This document shows, in pieces, positions 1 to 64,000 of a DNA stretch of 64,000 bases; the stretch's first letter is position 1; every line of letters begins with the position of its first letter. The notes under the pieces were generated by a model, which saw nothing but the letters and a program-made list of their open reading frames with translations, did not search any database and was not told where the DNA came from. This DNA comes from Ferrovibrio sp. Lineage in GTDB: Bacteria; Pseudomonadota; Alphaproteobacteria; Ferrovibrionales; Ferrovibrionaceae. The stretch lies in NCBI RefSeq assembly GCF_019636075.1, contig NZ_JAHBYG010000016.1, positions 1 through 64,000 of the forward strand, in the 5' to 3' direction. Both the position numbers and the translations under genes were made by a program.

Positions 1-801
1 CTGGCTGAACATGGTGTGCATACCGATGCTGAGCAACAATTTCTGGATACTGCCGGCATCACCATGCCTGCCCAGGAATTTGCGTTGCTTTGCCGTCTGC
101 ATATGCAGAAATACGGTACCACCACGGATGACCTGGCAGCGGTAGCGATGTCTGGCCGGGCTAATGCGATTGATAATCCTCGTGCGCAGATGCGCAAGCC
201 GATGAGCTTGGAGGATTATCAGAATTCGCGTTGGGTTGCGGAACCATTCCGCGTATTTGATTGCTGTTTGCAAACCGATGGGGCTTGTGCGCTGCTGGTT
301 ACAAGTGTGGAACGTGCTCAGGATTTGAAGAAGGCCCCGGTAGACATCTTGGCCGGTTTCACTGCCACGGGGCCGCGCAACCGCGGTTCCATGTGGGGTA
401 ATTTTAATATCGATCCAACCACCACATATGCCGAGTTTCATGCCGACCGTTTGTTCAGTCGCGCCGGGATCGGTCGCGACGACCTGGATTTTGCCCAGAT
501 ATACGACTGCTTTACGTACAGCATCATCGGGCAGATGGAGGGTTTTGGCTTGATCGATCGCGGCGGGGCCGGCGATTTCTTCCGCTCTGGTGCCGGTCGC
601 ATCAATGGGCGGCTGCCTATCAACACTCATGGCGGCCTGCTTTCCGAGGGTTATATCCACGGCTTGAATAGCGTTGTTGAGGCCGTCAGCCAATTGCGCG
701 GCGAAGCCGGGCCGCGTCAGGTTAAGGATGCTGAACTTGGCTTGGTCACGGCAGGCGGCGCCACCCAAACGGGCAGTGCAGTGATCCTGGGGAGGCATTG
801 A
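1..801 (+). CDS. Thiolase-fold protein, SCP2/lipid-transfer type (5' partial)
   Basis: The frame is open from base 1, so the N-terminus lies outside the window; 266 codons are visible and end in TGA. The visible part is the C-terminal half of a thiolase fold, with NTHGGLLSEGYIHGLNS and a final glycine-rich TAGGATQTG. Classical thiolases carry a catalytic Cys in that last loop; here the position is Ala-Gly. This fits the non-classical branch (SCP2-like thiolases and the thiolase-fold aldolases) that works as a complex with a DUF35 protein, and a DUF35 gene follows 5 bp downstream. Likely acts on an acyl-CoA in the cytoplasm. The substrate is unknown and the first catalytic Cys region is not visible. 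Confidence 0.85.
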   Translation: MAEHGVHTDAEQQFLDTAGITMPAQEFALLCRLHMQKYGTTTDDLAAVAMSGRANAIDNPRAQMRKPMSLEDYQNSRWVAEPFRVFDCCLQTDGACALLVTSVERAQDLKKAPVDILAGFTATGPRNRGSMWGNFNIDPTTTYAEFHADRLFSRAGIGRDDLDFAQIYDCFTYSIIGQMEGFGLIDRGGAGDFFRSGAGRINGRLPINTHGGLLSEGYIHGLNSVVEAVSQLRGEAGPRQVKDAELGLVTAGGATQTGSAVILGRH

Positions 802-806
802 GTATT

Positions 807-1226
807 ATGAATATGTCTGCATCTAGTTATCCGGTCCCGCAAATAACCGCGATCAGCAAGCCTTTCTGGGATGCCTGCCAGCAACATAAATTGCAGGTGC
901 AAAAATGCGATTCCTGTGGCCGCTTTCGCTTCTATCCCAGCGAGGCTTGCCCGGATTGCCGTTCCACATCGTATAAATGGGTGAATATATCCGGGCGAGG
1001 CAAGATTTTGACCTGGATTGTAGTGCATCGTTCCGTGGATCCGGTCTGGCAGGAGCGGGTACCTTTTGTCACTGGCATTGTGGAGATCGAAGAACAGAAA
1101 GGTTGCTTTATTCCTGGCATCATTCTGGGGCGCACCCCTGCTGATGTGCAGGGAGGCATGCCGGTTAAGGTCGAGTTTGAAGAAACCAATCCCGGTGTTG
1201 TTGTGCCGCGTTGGCGCGTGCAATAG
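807..1226 (+). CDS. DUF35 OB-fold, zinc-ribbon protein (acyl-CoA-associated partner of thiolase)
   Basis: A 139-residue protein. The N-terminal helix is followed by a rubredoxin-like zinc ribbon with two CxxC pairs (CDSCGRFRFYPSEACPDC), then an OB-fold beta-barrel. DUF35 proteins bind acyl-CoA and form heteromers with thiolase-fold enzymes or with MaoC-like hydratases, so it probably partners the upstream gene. I chose the ATG at 807, which has GGAGG 11 nt upstream. An in-frame TTG at 798 would overlap the thiolase stop but sits too close to that ribosome site, and an ATG at 813 is also possible. Confidence 0.9.
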   Translation: MNMSASSYPVPQITAISKPFWDACQQHKLQVQKCDSCGRFRFYPSEACPDCRSTSYKWVNISGRGKILTWIVVHRSVDPVWQERVPFVTGIVEIEEQKGCFIPGIILGRTPADVQGGMPVKVEFEETNPGVVVPRWRVQ

Positions 1227-1241
1227 CGAAGCGGGTTCTGC

Positions 1242-2297
1242 ATGCCAGAGAAGTTGGCGCTGGTAGCCGGGGCACGCGGCATTGTCGGGGGTAATCTCGT
1301 CGACCGGCTTTTGCAGCAAGGCTGGCGCGTTATCGGTGTTTCACGCGGCGATGGCGGGCCGACACGACCGAATTATCAGCATATCGGCTGCGACCTGCTG
1401 AATCCAGCGGCCTGCGCGGCGATAGCCCCGGAATTGCGCTCGGTTAGCCACGTTTTTTATACGGCGCGCGCCTCGGCGCCAGAACCGGCAGCAGAGATCG
1501 CAGCCAATCTCGGCATGTTGCGTATTGTCATGGAGCAATTGCTGAGTCAGGCAGACGGATTGCGGCATGTCTGTCTTGTGCATGGCACCAAGTGGTATGG
1601 CAGCCATCTTGGTGCTTTCCGCACACCGGCGCGGGAGGAAGATCCGCGCCATGCCGGATCGAACTGGTATTTCGATCAGCACGATTTCATCACGGCTTAT
1701 CAAAAAGGAAAGGCCTGGACTTGGTCTACTGTCCGGCCACACATCGTTTTTGGCATTGCTGTTGGCTATCCGTTTAATCTGGTAGCCACTCTTGCTGCTT
1801 ATGCTTCGCTATGTCGTGAATCCGGTGCGGCATTGGATTTTCCCGGCGGTGCCAGGGCCTATAATGCTCTCAGCCAGGCAACCGATACCAATCTTCTGGC
1901 CGATGCCATGATCTGGTCGGCACAATCGTCTGAAGCCGCCAACCAGGATTTCAATGTGATCAACGGCGATTATTTCCGTTGGTGTAATCTCTGGCCGTCA
2001 TTGGCGGACAGCTTCGGTCTGCGCTGCGGCGAGCCGGTTTCCCGGCGCATGAGTGAACTGATGGCGGATAGCGATAATCGCTGGGATGCTCTTGTTTCTC
2101 GTCATGGATTGGCATCCGTGCGGCTGGATATGTTGGCCAACTGGCATTTTGCGGATTTTCTGTTCAAGACTGAATGGGATGCCCTATCCTCGACAGTGAA
2201 AATACGTCAAGCCGGTTTCGACCGGCCTTTGGCGACCGAAAAAAGCATGCTCGATATCATCGCAGAAATGCGATGCAGAAAATTGATACCGAGTTAG
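1242..2297 (+). CDS. PRISE-type SDR (progesterone 5-beta-reductase/iridoid synthase-like)
   Basis: A 351-residue extended short-chain dehydrogenase. The N-terminal Rossmann motif reads VAGARGIVGGNL. The two family-defining stretches are recognisable: GTKWYG (the TGxKHY region with the active-site Lys) and NWYFDQHDF (the NFYYxxED region with the active-site Tyr). PRISE enzymes reduce the double bond of alpha,beta-unsaturated ketones with NADPH. The gene lies 15 bp after the DUF35 gene and 27 bp before an SDR, on the same strand, so it probably belongs to the same acyl or terpenoid/steroid-type catabolic operon. The natural substrate cannot be read from the sequence. Confidence 0.85.
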   Translation: MPEKLALVAGARGIVGGNLVDRLLQQGWRVIGVSRGDGGPTRPNYQHIGCDLLNPAACAAIAPELRSVSHVFYTARASAPEPAAEIAANLGMLRIVMEQLLSQADGLRHVCLVHGTKWYGSHLGAFRTPAREEDPRHAGSNWYFDQHDFITAYQKGKAWTWSTVRPHIVFGIAVGYPFNLVATLAAYASLCRESGAALDFPGGARAYNALSQATDTNLLADAMIWSAQSSEAANQDFNVINGDYFRWCNLWPSLADSFGLRCGEPVSRRMSELMADSDNRWDALVSRHGLASVRLDMLANWHFADFLFKTEWDALSSTVKIRQAGFDRPLATEKSMLDIIAEMRCRKLIPS

Positions 2298-2324
2298 CCA
2301 GCATCAGAGCTGGTGGAGGCCTAT

Positions 2325-3095
2325 ATGGAATATTCCGAGCAGGTTGGTCTTGTTTGTGGCGCTACGGCAGGCATTGGCTTGTCTATAACCGAGAACCTTT
2401 TGCGCGCCGGGATGAGGCGGGCTGTAATTGTAGGCCGCAACGAAGCGAGAGGGCAGAAAGCCCTGGCCGATTTGAAAGCCCATCATCCAGGCGCAGAGAT
2501 CGAATTTGTTTCGGCTGATGTGTCTCAGCCGGAATATGCCGATCGCGCCGTAGAGGCGTGTATCAGTAGATTTGGTCGCGTCGACACCCTGGTAAGCAAT
2601 GCTGCTGGCGATCCTATGCCGCGGTTGCTGCACGAAACGCCAATCGAGGCCATGCCAGAGGTGTTTCGCAGCATAACATCGGGCATCCTGCTGCCTTTGC
2701 GGGCCGCGCTGCCACATATGATGCGGCAAAAAGGCGGATCAATGATCTGTATTGCTTCCGATGCGGCCAAACTGGCCACGCCTGGTGAAACCATCATCGG
2801 CGGTGCGATGGCCGCAGTGGCAATGTTTTGCCGCAGTTTGGCCATTGAGGCGCGTCGCTCCGGCATCCGTGTTAACTGCATTACGCCCAGCATTGTGCAG
2901 GGCACGCCGCTCTATGCCAAGGTAATGTCCGATCCCTTTGCGTCGCGTCTATTCCGCAAAGCCGAGGAGCGGGCGCAATTGGGTGTGGTGCAGCCGGATG
3001 ATCTTGCGGCTTTGGTGGTTTTTCTGGCCGGGCCGGGGGCGGAGCGGCTCACAGGCCAGACAATCAGCGTGACAGGAGGCATATCCGCGGCTTAG
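2325..3095 (+). CDS. SDR-family protein with YxxxK catalytic pair missing
   Basis: A 256-residue FabG-like fold. The cofactor motif GATAGIG (residues 12-18), the NAA motif (SNAAG, about 91-95) and the downstream CITPSIV segment are normal. Counting 13 residues from the conserved Ser145 places Ile158 where the catalytic Tyr should be and Met162 where the Lys should be (ETIIGGAM). The enzyme may therefore be non-catalytic or use another chemistry. The start ATG at 2325 has GGAGG at 2315-2319; a GTG at 2313 is an alternative. Its stop overlaps the stop of the convergent transporter ATPase gene by three to four bases. Confidence 0.85.
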   Translation: MEYSEQVGLVCGATAGIGLSITENLLRAGMRRAVIVGRNEARGQKALADLKAHHPGAEIEFVSADVSQPEYADRAVEACISRFGRVDTLVSNAAGDPMPRLLHETPIEAMPEVFRSITSGILLPLRAALPHMMRQKGGSMICIASDAAKLATPGETIIGGAMAAVAMFCRSLAIEARRSGIRVNCITPSIVQGTPLYAKVMSDPFASRLFRKAEERAQLGVVQPDDLAALVVFLAGPGAERLTGQTISVTGGISAA

Positions 3096-4108
3096 GCGGC
3101 AGCCATGATGCTGCGGCCTGCGGCGCTTACTTCTTCGGTCTTATGGCAGGCCACAAAATGACCGCTGCCGGCTACCGACAATTGCGGAGTTTCCTTGCGA
3201 CAGCGCTCATCGGCAAAGGGACACCGGGCGGCAAAGCGGCAGCCAGCAGGCGGATTGATCGGGCTCGGCGGTTCACCGCGCAGGCTAAACCGCTGTTTTA
3301 AACTCTGCCGCAAACCACCAGGCGGCGCTGCCGCGGTCATCAGCGACCAGGTATAGGGGTGGCGAGGGCCGGCAAATAGCTGAGCGCTCGGCGCTTGCTC
3401 GACAATCTGGCCAAGATACATCACGGCGATCTGATCGCAGAGATACTGCACCACGCCAAGATCATGGGAGATGAATACATAGGTCAGGCCGTGATCGCGT
3501 TGCAGGCGCTTTAGCAGATTCAATATCTGCGCTTGAATTGCCACATCCAATGCCGAAACAGGTTCGTCGCAAACAATCAGATCGGGCTGAGTGGACAATG
3601 CTCGCGCTATTACCAGGCGCTGACGCTGCCCTCCGGAGAATTGGTGAGGGAACAGCATGGCGGCTTCCGGCGGCAGGCCTACCACGCGCAGCAAGGATTC
3701 CAGCCGTTCGGCGCGGTCATCAGCGCTGCCTACTTCCAGAAGATCCAGCGGTTCACGGATCAAGTCGCCGGCGCGCCGGCGCGGATTAAGCGCCGAATAG
3801 GGATCCTGAAAAATCATCTGAAAATGCCGGCGCGCCTTTCGTAAGGCATCGCCGCGTAATGTGGTCAGATCGGTTTCGCCCAGGCGGATATTGCCTGCTG
3901 TGATGGGCGCTAAGCGCATAATGGCTTGTGCCGTGGTGGATTTCCCGGAGCCGCTTTCGCCCACAATGCCGAAGGTGCTTTGCCGAGGCACCCGAAAACT
4001 GACGCCATCCACGGCATGCACGGTCAGTCGCTGCCCAAAGGCGCCGGCTCGCCCGGCTGGGAAATGAACCTTGAGATCGTTCACTTCAAGCAAGGTATCG
4101 TTGCTCAT
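3092..4108 (-). CDS. Dipeptide/oligopeptide ABC transporter ATP-binding protein (DppF/OppF type)
   Basis: A 338-residue ATPase. It has Walker A GESGSGKST, signature FSGGQRQR and Walker B IVCDEPVSALD. It also has the C-terminal oligopeptide-transporter extension with the Cys cluster (CRFAARCPFADERC) seen in OppF/DppF. The start ATG at 4108 overlaps the stop of the upstream DppD gene (ATGA). Longer upstream frames only run through the neighbouring gene. It is the last gene of the nine-gene minus-strand operon, and it pairs with the DppD-type ATPase to power import through the two permeases. The substrate may be a peptide, an opine or another small solute. Confidence 0.93.
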   Translation of the reverse strand: MSNDTLLEVNDLKVHFPAGRAGAFGQRLTVHAVDGVSFRVPRQSTFGIVGESGSGKSTTAQAIMRLAPITAGNIRLGETDLTTLRGDALRKARRHFQMIFQDPYSALNPRRRAGDLIREPLDLLEVGSADDRAERLESLLRVVGLPPEAAMLFPHQFSGGQRQRLVIARALSTQPDLIVCDEPVSALDVAIQAQILNLLKRLQRDHGLTYVFISHDLGVVQYLCDQIAVMYLGQIVEQAPSAQLFAGPRHPYTWSLMTAAAPPGGLRQSLKQRFSLRGEPPSPINPPAGCRFAARCPFADERCRKETPQLSVAGSGHFVACHKTEEVSAAGRSIMAAA

Positions 4109-5094
4109 GCGGCCTCTCCCTGAGGGTGCCAGCAGGCAACCTGGTGTGAGCCGGTGCCGGTGGTGGGAGGAGGCGCTTCCAGACAGGGGCCGGCGGAATA
4201 GCGGCAGCGCGGGGCAAAGCCGCAGAGCGGCCCGCGTTTGCCCAGGCCAGGCACCATACCGGGAATCTCTTCCAGAGCTTCGGATGGCTGCGCGGCGGCA
4301 AGGCCCAGGCGAAGATGGGGTACGCTGGCAATCAAGCCGCGTGTATAGGGATGCTGTGGTTGGTTTAGGATCGTGGCGGTAGGGCCTTGTTCGATGCATC
4401 GACCGGCATAAAGTACGGCCACCTCGTCGGTGATATCGGCTACCGCGCTGAGATCATGAGTGATCAGAACGATGGCGGTGCCAATATCCTGCTGCATTTC
4501 GCGCAGCAAGTCGAAAATCTGCGCCTGCACGGTAACATCCAGAGCCGTGGTTGGTTCATCGGCGATCAGCAAGCGCGGTCGGCAGGCCAATGCCATGGCA
4601 ATCATTACACGCTGCCGCATGCCGCCAGACAGCTGATGTGGATAGGCATCGATGCGTCGCTCTGGCGCCGGTATCTGCACAGCACGCAGCATGGCAATAG
4701 CGCGCTCGCGGGCGGTCTGGCGCGACAGGCCCTGATGCAGCCTCAGCGCCTCGCTGATTTGGTCGCCGACGGTGTAGACCGGATTCAAAGCCGTCATCGG
4801 CTCCTGGAAGATCATAGACATACGATTGCCACGCAATTGGCGCAGCGCGTCGCCCGGCAGCTTGGCCACATCCTGGCCTTCCAGGGCAATGCTGCCGCCG
4901 GCTATTTGGAAGCCATCGGGCAGCAGGCCCATGATGGCCAAGGCGGTCATGCTCTTGCCGCAACCGGATTCCCCTACCAGCGCAATGGTTTTTCCGGCCT
5001 TCACCGAGAAAGAGAGATTTTCCAGCACTGGCACCACGCCAGGGGATTGCTGAAGGGTAACGGTAAGATTTTTTATATCGAGAATGGCGGACAT
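4105..5094 (-). CDS. Dipeptide/oligopeptide ABC transporter ATP-binding protein (DppD/OppD type)
   Basis: A 329-residue ATPase. It has Walker [10 protein letters not shown], signature LSGGMRQR and Walker [12 protein letters not shown]. The Cys-containing C-terminal tail ([14 protein letters not shown]) is typical of the OppD/DppD family. It starts 4 bp after the permease stop and overlaps the next ATPase gene by 4 bp, so the pair is probably translationally coupled and forms the heterodimeric motor of this importer. Confidence 0.93.
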
Positions 5095-5098
5095 GGCG

Positions 5099-6001
5099 TC
5101 ACCGCTTGCGCAGACGCGGATTCAGCGCGTCGTTAATGCCATCGCCGATAAGGCTGATGCTGAGAACCGCCAGGAATATCGCAGCGCCAGGCATAACCAC
5201 CACCCACCAGGCATCCAGGGCATAATTACGGTTCTGCCCGATCATCATGCCCCAGCTCATCACGTTTGGATCCCCCAATCCGAGAAAGCTCATGCCGCCT
5301 TCGAACAGGATGGAGATACCGATGGCGAAGGCAGCGGCAACGATAATTGGCGGCAGGGCATTCGGCAGTATCACGCGCAGAATGGTATAAGAGCTGCCGG
5401 CACCGGCCGCCGTTGCGGCCTTTACGTAATCGAGTTCGCGGATGCGGAGGAATTCGGCTCGGGTCAGGCGGGCAACGCCGGTCCAACTCACCACGCCGAT
5501 GGCCAATGTGATGGTTTGCAGCGAAGCGCCGAATAGCGTTACGAGAACCATGGCAAACAGCAAAGTGGGCAATACCTGGAAGAATTCGGTGATTTTCATC
5601 AATGTGGTATCAAGCATGCCGCCGAAAAAACCGCTCAACGAGCCCATGGCAATGCCGATGGCAAGGGTGATGATGGCTGCAACTGCGCCCACTGTTAATG
5701 TGGCCCGCCCGCCCACCAGAATGCCGGCCAGGATGTCGCGGCCCAGGTAATCGGTGCCAAACCAATATTCGGCATCGGGTGACGTAAAAGGTGCGCCCGC
5801 AATATCGAAGGGATCGATTTCATACAGCGTCGGCCCAAACAATGTGAGAAGCAGAATCATGCCAAATAAGCATGCGCCGATCATGCCGGTGGGGTTCTGC
5901 ACAAAAAGACGGAATGTTTCGCGTAATGGCGATATGCGAACAATCGCTACCGTTTCGTTAGCGGGAGTTAATGCTGGCGGCACGGGGGGCGCTGTGTTCA
6001 T
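5099..6001 (-). CDS. Dipeptide/oligopeptide ABC transporter permease (DppC type)
   Basis: A 300-residue inner-membrane permease. It has the DppC-type N-terminal cytoplasmic segment and first helix, the signature GTDYLGRDI loop and the EAA coupling motif near residue 200 (EFLRIRELDYVKAATAAGAG). Several hydrophobic helices follow. The start ATG overlaps the DppB stop by 4 bp. It forms the membrane channel together with the DppB-type subunit. Confidence 0.92.
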   Translation of the reverse strand: MNTAPPVPPALTPANETVAIVRISPLRETFRLFVQNPTGMIGACLFGMILLLTLFGPTLYEIDPFDIAGAPFTSPDAEYWFGTDYLGRDILAGILVGGRATLTVGAVAAIITLAIGIAMGSLSGFFGGMLDTTLMKITEFFQVLPTLLFAMVLVTLFGASLQTITLAIGVVSWTGVARLTRAEFLRIRELDYVKAATAAGAGSSYTILRVILPNALPPIIVAAAFAIGISILFEGGMSFLGLGDPNVMSWGMMIGQNRNYALDAWWVVVMPGAAIFLAVLSISLIGDGINDALNPRLRKR

Positions 6002-6969
6002 CGGCGCAACCTAATGCGTGGATCCACCAGGCGATAGGCAATGTCGGTGGCGATGTTGGCAAGCATCACCAACAAAGCCGAAAAAAACAGTACGCCCAGC
6101 AAAGTAGGATAATCGCGGCGCAGGATCGATTCAAAAACCAGGCGGCCCAATCCGGGCCAGCCAAATACCGTTTCCACCAGAACGGCGCCGGCGAAAAGAT
6201 GGCCGAATTGCAACCCCACCATGGTCACCACCGGTATCAGTGCATTGCGCAGGGCATGCTTGAATACCACCGTGCGCTCGCTTAGGCCTTTCGCGCGCGC
6301 AGTACGGATATAGTCGGCACGCAGGGCATCTATCATGCTGGTGCGAGAGAGGCGGCTATATTGCGCCATGTAAACAATGGCAAGCGTAAGGGCGGGTAAA
6401 ACCAGATGGTGCAGCACGTCCAATATATAGGCTGCTCCCTGTTTGGGGCGCGCCACATCGGCCATGCCGCTGATTGGAAACAACGGTATGGCGGAAGCGA
6501 ATAAAAGAATCAGCATCAGGCCGGTCCAAAAAACCGGCGCGGCATAACCAGCGAGCGAAAAGAATGTGACAAAGTGATTGAGCAGGCCGTTTGGTTTGCG
6601 CGCGCTTAATACGCCAAGGAAGGTGCCGGCCAGAACTGCAAGGCTCAGCGCTGCCAATACCAGAATAACCGTGGCGGGCAGCCGCTGAAGGATCAGCTTG
6701 GTAACGGATTCATTGAAGTAGAAGGAATGGCCGAAATCGCCCTGCAGCACCTTGCCAATATAGATCGCCAATTGGTGCAGCATGGGTTTGTCGAGGTCAT
6801 AAAGCCGGCGAATCTGATCGAGAACCTCTTGCGAGGCCCCCCCCATTTCGCCGGCAATGACCTGCGCTGGGTCGCCAGGAGCAGCGTGAATCAGGCAGAA
6901 ATTCAAGACAACGACAGCCAGCAGCAGTAAAGCTGCATTGGCGATTTTGACGAGAATATCCGTGATCAA
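5998..6969 (-). CDS. Dipeptide/oligopeptide ABC transporter permease (DppB type)
   Basis: A 323-residue inner-membrane permease. It has a hydrophobic N-terminal helix, the DppB-type periplasmic loop ending in GDFGHSFYFNESV, and the EAA motif (DYIRTARAKGLSERTV). The C-terminus is the usual TDIAYRLVDPRIR. It lies 35 bp downstream of the binding-protein gene and is followed by dppC with a 4-bp overlap. Confidence 0.92.
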   Translation of the reverse strand: MITDILVKIANAALLLLAVVVLNFCLIHAAPGDPAQVIAGEMGGASQEVLDQIRRLYDLDKPMLHQLAIYIGKVLQGDFGHSFYFNESVTKLILQRLPATVILVLAALSLAVLAGTFLGVLSARKPNGLLNHFVTFFSLAGYAAPVFWTGLMLILLFASAIPLFPISGMADVARPKQGAAYILDVLHHLVLPALTLAIVYMAQYSRLSRTSMIDALRADYIRTARAKGLSERTVVFKHALRNALIPVVTMVGLQFGHLFAGAVLVETVFGWPGLGRLVFESILRRDYPTLLGVLFFSALLVMLANIATDIAYRLVDPRIRLRR

Positions 6970-7004
6970 GGCTTGGCTATCCAGCGCAGGTTAAATCGAG
7001 ACTA

Positions 7005-8603
7005 TCAGCGTGCCGGCTGGGATTGCCAGTACAACTCGTCCAGTGGTGACATCGAGCCCCAGATCGTAGTGGGCAGGTTGCCGAGGCTGGTGTGAAACAC
7101 ACTGTGATACGGAATGACGTTGATGAAAAAGATGGGCACTTCCGACACCACGATTTTCTGGAATTCGGCATAGAGTGCCTTGCGTTTTTCCAGATTGGTT
7201 TCCACGGCCGCCTGTTGCAGCAGTTCATCCACGCGTGGGTTGGAATATTGCTGGGTGTTGGACCAGATGATGCCCTTGCGGATATTCGACGTTAAGTATG
7301 TGCGCGCTACGCCGATCACAGGATCGCCCCAGTTGAACACGCTATCCATAGTTAGGTCGAAATCGAATGTGGCAATGCGCTGTGCCCAGGTAGGGAAGTC
7401 TGGTGCCGCGCGCACTTCCAGCGCGATGCCGATTTTTTTCAATTGCGGACGCAGATATTCCGCTATGTTGCGCTGCTGCTCGTCGGTGCCCGGGATGAAA
7501 TCGATCTGCAGCGGAAACCGCACACCATCGCTGCCTTTTTTATAGCCGGCTTCGTCCAGAAGCTTTTCAGCTTTCTTCAGATCGAGCTTGTATTGCTCTA
7601 CATCTTTGGTTGCAAGCGGTGAGGTCGGGAAAATCGGGCCGTAAGCTGGCTCCGCCTTGCCGGCCATAAGCTTGCCGGTGATGAAGTCGCGGTTAACGGC
7701 ATAGGCAATCGCCTGGCGTACCCGCACGTCATCCAATGGCTTCTTCTTGGTGTTGAAGGCCAACCAGTTGATGGCGCCGATCCCTTCGAAACCCTTGGGC
7801 GCCACGATGATATTCTTCATCTTGTCGAGCCGTTCCAGCGAGCGCACGCCGGCAATCGTGGCGCTATGAATATCGCCCCGTTCCAATGCGAGCAGCATGC
7901 TGTTCTCATCGGGCATCAAGCGCACAACGATCTTGTCCAGATACGGTAGGCCGGCGCGGAAGTATTTGTCGAATTTCTCCAGGGTGTAATATTCGCCTTG
8001 TTTGTATTCGGTGAGTTTATAGGGGCCGGAACCGACCGGTTTCAGATTGGCCGGATGCACCTTGATATCGCCACCAACGCCATAGACATGCTTGGGCAGG
8101 ATGGGCATCAGGCCAGGAGACATTGCCAGCAGCAAAGCCGGATGCGGTTGGGAAAGCTTGATCACAGCGGTGTGCGGATCGGGCGTTTCCACCGCTTCCA
8201 CTGGGGCCAGCATGGTCTGGAATGGATGATTGGCCTTGATCGTCATGATCGAGAAGGCCACATCCTCGGAGGTGATCGGCTTGCCATCGTGGAATACCGC
8301 ATTCTTCACCAGTTTGAGCGTAACGCTCTTGCCGTCGGATGCGGTTTCCCAAGCCTCGGCCAGATAGGGCTGCGGATTCCATTTGTCATCGTAGCGCAGC
8401 GGGCTGGCGAAAATCTGCGTGCTGGGCAGGGCCGTGGCTACACCGGATTGTACAGCGCCATTGAAATGCCGGGGAATCTGCGGCGTAGCGATCACCAGGG
8501 TGCCGCCGGGCTTTGGTTGTGCAAAGCTGCTAGCGGCGGTGAACGACAGGGCCAGCATGCTTGCGGCTACGGTGCCGAAGAGGCGTCGAGTCCAGAGTGT
8601 CAT
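7005..8603 (-). CDS. ABC transporter periplasmic substrate-binding protein, family 5 (DppA/OppA)
   Basis: A 532-residue secreted protein. A Sec signal peptide (RRLFGTVAASMLALSFTAA, cleaved near SSFAQ) is followed by the mature start PKPGGTLVIATP, the hallmark of family-5 solute-binding proteins. Length and the bilobed-domain order match DppA. It sits 28 bp after the TauE/SafE gene and before its permeases. Ligands of this family include peptides, opines, glutathione and nickel complexes. The coupled amidohydrolase and aldehyde dehydrogenase genes argue for a catabolic substrate. Confidence 0.92.
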   Translation of the reverse strand: MTLWTRRLFGTVAASMLALSFTAASSFAQPKPGGTLVIATPQIPRHFNGAVQSGVATALPSTQIFASPLRYDDKWNPQPYLAEAWETASDGKSVTLKLVKNAVFHDGKPITSEDVAFSIMTIKANHPFQTMLAPVEAVETPDPHTAVIKLSQPHPALLLAMSPGLMPILPKHVYGVGGDIKVHPANLKPVGSGPYKLTEYKQGEYYTLEKFDKYFRAGLPYLDKIVVRLMPDENSMLLALERGDIHSATIAGVRSLERLDKMKNIIVAPKGFEGIGAINWLAFNTKKKPLDDVRVRQAIAYAVNRDFITGKLMAGKAEPAYGPIFPTSPLATKDVEQYKLDLKKAEKLLDEAGYKKGSDGVRFPLQIDFIPGTDEQQRNIAEYLRPQLKKIGIALEVRAAPDFPTWAQRIATFDFDLTMDSVFNWGDPVIGVARTYLTSNIRKGIIWSNTQQYSNPRVDELLQQAAVETNLEKRKALYAEFQKIVVSEVPIFFINVIPYHSVFHTSLGNLPTTIWGSMSPLDELYWQSQPAR

Positions 8604-8631
8604 GCGTCTTGCTCCGATTTTATAGCTGTTT

Positions 8632-9414
8632 CTATGACGGCGAAATGAGCGGCCAGACTTCTCGGATCATCATTGCAAGCGCCGTACCAATAAGCGTGAA
8701 CAGCGCAGCCTCCCTATATATTTTTGTACCATACCGACGAAAAAGCATCGCTCCGAGGGCGGAGCCCAGCATAATGATCGGCAATGCGGCCATAGCAAGC
8801 AACAGAGTTATGCTGTCTGCGATTCCGAATGCCAATGTACTCGGTACACCCGCCAGAGCGGTCGTGAAAAAAAGTATCATTAAAGATGAGCGTGCCTTAT
8901 CGGCCGGCATATGAGTGAGCATTGAATAGGCGATTGCCGGTGGGCCTGGCATTGCAGCCATCCCATTGCACAAGCCAACACTTATCCCGGTGCAGGCCGC
9001 CAACTTTTGGCTGGGCTGCATAGGAAGCCGAAATGGACGCCACATCATCGTGGCGCCAGCAAGCACAATGGTTGCAATCGCAATGCGCGCCATGCTGGGC
9101 TGCGCGATGGATAGTAGATAAACGCCCAAAGGCGTGGTGATTACGGCGAATGCGGCGATGGTGATAAAGCGTCTATCGAGATTCCTGTGATGGCGCATTG
9201 TGTCAATTGCGCCGATCATCAATTGCAGAATGAAAACCACCGGTACCGAGCGCGATGGCGGCAAGGCCAGGCTGCTGAATGGAACCGCTACCAGAGCAAA
9301 GCCAAAGCCGGTGAAACCACGCAGGATTGCCGCCGCCAGAAACGCCAGGGCGGTTCCCGCAAGGGGGGCTGGAGAGGCGAGGCCGGCGGCTTGCAGCTGT
9401 TCCAGCACCAGCAT
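8632..9414 (-). CDS. TauE/SafE-family membrane permease
   Basis: A 260-residue multi-pass membrane protein. It shows the TauE/SafE (DUF81) pattern: a first repeat with FLAAAILRGFTGFGFALVAV, and a second repeat with GLCNGMAAMPGPPAIAY. The family exports sulfite, sulfoacetate and other small organic anions. Two overlapping start choices exist, GTG at 9417 or ATG at 9414; both overlap the stop of the aldehyde dehydrogenase gene, so translation is coupled. Here it may export an acid produced by that dehydrogenase. That role is inference from position only. Confidence 0.85.
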   Translation of the reverse strand: MLVLEQLQAAGLASPAPLAGTALAFLAAAILRGFTGFGFALVAVPFSSLALPPSRSVPVVFILQLMIGAIDTMRHHRNLDRRFITIAAFAVITTPLGVYLLSIAQPSMARIAIATIVLAGATMMWRPFRLPMQPSQKLAACTGISVGLCNGMAAMPGPPAIAYSMLTHMPADKARSSLMILFFTTALAGVPSTLAFGIADSITLLLAMAALPIIMLGSALGAMLFRRYGTKIYREAALFTLIGTALAMMIREVWPLISPS

Positions 9415-10928
9415 CACATGCCGCTGAATACTATGGTTTTCTTGCGCGTAAAATGTTCCTGCATGGCTTCCAAAGATGCTTCCTTGCCCAGCCCGGATTT
9501 GCCGAAGCCACCATAACTCAAATTCGGTTGGATCGTGAGATTCTGGTTCACCTGAACATAGCCTGCATTCAGTCGACGCGTCGAATCGAGGGCGCGCCCG
9601 AGATCGCGCGTCCAGACCGAAGCCGCCAGGCCGAATGGACTATCGTTGGCAGCCGCCAGAACCTGTTCATAATCATCCCAGGCGGTGATGGCGGTAACCG
9701 GGCCGAACACTTCTTCGCGCATAACCGGGCTGTTTTCGGGCAGGCCGACAAACAACACCGCCTGCATGAAAAGGTCTAATTTGAGAGGGGCGGAAACATT
9801 CATCCGCCCGCAGCGGATTGCCTGTGCGCCTGGCGTGGCCTCACCGAGAGCGACATAGCGGTCTATGATGGATTTCTGCGTGGCCGAGATAACAGTGCCG
9901 ATATCGGTTGCCTCGTCCAACGGGTCGCCGATCACCATGGCATCCAGCTTTTCGCGTAGTCGGGCAACGAAGGCATCGATCAGGCTGCGATGAACATAAA
10001 TGCGGCTGGCAGCCGTGCAGCTTTGGCCCTGACGGGTGAAGCGCATGCCGGCTATGGCGCCATCCACCGCGCGCTCCAGATCGGCATCGGGAAACACCAG
10101 CATCGGGCTTTTGCCGCCGAGTTCCAGGCTTACCGGGACGATGCGTTTGGCGCCTTCGGCATAAACAATCTCGCCTACCGGCTGCGAACCCGTGAAGGTG
10201 ATCTTGGCCACATCGGGATGCGCGGTGAGCGGGGCGCCGCAATCGGGGCCATCGCCCATCAGCACATTCACCACACCGGCGGGCAGCATATCGGCCAAAA
10301 TCCGCGCGGCGGCCAGGGTAGCAAAGGGGGCCTCTTCGGCGGCCTTGATCACCACGGCATTGCCTGCCACCAGGGCTGGGGCCACTTTCAACATCATCAG
10401 CACCAGCGGCACATTCCAGGGCAGGATGGCGGCTACCACGCCCAGCGGCTCGCGGATCGTCACGGAAAGCGTATCGGGGCTGAAAGGCAGGGTTTCGCCT
10501 TTCAGTTCGGAGGCCAGACCGCCATAGAATTCCAGCAAATCCGCAGCAACGCGCAATTCGCCACGGCATTCGGTACGGATCGCCTTGCCGGTTTCCAGCG
10601 CCAGCAAGACGGCAATCGCCTCGGATTGCGCTGCCAGTAAACGGCCTGCCTCTGCCACGCGCTTGCCGCGTTCGCGGGCGGCCATGCCGGCCCAACTGGG
10701 CTGCGCACGTTTGGCAGCGGCCACGGCACGGTTTACATCGGCGGTTTGACCAGCGGCGGCCAAACCTAGTGTTTCCTGCGTGGCCGGGTTCAGAACGGCA
10801 AGCGATCCGCCGGTTTCCGACGGGACAAAATCATTGTCGATCAAATGGTTATTTTGTAGCCGCGCGAGCCATTGAATGGCAGCACGATAGGCATCGGAGG
10901 TTTGCGGCGTGAATGGCAAGGTGTTCAT
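9414..10928 (-). CDS. NAD(P)-dependent aldehyde dehydrogenase
   Basis: A 504-residue enzyme of the ALDH superfamily. The catalytic Cys lies in GQSCTAASR and the general-base Glu in LELGGKSP. The cofactor region reads LPWNVPLVLMM (the family PWNFP motif). It oxidises an aldehyde to the acid in the cytoplasm. The ATG at 10928 is preferred over an upstream in-frame start that would extend into the gap before the gene. It sits between the CobW and TauE/SafE genes in the operon, which suggests hydrolysis of an imported compound, oxidation of the product, then export or further use. Confidence 0.93.
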   Translation of the reverse strand: MNTLPFTPQTSDAYRAAIQWLARLQNNHLIDNDFVPSETGGSLAVLNPATQETLGLAAAGQTADVNRAVAAAKRAQPSWAGMAARERGKRVAEAGRLLAAQSEAIAVLLALETGKAIRTECRGELRVAADLLEFYGGLASELKGETLPFSPDTLSVTIREPLGVVAAILPWNVPLVLMMLKVAPALVAGNAVVIKAAEEAPFATLAAARILADMLPAGVVNVLMGDGPDCGAPLTAHPDVAKITFTGSQPVGEIVYAEGAKRIVPVSLELGGKSPMLVFPDADLERAVDGAIAGMRFTRQGQSCTAASRIYVHRSLIDAFVARLREKLDAMVIGDPLDEATDIGTVISATQKSIIDRYVALGEATPGAQAIRCGRMNVSAPLKLDLFMQAVLFVGLPENSPVMREEVFGPVTAITAWDDYEQVLAAANDSPFGLAASVWTRDLGRALDSTRRLNAGYVQVNQNLTIQPNLSYGGFGKSGLGKEASLEAMQEHFTRKKTIVFSGM

Positions 10929-10984
10929 TCGGGCAGCATGGCAAAGCGCTGGCCCCGCCCGTAGGGCCACGGCGGCAAGATCAA

Positions 10985-11989
10985 CTATGCCACGGGCATT
11001 TCAAGGCTGGTTTTGGCGAATGCCGATTCGAAAAGTGCCGTCAAAACAGCATCTTCGGGCAAGCGGGCAGTGCCCAGGCCAATCAGCAGGCTGTCTTCGC
11101 CAAGAAGAGAGGTTAATAGCGGATGCGAGGATTTTTCGGTGGCGCCAAGGCTCCAGCGCGATCCTGTCATTTGCAATAGAAAAGGTGCGTTCTCTCCTTC
11201 GATCCAGCACCAACCCTTCAGTCGCAACAGCGATGCCGGCAGGCTATCCAGCAGGCGCTCAAGCTTTTCGCGTTCGAAACGGATATTACGGCGATAAAGC
11301 CAGCGCTGAATGCCATGATCCGGCGTGTCTTCCGGTGCAAACAACGGCAGTCGCTCCGGCGTTGTGGCATGATCGAACTGCATCAGCATAGCCGGCGGTT
11401 TGGCATCGCGGGTTTCGATCACCCGCAGCCCTGGCTGTAAACCGGCCAGGGTTTCATGTGCCGTTTGCAGGCGTGCGGCATCTACCAGATCGATCTTGTT
11501 GAGCATCAGCAAGTCGGCACGGCGAAGCTGGCGCCTTACAGTGTCGCCGATATAGGAATCCGCCAATTGCGCGGGCAATTGTTCGGCATCGGCCAGCACG
11601 ATCACGGCGGCCAGCTGCAGATCGGGCTCCAGCATGGCCACTTCGGCTATCTGCCAGGGATCACCCACGCCGCTGGCTTCGATCACGATATGCTCGGGCA
11701 GAACCGGCGCAGAAAGTACGCGGATCAGCGCTTCGCCCAGGCCATCGGCCATCGTGCAACAAATGCAGCCGTTATTCAGATTGATGGTGTTGCCATCGTG
11801 GCTGGCAATCAGCGCAACATCCACATTCACGGCCCCGAAATCATTCACCAATACGGCATAGCGACAGCTTGCCTGCCGTAGCAGGTGGTTCAGGAAGGTG
11901 GTTTTGCCCGCACCTAGAAAGCCGCCGATCACCGTGAGGGGGATGGCGTTGTTCTGGTCCGCATGCTGCTCCGGTGCGTTCAGGATCAT
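10985..11989 (-). CDS. CobW/COG0523-family GTPase (metallochaperone)
   Basis: A 334-residue G3E GTPase. Walker A is GGFLGAGKT (residues 22-30), the CxCC metal-binding motif is GCICC (74-78), and the base-recognition motif is LNKIDLVD. The CobW C-terminal domain is present. COG0523 proteins deliver zinc, cobalt or other metals to client enzymes. Its start overlaps the stop of the metal-dependent amidohydrolase gene (ATGA), so the obvious candidate client is that enzyme. I chose the ATG at 11989 because the longer frame is only the antisense-free read-through of the upstream gene. Confidence 0.9.
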   Translation of the reverse strand: MILNAPEQHADQNNAIPLTVIGGFLGAGKTTFLNHLLRQASCRYAVLVNDFGAVNVDVALIASHDGNTINLNNGCICCTMADGLGEALIRVLSAPVLPEHIVIEASGVGDPWQIAEVAMLEPDLQLAAVIVLADAEQLPAQLADSYIGDTVRRQLRRADLLMLNKIDLVDAARLQTAHETLAGLQPGLRVIETRDAKPPAMLMQFDHATTPERLPLFAPEDTPDHGIQRWLYRRNIRFEREKLERLLDSLPASLLRLKGWCWIEGENAPFLLQMTGSRWSLGATEKSSHPLLTSLLGEDSLLIGLGTARLPEDAVLTALFESAFAKTSLEMPVA

Positions 11990-13626
11990 GGCTTCGGGGC
12001 TTGAAAGACCTGGCCGCCGCAGATCGTGCCCCAGATTGGAATATCCTTCAATGTCATTGGGTCGACGGCGAAAGGATCCTGTTCCAGCACCACGAAATCG
12101 GCGAATTTTCCGGTTTCGATGCTGCCCACCAGATGATCCATCCGCATCGTATAGGCCGGGCCGATGGTAATGCCGGCCAGGGCGTCGGCTACGCTCAGGC
12201 GCTCGTCCGGCCCTAGCAGGCGCCCGCTGGCGGTGATGCGGTTCACGGCGCACCAGGCGGTGAAAAGCGGCCGCAGCGGCGTCACTGGCGCATCTGAATG
12301 CAGGCCGAATGGTACGCCCAGGTTTTTCGCCGTGCCGGCGGCGTTGAGGCGGTTGGCGCGCTCCGGCCCCATGGTGATGGCATAATGCTGATCGCCCCAA
12401 TAATAGATGTGATTGGAAAACAGGTTGGCGCAGATGCCCAGGGCCTTCATGCGCTTGAATTGCGCTGGGCTGGCCATCTGGCAATGTTGCAACGTGTGGC
12501 GATGATCGGCCCAGTAATGGGCAATTTGAGCGGCTTCAATGGCATTGATGGCCAGTTCGGTAGCCTCGTCGCCATTGGTGTGGATATGCATATGCACATG
12601 GGCGGCATGCAGCTTGCCAACGATTTCGTCCAGCTCATTGGGTGCGATATACCACAGGCCGTTCTCGGCACCGTTGTGATAACCCGGCCAGCGCAGGCGA
12701 CCGGTGAAGCCTTGAATGGAGCCATCCACAACCAGTTTCACCATGCCGAAATATAGCTTCTCGCTGTTGGTGGTTTTCAGCTTGCCGATGCGTTCGATGA
12801 TCTGCTCGGTGGTGGCGCCGATCCGCGAAAGCGCCGGCACAAGACGCATAGGGAAATCGGCAGCCGAGGTTTCCTTGCGGAAATCCGCCAGGCATAGTTC
12901 GGTCAGTTCATTATGCAGATCGGTGACAGTGGTGGCGCCGTTGATCACCGCAGACCGGCTGAAACGCCGCACGCTATCGGATGATACGCTATCGCTCAGG
13001 GCATTCCATTGCAGGCCGCGAAATAGCCTTATCCGCGCTGCCGGGCCTTGCAATTCACCGGCCGGCTCGCCATCCGCATCCTTAGGCACGCCGTCGATAT
13101 TCGTGCTGCGATCGATCCCGACCTTTTGCAGGGTGAAACTGTTGGTATTGATGATGTGGAAGCTGGCATGGATGATCAAAACCGGGCGGGTGGTGGAAAC
13201 GCGGTCCAGGTCTAGCCGGGTCATGCGCCGGTCGTTGAAGTAAATCGGGTCGAAGCCCCAGGCAAACAGGATGGCGTTCGGGTCGCTCATGGCATCCGAA
13301 ACTGCCTTCAGGCGCTCCACCACGGCATCGATGCTTTTCAGGCCGCTTACCATCACGCCATCGGGCGAAACGCGGTCGAAATAGCCCACATAGCTGTAGG
13401 GCCAGATGCTGCCCTCCATGATGTGGCTGTGGCCTTCCACGAATCCGGGCATCAACACTTTGTCGGCAAAGCGCGTATCGATCACAGCGTCGGGCCAGAA
13501 TTTCATGTCCTCGGCATTACCGACAGCAAGGATTCGGCCATCCCGGATGGCGACATGGCTGGCCTCAGGCAGGCCCGGGTTCATGGTGATGATCTTGCGG
13601 GCGGTAATAATCGTGGTGGCCGGCAT
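11986..13626 (-). CDS. Amidohydrolase, YtcJ-like (Amidohydrolase_3)
   Basis: A 546-residue metal-dependent hydrolase. The HxH metal site is GFVEGHSHIMEG (His66/His68). Further family landmarks are HIHTNGDEA, LHSDAPVTP and the C-terminal ADFVVLEQDPF. It would hydrolyse C-N bonds of an amide or cyclic amide in the cytoplasm. It is the first gene of the coupled operon that contains CobW, aldehyde dehydrogenase, TauE/SafE and the Dpp importer. It starts 104 bp downstream of the MocR gene, and that gap holds the candidate MocR operator. Confidence 0.9.
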   Translation of the reverse strand: MPATTIITARKIITMNPGLPEASHVAIRDGRILAVGNAEDMKFWPDAVIDTRFADKVLMPGFVEGHSHIMEGSIWPYSYVGYFDRVSPDGVMVSGLKSIDAVVERLKAVSDAMSDPNAILFAWGFDPIYFNDRRMTRLDLDRVSTTRPVLIIHASFHIINTNSFTLQKVGIDRSTNIDGVPKDADGEPAGELQGPAARIRLFRGLQWNALSDSVSSDSVRRFSRSAVINGATTVTDLHNELTELCLADFRKETSAADFPMRLVPALSRIGATTEQIIERIGKLKTTNSEKLYFGMVKLVVDGSIQGFTGRLRWPGYHNGAENGLWYIAPNELDEIVGKLHAAHVHMHIHTNGDEATELAINAIEAAQIAHYWADHRHTLQHCQMASPAQFKRMKALGICANLFSNHIYYWGDQHYAITMGPERANRLNAAGTAKNLGVPFGLHSDAPVTPLRPLFTAWCAVNRITASGRLLGPDERLSVADALAGITIGPAYTMRMDHLVGSIETGKFADFVVLEQDPFAVDPMTLKDIPIWGTICGGQVFQAPKP

Positions 13627-13694
13627 GGCTACTCCTGAGGCTGGCGGGACTTTCTTATTGCCCCAGATTGGTCTTGCCCGGGGTTTGCATGGTA

Positions 13695-13724
13695 GGTCCA
13701 GAAGAGTATGCCGGAATGGTCCAG
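13695..13724 (-). promoter_or_regulatory. Candidate MocR operator: direct repeat of CTGGACC
   Basis: On the minus strand CTGGACC occurs twice, at 13724-13718 and 13701-13695. The repeats are 23 bp apart (about two helical turns) and in the same orientation, in the gap between the MocR gene and the amidohydrolase operon. MocR proteins typically recognise such direct repeats, and the TauR branch is described with a CTGGAC core. A weaker GACC lies at 13670-13673. Direct binding is inference. Confidence 0.5.
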
Positions 13725-13730
13725 GCGGCT

Positions 13731-15215
13731 TTAGTGCCTTTGTTTACGCAGGTCCGACACGGCATCTGCCAAAGCCCGCACGCCGTCTGGAATCCTGCTG
13801 GCCGGAATCGACGAGAAACCCAGGCGCAGATGTCCGCTGCTTGGCGGTGTTGCATAGAAGGGCTCGCCGGGCTCGAAGAGCACGCCGCGTTTTGCGGCCG
13901 TTTCCAGTAAATCCACCGGATCGATATCGGGCGGGCAGGTGAGCCAGATACTGGAGCCGCCTATGCTGGGCGAGCGCTGGAAATCCGGCAGATGCACGGC
14001 CACGGCGGCGCAGATGGCCTCCCAGCGGTCTTTCAGCGCATTGCGCAACGTGCGTACCAGGCCTTGGCAATGGCCCTCGGCCAGAAAGATGGCGGCTGTG
14101 CGCTGATTGTTGAGCGGTGCGCTGCGATGCATCAGGCGGCGCAAGGCGCGGGCCTCGCGGATCACTGCGGCGGGGGCCACCATGAAACCGATGCGCACGC
14201 CGGGCGCCAGCAATTTCGACAATGTGCCGAGATAGATCACGCGGCCATCACGATCCAGCGACTTCAGGGCCGGCATCGCCGCCTCGAAGCGGGTTTCGCC
14301 TTCATAATCATCTTCGATCAGGATGGCATCGGAGGCCCGCGCCCAATCCAGCAGGGCCTGGCGGCGATCATTGGGCATGGTCACCATGGTGGGGCATTGA
14401 TGCGCCGGCGTCACCACCAGATACCCCAGTTTATCCAGCCAAGGCCCCAGCCGCAGGCCGCTTTCGTCCACCGGTACCGAACGCACCTTGCCACGGCTGA
14501 GGCTGAATATGTTGCGGGCATCGGTATAGCCGGGATCCTCGATGCCAACCCATTCGCCTGGCCGCACCAGCAATTGCGACAGCAGATACAGCCCATGTTG
14601 CGAACCGAGCGTGATCAACACTTCCTCTGGCCGGGCGAAAACGCCGTGCTGGGGCAGTATCTGGCGGCAAATCTGCTCGATCAGCAGCGGATCGTCGTTC
14701 ACCGCATGGTCGGCTGCCCAGTAATTCACAGCCGAGCGGCCCAAGGCATCGCGTGAGCATGCGCGCCATACGGCGATGGGAAACAATTCGGGGTCGACCT
14801 GGCCGTAGATGAAAGGGTAGCGGTAATCCTGCCAGTTGGTGGGTTTGGAGATATTGCGCCAGGCTGCTGGCGTGATGGCAAAACGCTCGGTCCAGTCGGT
14901 TTGTGCGCGAGGGGCTGGGCCGGCGTCATTTTCATTCACCGCACGCTCGTTTACGGCCAGCTGGCTGGCATTGCCTTCCACGAAATAACCACGCCGCTCG
15001 GTCGAAACCAGATAACCGCGTGCCACCAATTCCTCATAAACCGCAATCACCGTATTGCGGGCCACGCCCATCTGTTCGGCCAGCGCCCGAGAAGGGGGCA
15101 TCTGCTGGCCAGACGCCAGCCGGCCATCGCCGATGGCGCCAACGATGGATTGGCGCAGCGCACTTTGTATGGTCTGCCCGGCTTCACGCTGGGGGAGGAG
15201 AAAGGCCCAATTCAC
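13731..15215 (-). CDS. MocR-family transcriptional regulator (GntR HTH fused to PLP aminotransferase fold)
   Basis: A 494-residue regulator. An N-terminal GntR winged helix (about residues 10-80, PPSRALAEQMGVARNTVIAVYEEL) is joined by a linker to a fold-type I aminotransferase domain. The PLP-binding Lys is in GTLSKLLAPGVRIGF. MocR proteins sense PLP adducts of amino compounds such as GABA, taurine or ectoine derivatives and usually control an adjacent catabolic or transport operon. The nine-gene operon downstream on the same strand is the natural target, and the repeated CTGGACC in the intervening gap supports this. Confidence 0.93.
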   Translation of the reverse strand: MNWAFLLPQREAGQTIQSALRQSIVGAIGDGRLASGQQMPPSRALAEQMGVARNTVIAVYEELVARGYLVSTERRGYFVEGNASQLAVNERAVNENDAGPAPRAQTDWTERFAITPAAWRNISKPTNWQDYRYPFIYGQVDPELFPIAVWRACSRDALGRSAVNYWAADHAVNDDPLLIEQICRQILPQHGVFARPEEVLITLGSQHGLYLLSQLLVRPGEWVGIEDPGYTDARNIFSLSRGKVRSVPVDESGLRLGPWLDKLGYLVVTPAHQCPTMVTMPNDRRQALLDWARASDAILIEDDYEGETRFEAAMPALKSLDRDGRVIYLGTLSKLLAPGVRIGFMVAPAAVIREARALRRLMHRSAPLNNQRTAAIFLAEGHCQGLVRTLRNALKDRWEAICAAVAVHLPDFQRSPSIGGSSIWLTCPPDIDPVDLLETAAKRGVLFEPGEPFYATPPSSGHLRLGFSSIPASRIPDGVRALADAVSDLRKQRH

Positions 15216-15370
15216 CCGGTTTGCTCATGGCTCTGGTCGCGGTTGGCGGGAATTATGGCGAGCAGCTCCTGCCGATTACAAGCTGCATGCGCATGAAAAG
15301 GGCAAATGAATATTTGCCGTAAAATTAAGCAAATATCTTTTGTGAAAAAAAGATTTTATTTTATAGGGGG

Positions 15371-15868
15371 TTATCCACTGCGTTGGCGTTCGAATCGTTT
15401 CATGAGGCGGTCTCGTTTCAGGCGAGATAGGCGGAATATCCAGAAGACGCCGTCCAACTGATCGATCTCGTGCTGCAGACATACAGCCAGAAAGCCATCG
15501 GCTTCCTCGGCGTGGTTCTGGCCGTTCAAGTCCTGGTAGGTGAGATGGATGCGCGCTGGCCGCTCCACCTCTTCGGAGATACCGGGCATGGATACGCTGC
15601 CCTCGACATGCCGTGCGGTTTCTGTCGATTGCCAGGTGATGATGGGATTCACATAGATGCGCGTACTGGCCGGCCCCTCCAGTTCCAGCACTACAAGCCG
15701 CTGCATGGCGCCGATATGCGGTCCGGTGATGCCAATGCCGGGTGCTGCCCGCATTGTCTCTTGCAGGTCTACGGCCAAGGCGGCCAGCGCTGCATCGAAT
15801 TGTGTGATAGCGACGGTCTGTTGACGCAGGCGGGGATCAGGATAGCGCAGGATGGATCGGATCGTCAT
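15371..15868 (-). CDS. Peptide deformylase-like protein with altered metal ligands
   Basis: A 165-residue protein with the full-length Def fold. All three signature motifs are changed. Motif 1 reads GIGITGPH (His51 instead of the Gln of GxGLAAxQ). Motif 2 reads EGSVS (Ser91 instead of the metal-binding Cys). Motif 3 reads HEIDQ (His133 and Glu134 kept, second metal His replaced by Gln137). A normal deformylase binds Fe/Zn through Cys and two His, so this copy has probably lost deformylase activity or uses the site differently. It lies 9 bp downstream of mgtA on the same strand. A true def gene is expected elsewhere. Confidence 0.88.
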   Translation of the reverse strand: MTIRSILRYPDPRLRQQTVAITQFDAALAALAVDLQETMRAAPGIGITGPHIGAMQRLVVLELEGPASTRIYVNPIITWQSTETARHVEGSVSMPGISEEVERPARIHLTYQDLNGQNHAEEADGFLAVCLQHEIDQLDGVFWIFRLSRLKRDRLMKRFERQRSG

Positions 15869-15877
15869 GGTTGGATT

Positions 15878-18433
15878 CTAGTCGGCATGCCGGCTGAGAA
15901 ACCAGCGTTTCACCTGTTCCGCGATCACCAGATAGACAGCGCTGACACCCAGCAGGCTGAGCAGAATCTGCGGCGGCAGAGGCACGAAGCCGAACCATGC
16001 AGCCAGTGGCGTATACGGCAGCAATATGGCCAGGGCCACTATGCCGAGGGAACACGCCATCAGTGCGGGATGCGGCCAACTCTGCCAAGGCCGCCCACGC
16101 GTGCGAATCACGAAAATCACCAGCACCTGGGTCATCAGCGATTCCACGAACCAACTGGTTTGAAACAAGCTCTCGCCGGCCTTGAATATCCACAATAGCA
16201 ATCCGAAGGTGAGAAAATCGAATAGCGAACTCACCGATCCCAGCACCAACATGAAATTGCGCACAAAAGCCATGTCCCAATGGCGCGGCTGGGTGATCAT
16301 CGCATCATCCACCTTATCGAGCGGAATGGCGATTTCGGATGCGTCGTAAAGCAGATTGTTGAGGAGAATCTGGATTGGCAGCATCGGCAGAAAGGGCAGT
16401 AGAATCACCGCTCCGGCCATGGAGAACATGTTGCCGAAATTGGAACTGGTGCCCATCATCACGTATTTCATGATGTTGGAAAATGTGCGCCTGCCTTCGC
16501 GCACACCCTCGGCCAGCACATTCAGATCCTGCTTCAGCAGAATCATAGCGGCGGCTTCCTTGGCCACATCCACGGCATCTTGCACCGAAAGCCCCACATC
16601 GGCGGCCTGCAGAGAGGGCGCATCGTTGATGCCATCGCCCAGATAGCCCACGACATGGCCGCGACGGCGCAGCGCGCGTATCACCCGGGCTTTTTGCGGT
16701 GGGGATACCCTGCAGAATAGCGTGGTATCGGCCAACCGGGCCGATAGCGCCTCGTCGGTCATTTTCTCTAACTCTGGTCCGTTTATGGCGCCGCTTACGG
16801 CAATGCCAAGCGCCGCGCAGACATGGCGCGTAACCCGTTCGTTATCGCCAGTCACCACCTTCACAGCCACCCCGAGCCCGGCCAGTGCAGCGATAGCCTC
16901 GCGTGCACTTTCCTTGGGTGGGTCGAGAAAGGCGGCAAAACCCGCGAAGGTCAGTTCGCTTTCATCGGCAATGTCGGCATGGTCGCGGTCTGGTTCCACC
17001 TCGCGCCAGGCGATGCCCAGCAGCCGGAAGCCTTCATCGCCCAGGCGTTCCAACGTGGCCAACGCGCTGGAACGGGCTGTATCATCCAGCGGTCGAGATG
17101 CATCGCTGCCTGCTTGGCGATAGGTGGATGAATGCTTCAGCACATCCTCCGGCGCGCCTTTCACAACCAGATAGCGGCGCCCTGCCTGCTCGGCCAGGAT
17201 GGATACCCGCCGCCGCTCGAAATCGAACGGCACTTCGTCGATCTTGCGCCAACCGCCAATATCGGTCGGCGCCGCTTCCATGATGGCATCATCCAGCGGG
17301 CTTTTGAGGCCGGTTTCAAAAGCGGCATTGATATAGGCCCAATGCAGTACATCGTTGTTTTTGGCGCCGGCGATGTCAACTTCGCGCACCAGTTTGATAT
17401 GCGCTTCCGTCAATGTGCCGGTCTTGTCGCTACACAACACATTCATGCTGCCGAGATCGTGGATTGCCGATAATCGCTTAACGATCACATGCTGGCGCGA
17501 CATGCGCACGGCCCCGCGCGCCAGGGTGACCGACACCACCATCGGCAGCAATTCCGGCGTGAGGCCCACGGCAAGGGCCAGAGCGAACAGGAAGGATTCG
17601 ATCAGCGGTCGATCGAACAGCAGATTGATCAGCAACACAAACAACAGCAACAGCGCGGTGATCCGCATGATCAGCAGGCCGAAATTATGAATGCCTAGAG
17701 TGAAGGCGGTCGGCTGCGGTGGCTTACGCAAGACTCCGGCAATCGCACCGATCCGGGTGCGGCGCCCGGTTGCCAAGACAATGGCTTTGGCACTGCCGCT
17801 GATCACCGAACTGCCCATGAATACTGCGTTATCCGGGGTCGCTTCATCTACCGGCGGCGATTCTGCCTTGGCATTCTTTTCCACCGGATAGGGTTCGCCG
17901 GTAAGCAGGGCTTCGTTCACGAATAGATCGCGGGCTTCCAACAGCCGGCAATCGGCAGGCACAAGATTGCCGGCTGAAAGCACCACGATATCACCGGGCG
18001 CCAGATCGGCAGCCGGAATATCTTGTACTTTGCCATCGCGCAGAGCGCGCACACTCAATGCCACGCGCTGGCGCAAGGCTGCTGCGGCGTTTTCCGCCCG
18101 ATGTTCCTGGATGAAATCGATCAGAACCGATAGGACGACGATGGTGGCGATGATGTAAAAGCTGGCTTGCTCGCCACTGATCGCGGCAATACCTGCGGCA
18201 AACAGCAGGATCAGCACCAGTGGATTGCCGAAGCGCTTCAGCAGCGCAATTGCCATTCGTTGGCTTTCGGGCGCTTCCAGCAGATTTTTACCTGTGCTGG
18301 CCAGCCGCGCCAAAGCTTCCGTTTGGCTTAGACCATCGGCGCTGCTTTGCATGAGGCCGCAGATGTCTGCCAAGGGGGCAGACCAGGCCGTTTGTGTGGG
18401 GTCTGCAAGGGTAGGGGCGTTTGGGTCGGGCAT
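15878..18433 (-). CDS. mgtA: Magnesium-translocating P-type ATPase (MgtA/MgtB type)
   Basis: An 851-residue type-III P-type ATPase of the inner membrane that imports Mg2+. Visible landmarks are the A-domain LTGEPYP, the phosphorylation motif DKTGTLTEAH around residue 333 and the hinge GDGINDAPSLQAADVG. Paired N-terminal and six C-terminal hydrophobic helices are also present. I chose the ATG at 18433; an in-frame TTG at 18481 would add 16 residues, and neither start has a strong ribosome site. No Mg2+ riboswitch structure is evident in the short leader. Confidence 0.92.
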   Translation of the reverse strand: MPDPNAPTLADPTQTAWSAPLADICGLMQSSADGLSQTEALARLASTGKNLLEAPESQRMAIALLKRFGNPLVLILLFAAGIAAISGEQASFYIIATIVVLSVLIDFIQEHRAENAAAALRQRVALSVRALRDGKVQDIPAADLAPGDIVVLSAGNLVPADCRLLEARDLFVNEALLTGEPYPVEKNAKAESPPVDEATPDNAVFMGSSVISGSAKAIVLATGRRTRIGAIAGVLRKPPQPTAFTLGIHNFGLLIMRITALLLLFVLLINLLFDRPLIESFLFALALAVGLTPELLPMVVSVTLARGAVRMSRQHVIVKRLSAIHDLGSMNVLCSDKTGTLTEAHIKLVREVDIAGAKNNDVLHWAYINAAFETGLKSPLDDAIMEAAPTDIGGWRKIDEVPFDFERRRVSILAEQAGRRYLVVKGAPEDVLKHSSTYRQAGSDASRPLDDTARSSALATLERLGDEGFRLLGIAWREVEPDRDHADIADESELTFAGFAAFLDPPKESAREAIAALAGLGVAVKVVTGDNERVTRHVCAALGIAVSGAINGPELEKMTDEALSARLADTTLFCRVSPPQKARVIRALRRRGHVVGYLGDGINDAPSLQAADVGLSVQDAVDVAKEAAAMILLKQDLNVLAEGVREGRRTFSNIMKYVMMGTSSNFGNMFSMAGAVILLPFLPMLPIQILLNNLLYDASEIAIPLDKVDDAMITQPRHWDMAFVRNFMLVLGSVSSLFDFLTFGLLLWIFKAGESLFQTSWFVESLMTQVLVIFVIRTRGRPWQSWPHPALMACSLGIVALAILLPYTPLAAWFGFVPLPPQILLSLLGVSAVYLVIAEQVKRWFLSRHAD

Positions 18434-18622
18434 GCTCAATCTGCGACCATGCGGCTTGTTGCGAACTTGAGGGAATATCAAGCGTCTTGTTCATTGATAT
18501 ACACCCGGTTCAGGGCGGGAAACAGCCCCAAATTACACAATTGAGATGATGAATTTTCTTACGGAAAGGACCAAATTCTATTGATTTGAAACAGGCGACC
18601 AGCTGCGGCAAAAATCGCGGCC

Positions 18623-18688
18623 ATGAACCGTATCACAGCTCATAACCACCCATCGCGCATGTGCTGCGCCCGAATGTGTTGCTGCTGA
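18623..18688 (+). CDS. Candidate Cys-rich leader peptide (upstream ORF)
   Basis: A 21-codon ORF. Its last nine residues are MCCARMCCC, directly before TGA: five Cys codons among the last eight. It ends 72 bp upstream of a well-initiated gene, inside an otherwise empty divergent region of 326 bp (18434-18760) between mgtA and that gene. Poly-Cys leader ORFs are known to act as attenuators for sulfur genes in actinobacteria and proteobacteria. No strong ribosome site precedes the ATG, which is the main weakness. A CCTCC stretch at 18691-18695, just after the stop, could pair with the downstream GGAGG ribosome site. Confidence 0.5.
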   Translation: MNRITAHNHPSRMCCARMCCC

Positions 18689-18734
18689 GGCCTCCCCAGA
18701 CCACGGCATCACAAGGCAAGCAGCAAGTGCATAC

Positions 18735-18749
18735 GGCCGTGCAACGGCC
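18735..18749 (+). promoter_or_regulatory. Hairpin directly upstream of the ribosome site
   Basis: GGCCG TGCAA CGGCC forms a perfect 5-bp stem that ends 1 nt before the GGAGG ribosome site (18751-18755) of the following gene. Together with the CCTCC at 18691-18695, it offers alternative pairings between the Cys leader ORF and the start region. Confidence 0.4.
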
Positions 18750-18760
18750 TGGAGGACAAA

Positions 18761-19102
18761 ATGAGTGAAGTATACGTTATTGAAACAGGTCGGCGCTTCG
18801 GCGAGCGTATTGAGGCTGGTTTGGTAAAACGCGAACGCGGCGGATTCCGTTTTTTCGCGGCCAGCGCATTATTCGCCGCCATCGAAAACAAGCTGTTTCG
18901 CCGGCCTTCGGAGGCTGAGCGTGCCGCCGAGCGGCTGCTGCATGATGTGCGCACCGGCGCTGCACAAAGCGTAACGGGCGGCGATCTGCCGGTCAGGCAT
19001 GACGAGGATGCGTATTCGCTGGTAGATCCTCTGGCATTGCCGCCCGATTGGCTGGGTGTGCCGAATGTTGTAGCGCTTTCGCTGCTGCCATTCGACCGCT
19101 GA
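18761..19102 (+). CDS. Hypothetical protein, 113 residues
   Basis: I do not recognise the family. The start is convincing: GGAGG at 18751-18755 lies 5 nt before the ATG. The protein is soluble. It has a charged N-terminal half (GRRFGERIEAGLVKRERGGFR is a basic stretch), an Ala/Glu-rich helix in the middle and a hydrophobic C-terminal PNVVALSLLPF. There is no signal peptide, Cys residue or obvious active-site motif. Its leader region carries a Cys-codon upstream ORF, which suggests control by cysteine or sulfur supply. It stands alone on the plus strand and converges on a RidA gene 13 bp away. Confidence 0.75.
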   Translation: MSEVYVIETGRRFGERIEAGLVKRERGGFRFFAASALFAAIENKLFRRPSEAERAAERLLHDVRTGAAQSVTGGDLPVRHDEDAYSLVDPLALPPDWLGVPNVVALSLLPFDR

Positions 19103-19115
19103 GCGGCTGGCGGCT

Positions 19116-19490
19116 TCAAATCACCGCCATGGCCACCAATTCTATGCGTGTGCCGATGCCCAGCAGTTTGTTCACCACCACGGTTGCGCGCACCGGATAG
19201 GGTTCGGGCATGATCTCGCGGTAAGCCGTATTCATGCCGGGGGCATCGGCATCGTCGATCAGATAGATCGTCATCTGCGCCACATTGGCCAGGCTGCCAC
19301 CGGCGGCTTCCATCGCCATCTTCAGATTTGTCAGCGCGCGTCGGGTTTGCGTCTCGATGTCGCCTGTTACCACCGCTCCGGTTTCCGGATCTTTCGAGAC
19401 ATGCACTGAATAAACGATATTGCCGGCCCTCACCGTGCCGCTTACCGGGGCCTTGGATGCTGCGATGCCGGTCTTCACAACGGAAATCAT
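19116..19490 (-). CDS. RidA/YjgF family enamine/imine deaminase
   Basis: A 124-residue RidA protein. The catalytic Arg lies in YPVRATVVVNKL (equivalent to Arg105 of the E. coli protein). The family N-terminal pattern APVSGTVRAGNIVYSV is also present. RidA hydrolyses reactive enamines such as 2-aminoacrylate, and relatives act in catabolic pathways. The ATG at 19490 has GGAAGA 8 nt upstream; the longer frame is rejected. It is divergent from the tryptophan dioxygenase gene across a 259-bp region, so it may share kyn regulation. Confidence 0.9.
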   Translation of the reverse strand: MISVVKTGIAASKAPVSGTVRAGNIVYSVHVSKDPETGAVVTGDIETQTRRALTNLKMAMEAAGGSLANVAQMTIYLIDDADAPGMNTAYREIMPEPYPVRATVVVNKLLGIGTRIELVAMAVI

Positions 19491-19566
19491 TGCTCTGTCT
19501 TCCAATCTTATGTGCTGAGAGGGAGGCCGGTTCAGCGTCGGCCGCAGCGTGGTATAGCGTAAGCTG

Positions 19567-19582
19567 CTCTTTGCAGAAAGAG
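19567..19582. promoter_or_regulatory. Inverted repeat in the ridA/kynA divergent region
   Basis: CTCTTT GCAG AAAGAG is a perfect 6-bp inverted repeat with a 4-nt loop, about 77 bp upstream of the ridA start. There is no T-run, so it is not a typical terminator. It may be an operator for ridA. Confidence 0.3.
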
Positions 19583-19694
19583 ATTGGCAGCCAGTGCTAT
19601 CGGCTGTTTCAGCGGCGCCGGAATCTATGTCACGGGCGTTGTCTTTATATGCAAGACGACGCTGTTTTTCCCTATTACAAGCGGCGATTTTGCG

Positions 19695-19714
19695 ATATAT
19701 TTTATATCTAAAGT
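19695..19714 (+). promoter_or_regulatory. Candidate kyn operator/promoter element, copy 1 (kynA)
   Basis: ATATATTTTATATCTAAAGT ends 35 bp before the kynA ATG. The same element (19 of 20 bases) lies in the same orientation 29 bp before the formamidase-like gene at 30.8 kb. Its core is an inverted repeat ATTTTA-N4-TAAAGT, with one mismatch in this copy. It is a candidate binding site for a shared regulator, and an AT-rich -10 region could overlap it. Confidence 0.6.
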
Positions 19715-19749
19715 AATTGCTGCCTGGAGTCAGGCCGGATAGGTGCTCA

Positions 19750-20553
19750 ATGTCAGATTCACCCCAGACCGACAACAAGCCCGTAGGTGCGCCGCCGAGC
19801 GCTGACCAATTCAGCTATATCACGCATCTGCAGTTGGATACGCTGCTATCGGCCATGAAGCCGATCACCCCGCACCCGGAAGAGCATATTTTCCTCACCA
19901 CCCATCACGCGCTGGAAATCTGGTTCAAGCACGTGATTTACGACCTCAAGCGCATCATTCCGATGTTGGAGGCCGACCGGTTGGCTGAGGCCAACTGGCT
20001 GCTGAAGCGCCTTGGCGAGATCATGCGGCTGGCAGACGGGCATTGGACCGTGCTGGAAACCCTGTCGTCGCCTGATTTCCATGAATTCCGGCCCTACCTT
20101 ACCGGGGCCAGTGGCATGCAGTCGCGGCAATTCCGCGAGGTTGAGGTGATATGCGGCCTCTGCGAATTGGGTGGGGAGAATTATGTCGCCAGTGTGCGCA
20201 AGGCCTGGCCTGGAATGATCGAGGCATATCCGGTCACGCTCCGGCAGGCTTTTTTCAACCTGATCAACCGTTCAGAAACCAGCCTGCTCGAAATCTACGA
20301 TAAGCGTTGGCAACATCCACAGCTTTTTGCCCTGGCTGAAAATGCCATGGAGTTGGATCGCCGGTTCCAATCCTGGCGTTTCAACCATATTTTGATGGTA
20401 CGCCGCCAGATCGGCATGCGCACCAAGGGTACTGGCGGCACCTTTGGCCGGGATTATCTCAGCGCCACCATGGGCTATCTGTTCTTCCCCGAACTTTGGG
20501 AATTGCGCCATGATATTGCCGCGTTGCATGGCGGTGAGATTGCCAAGCCGTAA
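19750..20553 (+). CDS. kynA: Tryptophan 2,3-dioxygenase
   Basis: A 267-residue heme dioxygenase that opens the indole ring of L-tryptophan to give N-formylkynurenine, the first step of the kynurenine pathway. The family stretch FLTTHHALEIWFKH (residues 48-61), the MQSRQFREVE segment and the GTGGTFGRDYL region near the end are all clear. The length is close to the usual 270-280. The ATG at 19750 is preferred; an in-frame TTG at 19717 would add 11 residues and overlap the promoter element. The partner enzymes lie about 9 kb away (kynureninase and a formamidase-like hydrolase). Confidence 0.95.
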   Translation: MSDSPQTDNKPVGAPPSADQFSYITHLQLDTLLSAMKPITPHPEEHIFLTTHHALEIWFKHVIYDLKRIIPMLEADRLAEANWLLKRLGEIMRLADGHWTVLETLSSPDFHEFRPYLTGASGMQSRQFREVEVICGLCELGGENYVASVRKAWPGMIEAYPVTLRQAFFNLINRSETSLLEIYDKRWQHPQLFALAENAMELDRRFQSWRFNHILMVRRQIGMRTKGTGGTFGRDYLSATMGYLFFPELWELRHDIAALHGGEIAKP

Positions 20554-20562
20554 CAGATCGGC

Positions 20563-21600
20563 TCAAGAACCTTGATAGCTGGCTTGGATAGCAGCCAGCA
20601 TTTCGCTGCGTTCGATATCGGCCACATCGCCCGATATAGGTCCGCGCTGCGCAAGAATGACTGCGATGGCCGCAATATCCCGATCATCAAGGCCAAGATG
20701 GGCGGCTTTTGCATAAATCGCGGCCCGTTGGGGCGACGACATGCCCACCAGCAGTGCTGTCACTCCGCTGCTTCGCAAACTCCAGGCCAGGGCAATACTG
20801 GCAATATCGGTGTGTCTGCTTTCGGCGCAGCGATGCAGGGTCTGCAGCAGGGTTTGCAACCAATCCCAGCCGCCGAAGCGCTCAATCAATTGCCGGTAAA
20901 CCTTGCCGAATGGTTTTTCGGCTTTGGGTTCTAGGCCAGGGTCAGGTTGCCCCAACCAGGCTTCGCTTAAAAAACCGCCGGCCAGCGGACCATAGCCAAA
21001 CAGATTGACGCCGCTTTGCTGACAGGCCTGGGCCAAACCATTGCCGGCGCGCGGATCAAGCAATGAAATCTGCACCTGATTGGATAGAACAGGGATGCCA
21101 TCCTGCAGTAACTGCTGCATCTGTGGAGTAGGGAAGTTGGTCAGGCCGATATCGGCAATCACGCCTTGTTGTTGCAAGCGCCCCAATGTTGCGGCGGCTT
21201 CGCGCCAGCCGGGCAGGGCCAGATTCCACCATTGCAATTGCACCAGGGGCAATTGCTGAAGCCCCAGCCTTGCCAGCGAGCGCTTGATGGAGGCCGCGAT
21301 ATCGTGGCTAGACAAGGTTGCCGCGCCGGATTGCGTTACGCGGGTATGAATGCGCAGGTTTTGCAGGGCTTCCTTGCCGCGCTTTTGCAGCAGATACGAA
21401 CGGAAACGGCCGAGCGTTTCTTCCACGCCGGCATAGCTGTCGGAGGCTTCTATCGCGGTGAAGCCAAGGTCGTATCCGGCTAGCAACTCGGCGAATAATG
21501 CAGCTTCATCAAGTTTGCCGGCACGTTCATGCATCTGCCATGTGCCGCGTATCAGGCGGGGAATGGCAAGGCCGGGTTTGAGTATGATCTGCGGTATCAT
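20563..21600 (-). CDS. Aldo/keto reductase-like protein, catalytic tetrad degenerate
   Basis: A 345-residue TIM-barrel protein of the AKR superfamily. The tetrad is mostly altered: Tyr56 is kept, the usual Asp five residues earlier is Glu51, the Lys is Arg87 (RIHTRV) and the His region reads VQLQWWN (Gln for His). The paralogue at 23.0-24.1 kb keeps Asp, Tyr and Lys. Reductase activity is therefore doubtful; it may act as an isomerase or have another role. It starts just past the terminator of the livK operon and ends 10 bp from the convergent kynA stop. Confidence 0.85.
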   Translation of the reverse strand: MIPQIILKPGLAIPRLIRGTWQMHERAGKLDEAALFAELLAGYDLGFTAIEASDSYAGVEETLGRFRSYLLQKRGKEALQNLRIHTRVTQSGAATLSSHDIAASIKRSLARLGLQQLPLVQLQWWNLALPGWREAAATLGRLQQQGVIADIGLTNFPTPQMQQLLQDGIPVLSNQVQISLLDPRAGNGLAQACQQSGVNLFGYGPLAGGFLSEAWLGQPDPGLEPKAEKPFGKVYRQLIERFGGWDWLQTLLQTLHRCAESRHTDIASIALAWSLRSSGVTALLVGMSSPQRAAIYAKAAHLGLDDRDIAAIAVILAQRGPISGDVADIERSEMLAAIQASYQGS

Positions 21601-21606
21601 GGCGGC

Positions 21607-21638
21607 AATAAAAAACGGGCCGGCTTGTACCGGCCCGT
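21607..21638 (-). terminator. Intrinsic terminator after the Liv substrate-binding gene
   Basis: A perfect 9-bp stem, ACGGGCCGG (21615-21623) with CCGGCCCGT (21630-21638), has a 6-nt loop. Reading the minus strand, the stem is followed by TTTTTATT. It lies 17 bp after the livK-type stop and immediately before the next AKR gene. Confidence 0.85.
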
Positions 21639-21654
21639 TTGTTCAGTGGATCTA

Positions 21655-22926
21655 TCAGGTGCCGGTCTTGGCCTTGGTATCGGCCACGTCCTGCGCGCTG
21701 ATATCTTTTTTCTGCACTAACTTGCCGCCTTCAACAGCCCAGCCCACGAAGGGCGTGCTGACATCGCCATACTGGTCGAAGCTCATCGCTCCGGTGGCGC
21801 CGATATAGCGGATGGTCTTGCCTTCCGAGAGCAGTTTGACGGCCTTCTTCAGGTCATCAGGGCTCAGCGTGATGGCTTCGCCCTTGGGATCTGTCACCTT
21901 TGGCAAGGCGGCGGCAATCTTCTTGCCGTCCTTGTAATCCTTGGCCGCCAGCATGGCCAGGCCGATCAGGGACGCGGCATCATAGCCGGAATCGCGCCCC
22001 GGACCCACGCCAGAGGAATTCCAGCGCTTTTCATAGACCTCACGATAGATCGTTGCGGAATTCGGCGAGGGCGAGCCTGGCGTCATGAACAGCGCGTTCT
22101 TCAGATATTGTTCGCCGATCTGGTCGATGAACTTCTGATCATTCAGACCCAGCGGGAAAATGAATTTCTGCGGGCCGCCGAGTGCCAGCCAGTCGCGCAT
22201 GATCTTGCTGCCATCGATCACCGAGGCGGCGAGATACAGACTGTCCGGCGAGCCTTCCAGCGACTTGTTCACTTCGGCGCGATAGCTGGGCTGTTCGGCA
22301 TTGTAGGTTACTTGGCCGGTGACGGTGCCGCCCAGTGCCTTATAGGTGGCGATGAACTGCTTGGAGAGATTGTTGCCCCAATCGTTGTTCAGATTCACCA
22401 CGGCCATCTTCTTGTGGCCGGCTTCGATGGCGGCTTTGGCAGCAGCCACGGCCTGCAATGCATCGGATGGCTGCACGCGGAAGAACAGGCCATTCAGTTT
22501 GCCCTGACGTGCCATCTCAGTGAAGGTGGGCGAGGAGGAGGCGGCCGGAATCATCAGCACGTTCTTCTCCACGGTAACCGAGGAGAGGATCGGGCCGGTG
22601 ACGCCGGAGCTGATCGGGCCGACAATGGCGCTCACGCCATCCAGGTCCACCAGGCGGCGGGCGGCATCCACACCTACGGAAGGTTGGGTCTGGTCGTCGC
22701 GCACCACATATTCCAGCTTGGCACAATCGCCCACTTTCCAGCCGGCTTCGGCCAGGCGTTCCACGGCGAGCTGTGCCGCGTTGTTGATCGGAATGCCGAA
22801 GGTGGAGTAGCTGCCGGTCATCGACAATGTGGCGCCGATCTTGGCCGGGCATGCCAGGGCAGGCGCGCTGACACTCAATCCTGCTGCGGCGAATGCCGCC
22901 AGCATCATATGCCGTTTGTTGATCAT
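21655..22926 (-). CDS. Branched-chain amino-acid type ABC transporter substrate-binding protein (LivK-like)
   Basis: A 423-residue periplasmic protein. The signal peptide (MMLAAFAAAGLSVSAPALA) is followed by the Peripla_BP_6 fold. Typical segments are IGATLSMTGSYSTFGIP, AIVGPISSGVTGPIL and VVNLNNDWG. The ligand could be a branched or aromatic amino acid or a related compound. It is the last gene of a minus-strand operon (GntR, TIGR04076-like, AKR, this gene), ends in a strong terminator, and complements the divergent LivGFHM genes. Confidence 0.92.
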   Translation of the reverse strand: MINKRHMMLAAFAAAGLSVSAPALACPAKIGATLSMTGSYSTFGIPINNAAQLAVERLAEAGWKVGDCAKLEYVVRDDQTQPSVGVDAARRLVDLDGVSAIVGPISSGVTGPILSSVTVEKNVLMIPAASSSPTFTEMARQGKLNGLFFRVQPSDALQAVAAAKAAIEAGHKKMAVVNLNNDWGNNLSKQFIATYKALGGTVTGQVTYNAEQPSYRAEVNKSLEGSPDSLYLAASVIDGSKIMRDWLALGGPQKFIFPLGLNDQKFIDQIGEQYLKNALFMTPGSPSPNSATIYREVYEKRWNSSGVGPGRDSGYDAASLIGLAMLAAKDYKDGKKIAAALPKVTDPKGEAITLSPDDLKKAVKLLSEGKTIRYIGATGAMSFDQYGDVSTPFVGWAVEGGKLVQKKDISAQDVADTKAKTGT

Positions 22927-23003
22927 CTTAAGCCTCCATTCCTGTTTCTTGCGGTGTTTTTCGACTGGTTGAATCTGGGCTGTTCCCCGACGATGCGCCG
23001 GTC

Positions 23004-24059
23004 TTAGGCTGCCGGCTTTTGATTAATCTCATTCTGATTGTAGCGCATGATGCGGCCATGGGGGCCGTTGCGATCATTCTCGAGCTGATAGCAATCGCCG
23101 GGCGGGCCGCGGCGATTGTCGGTTACCAGCGCTAGTTCGGCACGGTCTTCGCGGCTAAGCGCGAAATCGAAAATCTTCAGGTTGCGCGCCAGATGCCGGG
23201 TGGATGTGGCGCCTATGATGCAGCCGGCCACATTGGGGCGATCCAGCACCCAGCGCACAGCCACTTCGCCGATGCCCACGCCATGGCGTTGGCCGACGCG
23301 CTGCAGGGCTGCCAGCAGTTCCTGGAACAGCGACCATTCGCCGAATTCGTCGATGATCAGTTTGTATTTGGTCCAGGAGCGGTTTTCGAAGGGGCCTTTC
23401 GGTTCCGGCTTGCCCAGCCAATCCTCCGAGAAGAAGCCGCCCAGCAGATGGCCATAAGTCAGAATCTTGATGCCGTGCGCCTGGCAATAGGCGTTCATTT
23501 TCCAATCGGGGCGGCGATCGACCAGCGAATACTGAATCTGGTTGGCCACAACGGGCACGCCGGCATCCACCAGTTCGGCCAGATAATCCGTGTTGAAGTT
23601 GGTTACGCCAATGCGTGCGATCTTGCCTTCCTGCTGCAATTCTTTCAGTACCAGGGCGGTTTCCACCGCCCCCTTCACATTCCAATCCCACCAGAAATAT
23701 TGCACCAGATCGAGCTGTTCCACGCGCAGCCGTTTCAGCGAGCGGTCGATGATCGAAACAACGCTCTGGCGGTTCATGCTAGCCAGGGCGCTAAGATCGG
23801 GCACGAATTTGGTATGCACCTGCACCAGCGGTGCCAGACTGGGATAATCCCGGCGGAAATCGCCGATCAATTCCTCCACGCCGATATAATGGTCGGCGCA
23901 ATCAAAGCTGGTGATGCCGGCTTCCACGAAAGCAGCCATATCCTTGATTGCTTGGCTGCGATCAACCTGGCCATGGCCACCGGCAAGGTGCCAGCCGCCT
24001 TTCAGCAGGCGAGACATGGTGTAGCCCGGGGTCAGTTCGATGCGTTCAACCTGTGACAA
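23004..24059 (-). CDS. Aldo/keto reductase (subfamily lacking the catalytic His)
   Basis: A 351-residue AKR. Asp53 and Tyr58 (FDCADHY) and Lys84 (VHTKF) are present. The fourth catalytic residue, normally His, is Phe122 in LDLVQYFWWDW. It lies 38 bp after a TIGR04076-like gene and 77 bp before the livK-type gene. It may reduce or dehydrogenate a carbonyl of the imported solute. About half the length resembles the degenerate paralogue at 20.6-21.6 kb, which suggests an old duplication. Confidence 0.88.
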   Translation of the reverse strand: MSQVERIELTPGYTMSRLLKGGWHLAGGHGQVDRSQAIKDMAAFVEAGITSFDCADHYIGVEELIGDFRRDYPSLAPLVQVHTKFVPDLSALASMNRQSVVSIIDRSLKRLRVEQLDLVQYFWWDWNVKGAVETALVLKELQQEGKIARIGVTNFNTDYLAELVDAGVPVVANQIQYSLVDRRPDWKMNAYCQAHGIKILTYGHLLGGFFSEDWLGKPEPKGPFENRSWTKYKLIIDEFGEWSLFQELLAALQRVGQRHGVGIGEVAVRWVLDRPNVAGCIIGATSTRHLARNLKIFDFALSREDRAELALVTDNRRGPPGDCYQLENDRNGPHGRIMRYNQNEINQKPAA

Positions 24060-24097
24060 AGTTCAATCCTCCGGGATAACGCGAAATCGTGTGGTGT

Positions 24098-24463
24098 TCA
24101 GTCTTGCGGCAATGGCACGAAAGTGGTTTCGGCATGGCTGAAGCGCCGCTTGCCCAGCCGCGTGATGCGAAAGCGGCTTGGGCAATTGGGATCGGGGCAG
24201 GCCACCTCGGCATCGGTGGTCATCCAATCATTCTTGTGGGTAGGGCGCTGTTTCGCCGGCAGCATCGGGATGATGGCGGCGAGGTTATACATGCTGAATC
24301 CCTTGCCTTGGGGGAAATGCAGCAATTCTCCGCGCACCTCGAAATAATCGCCAACCTCGCTGTTGCACATCAGCTTCGCACCCGGCGGAGCCACCACTTC
24401 CACCCGCAGATCGTAGAGTTCGAAGGCATCTTCGATCTCGCCTTTGATCTCGCCATAGCTCAT
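24098..24463 (-). CDS. Small TIGR04076-like protein
   Basis: A 121-residue protein. It has the pattern of TIGR04076: VEVV followed by MCNSEVGDYFEV, then GKGFSMYNLAAIIPML and the C-terminal CPDPNCPSRFRI. The function of this family is unknown; members often sit next to aldo/keto reductases, as here. Three Cys (one in MCNSEVG, two in CPDPNC) could bind a metal. The gene is 9 bp after the GntR gene and 38 bp before the AKR gene. The family call is from recalled pattern, not a search. Confidence 0.65.
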   Translation of the reverse strand: MSYGEIKGEIEDAFELYDLRVEVVAPPGAKLMCNSEVGDYFEVRGELLHFPQGKGFSMYNLAAIIPMLPAKQRPTHKNDWMTTDAEVACPDPNCPSRFRITRLGKRRFSHAETTFVPLPQD

Positions 24464-24472
24464 GCTGTTGCC

Positions 24473-25180
24473 TCAGGCTGCGCGTTCATCGGGAAACATG
24501 GCATCCCGCGCAATATCGCAGGAGCGGTTGATATCGGCTTCCAGCGCGCGGCGCACGCGGGCGGCATCACGCCGCTTGATAGCCGAAAGCGCCGCTACAT
24601 GGAATTCCGCACCGCGACCGCCGCGGGCATCGAAATATTCCGCGGATTTACGGATGAAGGGGCCAATCTGCAGCCATAGCCCTTCGATGATCGGCAGCAG
24701 CACGTTGGATCCCGACATGCGATAGAGCGCGAAGTGAAAACGCTGATTCTGCGCCACGCTCAATTCCGCCTGATCGGCATCGTCTGCGGCGGTTTCCTCA
24801 TCCACCAGGGATTCCAGCATCTTTATATCGGCCTTGGTGGCCCGCGTGGTGGCTAGTTCGGCGGCCAGACCTTCGATGGCGATGCGGGCGCGGCGCAGGT
24901 CGTCCAGCCGCTCGCGGTCGAAGATCGGCACCCGGGCCGAACGGTTGGGCAGGGCTTCCAATGCATTCTCGGCCACCAATTGGCGAATCGCTTCGCGCAC
25001 AGGCTGGGTGCTGGTGCCGAACAGATCGGCCATCTCCTGGATTTTCAGCGGCTGGCCAGGCTGAAAACGCCCGCGCATCAGAAGGTCGCGCAACTGGCGA
25101 TGAATGCGGTCCTGCACGGTTTCACGCTGGATTGGGGTAACGCCCAGATCTGCAGTCGAAAGGCTGGACAGAACGGCCAT
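24473..25180 (-). CDS. GntR-family regulator, FadR/FCD type
   Basis: A 235-residue regulator. An N-terminal winged helix (about residues 20-85: LFGTSTQPVREAIRQLVAE) is followed by an FCD ligand domain with the metal-site stretch FHFALYRMSG and a final His-containing EFHVAALSAI. It is the first gene of the operon that includes livK and is divergent from livGFHM, so it probably controls the whole transport/AKR region. A perfect 16-bp palindrome lies in the shared promoter gap. Confidence 0.92.
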   Translation of the reverse strand: MAVLSSLSTADLGVTPIQRETVQDRIHRQLRDLLMRGRFQPGQPLKIQEMADLFGTSTQPVREAIRQLVAENALEALPNRSARVPIFDRERLDDLRRARIAIEGLAAELATTRATKADIKMLESLVDEETAADDADQAELSVAQNQRFHFALYRMSGSNVLLPIIEGLWLQIGPFIRKSAEYFDARGGRGAEFHVAALSAIKRRDAARVRRALEADINRSCDIARDAMFPDERAA

Positions 25181-25253
25181 GCTTCACCGCCTTGCTTGTT
25201 GCTGCCACCGCTTGATGCCGGTCCGCGCGCGGCGGTAATTTCATCTTGCGATG

Positions 25254-25269
25254 ATCTTTGATCAAAGAT
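25254..25269. promoter_or_regulatory. Candidate GntR operator (16-bp perfect palindrome)
   Basis: ATCTTTGATCAAAGAT is perfectly self-complementary. It sits in the 186-bp gap between the divergent gntR and livG starts, 73 bp from the gntR start. A dimeric FCD-type GntR would be expected to bind such a site. Confidence 0.55.
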
Positions 25270-25366
25270 ATCCTACCAAAGACGGTCGGGCTTGGCCAGG
25301 GGGTATTTGGCGGCCCGGCGCGGCGATAAAAGCGATGGCGACAAATTAACTAAGGCGGCGCGCGCG

Positions 25367-26125
25367 ATGCTGGAACTCGTTGGCGTGGTGAAGGAATTCG
25401 GCGGCTTGCGCGCCGTTGATGATGTGTCCTTTTCCATCGCGCGCGGCACCATTACCGGTCTGATCGGCCCAAATGGCGCGGGCAAGACCACCTTGTTCAA
25501 TTTGCTGGCCGGCGCTTATCGCCCCACGGCGGGTGAAATTCGCTTCGATGGCGAACGCATCGATCATTTGCCGCATTATCGCATTTTTGCCCGTGGCCTC
25601 GTGCGCACTTTCCAGATTCCGCGGCCGTTCGGCGAAATGTCGGTGCTGGAAAACATGATGCTGGTGCCTAAGGGGCAATTGGGCGAGCATTTCTGGAATA
25701 CCTGGTTCCGGCCGGCGGCGGTGCGCGCGGAAGAGCGCCGGAATCGCGACAAGGCCCGCGATATTCTCGATTTTGTCGGTCTCACGCGGCTGGCCAACGA
25801 ACCGGCCCGTATTCTTTCCGGCGGTCAGCAGAAACTTTTGGAGATCGGTCGGGCGCTGATGTCAGATCCCAAGATGCTGTTGCTTGATGAGCCTGGTGCG
25901 GGAGTGAACCCCACCTTGCTGGGCGAGATCGCCGAACGTATCGCAGCGCTCAATCAGCGCGGCATCACCTTTCTTATCATCGAGCATAACATGGACTTGG
26001 TGATGAATCTGTGCCGGCCCGTGGTGGTGTTGGCAGCCGGCAAGCTGCTGATGCAGGGCGAGCCGGCCGAAGTGCAGCGCGATCCGCGCGTCTTGGATGC
26101 CTATTTGGGCGGGGTGCCTGCATGA
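25367..26125 (+). CDS. Branched-chain amino-acid type ABC transporter ATP-binding protein (LivG-like)
   Basis: A 252-residue ATPase. It has Walker A GPNGAGKTT, signature LSGGQQK and Walker B LLLDEPGAGVNP, the LivG version. I start it at the ATG at 25367, which gives the normal LivG length; an in-frame TTG at 25292 is less likely. Its stop overlaps the LivF start (ATGA). It works with the LivF, LivH and LivM homologues and with the LivK-like binding protein encoded divergently. Confidence 0.92.
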   Translation: MLELVGVVKEFGGLRAVDDVSFSIARGTITGLIGPNGAGKTTLFNLLAGAYRPTAGEIRFDGERIDHLPHYRIFARGLVRTFQIPRPFGEMSVLENMMLVPKGQLGEHFWNTWFRPAAVRAEERRNRDKARDILDFVGLTRLANEPARILSGGQQKLLEIGRALMSDPKMLLLDEPGAGVNPTLLGEIAERIAALNQRGITFLIIEHNMDLVMNLCRPVVVLAAGKLLMQGEPAEVQRDPRVLDAYLGGVPA

Positions 26126-26856
26126 GTGAGCAACTGCCCCTCAGCATTCAGGATGTGGTTGCCGGCTATGTGCCCGGCATGCCGATTTTGCGCGGCGTTT
26201 CGGTCGAATTGCGAGCCAATGAGATTGTTACGGTGCTGGGGCCTAATGGTGCCGGCAAATCCACCATGATCAAGGCGATAGTCGGGCTGGTGCCGATCCA
26301 GTCCGGCAAGGTGTTCTTGCAGGGTAAGGACATCACCGGTCGCAAAACCCATTTGTTGGTGCGTGAAGGCCTGGCCTATGTGCCGCAGACCGGCAATGTG
26401 TTTGTGCGGCTTTCGGTGCAAGAGAATCTGGAATTGGGCGGGTTTGCCGCCGAGAAGCTGCCGCCCGACAGGCTGGATCAGATTTTCACGCTGTTTCCCG
26501 ATCTGGCGCGATTTCGCAAATTGGCGGCTGGCAAGCTTTCCGGCGGCCAGCGCCAGATGGTGGCGGTTGGCCGCGCGCTGATGGCGGGGCCGCAAGTGCT
26601 GATGCTGGATGAACCATCGGCCGGACTTTCGCCGAAGATGACGGAAATCCTGTTCGCCAAACTGATAGAAATCCGCAGCCAGGGCATTGGCATCTTGATG
26701 GTGGAGCAGAATGCCAAGGCAGCCTTGGCGATTTCCGATCGTGGCTATGTGCTTGCCGAGGGCCAGCAGCGCTTTGCCGGCGCGGCCAGCGATCTTTTAA
26801 CCAGCCCGGAAGTTGGCGCGCTGTACCTGGGTGCGCATACGAGGCTTGCATCATGA
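26122..26856 (+). CDS. Branched-chain amino-acid type ABC transporter ATP-binding protein (LivF-like)
   Basis: A 244-residue ATPase. It has Walker A GPNGAGKST, signature LSGGQRQM and Walker B LMLDEPSAGLSP, typical of LivF. The ATG at 26122 overlaps the livG stop, and its own stop overlaps the livH start. Longer in-frame starts would lie inside livG. Confidence 0.92.
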   Translation: MSEQLPLSIQDVVAGYVPGMPILRGVSVELRANEIVTVLGPNGAGKSTMIKAIVGLVPIQSGKVFLQGKDITGRKTHLLVREGLAYVPQTGNVFVRLSVQENLELGGFAAEKLPPDRLDQIFTLFPDLARFRKLAAGKLSGGQRQMVAVGRALMAGPQVLMLDEPSAGLSPKMTEILFAKLIEIRSQGIGILMVEQNAKAALAISDRGYVLAEGQQRFAGAASDLLTSPEVGALYLGAHTRLAS

Positions 26857-27743
26857 TACAGGTTCTGGTCGATGGGCTGGTCGCCGCCTCCTTCATTGCG
26901 CTGGGCGTGATCGGCCTGTCGCTGATTTACAATATTCTGAATTTTCCAAGCTTCGCTCATGGCGACCACCTCACCATCGGGGCTTATTTCGGCCTTGTGG
27001 TGGTGTTGGTGATAGGCACGGCGGGCAGCATCGGCGTACTCACTTTCGGCTGGCCGCTTATTGTTGCCACCTTTTTTGCTGCGATACTGACTGGCCTGTT
27101 GGCACAAATTCTGGATCGCGCGATTTATGGCCAGTTGCGCCGCAAGGGATCGTCGCGCATCACGCTGATCATCGCCTCTTTCGGCGTGGCATTGATGCTG
27201 CGCCATATTGTGGTGATGTTTTTCGGCCCAGATCCGGTCTATTACAGTTTTGCCATCCAGCCGGCGATTCGCTTTTGGGGCATACGCATCACGCCGAATG
27301 AACTTGTGGTGCTTGGTGTTACTGCCGTTATGGTGGTTGGGCTGCATCTCTTTCTCAGCCGCACGCGACTGGGCAAGGCGATGCGCGCTGTTGCCGAAAA
27401 TCCTTCGCTGGCGCGGGTGAATGGCATCGATGTGGATGGCGTGATCCGCTGGACCTGGCTGATAGGGGCCGGGCTTGCCGCCATCGGCGGCGTGCTGTTT
27501 GGCATGGCTATCGGCATGCAGCCGTTTTTCGGTTTCGAGCTTTTGCTCCCGATGTTCGCCGCGCTGATCGTTGGCGGCATGACCAATATCTATGGCGCCA
27601 TTTTGGGCGCGATCCTGATCGGCGTAGCGGAAAGCATCACGGTGAAATATTTCGCAGCCGAATATCGCCAGGCGGTATCATTCCTTGCCGTGATCGTGGT
27701 GTTGATGTTCCGCCCGCAAGGTCTGTTCGGGGAGAAGGAATGA
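26853..27743 (+). CDS. Branched-chain amino-acid type ABC transporter permease (LivH-like)
   Basis: A 296-residue permease with multiple helices. It has the LivH start pattern ALGVIGLSLIYNILNFPSFAHGD and the conserved segment AVAENPSLARVNGIDVD. It is translationally coupled to the ATPase before it and the LivM-like permease after it. Confidence 0.92.
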   Translation: MIQVLVDGLVAASFIALGVIGLSLIYNILNFPSFAHGDHLTIGAYFGLVVVLVIGTAGSIGVLTFGWPLIVATFFAAILTGLLAQILDRAIYGQLRRKGSSRITLIIASFGVALMLRHIVVMFFGPDPVYYSFAIQPAIRFWGIRITPNELVVLGVTAVMVVGLHLFLSRTRLGKAMRAVAENPSLARVNGIDVDGVIRWTWLIGAGLAAIGGVLFGMAIGMQPFFGFELLLPMFAALIVGGMTNIYGAILGAILIGVAESITVKYFAAEYRQAVSFLAVIVVLMFRPQGLFGEKE

Positions 27744-28696
27744 TGGATCTCTTCTCCTATATCGTGTTTTTCCTGATCATTGCCGGTATCTATTCGATCA
27801 GCACGCTTGGCCTGAATCTGCAATGGGGTTTCACCGGGCTGATGAGCGTGGGCATTGTCGGCTTTTTCGGCGTGGGCGCTTATGCAACTGCGTTTCTTAC
27901 CGGGCCGCATTATCCCGATGCACTGGGCGGTTTCGGCTTGCCGGTGCCTGTCGGCTGGCTCGGTGCCATGCTGCTTTCGGGCCTTTTTGCGTTGATCGTG
28001 GGGGTGCCGACTATACGATTGCGCCATGATTTTCTGGCTATCGGCACTTTCGGCATCGCCATTTGCATTCAGCTGCTGGCAATGAATTGGAAAAGCGTAA
28101 CCCGCGGCTTCGATGGTCTGTTCGGCATCCCCAAGCCCTTTGCCGGCTGGCCGGGCACGCCGCTGGGCAACAACCTGGTTTTCCTCGGTATCGTGATCTT
28201 CCTGGTCGGCCTGATTTACTGGGCGCTGGAACGCATGCTGCGCTCGCCCTGGGGCCGGGTGCTGCGGGCGATCCGCGAGGATGAAGAAGCCGCCGGCGCC
28301 CTGGGCAAAAATGCTTTCAGCTTCCGCCTGCAATCCTTCGTGCTTGGCTCGATGCTGATGGGGCTTTCCGGGGCGCTTTATGCCAGCTTCACCGGTTTTG
28401 TCAGCCCGCAAGACATGCTGCCGATTTTCACTTTCCAGGTTTTTGTGATGCTGATCGTGGGCGGCAATGGCAACAACAAAGGGGCCATCGTGGGCAGCCT
28501 TTTGATTTGGGGCCTATGGACCGTTACCGAAACCATCCTGGGAGCAATATTGCCGGCCGTGTTGAAAAACCAGGTGGCATCGGCCCGCGTTGTGCTGGTG
28601 GGTATCATCCTGGTGGGCATGTTGTTGTATCGCCCGCAGGGCCTGTTCCCCGAGGAGCGCGTGGTTTCGCCCGAGGCGCGTTTGCCGGAGAAATAG
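27740..28696 (+). CDS. Branched-chain amino-acid type ABC transporter permease (LivM-like)
   Basis: A 318-residue permease. It has the LivM pattern YSISTLGLNLQWGFTGLMSVG and the segment AIREDEEAAGALGKN. It overlaps livH by 4 bp and ends 3 bp before the convergent kynureninase stop, with no separate terminator. Confidence 0.92.
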   Translation: MMDLFSYIVFFLIIAGIYSISTLGLNLQWGFTGLMSVGIVGFFGVGAYATAFLTGPHYPDALGGFGLPVPVGWLGAMLLSGLFALIVGVPTIRLRHDFLAIGTFGIAICIQLLAMNWKSVTRGFDGLFGIPKPFAGWPGTPLGNNLVFLGIVIFLVGLIYWALERMLRSPWGRVLRAIREDEEAAGALGKNAFSFRLQSFVLGSMLMGLSGALYASFTGFVSPQDMLPIFTFQVFVMLIVGGNGNNKGAIVGSLLIWGLWTVTETILGAILPAVLKNQVASARVVLVGIILVGMLLYRPQGLFPEERVVSPEARLPEK

Positions 28697-28699
28697 CTC

Positions 28700-29947
28700 T
28701 CAGGTTACCGCAAGGCGGGTTTGATATTTTTCATCCTGCCAGGCGCCGCTTTCCAGTACAGCTTTCAGCCGCTGCACGGCCTCGAAGGTTTCGGCATGGG
28801 AGATGTAAAGCGGCGTAAAGCCGAAGCGCATCAGATCGGGTGCGCGAAAATCGCCCACCACGCCGCGATCGGCCATGGCCCGCATCACCTGATAGCCATG
28901 CTCGAAACGCAGGGATACATGGCTGCCGCGCCGGGCCGGGTCTCTGGGGGTTACGATTTTCAGACCGAACCGGCCGCATTCCTGCGCCACCAGATCCATG
29001 AATAAGCTGGTCAGGCTTAAGGATTTCGCCCGCAGTGTTGCCATATCCACATCGCGCCACAGCGCCAGCGCGGCTTGCAATGCCACCAGGCTCAACACCT
29101 GCGGTGTGCCGCACAAAAAGCGTTTGATGGCGTCGCCCGGCTCGTAATCCAGCACGAAGGCAAACGGGTTTTTGTGGCCCATCCAGCCGCTCAACGGCTG
29201 TGTGAGTGTGTTGGCGATGCGCTTGGGTGCATAAGTGAAAGCCGGCGCGCCCGGCCCGCCATTCAGGTATTTATAACTGCAGCCCACGGCGAAATCGACA
29301 TCGCAGGCCTTCAGGTTGAGCGACACGGCGCCGGTGGAATGCGATAGATCCCAGATCATCAAAGCGCCATTGTCATGGGCGGCCTTGGTGATGGCTGCCA
29401 TGTCATACATCGCCGCCGTGCGGTAATTCACATGCGTGAGCAATACAACGGCGGTCTGCCCGTCGATCAGCGGGATGGGCGATGCGCCCGGTGCGGTATA
29501 GCGGATTTCCGCGCCAAGCAGCTTGGCCGCGCCTTGGATGATGTAATTATCGGTGGGGAAGTTTTCCGCTTCCGAAACGATTACCTTGCGGTTTTGCCCC
29601 GGTTGCGCGGATTGGGCGGCGAATGCGGCGCTCAGGCATTTGAACAAATTCACCGAGGTGGAATCGCCCACCACCACATCGCCTGCATCGGCGCCGATCA
29701 ACGGCGCGATCATGTCGCCCACCGCCAATGGCAGCGAAATCCAGCCGGCTTTGTTCCAACTTGCGATTAAATCCTGCCCCCATTCGCCGGCGATGGTGCC
29801 GGCCACACGCTCGGTAACGCCCTTGGGCAGCACACCCAGGGAATTGCCATCCAGGTAGATCGTATTTTGCGGTAGGGCAAAACGAGTGCGGAAAGATGCT
29901 AGCGGATCCTTGGCATCCAGGGCTTCGGCATCTTTGAGCAAGATCAT
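28700..29947 (-). CDS. kynU: Kynureninase
   Basis: A 415-residue PLP enzyme that cleaves L-kynurenine to anthranilate and L-alanine. The N-terminal YLDGNSLGVLPKG, the Asp/His-rich IWDLSHSTGAV and the PLP-Lys segment GCSYKYLNGGPGAPAF are diagnostic. It starts 7 bp downstream of the formamidase-like gene, so the two form an operon. With kynA in the same neighbourhood, the cell can convert tryptophan to anthranilate. Confidence 0.95.
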   Translation of the reverse strand: MILLKDAEALDAKDPLASFRTRFALPQNTIYLDGNSLGVLPKGVTERVAGTIAGEWGQDLIASWNKAGWISLPLAVGDMIAPLIGADAGDVVVGDSTSVNLFKCLSAAFAAQSAQPGQNRKVIVSEAENFPTDNYIIQGAAKLLGAEIRYTAPGASPIPLIDGQTAVVLLTHVNYRTAAMYDMAAITKAAHDNGALMIWDLSHSTGAVSLNLKACDVDFAVGCSYKYLNGGPGAPAFTYAPKRIANTLTQPLSGWMGHKNPFAFVLDYEPGDAIKRFLCGTPQVLSLVALQAALALWRDVDMATLRAKSLSLTSLFMDLVAQECGRFGLKIVTPRDPARRGSHVSLRFEHGYQVMRAMADRGVVGDFRAPDLMRFGFTPLYISHAETFEAVQRLKAVLESGAWQDEKYQTRLAVT

Positions 29948-29954
29948 ATCATCC

Positions 29955-30824
29955 TCACGAAATCAGGGCCATGGCGGCACGATGCAACGGAGCGCCCGGC
30001 GTGGAAAGTTCGAACAGAATATCGAAATGGTCGCGGCCGGGGCGCAGGTCGCAAACAGATTGCCGCAGTTGCGGCGCCCAGGCGGCATGCAAAGCCTGGC
30101 TGTGGCGGCGGAACTCGGCGGATTCATCCTGACCCACGGCGAAATGCACCGGGATATCCAGCAAGGGCTTCGCCTGCATCAGGTCCAGCCGCGTCGCTTC
30201 GGCTGCATCCAGCCCCAGTGCCTTATTCACATAACAAGCGGCAATCGGCGGCAGATCGAACACGCCGCTGATCGGCAGCAGGCCGGCAATGGGGGCGGGG
30301 CCTCGCGTTTCGGCCAGACTGCCGGCAATCAACGATGCTGCCAGATAGCCGCCAGCCGAATGGCCGGATACCACGATGCGCTGTCTATCGCCATTGAGCG
30401 TGGTTGCCTGTGCCAGGATCCAATCCATTGCCTGGCGAATCTCGGCCGTGATGGCAGCCAGACTGGCCTGCGGTGCCAGGGTGTAGTTCACAGCAATGAA
30501 AATCATCCCTTCGCGGGTGAAAGCGGGGGCGGCAAAGCCGGCATAATCCTTGTTCAGATCCTGCCAGAAGCCGCCATGGATAAACACATGGATCGGCGCT
30601 GCGCTGCTGCTTGGGGTGGGTGGCAGATAGATATCGAGCAACTGGCGCGGGGCTTTGCCATAGGCGCGTTCAAGGCAGATGCCGGTCTGGCGTGCTTGTG
30701 CCGTTTGCGCGGCATAGCGTGCGAGGTCGCCATGGAAATCCTTGGCAATCCGGCTCGGCGAATATTCATGGTCAAGCCTGGCCTGATCAAGGCTGCGCCA
30801 ATCCGGGAAGCGGAAATCCGACAT
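29955..30824 (-). CDS. Alpha/beta hydrolase, probable N-formylkynurenine formamidase
   Basis: A 289-residue alpha/beta hydrolase of the AFMID/lipase type. It has the oxyanion motif HGGFW (83-87), the nucleophile elbow GHSAG with Ser156 and the C-terminal catalytic His region GRDHFDILFE. The position directly upstream of kynureninase, and the shared promoter element with kynA, point to hydrolysis of N-formylkynurenine to kynurenine. It is not the metal-dependent KynB family. The ATG at 30824 is preferred; the longer frame would include the promoter element. Confidence 0.85.
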   Translation of the reverse strand: MSDFRFPDWRSLDQARLDHEYSPSRIAKDFHGDLARYAAQTAQARQTGICLERAYGKAPRQLLDIYLPPTPSSSAAPIHVFIHGGFWQDLNKDYAGFAAPAFTREGMIFIAVNYTLAPQASLAAITAEIRQAMDWILAQATTLNGDRQRIVVSGHSAGGYLAASLIAGSLAETRGPAPIAGLLPISGVFDLPPIAACYVNKALGLDAAEATRLDLMQAKPLLDIPVHFAVGQDESAEFRRHSQALHAAWAPQLRQSVCDLRPGRDHFDILFELSTPGAPLHRAAMALIS

Positions 30825-30853
30825 GGCCTTCCAATCTGCGCGACGGAGAAAAT

Positions 30854-30873
30854 ACTTTAGATATAAAGTATAT
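30854..30873 (-). promoter_or_regulatory. Candidate kyn operator/promoter element, copy 2 (formamidase/kynU)
   Basis: On the minus strand the 20 bases read ATATACTTTATATCTAAAGT, one base different from the copy upstream of kynA and in the same orientation to its gene. The core ACTTTA-N4-TAAAGT is a perfect inverted repeat here. It ends 29 bp before the ATG at 30824. Confidence 0.6.
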
Positions 30874-31196
30874 CCGGACGGGCAGGATTGGAACAAAAAA
30901 ATCCGGGCAAGCGGGCAAGTCCTTTTGTTGGTGATAGATGCGCTAGGCAATCATACGCAATGAAAGCTGTGCCCTACGCATCAGCATTCGCACCAGACGC
31001 ATACCTGAGCACGGTTTCGTTATACTCAAGCATCATGGATTTGCCCTGTCGGCTTTGTATCATGCTGCCCATAGGTGCCGTGCACAGACGGCACAGCACA
31101 GGCTCTGCTGCTTCCGGATCCGGTATAGCGGAAGGCGCTGAAAGGGACGCGTTTTTGTTTGCCTATCCTATTGCCTTGGTGGGAAAGTGCAATAAC
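30874..31196. other. Intergenic region between the kyn operon and katG
   Basis: This is the bulk of a 420-bp divergent gap. I see no convincing gene. One frame of about 60 codons starts at 31035 but lacks a ribosome site. The region holds a perfect hairpin GTGCCGT GCACAG ACGGCAC at 31075-31094 with no T-run, whose role is unknown. Confidence 0.5.
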
Positions 31197-31213
31197 TTTA
31201 GAATAGTTCTAAA
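31197..31213. promoter_or_regulatory. Candidate Irr/PerR (Fur-superfamily) box upstream of katG
   Basis: TTTAGAA-TAG-TTCTAAA is a perfect 7-bp inverted repeat with a 3-bp spacer, 31 bp before the katG start. It resembles the iron-control element bound by Irr in alphaproteobacteria and also PerR-type boxes. It could place katG under iron/heme or peroxide control. The assignment is from recalled consensus. Confidence 0.55.
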
Positions 31214-31217
31214 ATAA

Positions 31218-33428
<2,211 letters not shown>

Positions 33429-33451
33429 GATTAGGGATACATTTCACGCGG

Positions 33452-33490
33452 CGGCGCGCCCGGAGCAATCCTGGCGCGCCGTTGTTTTTT
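33452..33490 (+). terminator. Intrinsic terminator of katG
   Basis: A perfect 9-bp stem, CGGCGCGCC (33452-33460) with GGCGCGCCG (33473-33481), can extend into the loop by GGA/TCC. It is followed by TTGTTTTTT. It lies 23 bp after the katG stop. Confidence 0.9.
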
Positions 33491-33496
33491 ATAGCG

Positions 33497-34468
33497 TCAA
33501 TCCGCAGCCGACGGCCAGATGCGGCGATAGGTGGCCATCATTTCATCGCCCACATGGAAGGTCGGCGCACTTGGATCGTTCTCTTGGCCCAACGGCCGCA
33601 CCACGGTGTCGAAATCCGGGGTCATGAAGAACGGGATCGAGAAGCGCGGTACGCCGCCGCGATTGGCTACCCGGTGATTGGTGGAAGAAAAGCGGCCGCC
33701 GCTCCAAAATTGCAGCGTGTTGCCGATATTGATGATATAGGCACCGCGCACCGGCGGCGCAGCGATCCATTCGCCGGCCTTGTTCAGCACCTGCAGCCCG
33801 CCCGTATCGTCCTGCGACAGGATGGTGATCATGCCCGTGTCGCAATGCGAGCGGGCCAGCAATTCCACCTTCGGATCGTCTATCTGGGCATAGCGCAACA
33901 GGCGCAGTTGGGCCAGGCTGTGCTGATAATGCCGGGTAAAGAAATCGCTGGGCTGGCCCAGGCCTTCGGCGAATAATTCCAGCAAGGTGGTGCCCACCTT
34001 GAAGGTGCGGTCGTAATAGGAATAGACGATATCGCGGAATCCGGCCGGAGCATCGGGCCAGAGATTCGGCCCGCGCAACGGCTTGCCGGCCTTCACATCC
34101 GGATCATCAGCGCTCAGTTCCACCGAGCAATGGAAGGCTTCCAGGTTGTTGCCTTTGAAGGTGGGGTCGGTATTGCCTTTTTCCAGCAGGCCAAGATAGC
34201 CGCGATATTCGCGCGATTTTGTGATATGAATCTTGCGCTTTTCGACATCGGGCAGGTCGAAGAAGCTTCGGCTCATATCGAAAATGCCATCGAGGATATC
34301 GTTGCCGATACCATGGCCAACCACATACATGAAACCCACTTCCTCGGCCACGGATATCACCTGTTTCACCAAGGCGGGCCGCTGCTGCGGATCGCCGGCG
34401 CCGCTGATATCGACGATCGGCACTTCGTTGAAGGCCGCCAGTTTGGTTTGGGTGGGTTGACCAAGCAT
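33497..34468 (-). CDS. 2-oxoglutarate/Fe(II)-dependent oxygenase, isopenicillin-N-synthase-like
   Basis: A 323-residue double-stranded beta-helix oxygenase. The Fe(II) facial triad is visible as His208 and Asp210 (RSHCDTG) and His265 (STNHRV); Arg275-x-Ser277 (RFS) is the usual co-substrate-binding RxS. The N-terminal DIOX_N segment starts EVPIVDISG. It would hydroxylate or desaturate a small molecule. The ATG at 34468 follows GGGAGA. It lies 19 bp downstream of an amidohydrolase gene on the same strand, so the two probably act on the same compound. Confidence 0.9.
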   Translation of the reverse strand: MLGQPTQTKLAAFNEVPIVDISGAGDPQQRPALVKQVISVAEEVGFMYVVGHGIGNDILDGIFDMSRSFFDLPDVEKRKIHITKSREYRGYLGLLEKGNTDPTFKGNNLEAFHCSVELSADDPDVKAGKPLRGPNLWPDAPAGFRDIVYSYYDRTFKVGTTLLELFAEGLGQPSDFFTRHYQHSLAQLRLLRYAQIDDPKVELLARSHCDTGMITILSQDDTGGLQVLNKAGEWIAAPPVRGAYIINIGNTLQFWSGGRFSSTNHRVANRGGVPRFSIPFFMTPDFDTVVRPLGQENDPSAPTFHVGDEMMATYRRIWPSAAD

Positions 34469-34487
34469 GCGATTCTCCCTGGTTATC

Positions 34488-36080
34488 TTAGTTGATCTTG
34501 CCCGCAGCAACAGTGAAGGCGGGGGTGTCGTTGCCGACATAGCGATGAACTTCCAAAGGCGCATCCCAGGTGCGCCGATGCGCTTCCGACAATTGCGGTC
34601 GCAAGGTTTCGGTGCGGGCGGATACGCTGGCGATTTCTTCCCGCAGGGCCGCCATGGCGTCTTCCACCTGATCGCGCAATTGGGATTCATTCACGCTTAT
34701 GCAGCGACCATCGCGCACCAGGATACGGCCATTCACCAGCACGGTATCCACCGCACGACCGCATTCGCTGAACACCACCTGTCGGGCGGCATTGTTGAAC
34801 GGCATGAAAGACGGGTCATCCAGGCGCAGCAGCGTCAGGTCGGCTTTCAGGCCGGGCCGGATGGCGCCGACAGCGTTAGCCAGCCCAAGCGCACGGGCGC
34901 CGCCGGCAGTAGCTGCGAGCAAGGCATCGCGCGCGGTGGGCCGCTCGGCTTCCACATTGCTCACCGCAGCCAAACCGGCCAGGGCCTTCATGGCCTGAAA
35001 CAGATTTTGCGCATCAGAGCAGGAATTGTTGTCGCAACCCAGGCCGAGATTGATTCCAGCCGCCAGATATTGCGCGGCAGGCGCCACGCCGCTGCGGGTT
35101 TTCAGATTGCCCACCGGATTCAGCACAACGCTGGCGCCGGCTTCGGCCACCATGTCGATCTCATAGGGCAGCATCCATACGCCATGAGCCAGGCTGGTGC
35201 GCGCGCCCAGCATGTCATGGGCAGCGAGATAGGAAACCAGCGAACCGCCCCATTGAGCGAATTTCTGCCGCGCAATCAGCGTGGTGGCGCGTGATTCGTA
35301 GATATGGGTAAACACCGGCAGATTCATATCGGTGGCCAGTTGTGCCAGAGCGCGCAGGAAGGCCGGCGAGCAACGTTCCGGGCTGGAAGGGGCCAGCCCC
35401 CAACTGATGGTTTCCTTGCGGCCTGAAAAGCGCTCGTGGATACGGCGCAATTCCTCGGCCAGGGCAAGCGCGCCCGAATCATTCACCACCACACCGCTCA
35501 GGCCATTGGCCACAGCCTCGGGAAAGATTTCATCCCAGAATGGCGTCACCTTGGCGCCGTGCACATCGCCGGTTTGCAGGCCGAGTACGCAGCGTATGCC
35601 CGCATCCTCATAGGCCTGCAATACCACCTCGATATCCTGGGGATCCAGCGGTGCCAGGGTGAGCATGTCCTGCACCGTGGTGATCCCGGCGCGCAGGCAT
35701 TCCACGGCGCCAAGCAGAGTGCGCGCACGAATCTCGGCCGGGCTGCGCCGGCTGTAATTCGGCGGCAGGGCATTGAGCAGCCAGGTTTCGCGCGGAATGG
35801 TCTCGAAGCAGCCTTTCAGCAGCGTATCATGCGAATGATAATGGGCATTCACCAAGCCAGGCAGCACAAGGCGGTCACTGGCATCGATCACGGTTTCCAC
35901 CGGCGCGCCGAAAACCTGCGGGCCGGCAGCGCCTCCCAGCTTTTCAGCGAGGTTGGGCTCCACCGCCTCGATACGGTCGCCAAGGATCAGGATATCGGCA
36001 CGGGCAGGGCGGTCCGACGTGTCGAAGTGGTCGTATACTCTACCTGCAGTGATCAGAATCGCTTTCGACTGACTGCTCAT
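34488..36080 (-). CDS. Amidohydrolase, ATZ/TRZ/chlorohydrolase-like
   Basis: A 530-residue metal-dependent hydrolase or deaminase of the cytosine-deaminase/chlorohydrolase branch. The HxH site is His80/His82 (NAHYHSHD). Other landmarks are SLAHGVWM, GLGCDNNSCSD and the C-terminal ADLTLLRLDDPSF. Expected chemistry is deamination or dehalogenation of an N-heterocycle or related amine. The ATG at 36080 is preferred to an upstream in-frame start. It forms a two-gene operon with the Fe(II) oxygenase. Confidence 0.9.
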   Translation of the reverse strand: MSSQSKAILITAGRVYDHFDTSDRPARADILILGDRIEAVEPNLAEKLGGAAGPQVFGAPVETVIDASDRLVLPGLVNAHYHSHDTLLKGCFETIPRETWLLNALPPNYSRRSPAEIRARTLLGAVECLRAGITTVQDMLTLAPLDPQDIEVVLQAYEDAGIRCVLGLQTGDVHGAKVTPFWDEIFPEAVANGLSGVVVNDSGALALAEELRRIHERFSGRKETISWGLAPSSPERCSPAFLRALAQLATDMNLPVFTHIYESRATTLIARQKFAQWGGSLVSYLAAHDMLGARTSLAHGVWMLPYEIDMVAEAGASVVLNPVGNLKTRSGVAPAAQYLAAGINLGLGCDNNSCSDAQNLFQAMKALAGLAAVSNVEAERPTARDALLAATAGGARALGLANAVGAIRPGLKADLTLLRLDDPSFMPFNNAARQVVFSECGRAVDTVLVNGRILVRDGRCISVNESQLRDQVEDAMAALREEIASVSARTETLRPQLSEAHRRTWDAPLEVHRYVGNDTPAFTVAAGKIN

Positions 36081-36480
36081 TCGCCCATACCGTCTTGAAT
36101 TTCCGATGCTTAGGCACCGGCCCGGCATCCACGGATATAGCCGGGCGAAGCTCTGCGCTCTTCCGGCGGCCCCAGAATTCTGCGCCGCGATGCGTAAGTC
36201 AACAGTTTTTTCTCAAAAATTAGAATTTGCAGAAAAAATAGCCAAGCGCCGAAATCTTAGACATATTGCCGAATATAAAGGGATTATTGAGCAATTTCGA
36301 ACTTGTTATATCAACGATAAGAAAAACATTTGACAGGAAAAGAGAGATATCTCAATTTTGATACGAACTGTGATGACCCCTCGGAACCATGCTGCGGGGC
36401 CGTTACATAGACAGCAGAAACATCCAGCCAAAGCATCCCGGATACAGCAGGCCGGATACAGCAGGGCAGAGGGGAAAAGA
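36081..36480. other. Divergent promoter region, amidohydrolase / Pot operon
   Basis: 400 bp without a supported gene. From about 36190 to 36360 the sequence is strongly A+T-rich and contains promoter-like stretches. A perfect 10-bp palindrome, GAGATATCTC, lies at 36344-36353. I cannot assign a regulator. Confidence 0.5.
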
Positions 36481-37596
36481 ATGCGACGCCACCTGAGTGA
36501 TCTTGAAAGCGATATTCTCGAGCTTCAACGCGCCACCGATGGCAAAACCGTGAGCCGGCGCGCATTCACCGCTGCACTGGCCGCGTTGGGCCTGTCGCCG
36601 GCCTTTGTCAGCCTCACATCTGTGAATGCGAAAGAACCGGATTTGGTGCTGGCCAATTGGGGCGGCGATTCCGTGAAGGCGATGGATACCGCCTATGTGC
36701 AGCCTTTCTTGGCCGCGAATCCCAATGAGAGCGTGAAAATCGATTCTTCCGGCCCCACCAATGGCAAGATCAAGGCCATGGTGGATGCCAACCGCGTGAT
36801 CTGGGATATGTGCGATCGTGCCTCCCAAAGCTCACTCGAACTCGGCCCGGTCGGTTTGCTGGAAGAGGTGGATTACAGCATCGTCGACAAGAACAAGACC
36901 CTGCCCGGCTTTGCCAATCGCTGGGGCGTGGGCAATTACAGTTTTGCCAATGTGCTCACCTTCAGGACCGACGCCTTTGGCGGGCGCAAACCGGAAACCT
37001 GGGCGGATTTCTGGAATCTGAAGGATTTTCCTGGCGGCCGCACCCTGCGCCGGCATACCGACAGCACCCTGGAAGCCGCGTTGATGGCCGATGGCGTGCC
37101 GATCGACAAGATTTATCCTATCGATGTGAAGCGTGCTTTCGCCAAGGTGAAGCAGATCAAGGATCGCGTCACCTTCTGGAGCAGCCATGCCGATAGCTAC
37201 AAGCTGTTGCGCGATGGCGAAGCCACCATGGGCTGCCTGGCGCATACCCGCGCCGTGCTGTTGAAGCGCGACACCAATGGCACGGTGGACTTCACCTTCA
37301 ATCAGGGCATCTTCTGGGTGTCGAATTGGATCGTGCCGAAGGGCAATCCGGGCGGCAAGCGGGTTTGGAAGTTGATCGATGCCACGCTGAATCCGGAATC
37401 ACAGATCGAAATGCTCAAGCAGATGGGCAATGGCCCGGTCAATCCTGCTGCGGTGGCGATGATCCCGCCGGAACTGGCGCAGATCAATCCGTCTTCGCCC
37501 GAAAATATGAAGCGCATGGTGATTACGGACCCCAACTGGTATGCTGCCAATGCAGCTGCCACGCTCAACCAGTTCATCGACACGGTCCTGTCGTAA
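36481..37596 (+). CDS. Spermidine/putrescine-type ABC transporter substrate-binding protein
   Basis: A 371-residue secreted protein of the PotD/PotF family. A twin-Arg element (SRRAFTAALAALGL) lies unusually far from the N-terminus, after about 25 charged residues. The mature start is ANWGGDSVKAMDTAYVQPFL. It ends with the family GPVNPAA segment. The ligand may be a polyamine or another cation or carboxylate. The ATG at 36481 has GAGGGG upstream. It is followed by an ATPase and two permeases of the same system. Confidence 0.9.
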   Translation: MRRHLSDLESDILELQRATDGKTVSRRAFTAALAALGLSPAFVSLTSVNAKEPDLVLANWGGDSVKAMDTAYVQPFLAANPNESVKIDSSGPTNGKIKAMVDANRVIWDMCDRASQSSLELGPVGLLEEVDYSIVDKNKTLPGFANRWGVGNYSFANVLTFRTDAFGGRKPETWADFWNLKDFPGGRTLRRHTDSTLEAALMADGVPIDKIYPIDVKRAFAKVKQIKDRVTFWSSHADSYKLLRDGEATMGCLAHTRAVLLKRDTNGTVDFTFNQGIFWVSNWIVPKGNPGGKRVWKLIDATLNPESQIEMLKQMGNGPVNPAAVAMIPPELAQINPSSPENMKRMVITDPNWYAANAAATLNQFIDTVLS

Positions 37597-37673
37597 ACAG
37601 CGTTGGAATCGATTATCGCGTCAGTGTGGGCCGGGCAGGATTGCCGCGGCGGATTTGAAGCGTTGGGGGCAAG

Positions 37674-38762
37674 GTGCTCGATATACTTCACCTGAGCAAA
37701 ACGTACGGCTCGGCCCATGCGCTGACGGATGTTTCGTTTTCGATCAATAAAGGCAGTTTCACCACCATTCTCGGGCCATCTGGCTCGGGCAAGAGCACGT
37801 TGTTGCTCAATGTTGCAGGTTTCGTGGCGCCTACTTCCGGCGATATTCGGCTGGAGGGGCGTTCGCTGCTGGATGTTTCCGCTGAGAAACGCAATTTCGG
37901 CATTGTGTTCCAGGGCTATGCGCTGTTTCCGCATCTGCGGGTGCACGAAAACGTTGCCTTTCCGCTGCGTATGCGCGGTTTGAGCAAGGCCGATATCGAA
38001 AAGAAGGTGAAGCAGGCGCTGGAATTGGTGCAGTTGCAGCCCTATGCCGAACGCTATCCGCGCGAGTTATCGGGCGGTCAGCAGCAGCGCGTTGCCCTGG
38101 CGCGCGCATTGGTTTTCGATCCCAGCCTGGTGTTGCTGGACGAGCCGCTGAGCGCCTTGGACAAGAGCTTGCGCGACAGTCTGCGCGAGGAACTGCGTCA
38201 TTTACACAAGGCAGTGGGAATGACCTTCATCCTGGTAACGCATGACCAGGATGAGGCGTTGGAGCTTTCCGACAGCGTGGCGATCATCAACAATGGCCGG
38301 CTGGAGCAATTCGCCGATCCAGCCACGCTGTATAATGCACCGGCCAGCCGCTTCGTGGCGGAATTCCTGGGGAAGAGCAATTTCATTCCGGTTCAGGCGG
38401 CTTCCGGCGCACCGGATGCCATGACCTTGCAGGCGGCAGGCCAAAACCTGCGGCATAGCCAGCACGCGCCGCTGCCCGGCAATACTTCCAATAACCGCAT
38501 GGTGCTTGCCCTCCGGCCCGAACGCATCCGCCTGGTGAATGGCCATGGTGTGGATGGCGATGCCAATGTCGTGGCTGGCGAGATTGTCGATCTCAGTTAT
38601 CGCGGCGCGGATATCGGTGCTGCGGTCCGCACCGATCTGGGCCTGCTGAATGTTCGGCTGGATACCGGTGGTCTGCATGCGATGCCGCGCATAGGCGAAC
38701 GTGTAAAGCTTTCCTGGAGCGCATCGGCGGGTTTTCTGCTGCCTGATGACGGCGCGCAATGA
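37674..38762 (+). CDS. Spermidine/putrescine-type ABC transporter ATP-binding protein (PotA-like)
   Basis: A 362-residue ATPase. It has Walker A GPSGSGKST, signature LSGGQQQR and Walker B VLLDEPLSALD, plus a C-terminal TOBE domain. The start is GTG at 37674 with GGGGG nearby. The stop overlaps the permease start (ATGA). Confidence 0.92.
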   Translation: MLDILHLSKTYGSAHALTDVSFSINKGSFTTILGPSGSGKSTLLLNVAGFVAPTSGDIRLEGRSLLDVSAEKRNFGIVFQGYALFPHLRVHENVAFPLRMRGLSKADIEKKVKQALELVQLQPYAERYPRELSGGQQQRVALARALVFDPSLVLLDEPLSALDKSLRDSLREELRHLHKAVGMTFILVTHDQDEALELSDSVAIINNGRLEQFADPATLYNAPASRFVAEFLGKSNFIPVQAASGAPDAMTLQAAGQNLRHSQHAPLPGNTSNNRMVLALRPERIRLVNGHGVDGDANVVAGEIVDLSYRGADIGAAVRTDLGLLNVRLDTGGLHAMPRIGERVKLSWSASAGFLLPDDGAQ

Positions 38763-39601
38763 ACACGCTGCTGCGCTCACTGGAGGCCAGGATAATCCTG
38801 CTCTTCCTTCTGCCGGCCTTTTTGTTTGTCGGCGGATTATTCATCTATCCGGTGTTGAAAGTGCTGATGATCAGCGTTTCCGATCCGCAGCCGGGCCTGG
38901 GCAATTATATGCTGTTGGTGGAAAATCCAGCTCTCCGCCGGGTGTTTCTCACCACGATCCGCATTGCCGTGCTCACCATGCTGATATCGGTGATCATCGG
39001 TTATGTGCTGGCCTATCGCATGCATATGGCCGGGCCGGTGGAATTGCGCATCATCGTTTTCTGTTTGATGTTTCCGCTATGGACATCCGTTCTGGTGCGG
39101 GCGTTTTCCTGGGTGGTGCTGCTGCAGAATAACGGCTTGCTCAATGCTTGGCTGATCCAGATAGGGCTGCTTGATCGGCCGGCGGCTTTGATCCGCAACG
39201 AACTTGGCGTGCTGATCGGCATGGTACATGTGATGGTGCCCTACGCCACGCTGCCGATCTATTCCGCCATGCGCGGCATAGATCCGCGGCTCAATCAGGC
39301 GGCCCGTTCCCTGGGCGCGACATCTTGGCCTGCCTTTTGGCGCATCTTCTTTCCGCTGACCTTGCCAGGCATCGGCGCCGCGATGATTCTGGTTTTCATC
39401 ATCAGTATCGGCTTTTACATCACGCCCATCGTGCTCGGTGGCGGCAAGGTGGTGATGGTGGCCGAATATATCAGCGTACAGATCACCGAAACCTTGCGCT
39501 GGGGCCTTGGTACGATGCTGGCCACTACGCTGCTGGTGGTGGTTCTGCTTTTCGTGTTTGCCTTCCGCAAACTTACCGTATTGCGGCAGGGGGGAGCATG
39601 A
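38759..39601 (+). CDS. Polyamine-type ABC transporter permease (PotB-like)
   Basis: A 280-residue membrane permease. It has a long N-terminal helix, the PotB-type EAA loop (IDPRLNQAARSLGATSWPA) and hydrophobic helices on either side. It overlaps the genes on both sides by 4 bp. Confidence 0.9.
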   Translation: MNTLLRSLEARIILLFLLPAFLFVGGLFIYPVLKVLMISVSDPQPGLGNYMLLVENPALRRVFLTTIRIAVLTMLISVIIGYVLAYRMHMAGPVELRIIVFCLMFPLWTSVLVRAFSWVVLLQNNGLLNAWLIQIGLLDRPAALIRNELGVLIGMVHVMVPYATLPIYSAMRGIDPRLNQAARSLGATSWPAFWRIFFPLTLPGIGAAMILVFIISIGFYITPIVLGGGKVVMVAEYISVQITETLRWGLGTMLATTLLVVVLLFVFAFRKLTVLRQGGA

Positions 39602-40395
39602 AGGCGCAATTGCCCACACTTCTGTTGCGGCTTTGCGCCGTATTGGCGCTGGTCTACCTGATAGCCCCTCTGGCTGTGGTGATACCGGTATCGCTTACCG
39701 ATCAGCGTATGTTGTCTCTGCCCGTGGATGGAATTTCGCTGCAGCATTACGAAACCGTTTTCAACAGCCGCGAATGGCTGGGTTCGGCTTTGCAAAGCCT
39801 GCTGATCGGCGTGGCCTCTACTTTTCTGGCGCTGTTTCTGGGCGTGTTCAGCGCTATCGGCTGCTGGATGCTTGGCCATGGCAGTGCAAAGCAGGGCAAG
39901 GTGGGTCTTTTCCGGGTGGTGAATCTGCTGCCGCTGGTGATCCCATCGATCATCTATGCGCTTGGTGTGTACCGTGTGTTCGTCGAGATCGGGCTATACG
40001 ACACTTTGATCGGCGTAATCATGGTGCACACCGTAGGTTCGGTGCCGTTCGTGTTCGTGGCGATCAGCACCAATCTTGAATATGTGGATATCGCTCTGGT
40101 GCGGGCCGCGCGCAGCCTGGGGGCCGGTTTGTTGCGCACGGCGGTGTCGGTGATCTTGCCCAATATCAAGACCGGGCTGATATCGGCCGCGATTTTCGCC
40201 TTTCTGCATTCCTGGGATGAAGTGGTGGTCACGTTGTTTGTGTCTAGCCGTGCGGTTCACACCCTGCCGCGCAAGATGTGGGAGGGCCTGAGCGAGAATC
40301 TCGATCCGGCGATTGCCTGTGTGGCGGTGGCATTGATCGTGGTCACCGTGATCATGCTGAGCATCGAGCAGCGCGCCAGCGCAAGGCGCGGATAG
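39598..40395 (+). CDS. Polyamine-type ABC transporter permease (PotC-like)
   Basis: A 265-residue membrane permease. It has the EAA motif NLEYVDIALVRAARSLGAGL and the PotC pattern FLHSWDEVVVTLFVS. The ATG at 39598 overlaps the PotB stop and has GGGGGGAG just upstream. It ends 11 bp before the convergent XRE regulator, with no visible terminator. Confidence 0.9.
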   Translation: MKAQLPTLLLRLCAVLALVYLIAPLAVVIPVSLTDQRMLSLPVDGISLQHYETVFNSREWLGSALQSLLIGVASTFLALFLGVFSAIGCWMLGHGSAKQGKVGLFRVVNLLPLVIPSIIYALGVYRVFVEIGLYDTLIGVIMVHTVGSVPFVFVAISTNLEYVDIALVRAARSLGAGLLRTAVSVILPNIKTGLISAAIFAFLHSWDEVVVTLFVSSRAVHTLPRKMWEGLSENLDPAIACVAVALIVVTVIMLSIEQRASARRG

Positions 40396-40406
40396 CGGCG
40401 CTTGCG

Positions 40407-41288
40407 CTAGGCTTCGATCTTGCGGATCAGCTTGCGCAGGATATTGGCACCAACCGACCCACGCACAGCCTGGCTCCAGAGCTGGCGGAACATCGCTTCA
40501 TGCAGCGCCACGGCCTCGGCGGCGGCAGTTACAGTGGCCACGCCGGTATTGATATTGGGCAATTCACCCAGGCGATAAGGGCTCACCGAGACCAGCGCGC
40601 CTTCAGGCCGGCGGAAAATCTGGAAGGTCTGGCTGGGCAGCACGCCTTCCACCAAGCCGATCTGCACACCCACCGGCTCCTGTTCCATTACATCGGCAAT
40701 GCGTTCCACCTCCACGGCGGCAGCCTTGCGGCGCTGGCGCTGTATGGCAGGCGGCAAGTCCAGTCGCCCAACCAGGCCCAGTCGCAGGAAGCGCTCGATT
40801 TCCAGCAGGCCGATCACGCTGGCGATATTCGGCTGGCGCTGCCGCACCGATTGTTTGCGTTCCAGCAGGATGCTCAGCACATCATCCACCTGCCGCTTGA
40901 ATTCGGCGCGTGAGGCCGAAGGCGGCATGGTTTCCATCATCATCTGCCGTAGATGGTCGTTATAGGCATCGGTGGTCAGCAGGAAGGAGATCGGCTCGTA
41001 ATGCGCCAGCACGCGTTCCGAGGTTTGCTCGATCTGTCGCATGCGTTCCAGGAAGCTGACCGCGTTGCTGTGGTATTCCACGCCGGCATCCAGCAGCGAA
41101 GCCAGCGACACGCCGAGCAATTCAGACACTCGCTCCAGCGTTTCGATCTTGATGAGTTCGCCTTTCTCCATCCGGTAGACGGCGGCGCGCGACAGGCCGA
41201 GTTGTTGCGCCACTTCATCCGAACTCAGCCCCTTGCCCAGGCGATAAGCCCGCAGGCGTTCGGCAATCTGGTCGTAGCGAATAGGCAT
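40407..41288 (-). CDS. XRE-family transcriptional regulator, 293 residues
   Basis: An N-terminal helix-turn-helix (about residues 8-60, SDEVAQQLGLSRAAVYRMEKGE) is followed by a long C-terminal domain of about 230 residues with no motif I recognise. The gene is divergent from the XRE-cupin regulator gene across a 250-bp A+T-rich gap and convergent with potC. It may control the Pot operon or the divergent transporter operon. The C-terminal half is the interesting part, as a possible ligand domain. Confidence 0.85.
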   Translation of the reverse strand: MPIRYDQIAERLRAYRLGKGLSSDEVAQQLGLSRAAVYRMEKGELIKIETLERVSELLGVSLASLLDAGVEYHSNAVSFLERMRQIEQTSERVLAHYEPISFLLTTDAYNDHLRQMMMETMPPSASRAEFKRQVDDVLSILLERKQSVRQRQPNIASVIGLLEIERFLRLGLVGRLDLPPAIQRQRRKAAAVEVERIADVMEQEPVGVQIGLVEGVLPSQTFQIFRRPEGALVSVSPYRLGELPNINTGVATVTAAAEAVALHEAMFRQLWSQAVRGSVGANILRKLIRKIEA

Positions 41289-41497
41289 GCGGCGGTTTCA
41301 AGGTCCGAAATGAACAGGCGAAACAGGGCAGCCACTATGGCACGGCGGCTTCTCGATTGGCCAGGATCGTGGGCCGGTCGCAAGCAGCCTTGGGCACGGA
41401 AAACGGCGGCTTTCAGCAGCAACAAGCGGCTACGAATCGGGATTCACCGGTGTCTTTGCGAGAGGGCAGGAAATTTCCCGTCTCGGTCCGATTATCA

Positions 41498-41538
41498 CTG
41501 AATTTTTATCAGACTAAAAAAATTTAAGTTTGTTTAAA
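41498..41538. promoter_or_regulatory. A+T-rich repeats before the XRE-cupin regulator
   Basis: CTGA-N7-TCAG (41498-41512) is followed by TTTAAGTTTGTTTAAA (41523-41538). The run ends 19 bp before the likely ATG at 41558. Such short inverted elements are typical of autoregulatory sites of XRE-cupin proteins, but the repeats are imperfect. Confidence 0.3.
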
Positions 41539-41557
41539 AATGCATTATAAGGACGCC

Positions 41558-42202
41558 ATGGAGCGCGATGCCAAGGATTTTGCCGATCATGATGAGCCAG
41601 CCGAACTGGCCTCCGGCACGGATTCCATGGTTTCCAGCATCGGCCTGATGATCAGGCAGGAGCGGCAGAAGCGCAAACTCACCCTTACCCAGGTAAGCAA
41701 AAAGGCAAGATTGTCGCCGGCTTTCCTGTCTCTGGTCGAGCGTGGCCTGGCTACGCCTTCGCTGGGCAGTCTGGCCGGGATTGCCGCCGCCCTGAATGTG
41801 CCGGTTTCCACCTTCGTGCATGTCAGTTCCACCGCCGGCGCCATCACCCGGGCGCATCAGCGGGCGCAATTCGGCGTGGAAGAATCGGGCCTGCGCTACG
41901 AGCGTTTGTCCACCGTATTTCCGGGCCAGCAGATGGATGCCGTGATCATCCATGTGCCGCCGGGCTATAGCGCTGAAACCATCGCCCATGCCGGCGAGGA
42001 ATGGCTGTATGTGCTGGCCGGCGAATTGGAGCAGACCATTGATGGCGAAACCGTAACCCTGGGGCCGGGCGATACCTGCCATTTCCGTGGCGATACACCG
42101 CATTCCTATGGCAATCGCGGTGCCGTCCCCACGGCGGTGATCTGGGTTGGTACGGTGCCGGTTTTTCGCAGTAACGAAAATACCCAAGGATTTCATCCAT
42201 GA
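41558..42202 (+). CDS. XRE-family regulator with C-terminal cupin domain
   Basis: A 214-residue regulator. An XRE helix-turn-helix (TLTQVSKKARLSPAFLSLVERG) is followed by a cupin barrel. The cupin 1 motif area is HAGEEWLYVLAGELE and the second is GDTCHFRGDTPHSY. This architecture usually senses a small amine or amino-acid ligand and controls an adjacent transport operon. I start it at ATG 41558, which has AAGGA 5 nt upstream; an ATG at 41540 is less likely. It overlaps the GAF gene by 4 bp. Confidence 0.9.
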   Translation: MERDAKDFADHDEPAELASGTDSMVSSIGLMIRQERQKRKLTLTQVSKKARLSPAFLSLVERGLATPSLGSLAGIAAALNVPVSTFVHVSSTAGAITRAHQRAQFGVEESGLRYERLSTVFPGQQMDAVIIHVPPGYSAETIAHAGEEWLYVLAGELEQTIDGETVTLGPGDTCHFRGDTPHSYGNRGAVPTAVIWVGTVPVFRSNENTQGFHP

Positions 42203-42687
42203 GCCAGATTGCCGAACTCGTTCTCGATATCCAGAAATCCTGGGCGCAGCCCGGCCAGCCGCAGCCGCTGTTCGAAGCCGTGGGCGCGGCCTTGGCCAAG
42301 GTGGCTGGTCATCGGCTCTACACTGCTACGCAGATGTTGAAGGGCGGACGCGAGGTGGAACGGCTGTATTCCACCAATCCGGATGTGTATCCCGTCGGGG
42401 GCCGCAAGGCCGTTCTGCCCAATGCGTTCAACGAGCGGGTCCGCAAACAGCAGCAGCCGTTTTTGGGCCGCCAGGTGGCGGATTTCGCGCCGTATTTTCC
42501 CGATCATGAAACCATTGCCGGCCTTGGCCTTGGCTCTGTGATCAATCTGCCGGTGGTGTATGGCGGCCATGTTCTGGGCACGGTCAATATTCTGGATCGC
42601 CCTGGCGCCTACGACACCCATCATCTCGAACCGGCCATGATTATCGCGCGGCAATTGCTGCCGGCTTTCATCACGGCGGACTCTTGA
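42199..42687 (+). CDS. Small GAF-domain protein
   Basis: A 162-residue single-domain protein. The pattern GLGLGSVINLPVVYGGHVLGTVNIL is a typical GAF core strand-helix. Free-standing GAF proteins bind small ligands. It is translationally coupled to the XRE-cupin gene and lies 39 bp before a Dpp-type binding protein gene, so it may be a sensor for the transported compound. Confidence 0.8.
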   Translation: MSQIAELVLDIQKSWAQPGQPQPLFEAVGAALAKVAGHRLYTATQMLKGGREVERLYSTNPDVYPVGGRKAVLPNAFNERVRKQQQPFLGRQVADFAPYFPDHETIAGLGLGSVINLPVVYGGHVLGTVNILDRPGAYDTHHLEPAMIIARQLLPAFITADS

Positions 42688-42726
42688 AACAACGTAACTG
42701 AAGTCTCAACAGGAGAGGGGAGTGCC

Positions 42727-44319
42727 ATGATCAAGAGAGTGAGCCTTGCGCTGACGGCTGCGGTTTTCGCCCTGGCTGCCGGCGCTGCCGACCTGGAGGC
42801 GAAGACGCCGCCCAACGTGTTGGTGGTGGCGAAGAATATCGACGACATCGTGAGCCTGGATCCCGCTCAGGCCTATGAATTCACCAGCGGCGAAGTTGTT
42901 TCCAACATCTATAACAAGCTGGTGGAATACAACCCGGCCGATGTTGAGAAGGTGATGCCCGGCCTGGCTGAAAGCTGGACCATCTCCGATGATGGCAAAA
43001 CCATCATCTTCAAGCTGAAGAGCGGCGTGAAATTCGCCTCCGGCAATCCGGTGCGCCCTGAAGACGTGGTGTTTTCGCTGCGCCGCGTGATCGTGCTGAA
43101 GAAGGCGCCTGCTTTCATCCTGGCGCAGTTCGGCTGGAATGCCGACAATATCGACCAGATGGTGCGCAAGACCGGCAATGATCAGGTGACCATCACCATT
43201 GCCGAAAATTTTGCTCCGTCTTTCGTGCTCAATGCGCTGGCTGCCCGCCCAGCTTCCATCGTGGATGAAAAAGAAGCGGTGAAGAATGCCAAGGATAACG
43301 ATCTTGGCAATGCCTGGCTGTCGCGCAATTCGGCCGGTTCCGGCCCGTTCACGCTGCGCGTTTGGCGGCCGGGTGAATCGCTGGTTCTTGAAGCCAACAA
43401 GAATTTTGCCGGCGGTGCACCGAAGATGAACCAGGTGATTCTCAATCACGTGGCCGAAGCATCCACCCAGCGCCTGATGATCGAATCCGGCGATGTGGAT
43501 ATCGCTCGCAACCTGGGCCCCGATCAGATCGCGGCTTTGCGCGACAAGGCGCCGATCAAGATCGAAACCTATCCGCAGGCCGCGCTGCATTTCTTCAGCC
43601 TCAATCTGAAGCATGAAAAGCTGCGCGATCCCGCCTTGTGGGAAGCCATGCGTTACCTGATCGATTATGATGGCATCGCCACCACGCTGTTGCGCGGCCA
43701 GATGAAGGTGCACCAAACCTTCTGGCCCACCGGTTTCCCGGGCGCGGTGGAAGATCGTCCCTACAAGCTGGATGTAGCCAAGGCCAAGGAAATTCTCGCC
43801 AAGGCCAATATCCAGCCGGGCCTGACCGTCGACATGGACATGATCTCGTCGGCGCCATTTACCGATATCGGACAATCCATGCAGGCCACCATGGCCCAGG
43901 CCGGCATCAAGCTGAACCTGCTGCCGGGCACCTCGGCCCAGGTGATCACCAAGTACCGTGCCCGTCAGCATGAAATGATGCTGCTTTATTGGGGCCCGGA
44001 CTTTATGGATCCGCATTCCAACGCCAAGGCCTTCGCCTATAACGTGGACAATGCCGATACCGCGCCGCAATCCACCACCACCTGGCGCAATTCCTGGCTG
44101 GTGCCCGAATTGTCGGCTCGCACCCGCGCCGCGCTAGTTGAGCGCGATCCGGCCAAGCGGCTCGACATGTATCGTGAATTGCAGCGCGATGTGTTGAAGT
44201 CGTCGCCCTGGGTGATGACCTTCCAGGCCCAGGCCCAGGTGGCCCTGCGCAAGGAAGTGTCCGGCTTCATCCATGGCCCGACCAACGACCTGGTGCTGTA
44301 CCGCAACGTAAGCAAGTAA
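42727..44319 (+). CDS. ABC transporter periplasmic substrate-binding protein, family 5 (second Dpp system)
   Basis: A 530-residue secreted protein. The signal peptide is MIKRVSLALTAAVFALAAG. Family-5 landmarks include ISLDPAQAYEFTS-like segments (here VSLDPAQAYEFTSG) and YNKLVEYNPADVEKVMPGLAESW, with the bilobed fold. A GGAGAGG run precedes the ATG. It heads a complete Dpp importer and follows the XRE-cupin/GAF pair. Confidence 0.92.
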   Translation: MIKRVSLALTAAVFALAAGAADLEAKTPPNVLVVAKNIDDIVSLDPAQAYEFTSGEVVSNIYNKLVEYNPADVEKVMPGLAESWTISDDGKTIIFKLKSGVKFASGNPVRPEDVVFSLRRVIVLKKAPAFILAQFGWNADNIDQMVRKTGNDQVTITIAENFAPSFVLNALAARPASIVDEKEAVKNAKDNDLGNAWLSRNSAGSGPFTLRVWRPGESLVLEANKNFAGGAPKMNQVILNHVAEASTQRLMIESGDVDIARNLGPDQIAALRDKAPIKIETYPQAALHFFSLNLKHEKLRDPALWEAMRYLIDYDGIATTLLRGQMKVHQTFWPTGFPGAVEDRPYKLDVAKAKEILAKANIQPGLTVDMDMISSAPFTDIGQSMQATMAQAGIKLNLLPGTSAQVITKYRARQHEMMLLYWGPDFMDPHSNAKAFAYNVDNADTAPQSTTTWRNSWLVPELSARTRAALVERDPAKRLDMYRELQRDVLKSSPWVMTFQAQAQVALRKEVSGFIHGPTNDLVLYRNVSK

Positions 44320-44344
44320 GCGCCGTAAGATGCAGAGGAGCTCC

Positions 44345-45358
44345 GTGAAGGCATTTGCCTTTCTGCGCGGCGTGACCACCCTGGTGATCACGCTGGCGGG
44401 GCTCCTCTTCATCACATTCGTGATCGGCCGGGTGATGCCGATCGACCCAGTGGTTGCGGTGGTGGGCGACAAGGCTTCGCAAGAAACCTATGCCCGCGCC
44501 CGCGAGGAAATGGGCCTCGATAAACCCATCTGGGTGCAATTCGGCCGTTATATCGAGGGCGTTGCGCGTGGCGATCTGGGGCAGTCTTCCTCCAGCGGCC
44601 AGCCTGTGGTGGAAGATATTGCCCGGGCTTTCCCGGCCACACTGGAACTTTCGGTTTTCGCCATCGTGATCGGCGTGCTGGTGGGCTTGCCGCTGGGTGT
44701 TTATGCCGCGCATCGGCGCAACACCTGGTTCGATCATGCCGCGCGATTTATGTCGCTGTTCGGTTATTCCACACCGGTCTTCTGGCTTGGGCTGATTGCG
44801 CTGCTGATCTTCTATGCCCAGTTGGGCTGGACCAGTGGGCCGGGACGGATCGGCACCGCCTATCGCTACACGGTGCAGGAATGGAGTGGCCTGCTGCTGA
44901 TCGATACCCTACGCAGCGGCGATTGGAATGCTTTTCGCAGCGCCTTCTCGCATATCATCCTGCCCGGCCTGCTGCTGGGGTATTTCTCGCTTGCCTATAT
45001 CGCGCGGATGACGCGCAATTTCATGATCGAGGAATTGAACAAGGAATATGTCACCATGGCGCGCATCAAGGGGGCCTCGGAAACCCGCATCCTCTGGCGC
45101 CATGCCTTTCCCAATGCGCTGGTGCCGGTTGTCACCGTGATTGCGTTGTCTTTCGGCCATCTGCTTGAGGGGGCCGTGCTCACCGAAACGGTTTTCGCCT
45201 GGCCGGGCCTTGGGCTTTATATCACCAAAAGCCTGTTCTCTGCCGATATGCCCGCCGTGCTGGGCGGCACGCTGGTGGTGGGCGTTTGCTTCGTGTTGTT
45301 GAACAAGGCCACCGAACTGATCTATCCCTTCCTCGATCCCAGGACGCGCGCCCGATGA
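44345..45358 (+). CDS. Dipeptide-type ABC transporter permease (DppB type), second system
   Basis: A 337-residue permease. It has an N-terminal helix and the DppB pattern GVARGDLGQSSSSGQPV. It also has the EAA loop MARIKGASETRILWRHAFPN and a C-terminal LIYPFLDPRTR. I use the GTG at 44345, which has GAGGAG 4 nt upstream; an ATG at 44330 without a ribosome site would add 5 residues. Its stop overlaps the DppC start. Confidence 0.9.
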   Translation: MKAFAFLRGVTTLVITLAGLLFITFVIGRVMPIDPVVAVVGDKASQETYARAREEMGLDKPIWVQFGRYIEGVARGDLGQSSSSGQPVVEDIARAFPATLELSVFAIVIGVLVGLPLGVYAAHRRNTWFDHAARFMSLFGYSTPVFWLGLIALLIFYAQLGWTSGPGRIGTAYRYTVQEWSGLLLIDTLRSGDWNAFRSAFSHIILPGLLLGYFSLAYIARMTRNFMIEELNKEYVTMARIKGASETRILWRHAFPNALVPVVTVIALSFGHLLEGAVLTETVFAWPGLGLYITKSLFSADMPAVLGGTLVVGVCFVLLNKATELIYPFLDPRTRAR

Positions 45359-46245
45359 GTGCCGCCGCCGATAGCCTGATCCCGAATTCGCGGCGCGAAG
45401 CGCGGCTGATTCAGTTGCGCATCGGTCTGCGCCGGGTGTTGCGCAATCCCTCCACGTTGGTGGGCGGCATTCTTGTGCTGTTGTTGCTGGTGATGGCGGC
45501 GCTGGCGCCGCTGCTGGCCACCCATGATCCGATGGCGCAAAGCCTGGTGGATCGCCTTACGCCCCCGGGCGCGCAGCATTGGCTGGGCACCGATCAATTG
45601 GGCCGCGATATCTACAGCCGGCTGCTATACGGCGCGCAACCCACTTTGATGATCGTTATTCTGGTGATCGCCTTCTCGGCGCCGCTTGGCCTCATCATCG
45701 GCATGGTGGCAGGCTATATGGGCGGTTGGGTTGAAAGCGCGTTGATGCGCCTTACCGATATCTTTATGGCGTTTCCGCGCCTGATCCTGGCCTTGGCCCT
45801 GGTCTCGGCGCTCAAGCCTGGCCTTACCAATGCGGTGATCGCCATCGCGATTACGGCCTGGCCATCCTATGCGCGCCTGGCACGCGCCGAAACGCTTGCC
45901 TTGCGCCATGCCGATTTTGTCGAGGCCGCGCGCGGCCTGGGCCAGACCGGCACGCGCATCGTGATCGGCCAGATATTGCCGCTGTGTTTGTCGTCTGCCG
46001 CCATCCGTGCCACGCTGGATATGGCCGGCATCATTCTCACGGCCGCGGGCCTGGGCTTTCTGGGGCTTGGCGCGCAGCCGCCGATGGCCGAATGGGGCGC
46101 CATGATCGGCACCGGCCGTGATCATATTTTCGATGCCTGGTGGGTGGCTGCCGTGCCCGGCATTGCCATCCTGCTGGTCAGCCTGGGCTTCAACCTGCTG
46201 GGCGATGGCCTGCGCGATGTGCTGGATCCCAAGCATCATGACTGA
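45355..46245 (+). CDS. Dipeptide-type ABC transporter permease (DppC type), second system
   Basis: A 296-residue permease. It has the signature GTDQLGRDIYSR, the coupling loop LALRHADFVEAARGLGQTG and several helices. The ATG at 45355 overlaps the DppB stop. Its stop lies 8 bp inside the next gene. Confidence 0.9.
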   Translation: MSAAADSLIPNSRREARLIQLRIGLRRVLRNPSTLVGGILVLLLLVMAALAPLLATHDPMAQSLVDRLTPPGAQHWLGTDQLGRDIYSRLLYGAQPTLMIVILVIAFSAPLGLIIGMVAGYMGGWVESALMRLTDIFMAFPRLILALALVSALKPGLTNAVIAIAITAWPSYARLARAETLALRHADFVEAARGLGQTGTRIVIGQILPLCLSSAAIRATLDMAGIILTAAGLGFLGLGAQPPMAEWGAMIGTGRDHIFDAWWVAAVPGIAILLVSLGFNLLGDGLRDVLDPKHHD

Positions 46246-47080
46246 CGCTTCCCTGCTGGATATCGAAGGCCTCACGGTCAGCTTTCCATCCGACAGCGGA
46301 CGGGTTTCCGTGGTGCGGGACTTTGCCTTGCGCATGGGGCGCGAGAAAATCGGCATCGTGGGCGAGTCCGGCTCCGGCAAGTCGATCACCGCGCGGGCGA
46401 TCTTGGGGCTGGTGCCGCATCCTGGCCAAACCACGGCGCGGCGTATGCAACTCGGCAACAGAAATCTGCTGGCATTGGATTCTGCCGGCTGGCGGGGCAT
46501 ACGCGGCAAGTATGCCGGCATGATCATGCAGGATCCGAAATTCTCCCTCAATCCGGTAATGCGCATCGGCGACCAGATCACCGAAACCCTGCGCCTGCAT
46601 GAAAAGCTCGATCGTGCCGAACAACGCCGCCGCGCCATTGCCATTCTGCAGGCCGTGGGCATCGATGATCCCGAGCGTGTCTATGCTGCCTATCCGCATG
46701 AATTGTCAGGCGGTATGGGGCAGCGCGCGATGATCGCCGCCATGCTGATTTCCAGTCCCGAATTGATCATCGCAGACGAACCCACCAGTGCATTGGATGT
46801 GCTGGTGCGCGAACAGGTGTTGAAGCTGCTCGATGATCTTGTCACCACACGTGGCATCGGCTTGATCTTGATCAGCCACGACCTGCCCATGGTGGCGCGG
46901 TTCTGCGACCGCATTCTGGTCATGTATCGCGGCCGCATCGTCGAAACCCTTGATGCGCATCATCTCGATCGTGCCAACCATCCCTATACGAAGGGGCTGA
47001 TGGCCTGCCTGCCGCAGCCGGCTTATCGTGGGCAGATGCTGCCCAGCCTTAGCCGTGATCCGGCCTGGGAGCAGGCATGA
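46238..47080 (+). CDS. Dipeptide-type ABC transporter ATP-binding protein (DppD type), second system
   Basis: A 280-residue ATPase. It has Walker A GESGSGKSI, signature LSGGMGQR and Walker B IIADEPTSALD. It is shorter than a full DppD (about 330) and lacks the long Cys-containing tail seen in the first system. The ATG at 46238 overlaps the permease end by 8 bp, and its stop overlaps the next ATPase start. Confidence 0.9.
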   Translation: MTDASLLDIEGLTVSFPSDSGRVSVVRDFALRMGREKIGIVGESGSGKSITARAILGLVPHPGQTTARRMQLGNRNLLALDSAGWRGIRGKYAGMIMQDPKFSLNPVMRIGDQITETLRLHEKLDRAEQRRRAIAILQAVGIDDPERVYAAYPHELSGGMGQRAMIAAMLISSPELIIADEPTSALDVLVREQVLKLLDDLVTTRGIGLILISHDLPMVARFCDRILVMYRGRIVETLDAHHLDRANHPYTKGLMACLPQPAYRGQMLPSLSRDPAWEQA

Positions 47081-47853
47081 ACGCGACCATCGTCATACAG
47101 GGCGTGGATGTGTTCCATGGCCAGGGAGCACAGCGCTTCCATGCCGTGAAGCAGGCTTCTCTTTCGATTGCACCGCGCGAAACATTTGGTCTGGTGGGCG
47201 GCTCTGGCTCCGGCAAATCCAGCCTGCTGCGCGTGCTGGCCGGCCTGTCGCCAAACTGGAGCGGCAGCATCACCATGGCCGGCGAGGCGATGCCCCCTGG
47301 CCAGCGGCCGCCGCGCGCATTCCATCGCCATGTGCAGATGGTGTTCCAGGATCCCTATGCCTCGCTCAATCCGCGCCACACGGTGGATCGCATCCTTTCC
47401 GAGGGCTTGGCTCTGCATGGATTCCGGGATGCCGAACAGCGTATCCGCGATGTGCTGGATCAGGTCGGCCTCGGCCCGCGTTTCCGCTTCCGCTATCCCC
47501 ACGAACTATCCGGCGGCCAGCGCCAGCGCGTGGCGATTGCCCGCGCCATCTCGCTAGAACCCCAGATTCTGCTGCTGGATGAGCCGACCAGTGCGTTGGA
47601 TGCATCGGTGCAGGCGGAAATCCTCAACCTGCTGATGACGATCCGCCAGCAACGCCCGGTCACTTGCGTTTTCGTCAGCCACGATCTTGCCGTGATCGCA
47701 CATATCTGCGACCGCGTTGCGGTGATGCAGCATGGCAGTATTGTGGAACACCTTACCGCCGATGAACTGATTTCCCGGCAGGTGAGCCACCCCTATACCC
47801 GCCAATTGCTGGCCGCATCGGAAGGCCTTTCCGGCATCGACCCAGCGGCCTGA
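47077..47853 (+). CDS. Dipeptide-type ABC transporter ATP-binding protein (DppF type), second system
   Basis: A 258-residue ATPase. It has Walker A GGSGSGKSS, signature LSGGQRQR and Walker B LLLDEPTSALD. Like its partner it lacks the Cys tail. It is the final gene of the second Dpp operon, and no terminator is visible after it. Confidence 0.9.
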   Translation: MNATIVIQGVDVFHGQGAQRFHAVKQASLSIAPRETFGLVGGSGSGKSSLLRVLAGLSPNWSGSITMAGEAMPPGQRPPRAFHRHVQMVFQDPYASLNPRHTVDRILSEGLALHGFRDAEQRIRDVLDQVGLGPRFRFRYPHELSGGQRQRVAIARAISLEPQILLLDEPTSALDASVQAEILNLLMTIRQQRPVTCVFVSHDLAVIAHICDRVAVMQHGSIVEHLTADELISRQVSHPYTRQLLAASEGLSGIDPAA

Positions 47854-48194
47854 TGGCGCGCCGGCGCTGACGGTTCAGCCCAAAGCCTCGACAGAAGAGG
47901 GGGGGGGTGAGTGGATCAAAGCCCTGGTCACCGATCATGTGATGCGGTCCGGTTCGGCTGAGCAACCAAAGGTTGTTCTGCGTGCCGCGAGTTGACTGTC
48001 TTTGCCGCTGGGGCCTGATATCGCGCGTGCCGCGTGCCGGCTCTGGCACAGACCGTGCCGGGCAACCTCTCCCAGCCTGCTGACGTGGGGGCTGGCCCCT
48101 GCGCTTCGTTTGACAAGCAACAGACACTGCAGCTAAATGCAAACAATTCGCAATAGCAGGCTGGCCTATCGGGGGACAGCGCGACGGAACGGGT
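47854..48194 (+). other. Intergenic region before the iron-uptake module
   Basis: 341 bp without a supported gene. It contains a nine-G homopolymer (47899-47907), which is a possible slippage or assembly-risk site, and a small hairpin CAACC AAA GGTTG (47963-47975). Near its end is a Fur-like box. Long minus-strand frames here are shadows. Confidence 0.5.
48138..48152. promoter_or_regulatory. Candidate Fur box upstream of the ECF sigma gene
   Basis: TGCAAACAATTCGCA has TGC...GCA outer arms and an A+T core, like alphaproteobacterial Fur/Mur sites. It lies 42 bp before the fecI-like start. A Fur site here fits the iron function of the downstream genes. The assignment is from recalled consensus. 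Confidence 0.5.
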
Positions 48195-48725
48195 ATGCGA
48201 GCCACCGATCACGACATCCTTGGCCTGTTTGTTTCGCACCAGCGCGAGTTGATCGGCTATGCGCGTGCCATCGTCGGCGACCAGGGTCTGGCCGAGGATA
48301 TCGTGCAGGACGCCTATATCCGTATAGACCGCGTCGGCAGAGGCGTGGCCGGTGGCGCAGACCGTCTGGATGGCCCTGTCGCCTATTTGTTCCGCATTGT
48401 GCGTAATCTTGCGATCGACCATCGCCGGCGGCTGGGCCGCGAAAACGCGCATATCGTCTCCGATGCGCTGGCCGATACCGCGGCCATTGCCGAGGAGCGT
48501 CCCGGTCCTGAAGCCACCGCCATTGCCCGTAACGAACTGCGCCTGCTGACGGATGCGCTGGCGGAATTGCCGGAACGCTCGAGGATCGCGCTGGAGATGT
48601 ACCGCTTCGGAGGCTGTCGCTTCAGCGATATTGCCGAGCATCTCGACGTATCGGTCGGCACGGCGCACAAGCTTGTGGTTGAGGCTCTGCGGCATTGCCG
48701 GCAGCGCGTCTACACTGGACGGTAA
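48195..48725 (+). CDS. ECF RNA polymerase sigma factor, FecI type
   Basis: A 176-residue sigma factor. Region 2 (VGDQGLAEDIVQDAYIRID) and region 4 (LPERSRIALEMYRFGGCRFSDIA) are clear, with the FecI-group lengths. It would be controlled by the FecR-like anti-sigma/sensor protein encoded next and would transcribe the TonB-receptor operon when the outer-membrane signal arrives. The sequence from here to 53.5 kb appears to favour C-ending codons more strongly than the genes before it. Confidence 0.92.
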   Translation: MRATDHDILGLFVSHQRELIGYARAIVGDQGLAEDIVQDAYIRIDRVGRGVAGGADRLDGPVAYLFRIVRNLAIDHRRRLGRENAHIVSDALADTAAIAEERPGPEATAIARNELRLLTDALAELPERSRIALEMYRFGGCRFSDIAEHLDVSVGTAHKLVVEALRHCRQRVYTGR

Positions 48726-48815
48726 GCCCATGATCAAGGCCCGGGCCGCCAACCCAATTGCATCTGCCCCATTTTCAGGTCTATGTCTTAAGATCGTTCG
48801 AGGACCAGCCCGCTC

Positions 48816-49787
48816 GTGACCTACAGGACCATACCCAATTCCGCCCCCAATTCTGCCGATGAATGGATTGTCGCCCTGAACGACAATCCGGCGGACGGCA
48901 GATTGCGCCAACAGCACAGCCAGTGGCTGGAACAGAGCGACAGAAACCGCCGCGACTGGAACGAGAGTCTGCATGTCTGGCAGATGCTGGATCGCACCGT
49001 GCCGGCGCATGTCGAGGCCTGGGGGCGTCAGCTTGGCAAGGCCTGCGGCGACACTGTCGTGCCGCTGCCGCAGCGCCGAGGTCGCGTTGCGCTTGCAGCC
49101 GCAGCTGCAATTGCCGCAGTGCTTGCCGTCGCAGTCCTGCCGCACACAATCCGCCGGCTCGGGGCCGACGTGGCGACGGCCAGTGGCGAAATCCGTACCC
49201 TCGATCTGCCGGATGGCAGCCGGTTACAGCTGGCACCGCAAAGTACTGTCGCTTTCAGTTTTGATGCCGATCGTCGGCAGGTCGAACTGCTGCGCGGGGA
49301 AGCCTGGTTCGATGTCGTGCCCATGACCGGGCAGACCTTCCGCGTGGTCGCCGGCGATGTGAAGGTGAGCGTGCTCGGTACCGGTTTCGAGGTTCGCCGC
49401 GATGGCCGGGATGTCAGTGTGGCCGTCGATCATGGCCGCGTGCAGGTTGATTTCGCGGCGATGTCGCAGGTTCTTGGCGCCGGCGAAGTGCTGCATCTCG
49501 GAGACGGCCGCCAGCTGCAGGTCGAGAAGGTCAGTCCCGAATTGATCGCCAGCTGGCGCAGCGGCCAGCTGGTGGCCAAGAACCAGACCATCCGCGAAGC
49601 AGCCGCCGCGCTGAATCGCTATTTCGACGGCTGGATTATCGTCGCCGACGACAATCTGGGCCGGCAGCCGCTGACCGGCGTCTATGCGCTGTCCAACCCC
49701 AGGGCTTCGCTCGCGGCTATTGCCCGGGTACAGGGGGCGACGGTGCACGAGATTTCGCCCTGGTTGCTGGTGATTTCCAGCAACTGA
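48816..49787 (+). CDS. FecR-family sigma-factor regulator (inner membrane)
   Basis: A 323-residue protein. It has the N-terminal DUF4880-type helix region (ADEWIVALNDNPADG...QWLEQSDRNRRDWNE) and one transmembrane helix near residue 100 (VALAAAAAIAAVLAVAVL). A periplasmic FecR domain follows (IRTLDLPDGSRLQLAPQS...DRRQVELLRGEAWF). It relays the receptor signal to the FecI-like sigma factor. The start is GTG at 48816 with GAGGA upstream. Confidence 0.9.
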   Translation: MTYRTIPNSAPNSADEWIVALNDNPADGRLRQQHSQWLEQSDRNRRDWNESLHVWQMLDRTVPAHVEAWGRQLGKACGDTVVPLPQRRGRVALAAAAAIAAVLAVAVLPHTIRRLGADVATASGEIRTLDLPDGSRLQLAPQSTVAFSFDADRRQVELLRGEAWFDVVPMTGQTFRVVAGDVKVSVLGTGFEVRRDGRDVSVAVDHGRVQVDFAAMSQVLGAGEVLHLGDGRQLQVEKVSPELIASWRSGQLVAKNQTIREAAAALNRYFDGWIIVADDNLGRQPLTGVYALSNPRASLAAIARVQGATVHEISPWLLVISSN

Positions 49788-49930
49788 CCCTCCTGGGGCA
49801 GTTTTTTCTGCCTGGCGCGATTTTTTTCTGAACGGCCGAGCTCCGCCATCGTCAATCCATTGGGAATCTGCGCATCAGTCGCATGTGCAGTAGGCCCGTT
49901 GGCGTAGTAGTAAAGTGGAGAAATCGGAAG

Positions 49931-52198
49931 ATGTTGGGGGAAGTTCTGCCGCAGGCGCGTGCCCGGTCGGCCACAGTGTTGCGTTGCGTGTTGTTCGCCA
50001 CGACGGTTCTGGCCCTGCCTGTGGCAGCCAGTCTCGCCCGCGCCCAGACGCAGGCGCCGTCTCCGGTGCCACAGGCCGGTCCGGCCCAGCATAATTTCGA
50101 CATTGCTGCGTTGCCGTTGTCGGATGCGCTGGCGCTGTTCGGCCGGCAGGCCAATGTGCAGATTCTGGCCCATGGCGATCTGGTGAGCGGCCTGCGCTCG
50201 AGCCCGGTGAAGGGTTCGATGCCGACCGAGGTGGCGCTGCGCCAGCTGCTGGCCGGAACCGGCCTGCTGTATCGCATCGGCGCGGACGGCGCTATCACGC
50301 TGCAGGCCGGCGGTGCGACCACGTCTTCTGTCACCATGCTGAGTCACATCACCGTTGAAGGCCGCATGACCGATGACCGTTTCGGCGCTGCGGATCGTGC
50401 CTCGTCGCTGACGGTCACGCAGACCGATCTGGAGCGCCGAGCGCCGACCAATATCCGCGAGGTGTTTGCGGGCGAGGCGGGTGTCTCGGTCGGCGGCGGT
50501 ATTCCGCTCAGCCAGAAGGTCTATGTGCATGGCGTCGAGGAAACCAATCTCGCCGTCAGCATCGATGGCGCGCGCCAGAACAACAAGATATTCCATCACA
50601 GCGGCACGAATCTGATGGATCCTAGCCTGCTGAAGGCGGCGCGCATCGATCCCGGTGTGGCGCCGGCCGATGCCGGTCCGGCCGCGCTGGGTGGCGCCAT
50701 CGTTTACGAAACCGTCGATGTTGCCGACGTGCTGGCCCCCGGCCGCAATTTCGGCGGCTTCGCCACGCTCAGCTACGAAAGCAATGGCGGTACCGTGACC
50801 AACGGCAACTCGGCCTATGGCAAGATCGGTGGCGCCGAGGTGCTGGGCTTTTTCAAATGGACCAAGGGCGACGACTACGACGCCGGCAACGGCGCCCAGA
50901 CCATCGGCACCGGCGCCGACATGCGCTCGGGCCTGTTCAAGACCGCACTGGAATCCGACCGGCACCGACTGGAACTTTCGGCAGAGCAGGTGAGGGACCG
51001 CGCGGCACGTCCATATCGTGGCAACATAGGATCCCTGACCAATCGACCAGCGGAGCGTGAGCGTACATACGATCTGCAGCGCCGGAATTTCGTACTGAAT
51101 TATTCCATGCCAGACGCGACCGGTCTGTGGGATCCGAAGATCGTGCTGGCGTATAGCGCGTCCGAGCTGCGGCTCGGCGTGCCGTCTGGCAGCATCGGCG
51201 AGACCGGCGGCATCTCCGGAAAATTCGAGAATGATTTCAACTTCGACAGCCGGAATACTCTGACTGCGGGTGTCGATTTTTATGACGACGAAGCATCCTA
51301 CCACGATGCAACAACCAGAGAGATCGCCGAGACGGCGTCGAATACCGGCGTCTACGCACAGGCCCGCATTCAGCCGCACGACCTGCTGCGGCTGTCGTTC
51401 GGCGGTCGCGGCGACCGTCAGGAATTCAAAGGGGTCAGCGGATACTCGCAAACCGAAACCGGCTTGAGCGGCAATGTCTCAGCCGCGTCGGATGTGACCG
51501 ATAATCTGACGCTCAAGGCCGGCTATTCGAATATCTGGGGTGGCGTGGCGCTGGCGGAGAACTTCATCTTTAACCGGAACTGGAATTACAGAACGGGCAT
51601 TAGCCCGGTCCATTCGGAGAACTACACCACTGGCTTCGATGCCCATGTCGGCGGTTTCACGTTCAATGCGGGCTTGTTCCGCAACAACTTCGAGAACTTC
51701 CGCGATGCCAGCTTCAACGGCGGTCCGGCGATCATGCTGAATTTCGAGACCCGCGGTTACGATCTCGGTGGCGGCTATAACTGGGGAAACGGCTTCGTCC
51801 GCGCCACCTACACGAATGCGCTGCTCAAACTGAATGGCGCCCTTACGGAGTCTGATGCCAGCCAGTATCTCGGCACGCCGATCGGCCGCATCATTTCGTT
51901 GGAAGCGTCGCATCGCTTCGAGGATCTGGGTGTCCGGGTCGGCGGCACGATCGACAAGACCCTCAAGAATGCCAAAGTGGCATCCAACACCGGTCCCTTG
52001 CCGGGCTATACGGTCGTCAGCCTTTACACGGAATACCAGCCAGCCCAGGCCGAATTCCTCACCCTGCGGCTGGAGGTCAACAATCTATTCGACGAAATCT
52101 ATGCCGACCGTGCCACCTATGGTCAGGAATTCACCAATGTGCGTCCGCTTTATGAGCCGGGCAGGTCGGTGATGCTGATGGCCAAAGCCAAGTTCTGA
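49931..52198 (+). CDS. TonB-dependent outer-membrane receptor with N-terminal signalling (STN) domain
   Basis: A 755-residue outer-membrane receptor. The signal peptide (LFATTVLALPVAASLARA) is followed by an STN domain (FDIAALPLSDALALFGRQAN...). A plug (NIREVFAGEAGVSVGGGIPL...) and a 22-strand barrel complete the protein, which ends in an aromatic-rich last strand with C-terminal Phe. The STN domain makes it a transducer that talks to the FecR/FecI pair. The ligand is likely a ferric chelate or heme; the plug resembles heme/hemoglobin-type receptors. I use the ATG at 49931; an upstream in-frame ATG at 49883 has no ribosome site. Confidence 0.9.
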   Translation: MLGEVLPQARARSATVLRCVLFATTVLALPVAASLARAQTQAPSPVPQAGPAQHNFDIAALPLSDALALFGRQANVQILAHGDLVSGLRSSPVKGSMPTEVALRQLLAGTGLLYRIGADGAITLQAGGATTSSVTMLSHITVEGRMTDDRFGAADRASSLTVTQTDLERRAPTNIREVFAGEAGVSVGGGIPLSQKVYVHGVEETNLAVSIDGARQNNKIFHHSGTNLMDPSLLKAARIDPGVAPADAGPAALGGAIVYETVDVADVLAPGRNFGGFATLSYESNGGTVTNGNSAYGKIGGAEVLGFFKWTKGDDYDAGNGAQTIGTGADMRSGLFKTALESDRHRLELSAEQVRDRAARPYRGNIGSLTNRPAERERTYDLQRRNFVLNYSMPDATGLWDPKIVLAYSASELRLGVPSGSIGETGGISGKFENDFNFDSRNTLTAGVDFYDDEASYHDATTREIAETASNTGVYAQARIQPHDLLRLSFGGRGDRQEFKGVSGYSQTETGLSGNVSAASDVTDNLTLKAGYSNIWGGVALAENFIFNRNWNYRTGISPVHSENYTTGFDAHVGGFTFNAGLFRNNFENFRDASFNGGPAIMLNFETRGYDLGGGYNWGNGFVRATYTNALLKLNGALTESDASQYLGTPIGRIISLEASHRFEDLGVRVGGTIDKTLKNAKVASNTGPLPGYTVVSLYTEYQPAQAEFLTLRLEVNNLFDEIYADRATYGQEFTNVRPLYEPGRSVMLMAKAKF

Positions 52199-52221
52199 GG
52201 CGAGCGGTCTTTCATATTTGA

Positions 52222-52249
52222 TCCCCGGGCCGCCGCCGCGACCCGGGGA
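52222..52249 (+). terminator. Stable hairpin between receptor and PepSY gene
   Basis: An 8-bp stem, TCCCCGGG (52222-52229) with CCCGGGGA (52242-52249), is followed by TTCCGTTTTC. The T-run is weak, so it may only attenuate read-through into the PepSY gene, which starts 21 bp later. Confidence 0.45.
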
Positions 52250-52269
52250 ATTCCGTTTTCGGGGATTCG

Positions 52270-53550
52270 ATGCGCGCGATATTCACCATTATCCATCGCT
52301 GGTTCGGCCTGGTGATTGCCGCCTTTGTTTTCGTTACCGGTATCACCGGCGCGATCATCGCCTGGGATCATGAACTAGATGCTCTACTCAACCCGCATCT
52401 GATGCGGGTGAGCAGCCGTGGTCCGGCGCTGCCGGCCGTCGAACTGGTGCGTCAGGTGGAGGCACGCGACCCGCATATCCGCATCACGTATCTCCCTTTG
52501 CTGGTCGAACCTGGCAAGCCGCTGGCTCTGTTCGGGGTGCCGCGCACCGATCCAGAGACGAAGCGGCCATATGTGCTGAACTACAACCAGATTTTCCTGG
52601 ATCCAGTGACCGGTGCTGAACTCGGTCGGCGCGAATGGGGGCGGATGTGGCCGGTCAGCAGCGAGAACCTGATCCCATTTCTCTACAAGCTGCATTACAC
52701 ACTGCATATTCCGAAAATCTGGGGCACCGACAAATGGGGCGTATGGCTATTGGGCGCCATCGCCATCATCTGGGCGTTCGACTGTTTCGTCGGTTTTTAC
52801 CTGACACTGCCGTTGCGGCGGCAGGCGCGCGCCGCGCGTACCGCCAGCGTGCAGCGGCAGCTCGATAAGAGCTGGTGGACGCGCTGGAAACCGGCCTGGA
52901 TGGTAAAATGGTCCGGCAGCGCCTATCGCATCAATTTCGATATTCATCGCGCTTTCAGTCTTTGGACGTGGCTGTTGCTGTTCATGCTGGCCTTCACCAG
53001 CATCTACCTGAACCTGTACAGCGAGATTTTCCGCCCTGTTCTCTCGGCCGTGTCACGGCTGACGCCGACGCCATTCGATACACGCAAGCCGTTTCCCGCC
53101 ACGGCACAGATCGAACCGGTGCTGGATTACCAGCAGATCAAGGGGCTGGCTGAGGCGGAAGCAGCGCGGCGCGGCTGGAACACTCCGGTCGGCGCGATTT
53201 CCTATGCACCGCGGTTTGGCTTTTACAGTCCACGCTTTTACGAGGCCGGCGACGATCATAGCAATGCCGGCGTTGGACCGGCGCGGATTTACATCGACGG
53301 CATGACTGGCGAGGTGCTCGGCGCCCGTATTCCATGGCAAGGCACCGCAGCCGATATCTTCATGCAGGCGCAGTTCCCGCTGCATTCGGGGCGTATCCTC
53401 GGTCTGCCGGGGCGCATCCTCATCTCGATCATGGGGATCGTCTGTGCGGTACTGTCGGTTACCGGTGTGGTGATCTGGTATCGCAAGCGGGTAAGCCGAC
53501 AGCGGAAGGCCGTATTGGCAGGCAGATTGGCCAAGCAGCCGGCTGAATGA
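52270..53550 (+). CDS. PepSY-associated transmembrane protein (PiuB-like)
   Basis: A 426-residue inner-membrane protein with four hydrophobic helices. The first pair starts IIHRWFGLVIAAFVFVTGITG; another is WLLLFMLAFTSIYLNLY; the last is ISIMGIVCAVLSVTGVVIWY. Large periplasmic PepSY-like loops lie between. Such proteins cluster with TonB receptors and are linked to ferric-siderophore or iron reduction. It follows the receptor on the same strand. Confidence 0.9.
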   Translation: MRAIFTIIHRWFGLVIAAFVFVTGITGAIIAWDHELDALLNPHLMRVSSRGPALPAVELVRQVEARDPHIRITYLPLLVEPGKPLALFGVPRTDPETKRPYVLNYNQIFLDPVTGAELGRREWGRMWPVSSENLIPFLYKLHYTLHIPKIWGTDKWGVWLLGAIAIIWAFDCFVGFYLTLPLRRQARAARTASVQRQLDKSWWTRWKPAWMVKWSGSAYRINFDIHRAFSLWTWLLLFMLAFTSIYLNLYSEIFRPVLSAVSRLTPTPFDTRKPFPATAQIEPVLDYQQIKGLAEAEAARRGWNTPVGAISYAPRFGFYSPRFYEAGDDHSNAGVGPARIYIDGMTGEVLGARIPWQGTAADIFMQAQFPLHSGRILGLPGRILISIMGIVCAVLSVTGVVIWYRKRVSRQRKAVLAGRLAKQPAE

Positions 53551-53558
53551 TTGGGCCA

Positions 53559-53594
53559 GCTTTACCTAACCTGACTGCTTTACCTGACCTGACT
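53559..53594. repeat. Tandem 18-bp repeat, two copies
   Basis: GCTTTACCTAACCTGACT (53559-53576) is followed directly by GCTTTACCTGACCTGACT (53577-53594), with one mismatch. A second short repeat, GCGTAAG-GCT-GCGTAAG, lies about 60 bp on. The 310-bp gap 53551-53860 between the PepSY and TetR genes contains these repeats, the tRNA-like 12-mer at 53618, and no supported gene. Confidence 0.8.
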
Positions 53595-53617
53595 GCGCGC
53601 CGAAGGCTATGAAATTT

Positions 53618-53629
53618 TGGCGGAGAGGG
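53618..53629 (+). repeat. Candidate att site: 12-bp copy of the tRNA-Ser 3' end
   Basis: TGGCGGAGAGGG is identical to the plus-strand sequence at 59490-59501, which is the 3' end (including CCA) of the tRNA-Ser gene, in the same orientation. The following bases also look similar (AGGATGCTTC here, TGGGATTCGA there). Nothing else explains a tRNA 3' fragment here. Confidence 0.55.
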
Positions 53630-53860
53630 AGGATGCTTCCGCCATACTTGCGCGTAAGGCTGCGTAAGATCGCGTCGGCAATATTCTTTGAAAAGCAAAT
53701 AGTTAGATACGAGCTGTGTTTACCTAATTATTCCAATGAGGTACAAAGCGGCCACGGATTTGTGGGTAGAGTTGTGGGTACCAGCGACGACGCTTGGGGA
53801 TGCAAAAGCTTGCCAACCAGGTATGAAGCGCATCGTTGCCTGCGCATTGATGTCCCTCGT

Positions 53861-54550
53861 TCAGGCCGGCTTCTTAAGATACGTCGCGAGAATTTCTCGG
53901 GCCATGGAGTAATGCTCATTCTGCCAAGGCTTCGACAGGACGCGCTTGTCAAAGATCGCGGCCAGGGTATAACCGTTCGATTTATGGAAATATGCTAACG
54001 CGACCATGGTGACATACAGGTGCAGGGGGGGGATGCCTGCGCGGATGGTGCCCTGTGCCTGCCCTCGTTTCAGCAGGGTGCCGATCTGATCCAGCACGGG
54101 CGAGGCGACAGTCGGCGTTGCAATGGATTCCTTGAGAAATTTGGCTTCCTCGAGATTTTCAGCAGAGAGCAGGCGAATGAGTTCCGGATGCCTGGAAAAG
54201 TGCTCGAAGGTGAAGTTGAACATGCTGATCAGGCCTTCGAGCGGTTCGCTGGTCGTCACATCCAGCTTAAGCTCTTCAGTGCGCAACTGGCCGAGAACGT
54301 GCTCAAGAACGGCAACATATAATCCAGCCTTGTCGTCGTAGTAATGGTAGATCATACGCGCATTGACGCCTGCCATCTCGCAGATCACATCAATTCTCGC
54401 GCCGGCAAAGCCGTTCTGGGCAAATTGGTCGATGGCGGCGCGCAGGATCTTTTCCTTGGTCTCGGCCACATTGGCCGCGCGTGGACCGACGGGTGCCCCG
54501 ATAGGTTTCTTTTTCGCTCGCACGATTTCCTCGCTTCGCCGTAGGCTCAT
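53861..54550 (-). CDS. TetR-family transcriptional regulator
   Basis: A 229-residue repressor. The N-terminal helix-turn-helix spans about residues 25-75 (ILRAAIDQFAQNGFAGARIDVICEMAG...). A larger ligand domain follows, with the PolyR/AcrR-like pattern PLEGLISMFNF. I start it at ATG 54550; an in-frame TTG at 54565 adds 5 residues. It is divergent from the formamidase gene and probably represses the island operon. Confidence 0.9.
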   Translation of the reverse strand: MSLRRSEEIVRAKKKPIGAPVGPRAANVAETKEKILRAAIDQFAQNGFAGARIDVICEMAGVNARMIYHYYDDKAGLYVAVLEHVLGQLRTEELKLDVTTSEPLEGLISMFNFTFEHFSRHPELIRLLSAENLEEAKFLKESIATPTVASPVLDQIGTLLKRGQAQGTIRAGIPPLHLYVTMVALAYFHKSNGYTLAAIFDKRVLSKPWQNEHYSMAREILATYLKKPA

Positions 54551-54612
54551 GATTAACGAGATCAACTGGAGCGGACAAGTCTGTCTTTGTAAAAGTCATG
54601 GGATGCACAAAT

Positions 54613-54633
54613 AATAAGCATATAATTACTATT
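54613..54633. promoter_or_regulatory. A+T-rich element in the tetR/formamidase gap
   Basis: AATAAGCATATAATTACTAT and its last T form an element with AATA/TATT ends and a partly symmetric core. Its reverse complement shares AATAGTAA with the region at about 55821, upstream of the SBP gene, where TAGTA-N10-TACTA is found. Both could be bound by the divergently encoded TetR. The match is short. Confidence 0.3.
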
Positions 54634-54678
54634 GTGATCTGGCAGGTTTCTGTCAGGATTGCCTGGACAGGAGTGCTC

Positions 54679-55620
54679 ATGCAGCATCATCGGCTGATTG
54701 CGGAACCTGAGACTGTGCATTGGGGGTGGTTTGAGGCCGCCTTACCGCCTGTCCTGACGATTGAGAGCGGTGACCGGGTGACGGTCGAGACGGTCTCCGG
54801 CGGTCCGGGCAATCTGCCGGGCGAAGACTTTTACGTTCCCCCGGAACTCTATCGTATCCACGAGAAATGCCAGCGCCGGCTGCCGGGCCATATCCTGACC
54901 GGTCCGATCCGCATACGCGGGGCTGAACCTGGCGACGTGCTGGAAATCCGTATTCTGGACATCAGCCTCCGGCAGGACTGGGGATATACCTTCATCCGCC
55001 CGCTGGCCGGCGCCCTGCCGAATGATTTCGACACCGGCGAGCAGATGATCGTCGCGTTGGATCGTGACAGGAATATGGCCCGTCTCCCCTGGGGGACGGA
55101 GTTGCCGCTGCGCCCGTTCTTCGGCGTCATGGGCGTTGCGCCGCCGCCGGCCTGGGGCAGCATTTCATCGATCCAGCCGCGCGCGCATGGCGGAAATCTC
55201 GACAATAAAGAGCTGATTCCCGGCGCGACGCTTTACCTGCCGGTTCTTACGGAGGGCGGGCATTTGTCGCTGGGCGACGGGCATGGTGTCCAGGGCGATG
55301 GTGAAGTCTGCACCACCGCCATAGAAACGGCGCTGGAAGGCACGATCGAGGTGATTCTGCGCAAGGATCTGAACTTCACCTATCCGCATGCAGAAACGCC
55401 GACGCATTACGTAACAATGGGTATGGACCCGGACCTCGATGATGCCGCGAGCCATGCCTTGCGTCGCATGATGGAACTGGTGACGACCAATTCAAACCTG
55501 TCGCGGCACCAAGCCTTCATGCTGATGAGCCTGAGTGCGGATGTTCGTGTCACCCAGCTGGTGAACGAGCATAAGGGCATCCATGTAATGCTCCCGAAAA
55601 GCGTGTTGTCGCAGCCATAA
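54679..55620 (+). CDS. Acetamidase/formamidase family protein
   Basis: A 313-residue enzyme of the FmdA/AmdA family, which hydrolyses formamide, acetamide or related short amides to ammonia and the acid. Family features include PGHILTGPIRIRGAEPGD near residue 75, RPFFGVMGVAP and the conserved GDGHGVQGDGE, where acidic and His residues bind metal. The ATG at 54679 has AGGAG 6 nt upstream. It is the first gene divergent from tetR. Confidence 0.92.
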   Translation: MQHHRLIAEPETVHWGWFEAALPPVLTIESGDRVTVETVSGGPGNLPGEDFYVPPELYRIHEKCQRRLPGHILTGPIRIRGAEPGDVLEIRILDISLRQDWGYTFIRPLAGALPNDFDTGEQMIVALDRDRNMARLPWGTELPLRPFFGVMGVAPPPAWGSISSIQPRAHGGNLDNKELIPGATLYLPVLTEGGHLSLGDGHGVQGDGEVCTTAIETALEGTIEVILRKDLNFTYPHAETPTHYVTMGMDPDLDDAASHALRRMMELVTTNSNLSRHQAFMLMSLSADVRVTQLVNEHKGIHVMLPKSVLSQP

Positions 55621-55866
55621 CTTGCCATCAGGTGCGGTGGCCCACTCTCTGCGACGAGAGAGGGGCTATCGTTGTGCGGAACCGGTGCAGGCGAAGCACG
55701 CATATCCTCAATCGATGCTCACTATTTAATCTGACATCCAAATTTTCAGCGCGACCGGTTTCGCCTTCGCAGGTCAAACCATTGAAATTTCGTGTGAGCA
55801 GAAATGGCACGACAATTGCTTTTGAAATAATAGTAAGTGAATATATACTAATAGGAGAGTAATGCC

Positions 55867-56841
55867 ATGATATCGACCCGACGCACGTTCCTCCGTCATC
55901 TTGCGGTTTCCAACCTGGCGTTGGTTGCCGCGGGCGCGGCTGGTTTTGCACCGTCCCGCGTTTTCGCGCAGCAGGCGACCGTCAAGGTCGGCGCATTGCG
56001 CACGATCCCAGCCATTGCCCAGTTCATGTATGAACGGTTCGCCCCCACGGGCATGAAAATCGAAGTTGTCCCCTTTGCCAGTCCCGCCGAGTGCAAGAAT
56101 GCCGTGGTTGGCCGCTCGATCGATTTCGCCGGATTTGGCGTGGCGGCCGCTATCTCGGGCGCGGCCGCGGGTGAGCCTCTGACGGTGATTGGCGGGCTGT
56201 GCGATGGCGGTATGGCCGTGGTGGCCAAAAAAGATTTGCCGATTGCAAAACTGACGGATCTGAAGGGTCGCAAGGTTGCCATCTGGCCCGGCTCGACGCA
56301 GGAAATCTTCATCATGGAGCGCCTGCGCGCTGAGGGACTGAGCAAGACGGACATCACGCCGGTTCGCATATTCTTCAGCGAAATGCATGCGGCGCTGGCG
56401 AATGGGGACGTCGATGCCTATGTCGGTGCCGAACCCGCCCCGGGCATTTCGGTGTCATCCGGCATTGGCAAGATCATCGAATATCCGTATTCGACGCCGA
56501 TGGGGTCGCTCAATGTGATTCTGGCTACCCATCCGGCGCTGATCAAAGAGAAGACGGATCTGGTGCGGGCGATGCTGGATGTGCACCGTCAGGCGAGCGA
56601 GTTCTGCATGAAAAACCGCGAGGAAACCATTGTGGCGGCAGTGAAGCTGTTCGGCATGAAGCGTGAAGCGGTGGAAATCAGCCTGCCGAATATTGAATTG
56701 AACTGGCAGCTTTCCCCTGAACTGATCCGCCGAGCCAGCATCTACGCCAAGCATATGCTGGATATGCAGCAGATTCGGGCGATCCCGGACTTTGCCACGC
56801 TGATGGACCCCAGCTTCTCGAACGCCCTGGCGAAGGTCTGA
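55867..56841 (+). CDS. ABC transporter substrate-binding protein, NMT1/SsuA type
   Basis: A 324-residue secreted protein. The twin-Arg signal is STRRTFLRHLAVSNLALVAAGAAG, cut near RVFAQ (no run longer than 20 is given as a motif: the key is RR at 5-6). The mature part is the NMT1/TauA fold (VGALRTIPAIAQFM). Ligands include sulfonates, pyrimidine precursors and other small organics. It lies 246 bp after the amidase gene and is followed by a matching permease and ATPase. The gap holds a CTCTC/GAGAG hairpin. Confidence 0.9.
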   Translation: MISTRRTFLRHLAVSNLALVAAGAAGFAPSRVFAQQATVKVGALRTIPAIAQFMYERFAPTGMKIEVVPFASPAECKNAVVGRSIDFAGFGVAAAISGAAAGEPLTVIGGLCDGGMAVVAKKDLPIAKLTDLKGRKVAIWPGSTQEIFIMERLRAEGLSKTDITPVRIFFSEMHAALANGDVDAYVGAEPAPGISVSSGIGKIIEYPYSTPMGSLNVILATHPALIKEKTDLVRAMLDVHRQASEFCMKNREETIVAAVKLFGMKREAVEISLPNIELNWQLSPELIRRASIYAKHMLDMQQIRAIPDFATLMDPSFSNALAKV

Positions 56842-56851
56842 CGGAGCGGCA

Positions 56852-57652
56852 ATGCGCCTGCGTCTCGGAAAAAGCATGTCCTTGAGCCGGATACTGCTCG
56901 CTTTGGCAGTACCGGCTCTGGGGCTGGCCGCCTGGCATCTGGCGACCAGCAACCGTGGTTACAGTCTGATCCCACCGCCCTGGACCGTGGCAGTCCAGTG
57001 GTGGGATCTGGCGGTCGGCGGCGTCTGGAACGATGCGTATTCCGCCATGTTGATGACGCATACGCTGGCCAGCCTTGGTCGGGTCTTTGGTGGCTTTGCG
57101 CTGGCGGCAGTCGTTGCAATACCGCTCGGCATGCTGATCGGGCGTGTCCCGTTGATCCGGAATCTGTTCGATCCGCTGCTGCAGCTGTTGCGACCGATTC
57201 CGGTGACGGCCTGGCTACCGCTGGCGCTCATCCTGTTCGGTATCGGGCCTAAATCCGCATTCTTTCTGGTTTTCCTCGGTTCTTTCTATCCCATCCTGAT
57301 GAACACGGTGTTTGGCGTACGCAATGTGGAGGAGCGGTTGTTCGAAGCCGCCGCGATGCTTGGTGTTTCGTCGCAGGCCGTGTTCTGGAAAGTCGTACTA
57401 CCCGCCTCCCTGCCATCGATTTTTACCGGCCTGAGACTCGGGCTGGGCATTGCCTGGGTCGTCATCGTCATCGGTGAAATGACCGGCGTGCAGACCGGCC
57501 TCGGGGCGATCATCATGGAAGCCAGGCAGATGTCGCGCACGGAAGTCGTGCTGTGCGGCATGGTTACGATCGGCATTCTCGGCTTTCTGTCCGATCAGGT
57601 CGTGCAACTGCTCGGACGCTGGCTGCTGCGCTGGAGTCCACAGCATGTTTGA
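56852..57652 (+). CDS. ABC transporter permease, SsuC/TauC type
   Basis: A 266-residue membrane permease. It has the typical SsuC pattern LRPIPVTAWLPLALILFGIGPKS and the coupling loop ERLFEAAAMLGVSSQAVFW. It begins 10 bp after the binding protein and overlaps the ATPase gene by 8 bp. Confidence 0.9.
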   Translation: MRLRLGKSMSLSRILLALAVPALGLAAWHLATSNRGYSLIPPPWTVAVQWWDLAVGGVWNDAYSAMLMTHTLASLGRVFGGFALAAVVAIPLGMLIGRVPLIRNLFDPLLQLLRPIPVTAWLPLALILFGIGPKSAFFLVFLGSFYPILMNTVFGVRNVEERLFEAAAMLGVSSQAVFWKVVLPASLPSIFTGLRLGLGIAWVVIVIGEMTGVQTGLGAIIMEARQMSRTEVVLCGMVTIGILGFLSDQVVQLLGRWLLRWSPQHV

Positions 57653-58412
57653 CCGCCAGATGCAGCCTATTCTCGATGCCAGTCATCTGACCAAACAGTT
57701 TGTCATGCGTGGTGAGGCAGTGACGGCGCTAGCCGATGCCAACCTGCGTATCTGCAAGGGAGAGTTCGTCTGTCTGATCGGGCCGTCAGGATGCGGGAAA
57801 TCAACGCTGCTGCGGATGATCGCAGGATTCGAAACGGTGACCGAAGGCAGCCTCCTGATGTGGGGGGCGCCGATTGCCGGGCCCGGCCAGAATCGCGGCA
57901 TGGTCTTTCAGGACTATGGGCTGTTCCCCTGGCTGACCGTGCGGCAGAACATCGCCTTCGGCCCGGCTGCCAGCGGGTTGTCCCGGTCGGTGGTTGCCGC
58001 GACGGCAGACCGCTTTGTCCGAATGGTCGGGTTGGAGGCATTCGCTGATGCCTATCCGCACCAGCTTTCAGGAGGCATGAAACAGCGTGTCGCCATCGCC
58101 CGTGTCCTGGCGAATGATGCGGAAGTGGTTCTGATGGATGAGCCATTCGGTGCGCTGGATGCCATGACGCGGGAGCGGCTGCAGGAAGAATTGCTCGACC
58201 TATGGGCCAAATCAAAACTGACGGTGATTTTTGTCACGCATGCCATAGAGGAAGCTATCCTCCTTGCAGATCGGGTCGTCGTCATGTCGCCCAGGCCTGG
58301 GCGCATCATTGCCGATGAGAAAATCGAACTGCTGCGGCCGCGCGATCCGACCAGCCCCGAATTCAATGCGCTTCGGCGTCATTTGTCGGGCCTGCTGGGC
58401 GGGGCACATTGA
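57645..58412 (+). CDS. ABC transporter ATP-binding protein, SsuB/TauB type
   Basis: A 255-residue ATPase. It has Walker A GPSGCGKST, signature LSGGMKQR and Walker B VLMDEPFGALD. It completes the SsuABC-like importer. The stop lies 30 bp before the first RidA. Confidence 0.92.
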   Translation: MFDRQMQPILDASHLTKQFVMRGEAVTALADANLRICKGEFVCLIGPSGCGKSTLLRMIAGFETVTEGSLLMWGAPIAGPGQNRGMVFQDYGLFPWLTVRQNIAFGPAASGLSRSVVAATADRFVRMVGLEAFADAYPHQLSGGMKQRVAIARVLANDAEVVLMDEPFGALDAMTRERLQEELLDLWAKSKLTVIFVTHAIEEAILLADRVVVMSPRPGRIIADEKIELLRPRDPTSPEFNALRRHLSGLLGGAH

Positions 58413-58442
58413 TTATCAGAATGGATTGCCGGAGTGGTTGTC

Positions 58443-58919
58443 ATGGATAGTGTCGTGCCTGTCAGGGAGCGTATGGAAAGCTTGGGCATAGTCCTGCCGA
58501 ATGTCCCAAAACCTATTGCGAATTTCTCACCGTGGCAGCGCCGGAATGACATCATTTATCTGGCGGGACAGATCTGCGAGTGGAATGGCGTTGTAACCTG
58601 CAAGGGCAGGGTTGGGCACGACGTCGATCTGGAAACTGCACAAAAAGCCGCCCGTGTCTGTGCGCTCAACCTTGTCGCAGCTTTGGCAGAAGCACTGGAT
58701 GGCGAACTCGGGCGCGTCAGGTCCTGTCTCCGGGTGGGTGGTTTTGTCAACTGCACGCCCGACTTTCCCTCGGTCCCCCATGTCATAAATGGAGCATCGA
58801 ATCTGTTTCACGAGATATTCGGATCAGACGTCGCAAGCCATGCCCGGACGGCAGTTGGCGTGGTGCAATTGCCGCAAGGGGCCTCAGTGGAGGTCGATGC
58901 AGTCTTTGCAGTTTCGTAG
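58443..58919 (+). CDS. RidA-family protein (first of tandem pair)
   Basis: A 158-residue RidA of the longer subgroup (usual RidA is about 128). The catalytic Arg region reads HARTAVGVVQLPQG, and GGFVNCTPDFPSVPHVINGA is typical. Start ATG 58443 has GGAG 8 nt upstream; GTG 58434 is an alternative. It lies 14 bp before a close paralogue. Members deaminate enamine/imine intermediates and occur in amide and pyrimidine catabolism. Confidence 0.9.
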   Translation: MDSVVPVRERMESLGIVLPNVPKPIANFSPWQRRNDIIYLAGQICEWNGVVTCKGRVGHDVDLETAQKAARVCALNLVAALAEALDGELGRVRSCLRVGGFVNCTPDFPSVPHVINGASNLFHEIFGSDVASHARTAVGVVQLPQGASVEVDAVFAVS

Positions 58920-58933
58920 TCAGGGAGGGCAAG

Positions 58934-59419
58934 ATGGACATCAATACGGAAGCTTCAGCTGAGCAGCGCTTGATCTCGATGGGAATTGAGTTGCCGAACG
59001 TGCCGCGGCCCATCCCCAGTTTCGTGCCGTGGAAACGCCACAACGATCTCGTTTATCTGGCGGCCCAGAACTGCGTGTGGAACGGCGCGGTAGTATATGC
59101 CGGAAAAGTCGGTCATGCGATCGATCTGGAAACCGGGCAGAAGGCGGCGCGTCTCTGCGCGCTGAACCTTGTCGCGGCCCTGCGGGAGGCCGTGGACGGC
59201 AACCTGGACCGCGTCATGTCATGCCTCCGGGTGGGCGGCTTTGTAAATTGCACGCCGGACTTCACGTCTGTACCGCATGTCGTCAACGGGGCTTCGGATT
59301 GTTTCCACCAGATATTCGGGCCGGCAATCGCGGCGCATGCCCGCACAGCCATTGGGGTGAATCAGTTGCCGCAAGGCGCGGCCGTAGCCGTGGATGCGGT
59401 CTTTGCAGTGACGATCTGA
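58934..59419 (+). CDS. RidA-family protein (second of tandem pair)
   Basis: A 161-residue paralogue of the preceding gene. They share near-identical segments (GGFVNCTPDF, HARTA, LPQGA), so this is a tandem duplication. The catalytic Arg region reads HARTAIGVNQLPQG. GGGAGG precedes the ATG. Two copies may have split substrates or form a hetero-oligomer. It is the last gene before the tRNA. Confidence 0.9.
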   Translation: MDINTEASAEQRLISMGIELPNVPRPIPSFVPWKRHNDLVYLAAQNCVWNGAVVYAGKVGHAIDLETGQKAARLCALNLVAALREAVDGNLDRVMSCLRVGGFVNCTPDFTSVPHVVNGASDCFHQIFGPAIAAHARTAIGVNQLPQGAAVAVDAVFAVTI

Positions 59420-59488
59420 GCGTGATTTGTGGGTACGATTACTGACGCGCAATAACGCGGAACAATATCAATATCTTGGATACTGAAA

Positions 59489-59579
<91 letters not shown>

Positions 59580-59774
59580 GCAAATTTGTGAGGCCGGTCG
59601 AAAAGCGCGCGGACCTTATCCGATGGGCCTGACCGTCGCAAGGCTTTAGGCCGCGGCTAAACAGGTTGCTCGCAGAGCCACTTAAGGCTTTTTCCAGGGC
59701 ACATCGCAGCCGGCAGTCAGCTTGGCTTGGCGCATTCGGCCGGGCTTGACGGAGGCGGCTTGCCGGCGTAAATT

Positions 59775-59813
59775 CGTCTCTATAATAAAAACGTTGTCTC
59801 ATTATTAAAGACG
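59775..59813. promoter_or_regulatory. Imperfect inverted repeat before the DUF917/molybdenum-hydroxylase operon
   Basis: CGTCTCTATAATAA (59775-59788) and TTATTAAAGACG (59802-59813) are imperfect mirror images, and GTCTC also occurs directly repeated. The pair ends 13 bp before the likely start at 59827. It is a candidate operator; no regulator gene is in view. Confidence 0.35.
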
Positions 59814-59826
59814 AAAAGGCGATGTG

Positions 59827-60960
59827 ATGCCGACAGGCGCGTTAAACTCGGTTGAGGATTTGGAGGATTTCATACGCGGGCTGACCGTGCTGGGCACGGG
59901 CGGCGGCGGGCGGCCGGATGCCGGTCGCGCTGCCTTGCTGCCTTTGATAGAGCAGGGCGGCCAGCCATGCTGGCGGCCGCTTGAAGGCATCGGCGACGAT
60001 GATCTGTTCTGCTCGCTGTCGGGCCTTGGCTCCATCGCGCCGGTGCCGCCGATGAGCGAGGAGGAGCGTGTAGCCGCCGGCTATCCGCGCCAGATGCAGG
60101 CCGAGCCGCCGATGCTGCGCGCGCTGAAGGCGCTGGAAACCCATCTCGGCCGTAAGATCGCCGGCATCTACCCCATCGAGCTTGGCGCCGGCAATTCGCC
60201 GATGCCGCTGGCGGCGGCCATGGCGGCGGGCATCGACATGGTGGATTGCGATTGCGCCGGCCGCGCCATCCCGGAAATGTCGCAGAGCACGATCGCACGC
60301 TCCGGCATTCCGTTCGCACCGGCGGTTTATGCCGATCATTGGGGCATGCTGATGACGGTAAGCGATTGCAACAGCATGTTGCTGGGCGAGCGACTGGGCA
60401 AGGCGATCAGTACGGTCACCAAGGCAGCCGATATGAAGGCGCAGCTGGCGCGTGCGGCTTTCGTGGTGGATGGCCGCACATTGAAGCGCCATGCCTTGTC
60501 TGGCGGCCTCAGCCAAGCCTTGCAGCTGGGCCGGGCCATTTCGGCGGCGCGGCGTGCCGGCACGGATGCCACCGATGCCGCGGCAGCCGCCATGGGCGGG
60601 CGCGTGGTGCATCGTGGGCGGCTGGTGCGCAAGAGCTGGGAATCGCGCGAAGGCTACATGTTCGGCGATCTCTACATTGATGCCGCCGATGGCAGCAAAG
60701 CCCGGATCTGGCTGAAGAACGAGAATCATATCGTCTGGATCGACGATGTGCCGCGCTATACCTCGCCGGATCTGATCTGCGTGGTGCAGGCCCATACCGC
60801 CGAGCCCTATACCAACACCACGCTGCCTGAGGGCATCGACGTGGCGGTGATCGTGGCTCCGGCGCCGCCGCAATTGCGCACGCCTGAGGCGATAGCCGCG
60901 CTTGGGCCGCGCCATTATGGCTTCGATCTGGATTACCTGCCGCTGGAGATTGCGCAATGA
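59827..60960 (+). CDS. DUF917 family protein (hydantoinase/oxoprolinase-associated)
   Basis: A 377-residue protein. The N-terminal TVLGTGGGGRPD and the segment ELGAGNSPMPLAAAM are typical of DUF917. Members occur next to hydantoinase and oxoprolinase subunits; the biochemical role is not established. The ATG at 59827 follows an AAGG ribosome site. Its stop overlaps the LLM gene start. Confidence 0.88.
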   Translation: MPTGALNSVEDLEDFIRGLTVLGTGGGGRPDAGRAALLPLIEQGGQPCWRPLEGIGDDDLFCSLSGLGSIAPVPPMSEEERVAAGYPRQMQAEPPMLRALKALETHLGRKIAGIYPIELGAGNSPMPLAAAMAAGIDMVDCDCAGRAIPEMSQSTIARSGIPFAPAVYADHWGMLMTVSDCNSMLLGERLGKAISTVTKAADMKAQLARAAFVVDGRTLKRHALSGGLSQALQLGRAISAARRAGTDATDAAAAAMGGRVVHRGRLVRKSWESREGYMFGDLYIDAADGSKARIWLKNENHIVWIDDVPRYTSPDLICVVQAHTAEPYTNTTLPEGIDVAVIVAPAPPQLRTPEAIAALGPRHYGFDLDYLPLEIAQ

Positions 60961-62015
60961 GTTTGGGTTTGTTGATGGCGGGCCATGCCGATCCTTTTGC
61001 GCTGGCCGATCTGGCGGCGAAGGCCGAACAGCTAGGTTTCAGCGATGTGTGGATCGCCGATGAGCGTTTCTACCGCGAGGTTTATGCGCTGCTCAGCGTG
61101 ATTGCCATGAAAACCGAGCGGATACAGCTCGGCCCCTGCGTCACTGATCCGTTTTCGCGCCATCCAGCCCTTACCGCCATGGCCATCACCACGCTGGACG
61201 ATATCTCGCGCGGCCGCGCCATCCTTGGCTTGGGCGCCGGCATTTCGGGCTTTGCCGAGATGGAAATGCCGCGCCCCAAGCCGATCCGTGCCATCCGCGA
61301 AAGCGCGGAGTTGATTCGCGCCATGTGCAGCGGCGAGGAAGTGACCTATCGCGGCGAGATCGTGGTGCTGAATGGCGGCAAGCTGGGCTACAAGCCGCGC
61401 CGCGCCGTCTTGCCGCTTTGGATTGCCAGCAATGGCCCGATGGGGCAGGAGATGTCGGCCAAGATTGCCGACGCGGTGATCATGGAGGCTTGCGGCAATG
61501 CGGCCGAGGCCGCTTTCTTCCGCGCCCGTATCGACAAGGCTGCTGCATCGGCTGGCCGGGCACCCGGCAGCGCGAAATGCATCGCGCGGCTCAATCTCTC
61601 GATCAGCGATAATCGCGCCGATGCCTTCGATGCCTTGCGCCTGCGCACGGCACGCACGCTGGCGGCAGGCCGCACCCATTTCGATACGCTGGAAAGCCAG
61701 GGCCTGACTTTGAGCGAGAGTGTCCGGGCCAAGGTGGCCGATGTGCCATACAAGGCCGGCGCCGCCCCCTATGAAGCAATCCGCGACGACGTGACCGATG
61801 CCATGGTGAGCGCCGTGGCCCTGGCTGGCAATGGCCAGGATATCCAGGCGCAATTGGGGCAGCTATTTGCCGCCGGCATCGATGGCGTAATCGTTGCGGC
61901 TCTGCCCGCCAAAGGCATGGATGCCGCTGCCACGCTGGAGAAATTCGTGACTGAAGCCTGGCGGCCGGCCTGGTCGGCGGCTGGCAGGGCTCCGTTGGAT
62001 ATGGCTGCGGCATGA
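60957..62015 (+). CDS. LLM-class flavin-dependent oxidoreductase
   Basis: A 352-residue luciferase-like TIM barrel. It has the family N-terminal region GLLMAGHADPFALADLAAKAE and DVWIADERF, and the middle segment RGRAILGLGAGISG. It uses FMN or F420. It overlaps both neighbours (ATGA), so it is part of the molybdenum-hydroxylase operon. Confidence 0.9.
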   Translation: MSLGLLMAGHADPFALADLAAKAEQLGFSDVWIADERFYREVYALLSVIAMKTERIQLGPCVTDPFSRHPALTAMAITTLDDISRGRAILGLGAGISGFAEMEMPRPKPIRAIRESAELIRAMCSGEEVTYRGEIVVLNGGKLGYKPRRAVLPLWIASNGPMGQEMSAKIADAVIMEACGNAAEAAFFRARIDKAAASAGRAPGSAKCIARLNLSISDNRADAFDALRLRTARTLAAGRTHFDTLESQGLTLSESVRAKVADVPYKAGAAPYEAIRDDVTDAMVSAVALAGNGQDIQAQLGQLFAAGIDGVIVAALPAKGMDAAATLEKFVTEAWRPAWSAAGRAPLDMAAA

Positions 62016-62881
62016 ACTTTCAATTGCATAAGGCTGCCTCGCTGCCTGATGCCATCGCGCTGTCGCGTCGGCTGGCCCCCGATGTGCGCTATATCGCTGG
62101 CGGCACAGATCTGATCATCCAGTTGCGCCGCGGCGTGAAATCCTTCGGCAACCTGATCGATCTTTCCGGGTTGAAAAGCCTGCGTCAGATAGCCGAAACC
62201 GCCGAAGGCTATCGTATCGGTGCGCTGTGCACCCACAAGGATATCGACCTGCATTCCGGCCTGTTGCGCGATTACCCGGCTTTGGGCCAGGCGGCGCGCG
62301 TGGTGGGTGGCCATCAGGTGCGCAATGCCGGCACGATTGGTGGCAATCTCGCCAATGCCTCGCCGGCCGCCGATGTGGCTGTGGCCTTGCTGGGGCTGGA
62401 TGCCGTGATCGTAGCGGCAGGCGAGGGCGGCAGCCGCCATATTGCGATTGCCGATTTTTTCACCGGTCCCGGTCAGAGCCTGTTGGCGCCTGGCGAGTTG
62501 ATCGAGGCCGTATTGCTGCCGAAGCCGGCGCCGGGCGAAAGCTGCTGCTTCCTCAAGGCCGGTCGGCGCAAGGCGATGGAGATTGCGGTGGTGTCGGTGG
62601 CGCTGCGGCTGCGGTTGGATAACGCGGGCGCCATTGCCGATATCCGCATTGCGCTGGGCGCCGTTGGGCCCCGGCCATTACGCGCGCTGGGCACGGAAGC
62701 AATGCTGCTGGGCCGCAAGCCCGATGCTGCGCTGATTGCCAAGGCAGCGGTCGCCATTCAGGCCGATTGCACGCCGCGCAGCGATGTACGGGCGAGCGCG
62801 GAATACCGGCGCGAACTGGTGGGCGGCATGTTGCTGCGCGCATTGCAGCATTGCCTGAAAGCGGAGATACCCCATGCGTAA
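62012..62881 (+). CDS. Xanthine dehydrogenase-family FAD-binding subunit (CoxM type)
   Basis: A 289-residue FAD subunit. FAD-binding motifs IAGGTDLIIQLRRG and AGTIGGNLANASPAAD are clear. It passes electrons from the 2Fe-2S subunit to FAD. It overlaps the LLM and 2Fe-2S genes by 4-8 bp. Confidence 0.93.
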   Translation: MNFQLHKAASLPDAIALSRRLAPDVRYIAGGTDLIIQLRRGVKSFGNLIDLSGLKSLRQIAETAEGYRIGALCTHKDIDLHSGLLRDYPALGQAARVVGGHQVRNAGTIGGNLANASPAADVAVALLGLDAVIVAAGEGGSRHIAIADFFTGPGQSLLAPGELIEAVLLPKPAPGESCCFLKAGRRKAMEIAVVSVALRLRLDNAGAIADIRIALGAVGPRPLRALGTEAMLLGRKPDAALIAKAAVAIQADCTPRSDVRASAEYRRELVGGMLLRALQHCLKAEIPHA

Positions 62882-63347
62882 GCTCAGTCTGACGGTCAAT
62901 GGGGAACGTCATGATATCGACGCGGAAGACAGCGCCACGCTGCTGGATGTGCTGCGGTTGAAGCTGTTTCTCACCGGCACGAAATCCAATTGCCTGGAAG
63001 CCGAATGCGGCGTCTGTACGGTGCTGATCGATGGCCGGGCGATCAATTCCTGCATCACGCTGGCAGCGCAATGCGAGGGCGCGGATATTCGCACCATCGA
63101 AGGCATGACCGACGGCGATAAGCTGCATCCTTTGCAGCAATCCTTCATCGAATGCGATGCGGTGCAATGCGGCTATTGCATTCCCGGCATGATCATGACC
63201 GCCGCAGGCCTGCTCAACGAAAAACCCAATCCCAGTTTCGAGGAAATTCAAGAAGGTCTGTGCGGCACGCTATGCCGCTGCACCGGCTATACCAAGATCG
63301 TTCAGGCCGTGCAGCATGCCGCGCAAGACGGACGGGTGCGGCAATGA
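62874..63347 (+). CDS. Xanthine dehydrogenase-family 2Fe-2S subunit (CoxS type)
   Basis: A 157-residue iron-sulfur subunit. The plant-type cluster has Cys40, Cys45, Cys48 and Cys60 (NCLEAECGVCTV...SC). The second cluster uses CGYC and CGTLCRC. It is coupled to both neighbours. Confidence 0.95.
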   Translation: MRKLSLTVNGERHDIDAEDSATLLDVLRLKLFLTGTKSNCLEAECGVCTVLIDGRAINSCITLAAQCEGADIRTIEGMTDGDKLHPLQQSFIECDAVQCGYCIPGMIMTAAGLLNEKPNPSFEEIQEGLCGTLCRCTGYTKIVQAVQHAAQDGRVRQ

Positions 63348-64000
63348 ATATGCACCCGCATCGCAACCAGGTGAATGTCGGCACGCGGCACAAGCGCATC
63401 GATGCGTTGGGCAAGGTGACTGGCGCCACCATTTACGCCTCTGATTTCAGCCTGCCGGGCATGCTGCATGGCCGCATCCTGCGTAGCGAACATGCCCATG
63501 CCGAAATCGTGGCGCTGGATCTTTCGGTTGCCGAAGCAATGCCCGGGGTGCGCGCCGTCGTTACCGCTAAAACCATGGCATTCCATCGTTATGGCAATCT
63601 GGTGAAGGATTTCCAGGTTTTTGCCGAAGGTCGCGTCAGCTATATCGGCCAGGCGATTGCCGCCGTGGCAGCCGATACACCGGAAATCGCCGAAGCGGCG
63701 ATGCAGGCGATCCGTGTGGAATACCGGCCGCTGCCGGCGGTATTCGATCCGATTGTTGCCATGCAGCCGGATGCCCCGGTGCTGCATCCCGATCTGCTGC
63801 AATATAAGGCTTCTCCGCTGGCTGATCGCGCAGGCAATCGTTCGGGCCGCACCACCATCACGGTGGGTGATGTGGAAGCGGGTTTTCGGCAAAGCTATCG
63901 GGTTTACGAGCATCGTTTCCGCACGCCGCCGATCCATGCCGGTTATACCGAGCCGCGTGTGGCCGTGGCGCAATGGGATGCGGCCGGCATCGGCACGGTA
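63344..64000 (+). CDS. Xanthine dehydrogenase-family molybdopterin-binding subunit (CoxL type), 3' partial
   Basis: Starts at ATG 63344, overlapping the 2Fe-2S gene stop, and runs off the window end; 219 codons are visible and open. The sequence RHKRIDALGKVTGATIYASD and LHGRILRSEHAHAEI is the standard N-terminus of these large subunits. It carries the molybdopterin cytosine dinucleotide and hydroxylates the substrate; the active-site region lies beyond the window. It probably oxidises an N-heterocycle or an aldehyde. Confidence 0.92.
   Translation, partial: MNMHPHRNQVNVGTRHKRIDALGKVTGATIYASDFSLPGMLHGRILRSEHAHAEIVALDLSVAEAMPGVRAVVTAKTMAFHRYGNLVKDFQVFAEGRVSYIGQAIAAVAADTPEIAEAAMQAIRVEYRPLPAVFDPIVAMQPDAPVLHPDLLQYKASPLADRAGNRSGRTTITVGDVEAGFRQSYRVYEHRFRTPPIHAGYTEPRVAVAQWDAAGIGTV

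Follow-up and report, generated by a model that had tools for sequence, protein, structure and literature searches.

A 21-codon upstream open reading frame (uORF) that ends in a run of cysteine codons lies ahead of an orphan gene in a 64,000-nucleotide stretch of Ferrovibrio sp. DNA, hereafter the window, and judged from sequence comparison it very probably senses cysteine. The same kind of uORF, with conserved Cys codons, is found in leaders of many other alphaproteobacteria, where it is linked to an RNA motif resembling the SAM-II riboswitch and to sulfur-uptake genes. The window would thus hold a reduced and atypical member, lacking the motif and metNIQ and with an orphan gene as its target, of a widespread and apparently undescribed leader family. 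That the element works as a cysteine leader peptide, with ribosome stalling on the uORF controlling the following gene, is the explanation that we favor and consider likely.

Results

The uORF spans positions 18623–18688 of the + strand, from an ATG at 18623 to a TGA at 18686–18688, would encode the peptide MNRITAHNHPSRMCCARMCCC* and has counterparts in related leaders. Cys accounts for five of its last eight codons, arranged as a first pair (TGC TGC, 18662–18667) and a terminal triplet (TGT TGC TGC, 18677–18685) that adjoins the stop; terminal clusters of this kind are kept in relatives. Downstream, on the same strand, the leader contains CCTCC (18691–18695), a proposed anti-Shine-Dalgarno sequence, followed by GCAGCAA (18720–18726), which is the complement of the Cys codons (TTGCTGC) and, in the predicted fold, base-pairs through its GCAGC with the first Cys pair. 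A perfect 5-bp hairpin (GGCCG-TGCAA-CGGCC, 18735–18749) then stands ahead of GGAGG (18751–18755), the Shine-Dalgarno (SD) sequence of the main gene. An earlier, sequence-only reading of this DNA had pointed to the uORF, its Cys codons, CCTCC, the hairpin, GGAGG and the main-gene ATG, and all of these are confirmed at the positions given here. It had also named the missing ribosome site ahead of the uORF as its weak point, and this holds: no SD sequence precedes the uORF in the window leader. The only sigma-70-like promoter within 18430–18800 is a consensus match, TTGAAA-N18-AAAAAT (18586–18615, + strand), from which the transcript would start near the uORF ATG, and because of this predicted start the uORF is a candidate for leaderless translation, which is possible. 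No intrinsic terminator was found past the uORF, there being no + strand terminator-like site in 18430–18800, and the Rfam search of the window gave no match to RF00521 at E up to 1 and one chance miRNA match, far under threshold.

We estimated how often such an ORF is expected by chance from simulated 64-kb sequences with the dinucleotide make-up of the window, counting both strands. A stop with at least five Cys among the preceding eight codons is expected 0.017 times per 64 kb, and a stop after three Cys in a row 0.08 times. The 5-of-8 arrangement occurs once more in the window, at 17631 on the minus strand, inside the span of an ATPase gene and with no leader context. Short ORFs are common and this one lacks an SD sequence, as a fortuitous ORF might, but the expectation is just 0.017, and homologous leaders have this feature in the corresponding position, a conservation that already contradicts an accidental ORF in the window and leaves that idea hardly credible. 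Given this conservation, a chance origin of the Cys-rich uORF is, on sequence grounds, very unlikely.

All of the relatives first compared (9/9) carry, ahead of the homologue of the main gene, a short ORF with Cys codons at its end. When 71 clustered leaders were examined for Cys among the six codons before the stop, 41 contained two or more, against a mean of 1.6 (maximum 5) after shuffling and 2 in the reverse complement, and 18 contained three or more, against 0.03 and 0, respectively. The Cys codons are most frequent two to four codons ahead of the stop, with TGT and TGC both in use, and the uORF peptide outside the Cys cluster varies among relatives. The check proposed by the sequence-only reading, that Cys codons should be kept while the remaining peptide varies, thus came out in its favor in many alphaproteobacteria. 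Homologues of the main gene without a Cys-rich uORF also exist, for example L083, L213 and L219.

The main gene (18761–19102, + strand) comprises 113 codons, and comparison with its homologues places the N-terminal 60–66 residues of its product in a new small-protein family. The 113-aa product has no match in Pfam or NCBIfam, and comparisons with PDB sequences and with Foldseek returned nothing worthwhile by sequence or fold. From a 67-sequence alignment, AlphaFold2 models residues 1–66, the only confident part of the prediction, as three strands and then helices, and the remainder as a low-confidence tail. Homologues of the N-terminal domain are present in 10 of 18 family genomes (own genome counted), in 37 of the 385 sampled alphaproteobacterial genomes and, within the order around G191, which resembles Microvirga and Methylobacterium (names inferred), in 79 of 82 genomes. 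In five relatives (L006–L010) the gene is split, with the N-terminal part matched by a 66–75 aa ORF and the C-terminal ...DPLALPPDW...LSFLPFDR part carried by another; as far as the sequences indicate, the 113-aa gene of the window would be a fusion product, or the L006–L010 forms the outcome of a fission. In the window the gene is an orphan, lying between a divergent P-type ATPase gene upstream (15878–18481, minus strand) and a convergent gene of the RidA family downstream. A tryptophan 2,3-dioxygenase-like gene is found near the leader (19756–20550), and no link between the two was found. The window genome (4.0 Mb in 85 contigs) contains no NIL-domain MetN and no MetQ, metNIQ being absent, whereas metN and metQ lie downstream in most relatives of the genus.

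In most relatives the promoter region and the uORF are separated by a strongly conserved RNA of the form ATTTGA-n-GCAGCTTGCRCCGCG-n-GCTAAAGCGCCACG...CGTGG. When the loci were compared with RF00521 by cmscan, the motif aligned in half of 20 loci, with two matches above 36 bits and eight at 24–30 bits; the motif of L011 gave 26.9 bits. Matches over the curated cut-off are the motif copy of L067 and one in L052 that falls at a different place in the locus than the motif. In L052 this standard SAM_alpha match (1337–1410, 41.1 bits) lies ~165 bases upstream of the variant motif copy (about 1501), and from their positions the standard and variant forms may be arranged in tandem. Compensatory changes are seen by eye in P1 and in the CCACG hairpin, for example in L167 and L116. 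The motif of the relatives is a candidate for SAM binding. A pattern search found the motif in 31 of 385 genomes of the class (0 in the reversed control), and a model built from the leaders of the small-protein loci, R1, matched in 71 of 385; R1 is mainly a sequence model because the automatic RNAalifold structure missed P1 through register shifts.

Neither the pattern search nor R1 found a copy of the motif in the window's own genome. The best R1 match within 18300–18900 is weak (3.6 bits, E 0.26) and sits exactly upstream of the uORF, at 18568–18625 on the + strand, where ATTTGA and a 3' hairpin are kept and the conserved core is gone. This segment may be a relic of the SAM-II-like motif. 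The sequence-only account of the leader was right as to the uORF and its elements but missed the motif that usually precedes such uORFs.

The motif also led to the genes that these leaders accompany. In an R1-based scan, which depends in part on the small-protein loci from whose leaders R1 was built, the following ORF has two or more Cys among its final six codons at 33 of 93 motif places (L195 and L201, which could not be placed, are excluded), against 2.6 after shuffling (maximum 5) and 2 in the reverse complement; three or more Cys are found at 17 of the 93, against 0.1 after shuffling. A Cys-uORF is present at 28 of 39 motif places before transporters or the small protein and at 1 of 31 before metX, metY/Z, metE, metF or a siroheme gene, with 4 of 23 at other places. 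The nominal Fisher p, 1.3e-9, is descriptive only, because many of the related loci come from one genus, the classes were set post hoc and the BLAST seeds came from the same loci. The downstream neighbours that we identified are MetQ, MetN with a NIL domain, SsuA, a sulfate-binding protein (sbp), TauE, TauA and peroxiredoxin. In one genome (G014) the motif occurs three times, in each case with a Cys-uORF of its own, and the three leaders precede different operons. The link to sulfur that had been suggested from the window is supported by the relatives, in which sulfur-uptake genes repeatedly follow the downstream family, and the 113-aa protein may have a sulfur role.

Several individual loci add to this picture of the family. 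L216 and L217 have six-codon uORFs, MTCCCP and MTTCCP, after the SAM-II-like motif (near position 150, oriented to the motif), and in L211 and L212 the motif and a Cys-uORF precede a gene beginning MSKVYVIHENTEWVLPLRQAF, which gave no match in the family search and is a further candidate for a sulfur link. The order in L011 is motif, Cys-uORF, small protein and then a peroxiredoxin (Pfam AhpC-TSA and 1-cysPrx_C). In L045 and L046 a SAM-II-like motif stands before a peroxiredoxin-like gene without a Cys-rich uORF.

Other Cys-containing regulatory uORFs respond to copper, and the nascent Cys-rich peptide could in the same manner respond to a metal or to thiol-oxidising stress instead of charged tRNA-Cys, which would suit the peroxiredoxin found downstream at some loci (L011). 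However, Cys residues next to the stop would be at the peptidyl-transferase centre and could hardly reach a ligand beyond the ribosome, and the neighbours are mostly sulfur-uptake genes. We give such metal or thiol sensing only a slight probability.

We also considered how a stalled ribosome might affect the main gene. In predicted folds from the window's genus, the Cys-codon stretch CTCTGTTG pairs with the main SD region, and placing a ribosome on the last Cys codon changes the predicted SD accessibility from 0.00–0.07 to 0.33–0.53 (L003, L004, L006, L007 and L008). Across the family, native Cys/SD pairing beats that of swapped partners (p=0.0025) but is no better than pairing with composition-shuffled SD windows (p=0.47); a general rule of SD masking for the family fails on the latter comparison despite the positive swap test. 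The family-wide effect of the stall on the SD is a trend (p=0.06), and an upstream control mask does as much. Masking of the SD by Cys codons is accordingly a prediction for the window's genus only.

The pairing in the genus and the swap test would also fit a Cys run that is a by-product of RNA structure, in which UGYUGY-rich sequence is kept for pairing with the SD region or other RNA and the peptide is irrelevant. The result with shuffled SD windows argues against this, as does the retention of Cys codons in frame near the stop, through both TGT and TGC, amid differing surroundings, and we assign it a small probability. For a cysteine leader peptide in the window itself, the predicted effect of the stall on the SD depends on which Cys cluster the ribosome occupies. 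The predicted SD accessibility is 0.33 in the free leader (a shorter stretch gave 0.44) and also 0.33 with the ribosome at the stop. A footprint that covers the first Cys pair raises it to 0.82; one on the last Cys cluster lowers it to 0.20 and gives CCTCC-GGAGG pairing a probability of 0.78. The proposed CCTCC-GGAGG switch did not survive as a resting state: its pairing probability in the free window leader is 0.0, CCTCC is not conserved and the relatives compared lack the pairing.

Discussion

Under the cysteine leader peptide explanation, scarce charged tRNA-Cys would cause the ribosome to stall on the Cys codons just ahead of the stop, and the stalled ribosome would alter the RNA further on, or how far that RNA is exposed to Rho, such that expression of the following gene goes up. 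With ample charged tRNA-Cys the ribosome would reach the stop and the following gene would stay low. In the window's genus, where the Cys codons are predicted to pair with the main SD, a stalled ribosome would free the SD. We infer the translation of the uORF, its response to cysteine and the direction of that response from sequence. In most relatives the upstream SAM-II-like RNA and the uORF would together form a leader that reads SAM and cysteine and controls sulfur uptake and the small protein; in the window the cysteine half alone would remain.

Both halves have precedents. The uORFC-8-2 motif, found before cysS in Rhodobacterales, is an alphaproteobacterial uORF with tandem Cys codons, as is the one here, and ribosome stalling is predicted to let it sense charged tRNA-Cys (PMC8632094). 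It differs in that its uORF precedes cysS and is followed by an intrinsic terminator, whereas no terminator was found in the window, the targets are others and a SAM-II-like motif usually precedes the uORF of the family. In mycobacteria and other actinobacteria, polycysteine leader ORFs are likewise short, with a Cys run near the stop; they lie before sulfur genes and have no conserved terminator hairpin (PMC1262725; Canestrari et al. 2020 as cited in PMC9094748). They are leaderless in mycobacteria, which is possible in the window as well; they belong to another phylum and have other targets, and the accessible parts of these sources report no SAM-II-like partner. Rho-dependent control has been suggested for the mycobacterial Cys leaders (PMC1262725), and it is a possible output step of the present leader. 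The LEU element of actinobacterial leuA is a leader ORF whose run of regulatory codons is predicted to pair with the SD of the main gene (PMC1262725), as we predict in the window's genus; it uses leucine codons in another lineage, and SD pairing is not family-wide in the Cys leaders studied here.

The SAM-II riboswitch (RF00521) is found before methionine genes (PMC1273637, PMC9373788). The motif of the relatives shares its GAUUUGA, CUUGC and GCUAAAG blocks and its position before methionine genes, but most copies fall under the curated cut-off, the uORF follows when the targets are uptake genes and the window has no motif. For published SAM_alpha regulons, the accessible part of the source gives metY, metA, metX, hom, metC and metW, and metNIQ is not among the members named there (PMC4239095). 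Cys leader peptides and SAM-II riboswitches are each already known, but the open-licence literature, to which the search was confined, yielded no description of the two combined in one leader; subscription papers lay outside it.

With a uORF that lacks an SD sequence, a genome without metNIQ and the RNA motif, and an orphan main gene, the window copy may be decaying. Taken further, the leader family would be real and the window copy a functionless leftover after loss of the riboswitch and metNIQ, for which the missing motif core could also be cited. Yet the window retains the uORF with all five Cys codons as well as a strong GGAGG, and its 113-codon main gene is intact; we judge a functionless leftover unlikely.

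A broader reading is possible, and we put it forward tentatively. In alphaproteobacteria, a two-input leader composed of a SAM-II-like riboswitch and a Cys uORF would tune sulfur-uptake operons and the new small-protein family by SAM and charged tRNA-Cys, and the riboswitch alone would control methionine biosynthesis. The small protein would then be a sulfur-homeostasis factor that has gone unrecognised, and of the two inputs only the cysteine half would have been kept in the window genome. If this is true, many alphaproteobacteria could set their uptake of methionine, sulfate, sulfonate and taurine against the supply of SAM and cysteine. The SAM_alpha regulon would be extended by the addition of metNIQ, and an unnamed protein family would be placed in sulfur metabolism. 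A simple rule would also follow, namely that uptake genes are preceded by the uORF and biosynthesis genes are not.
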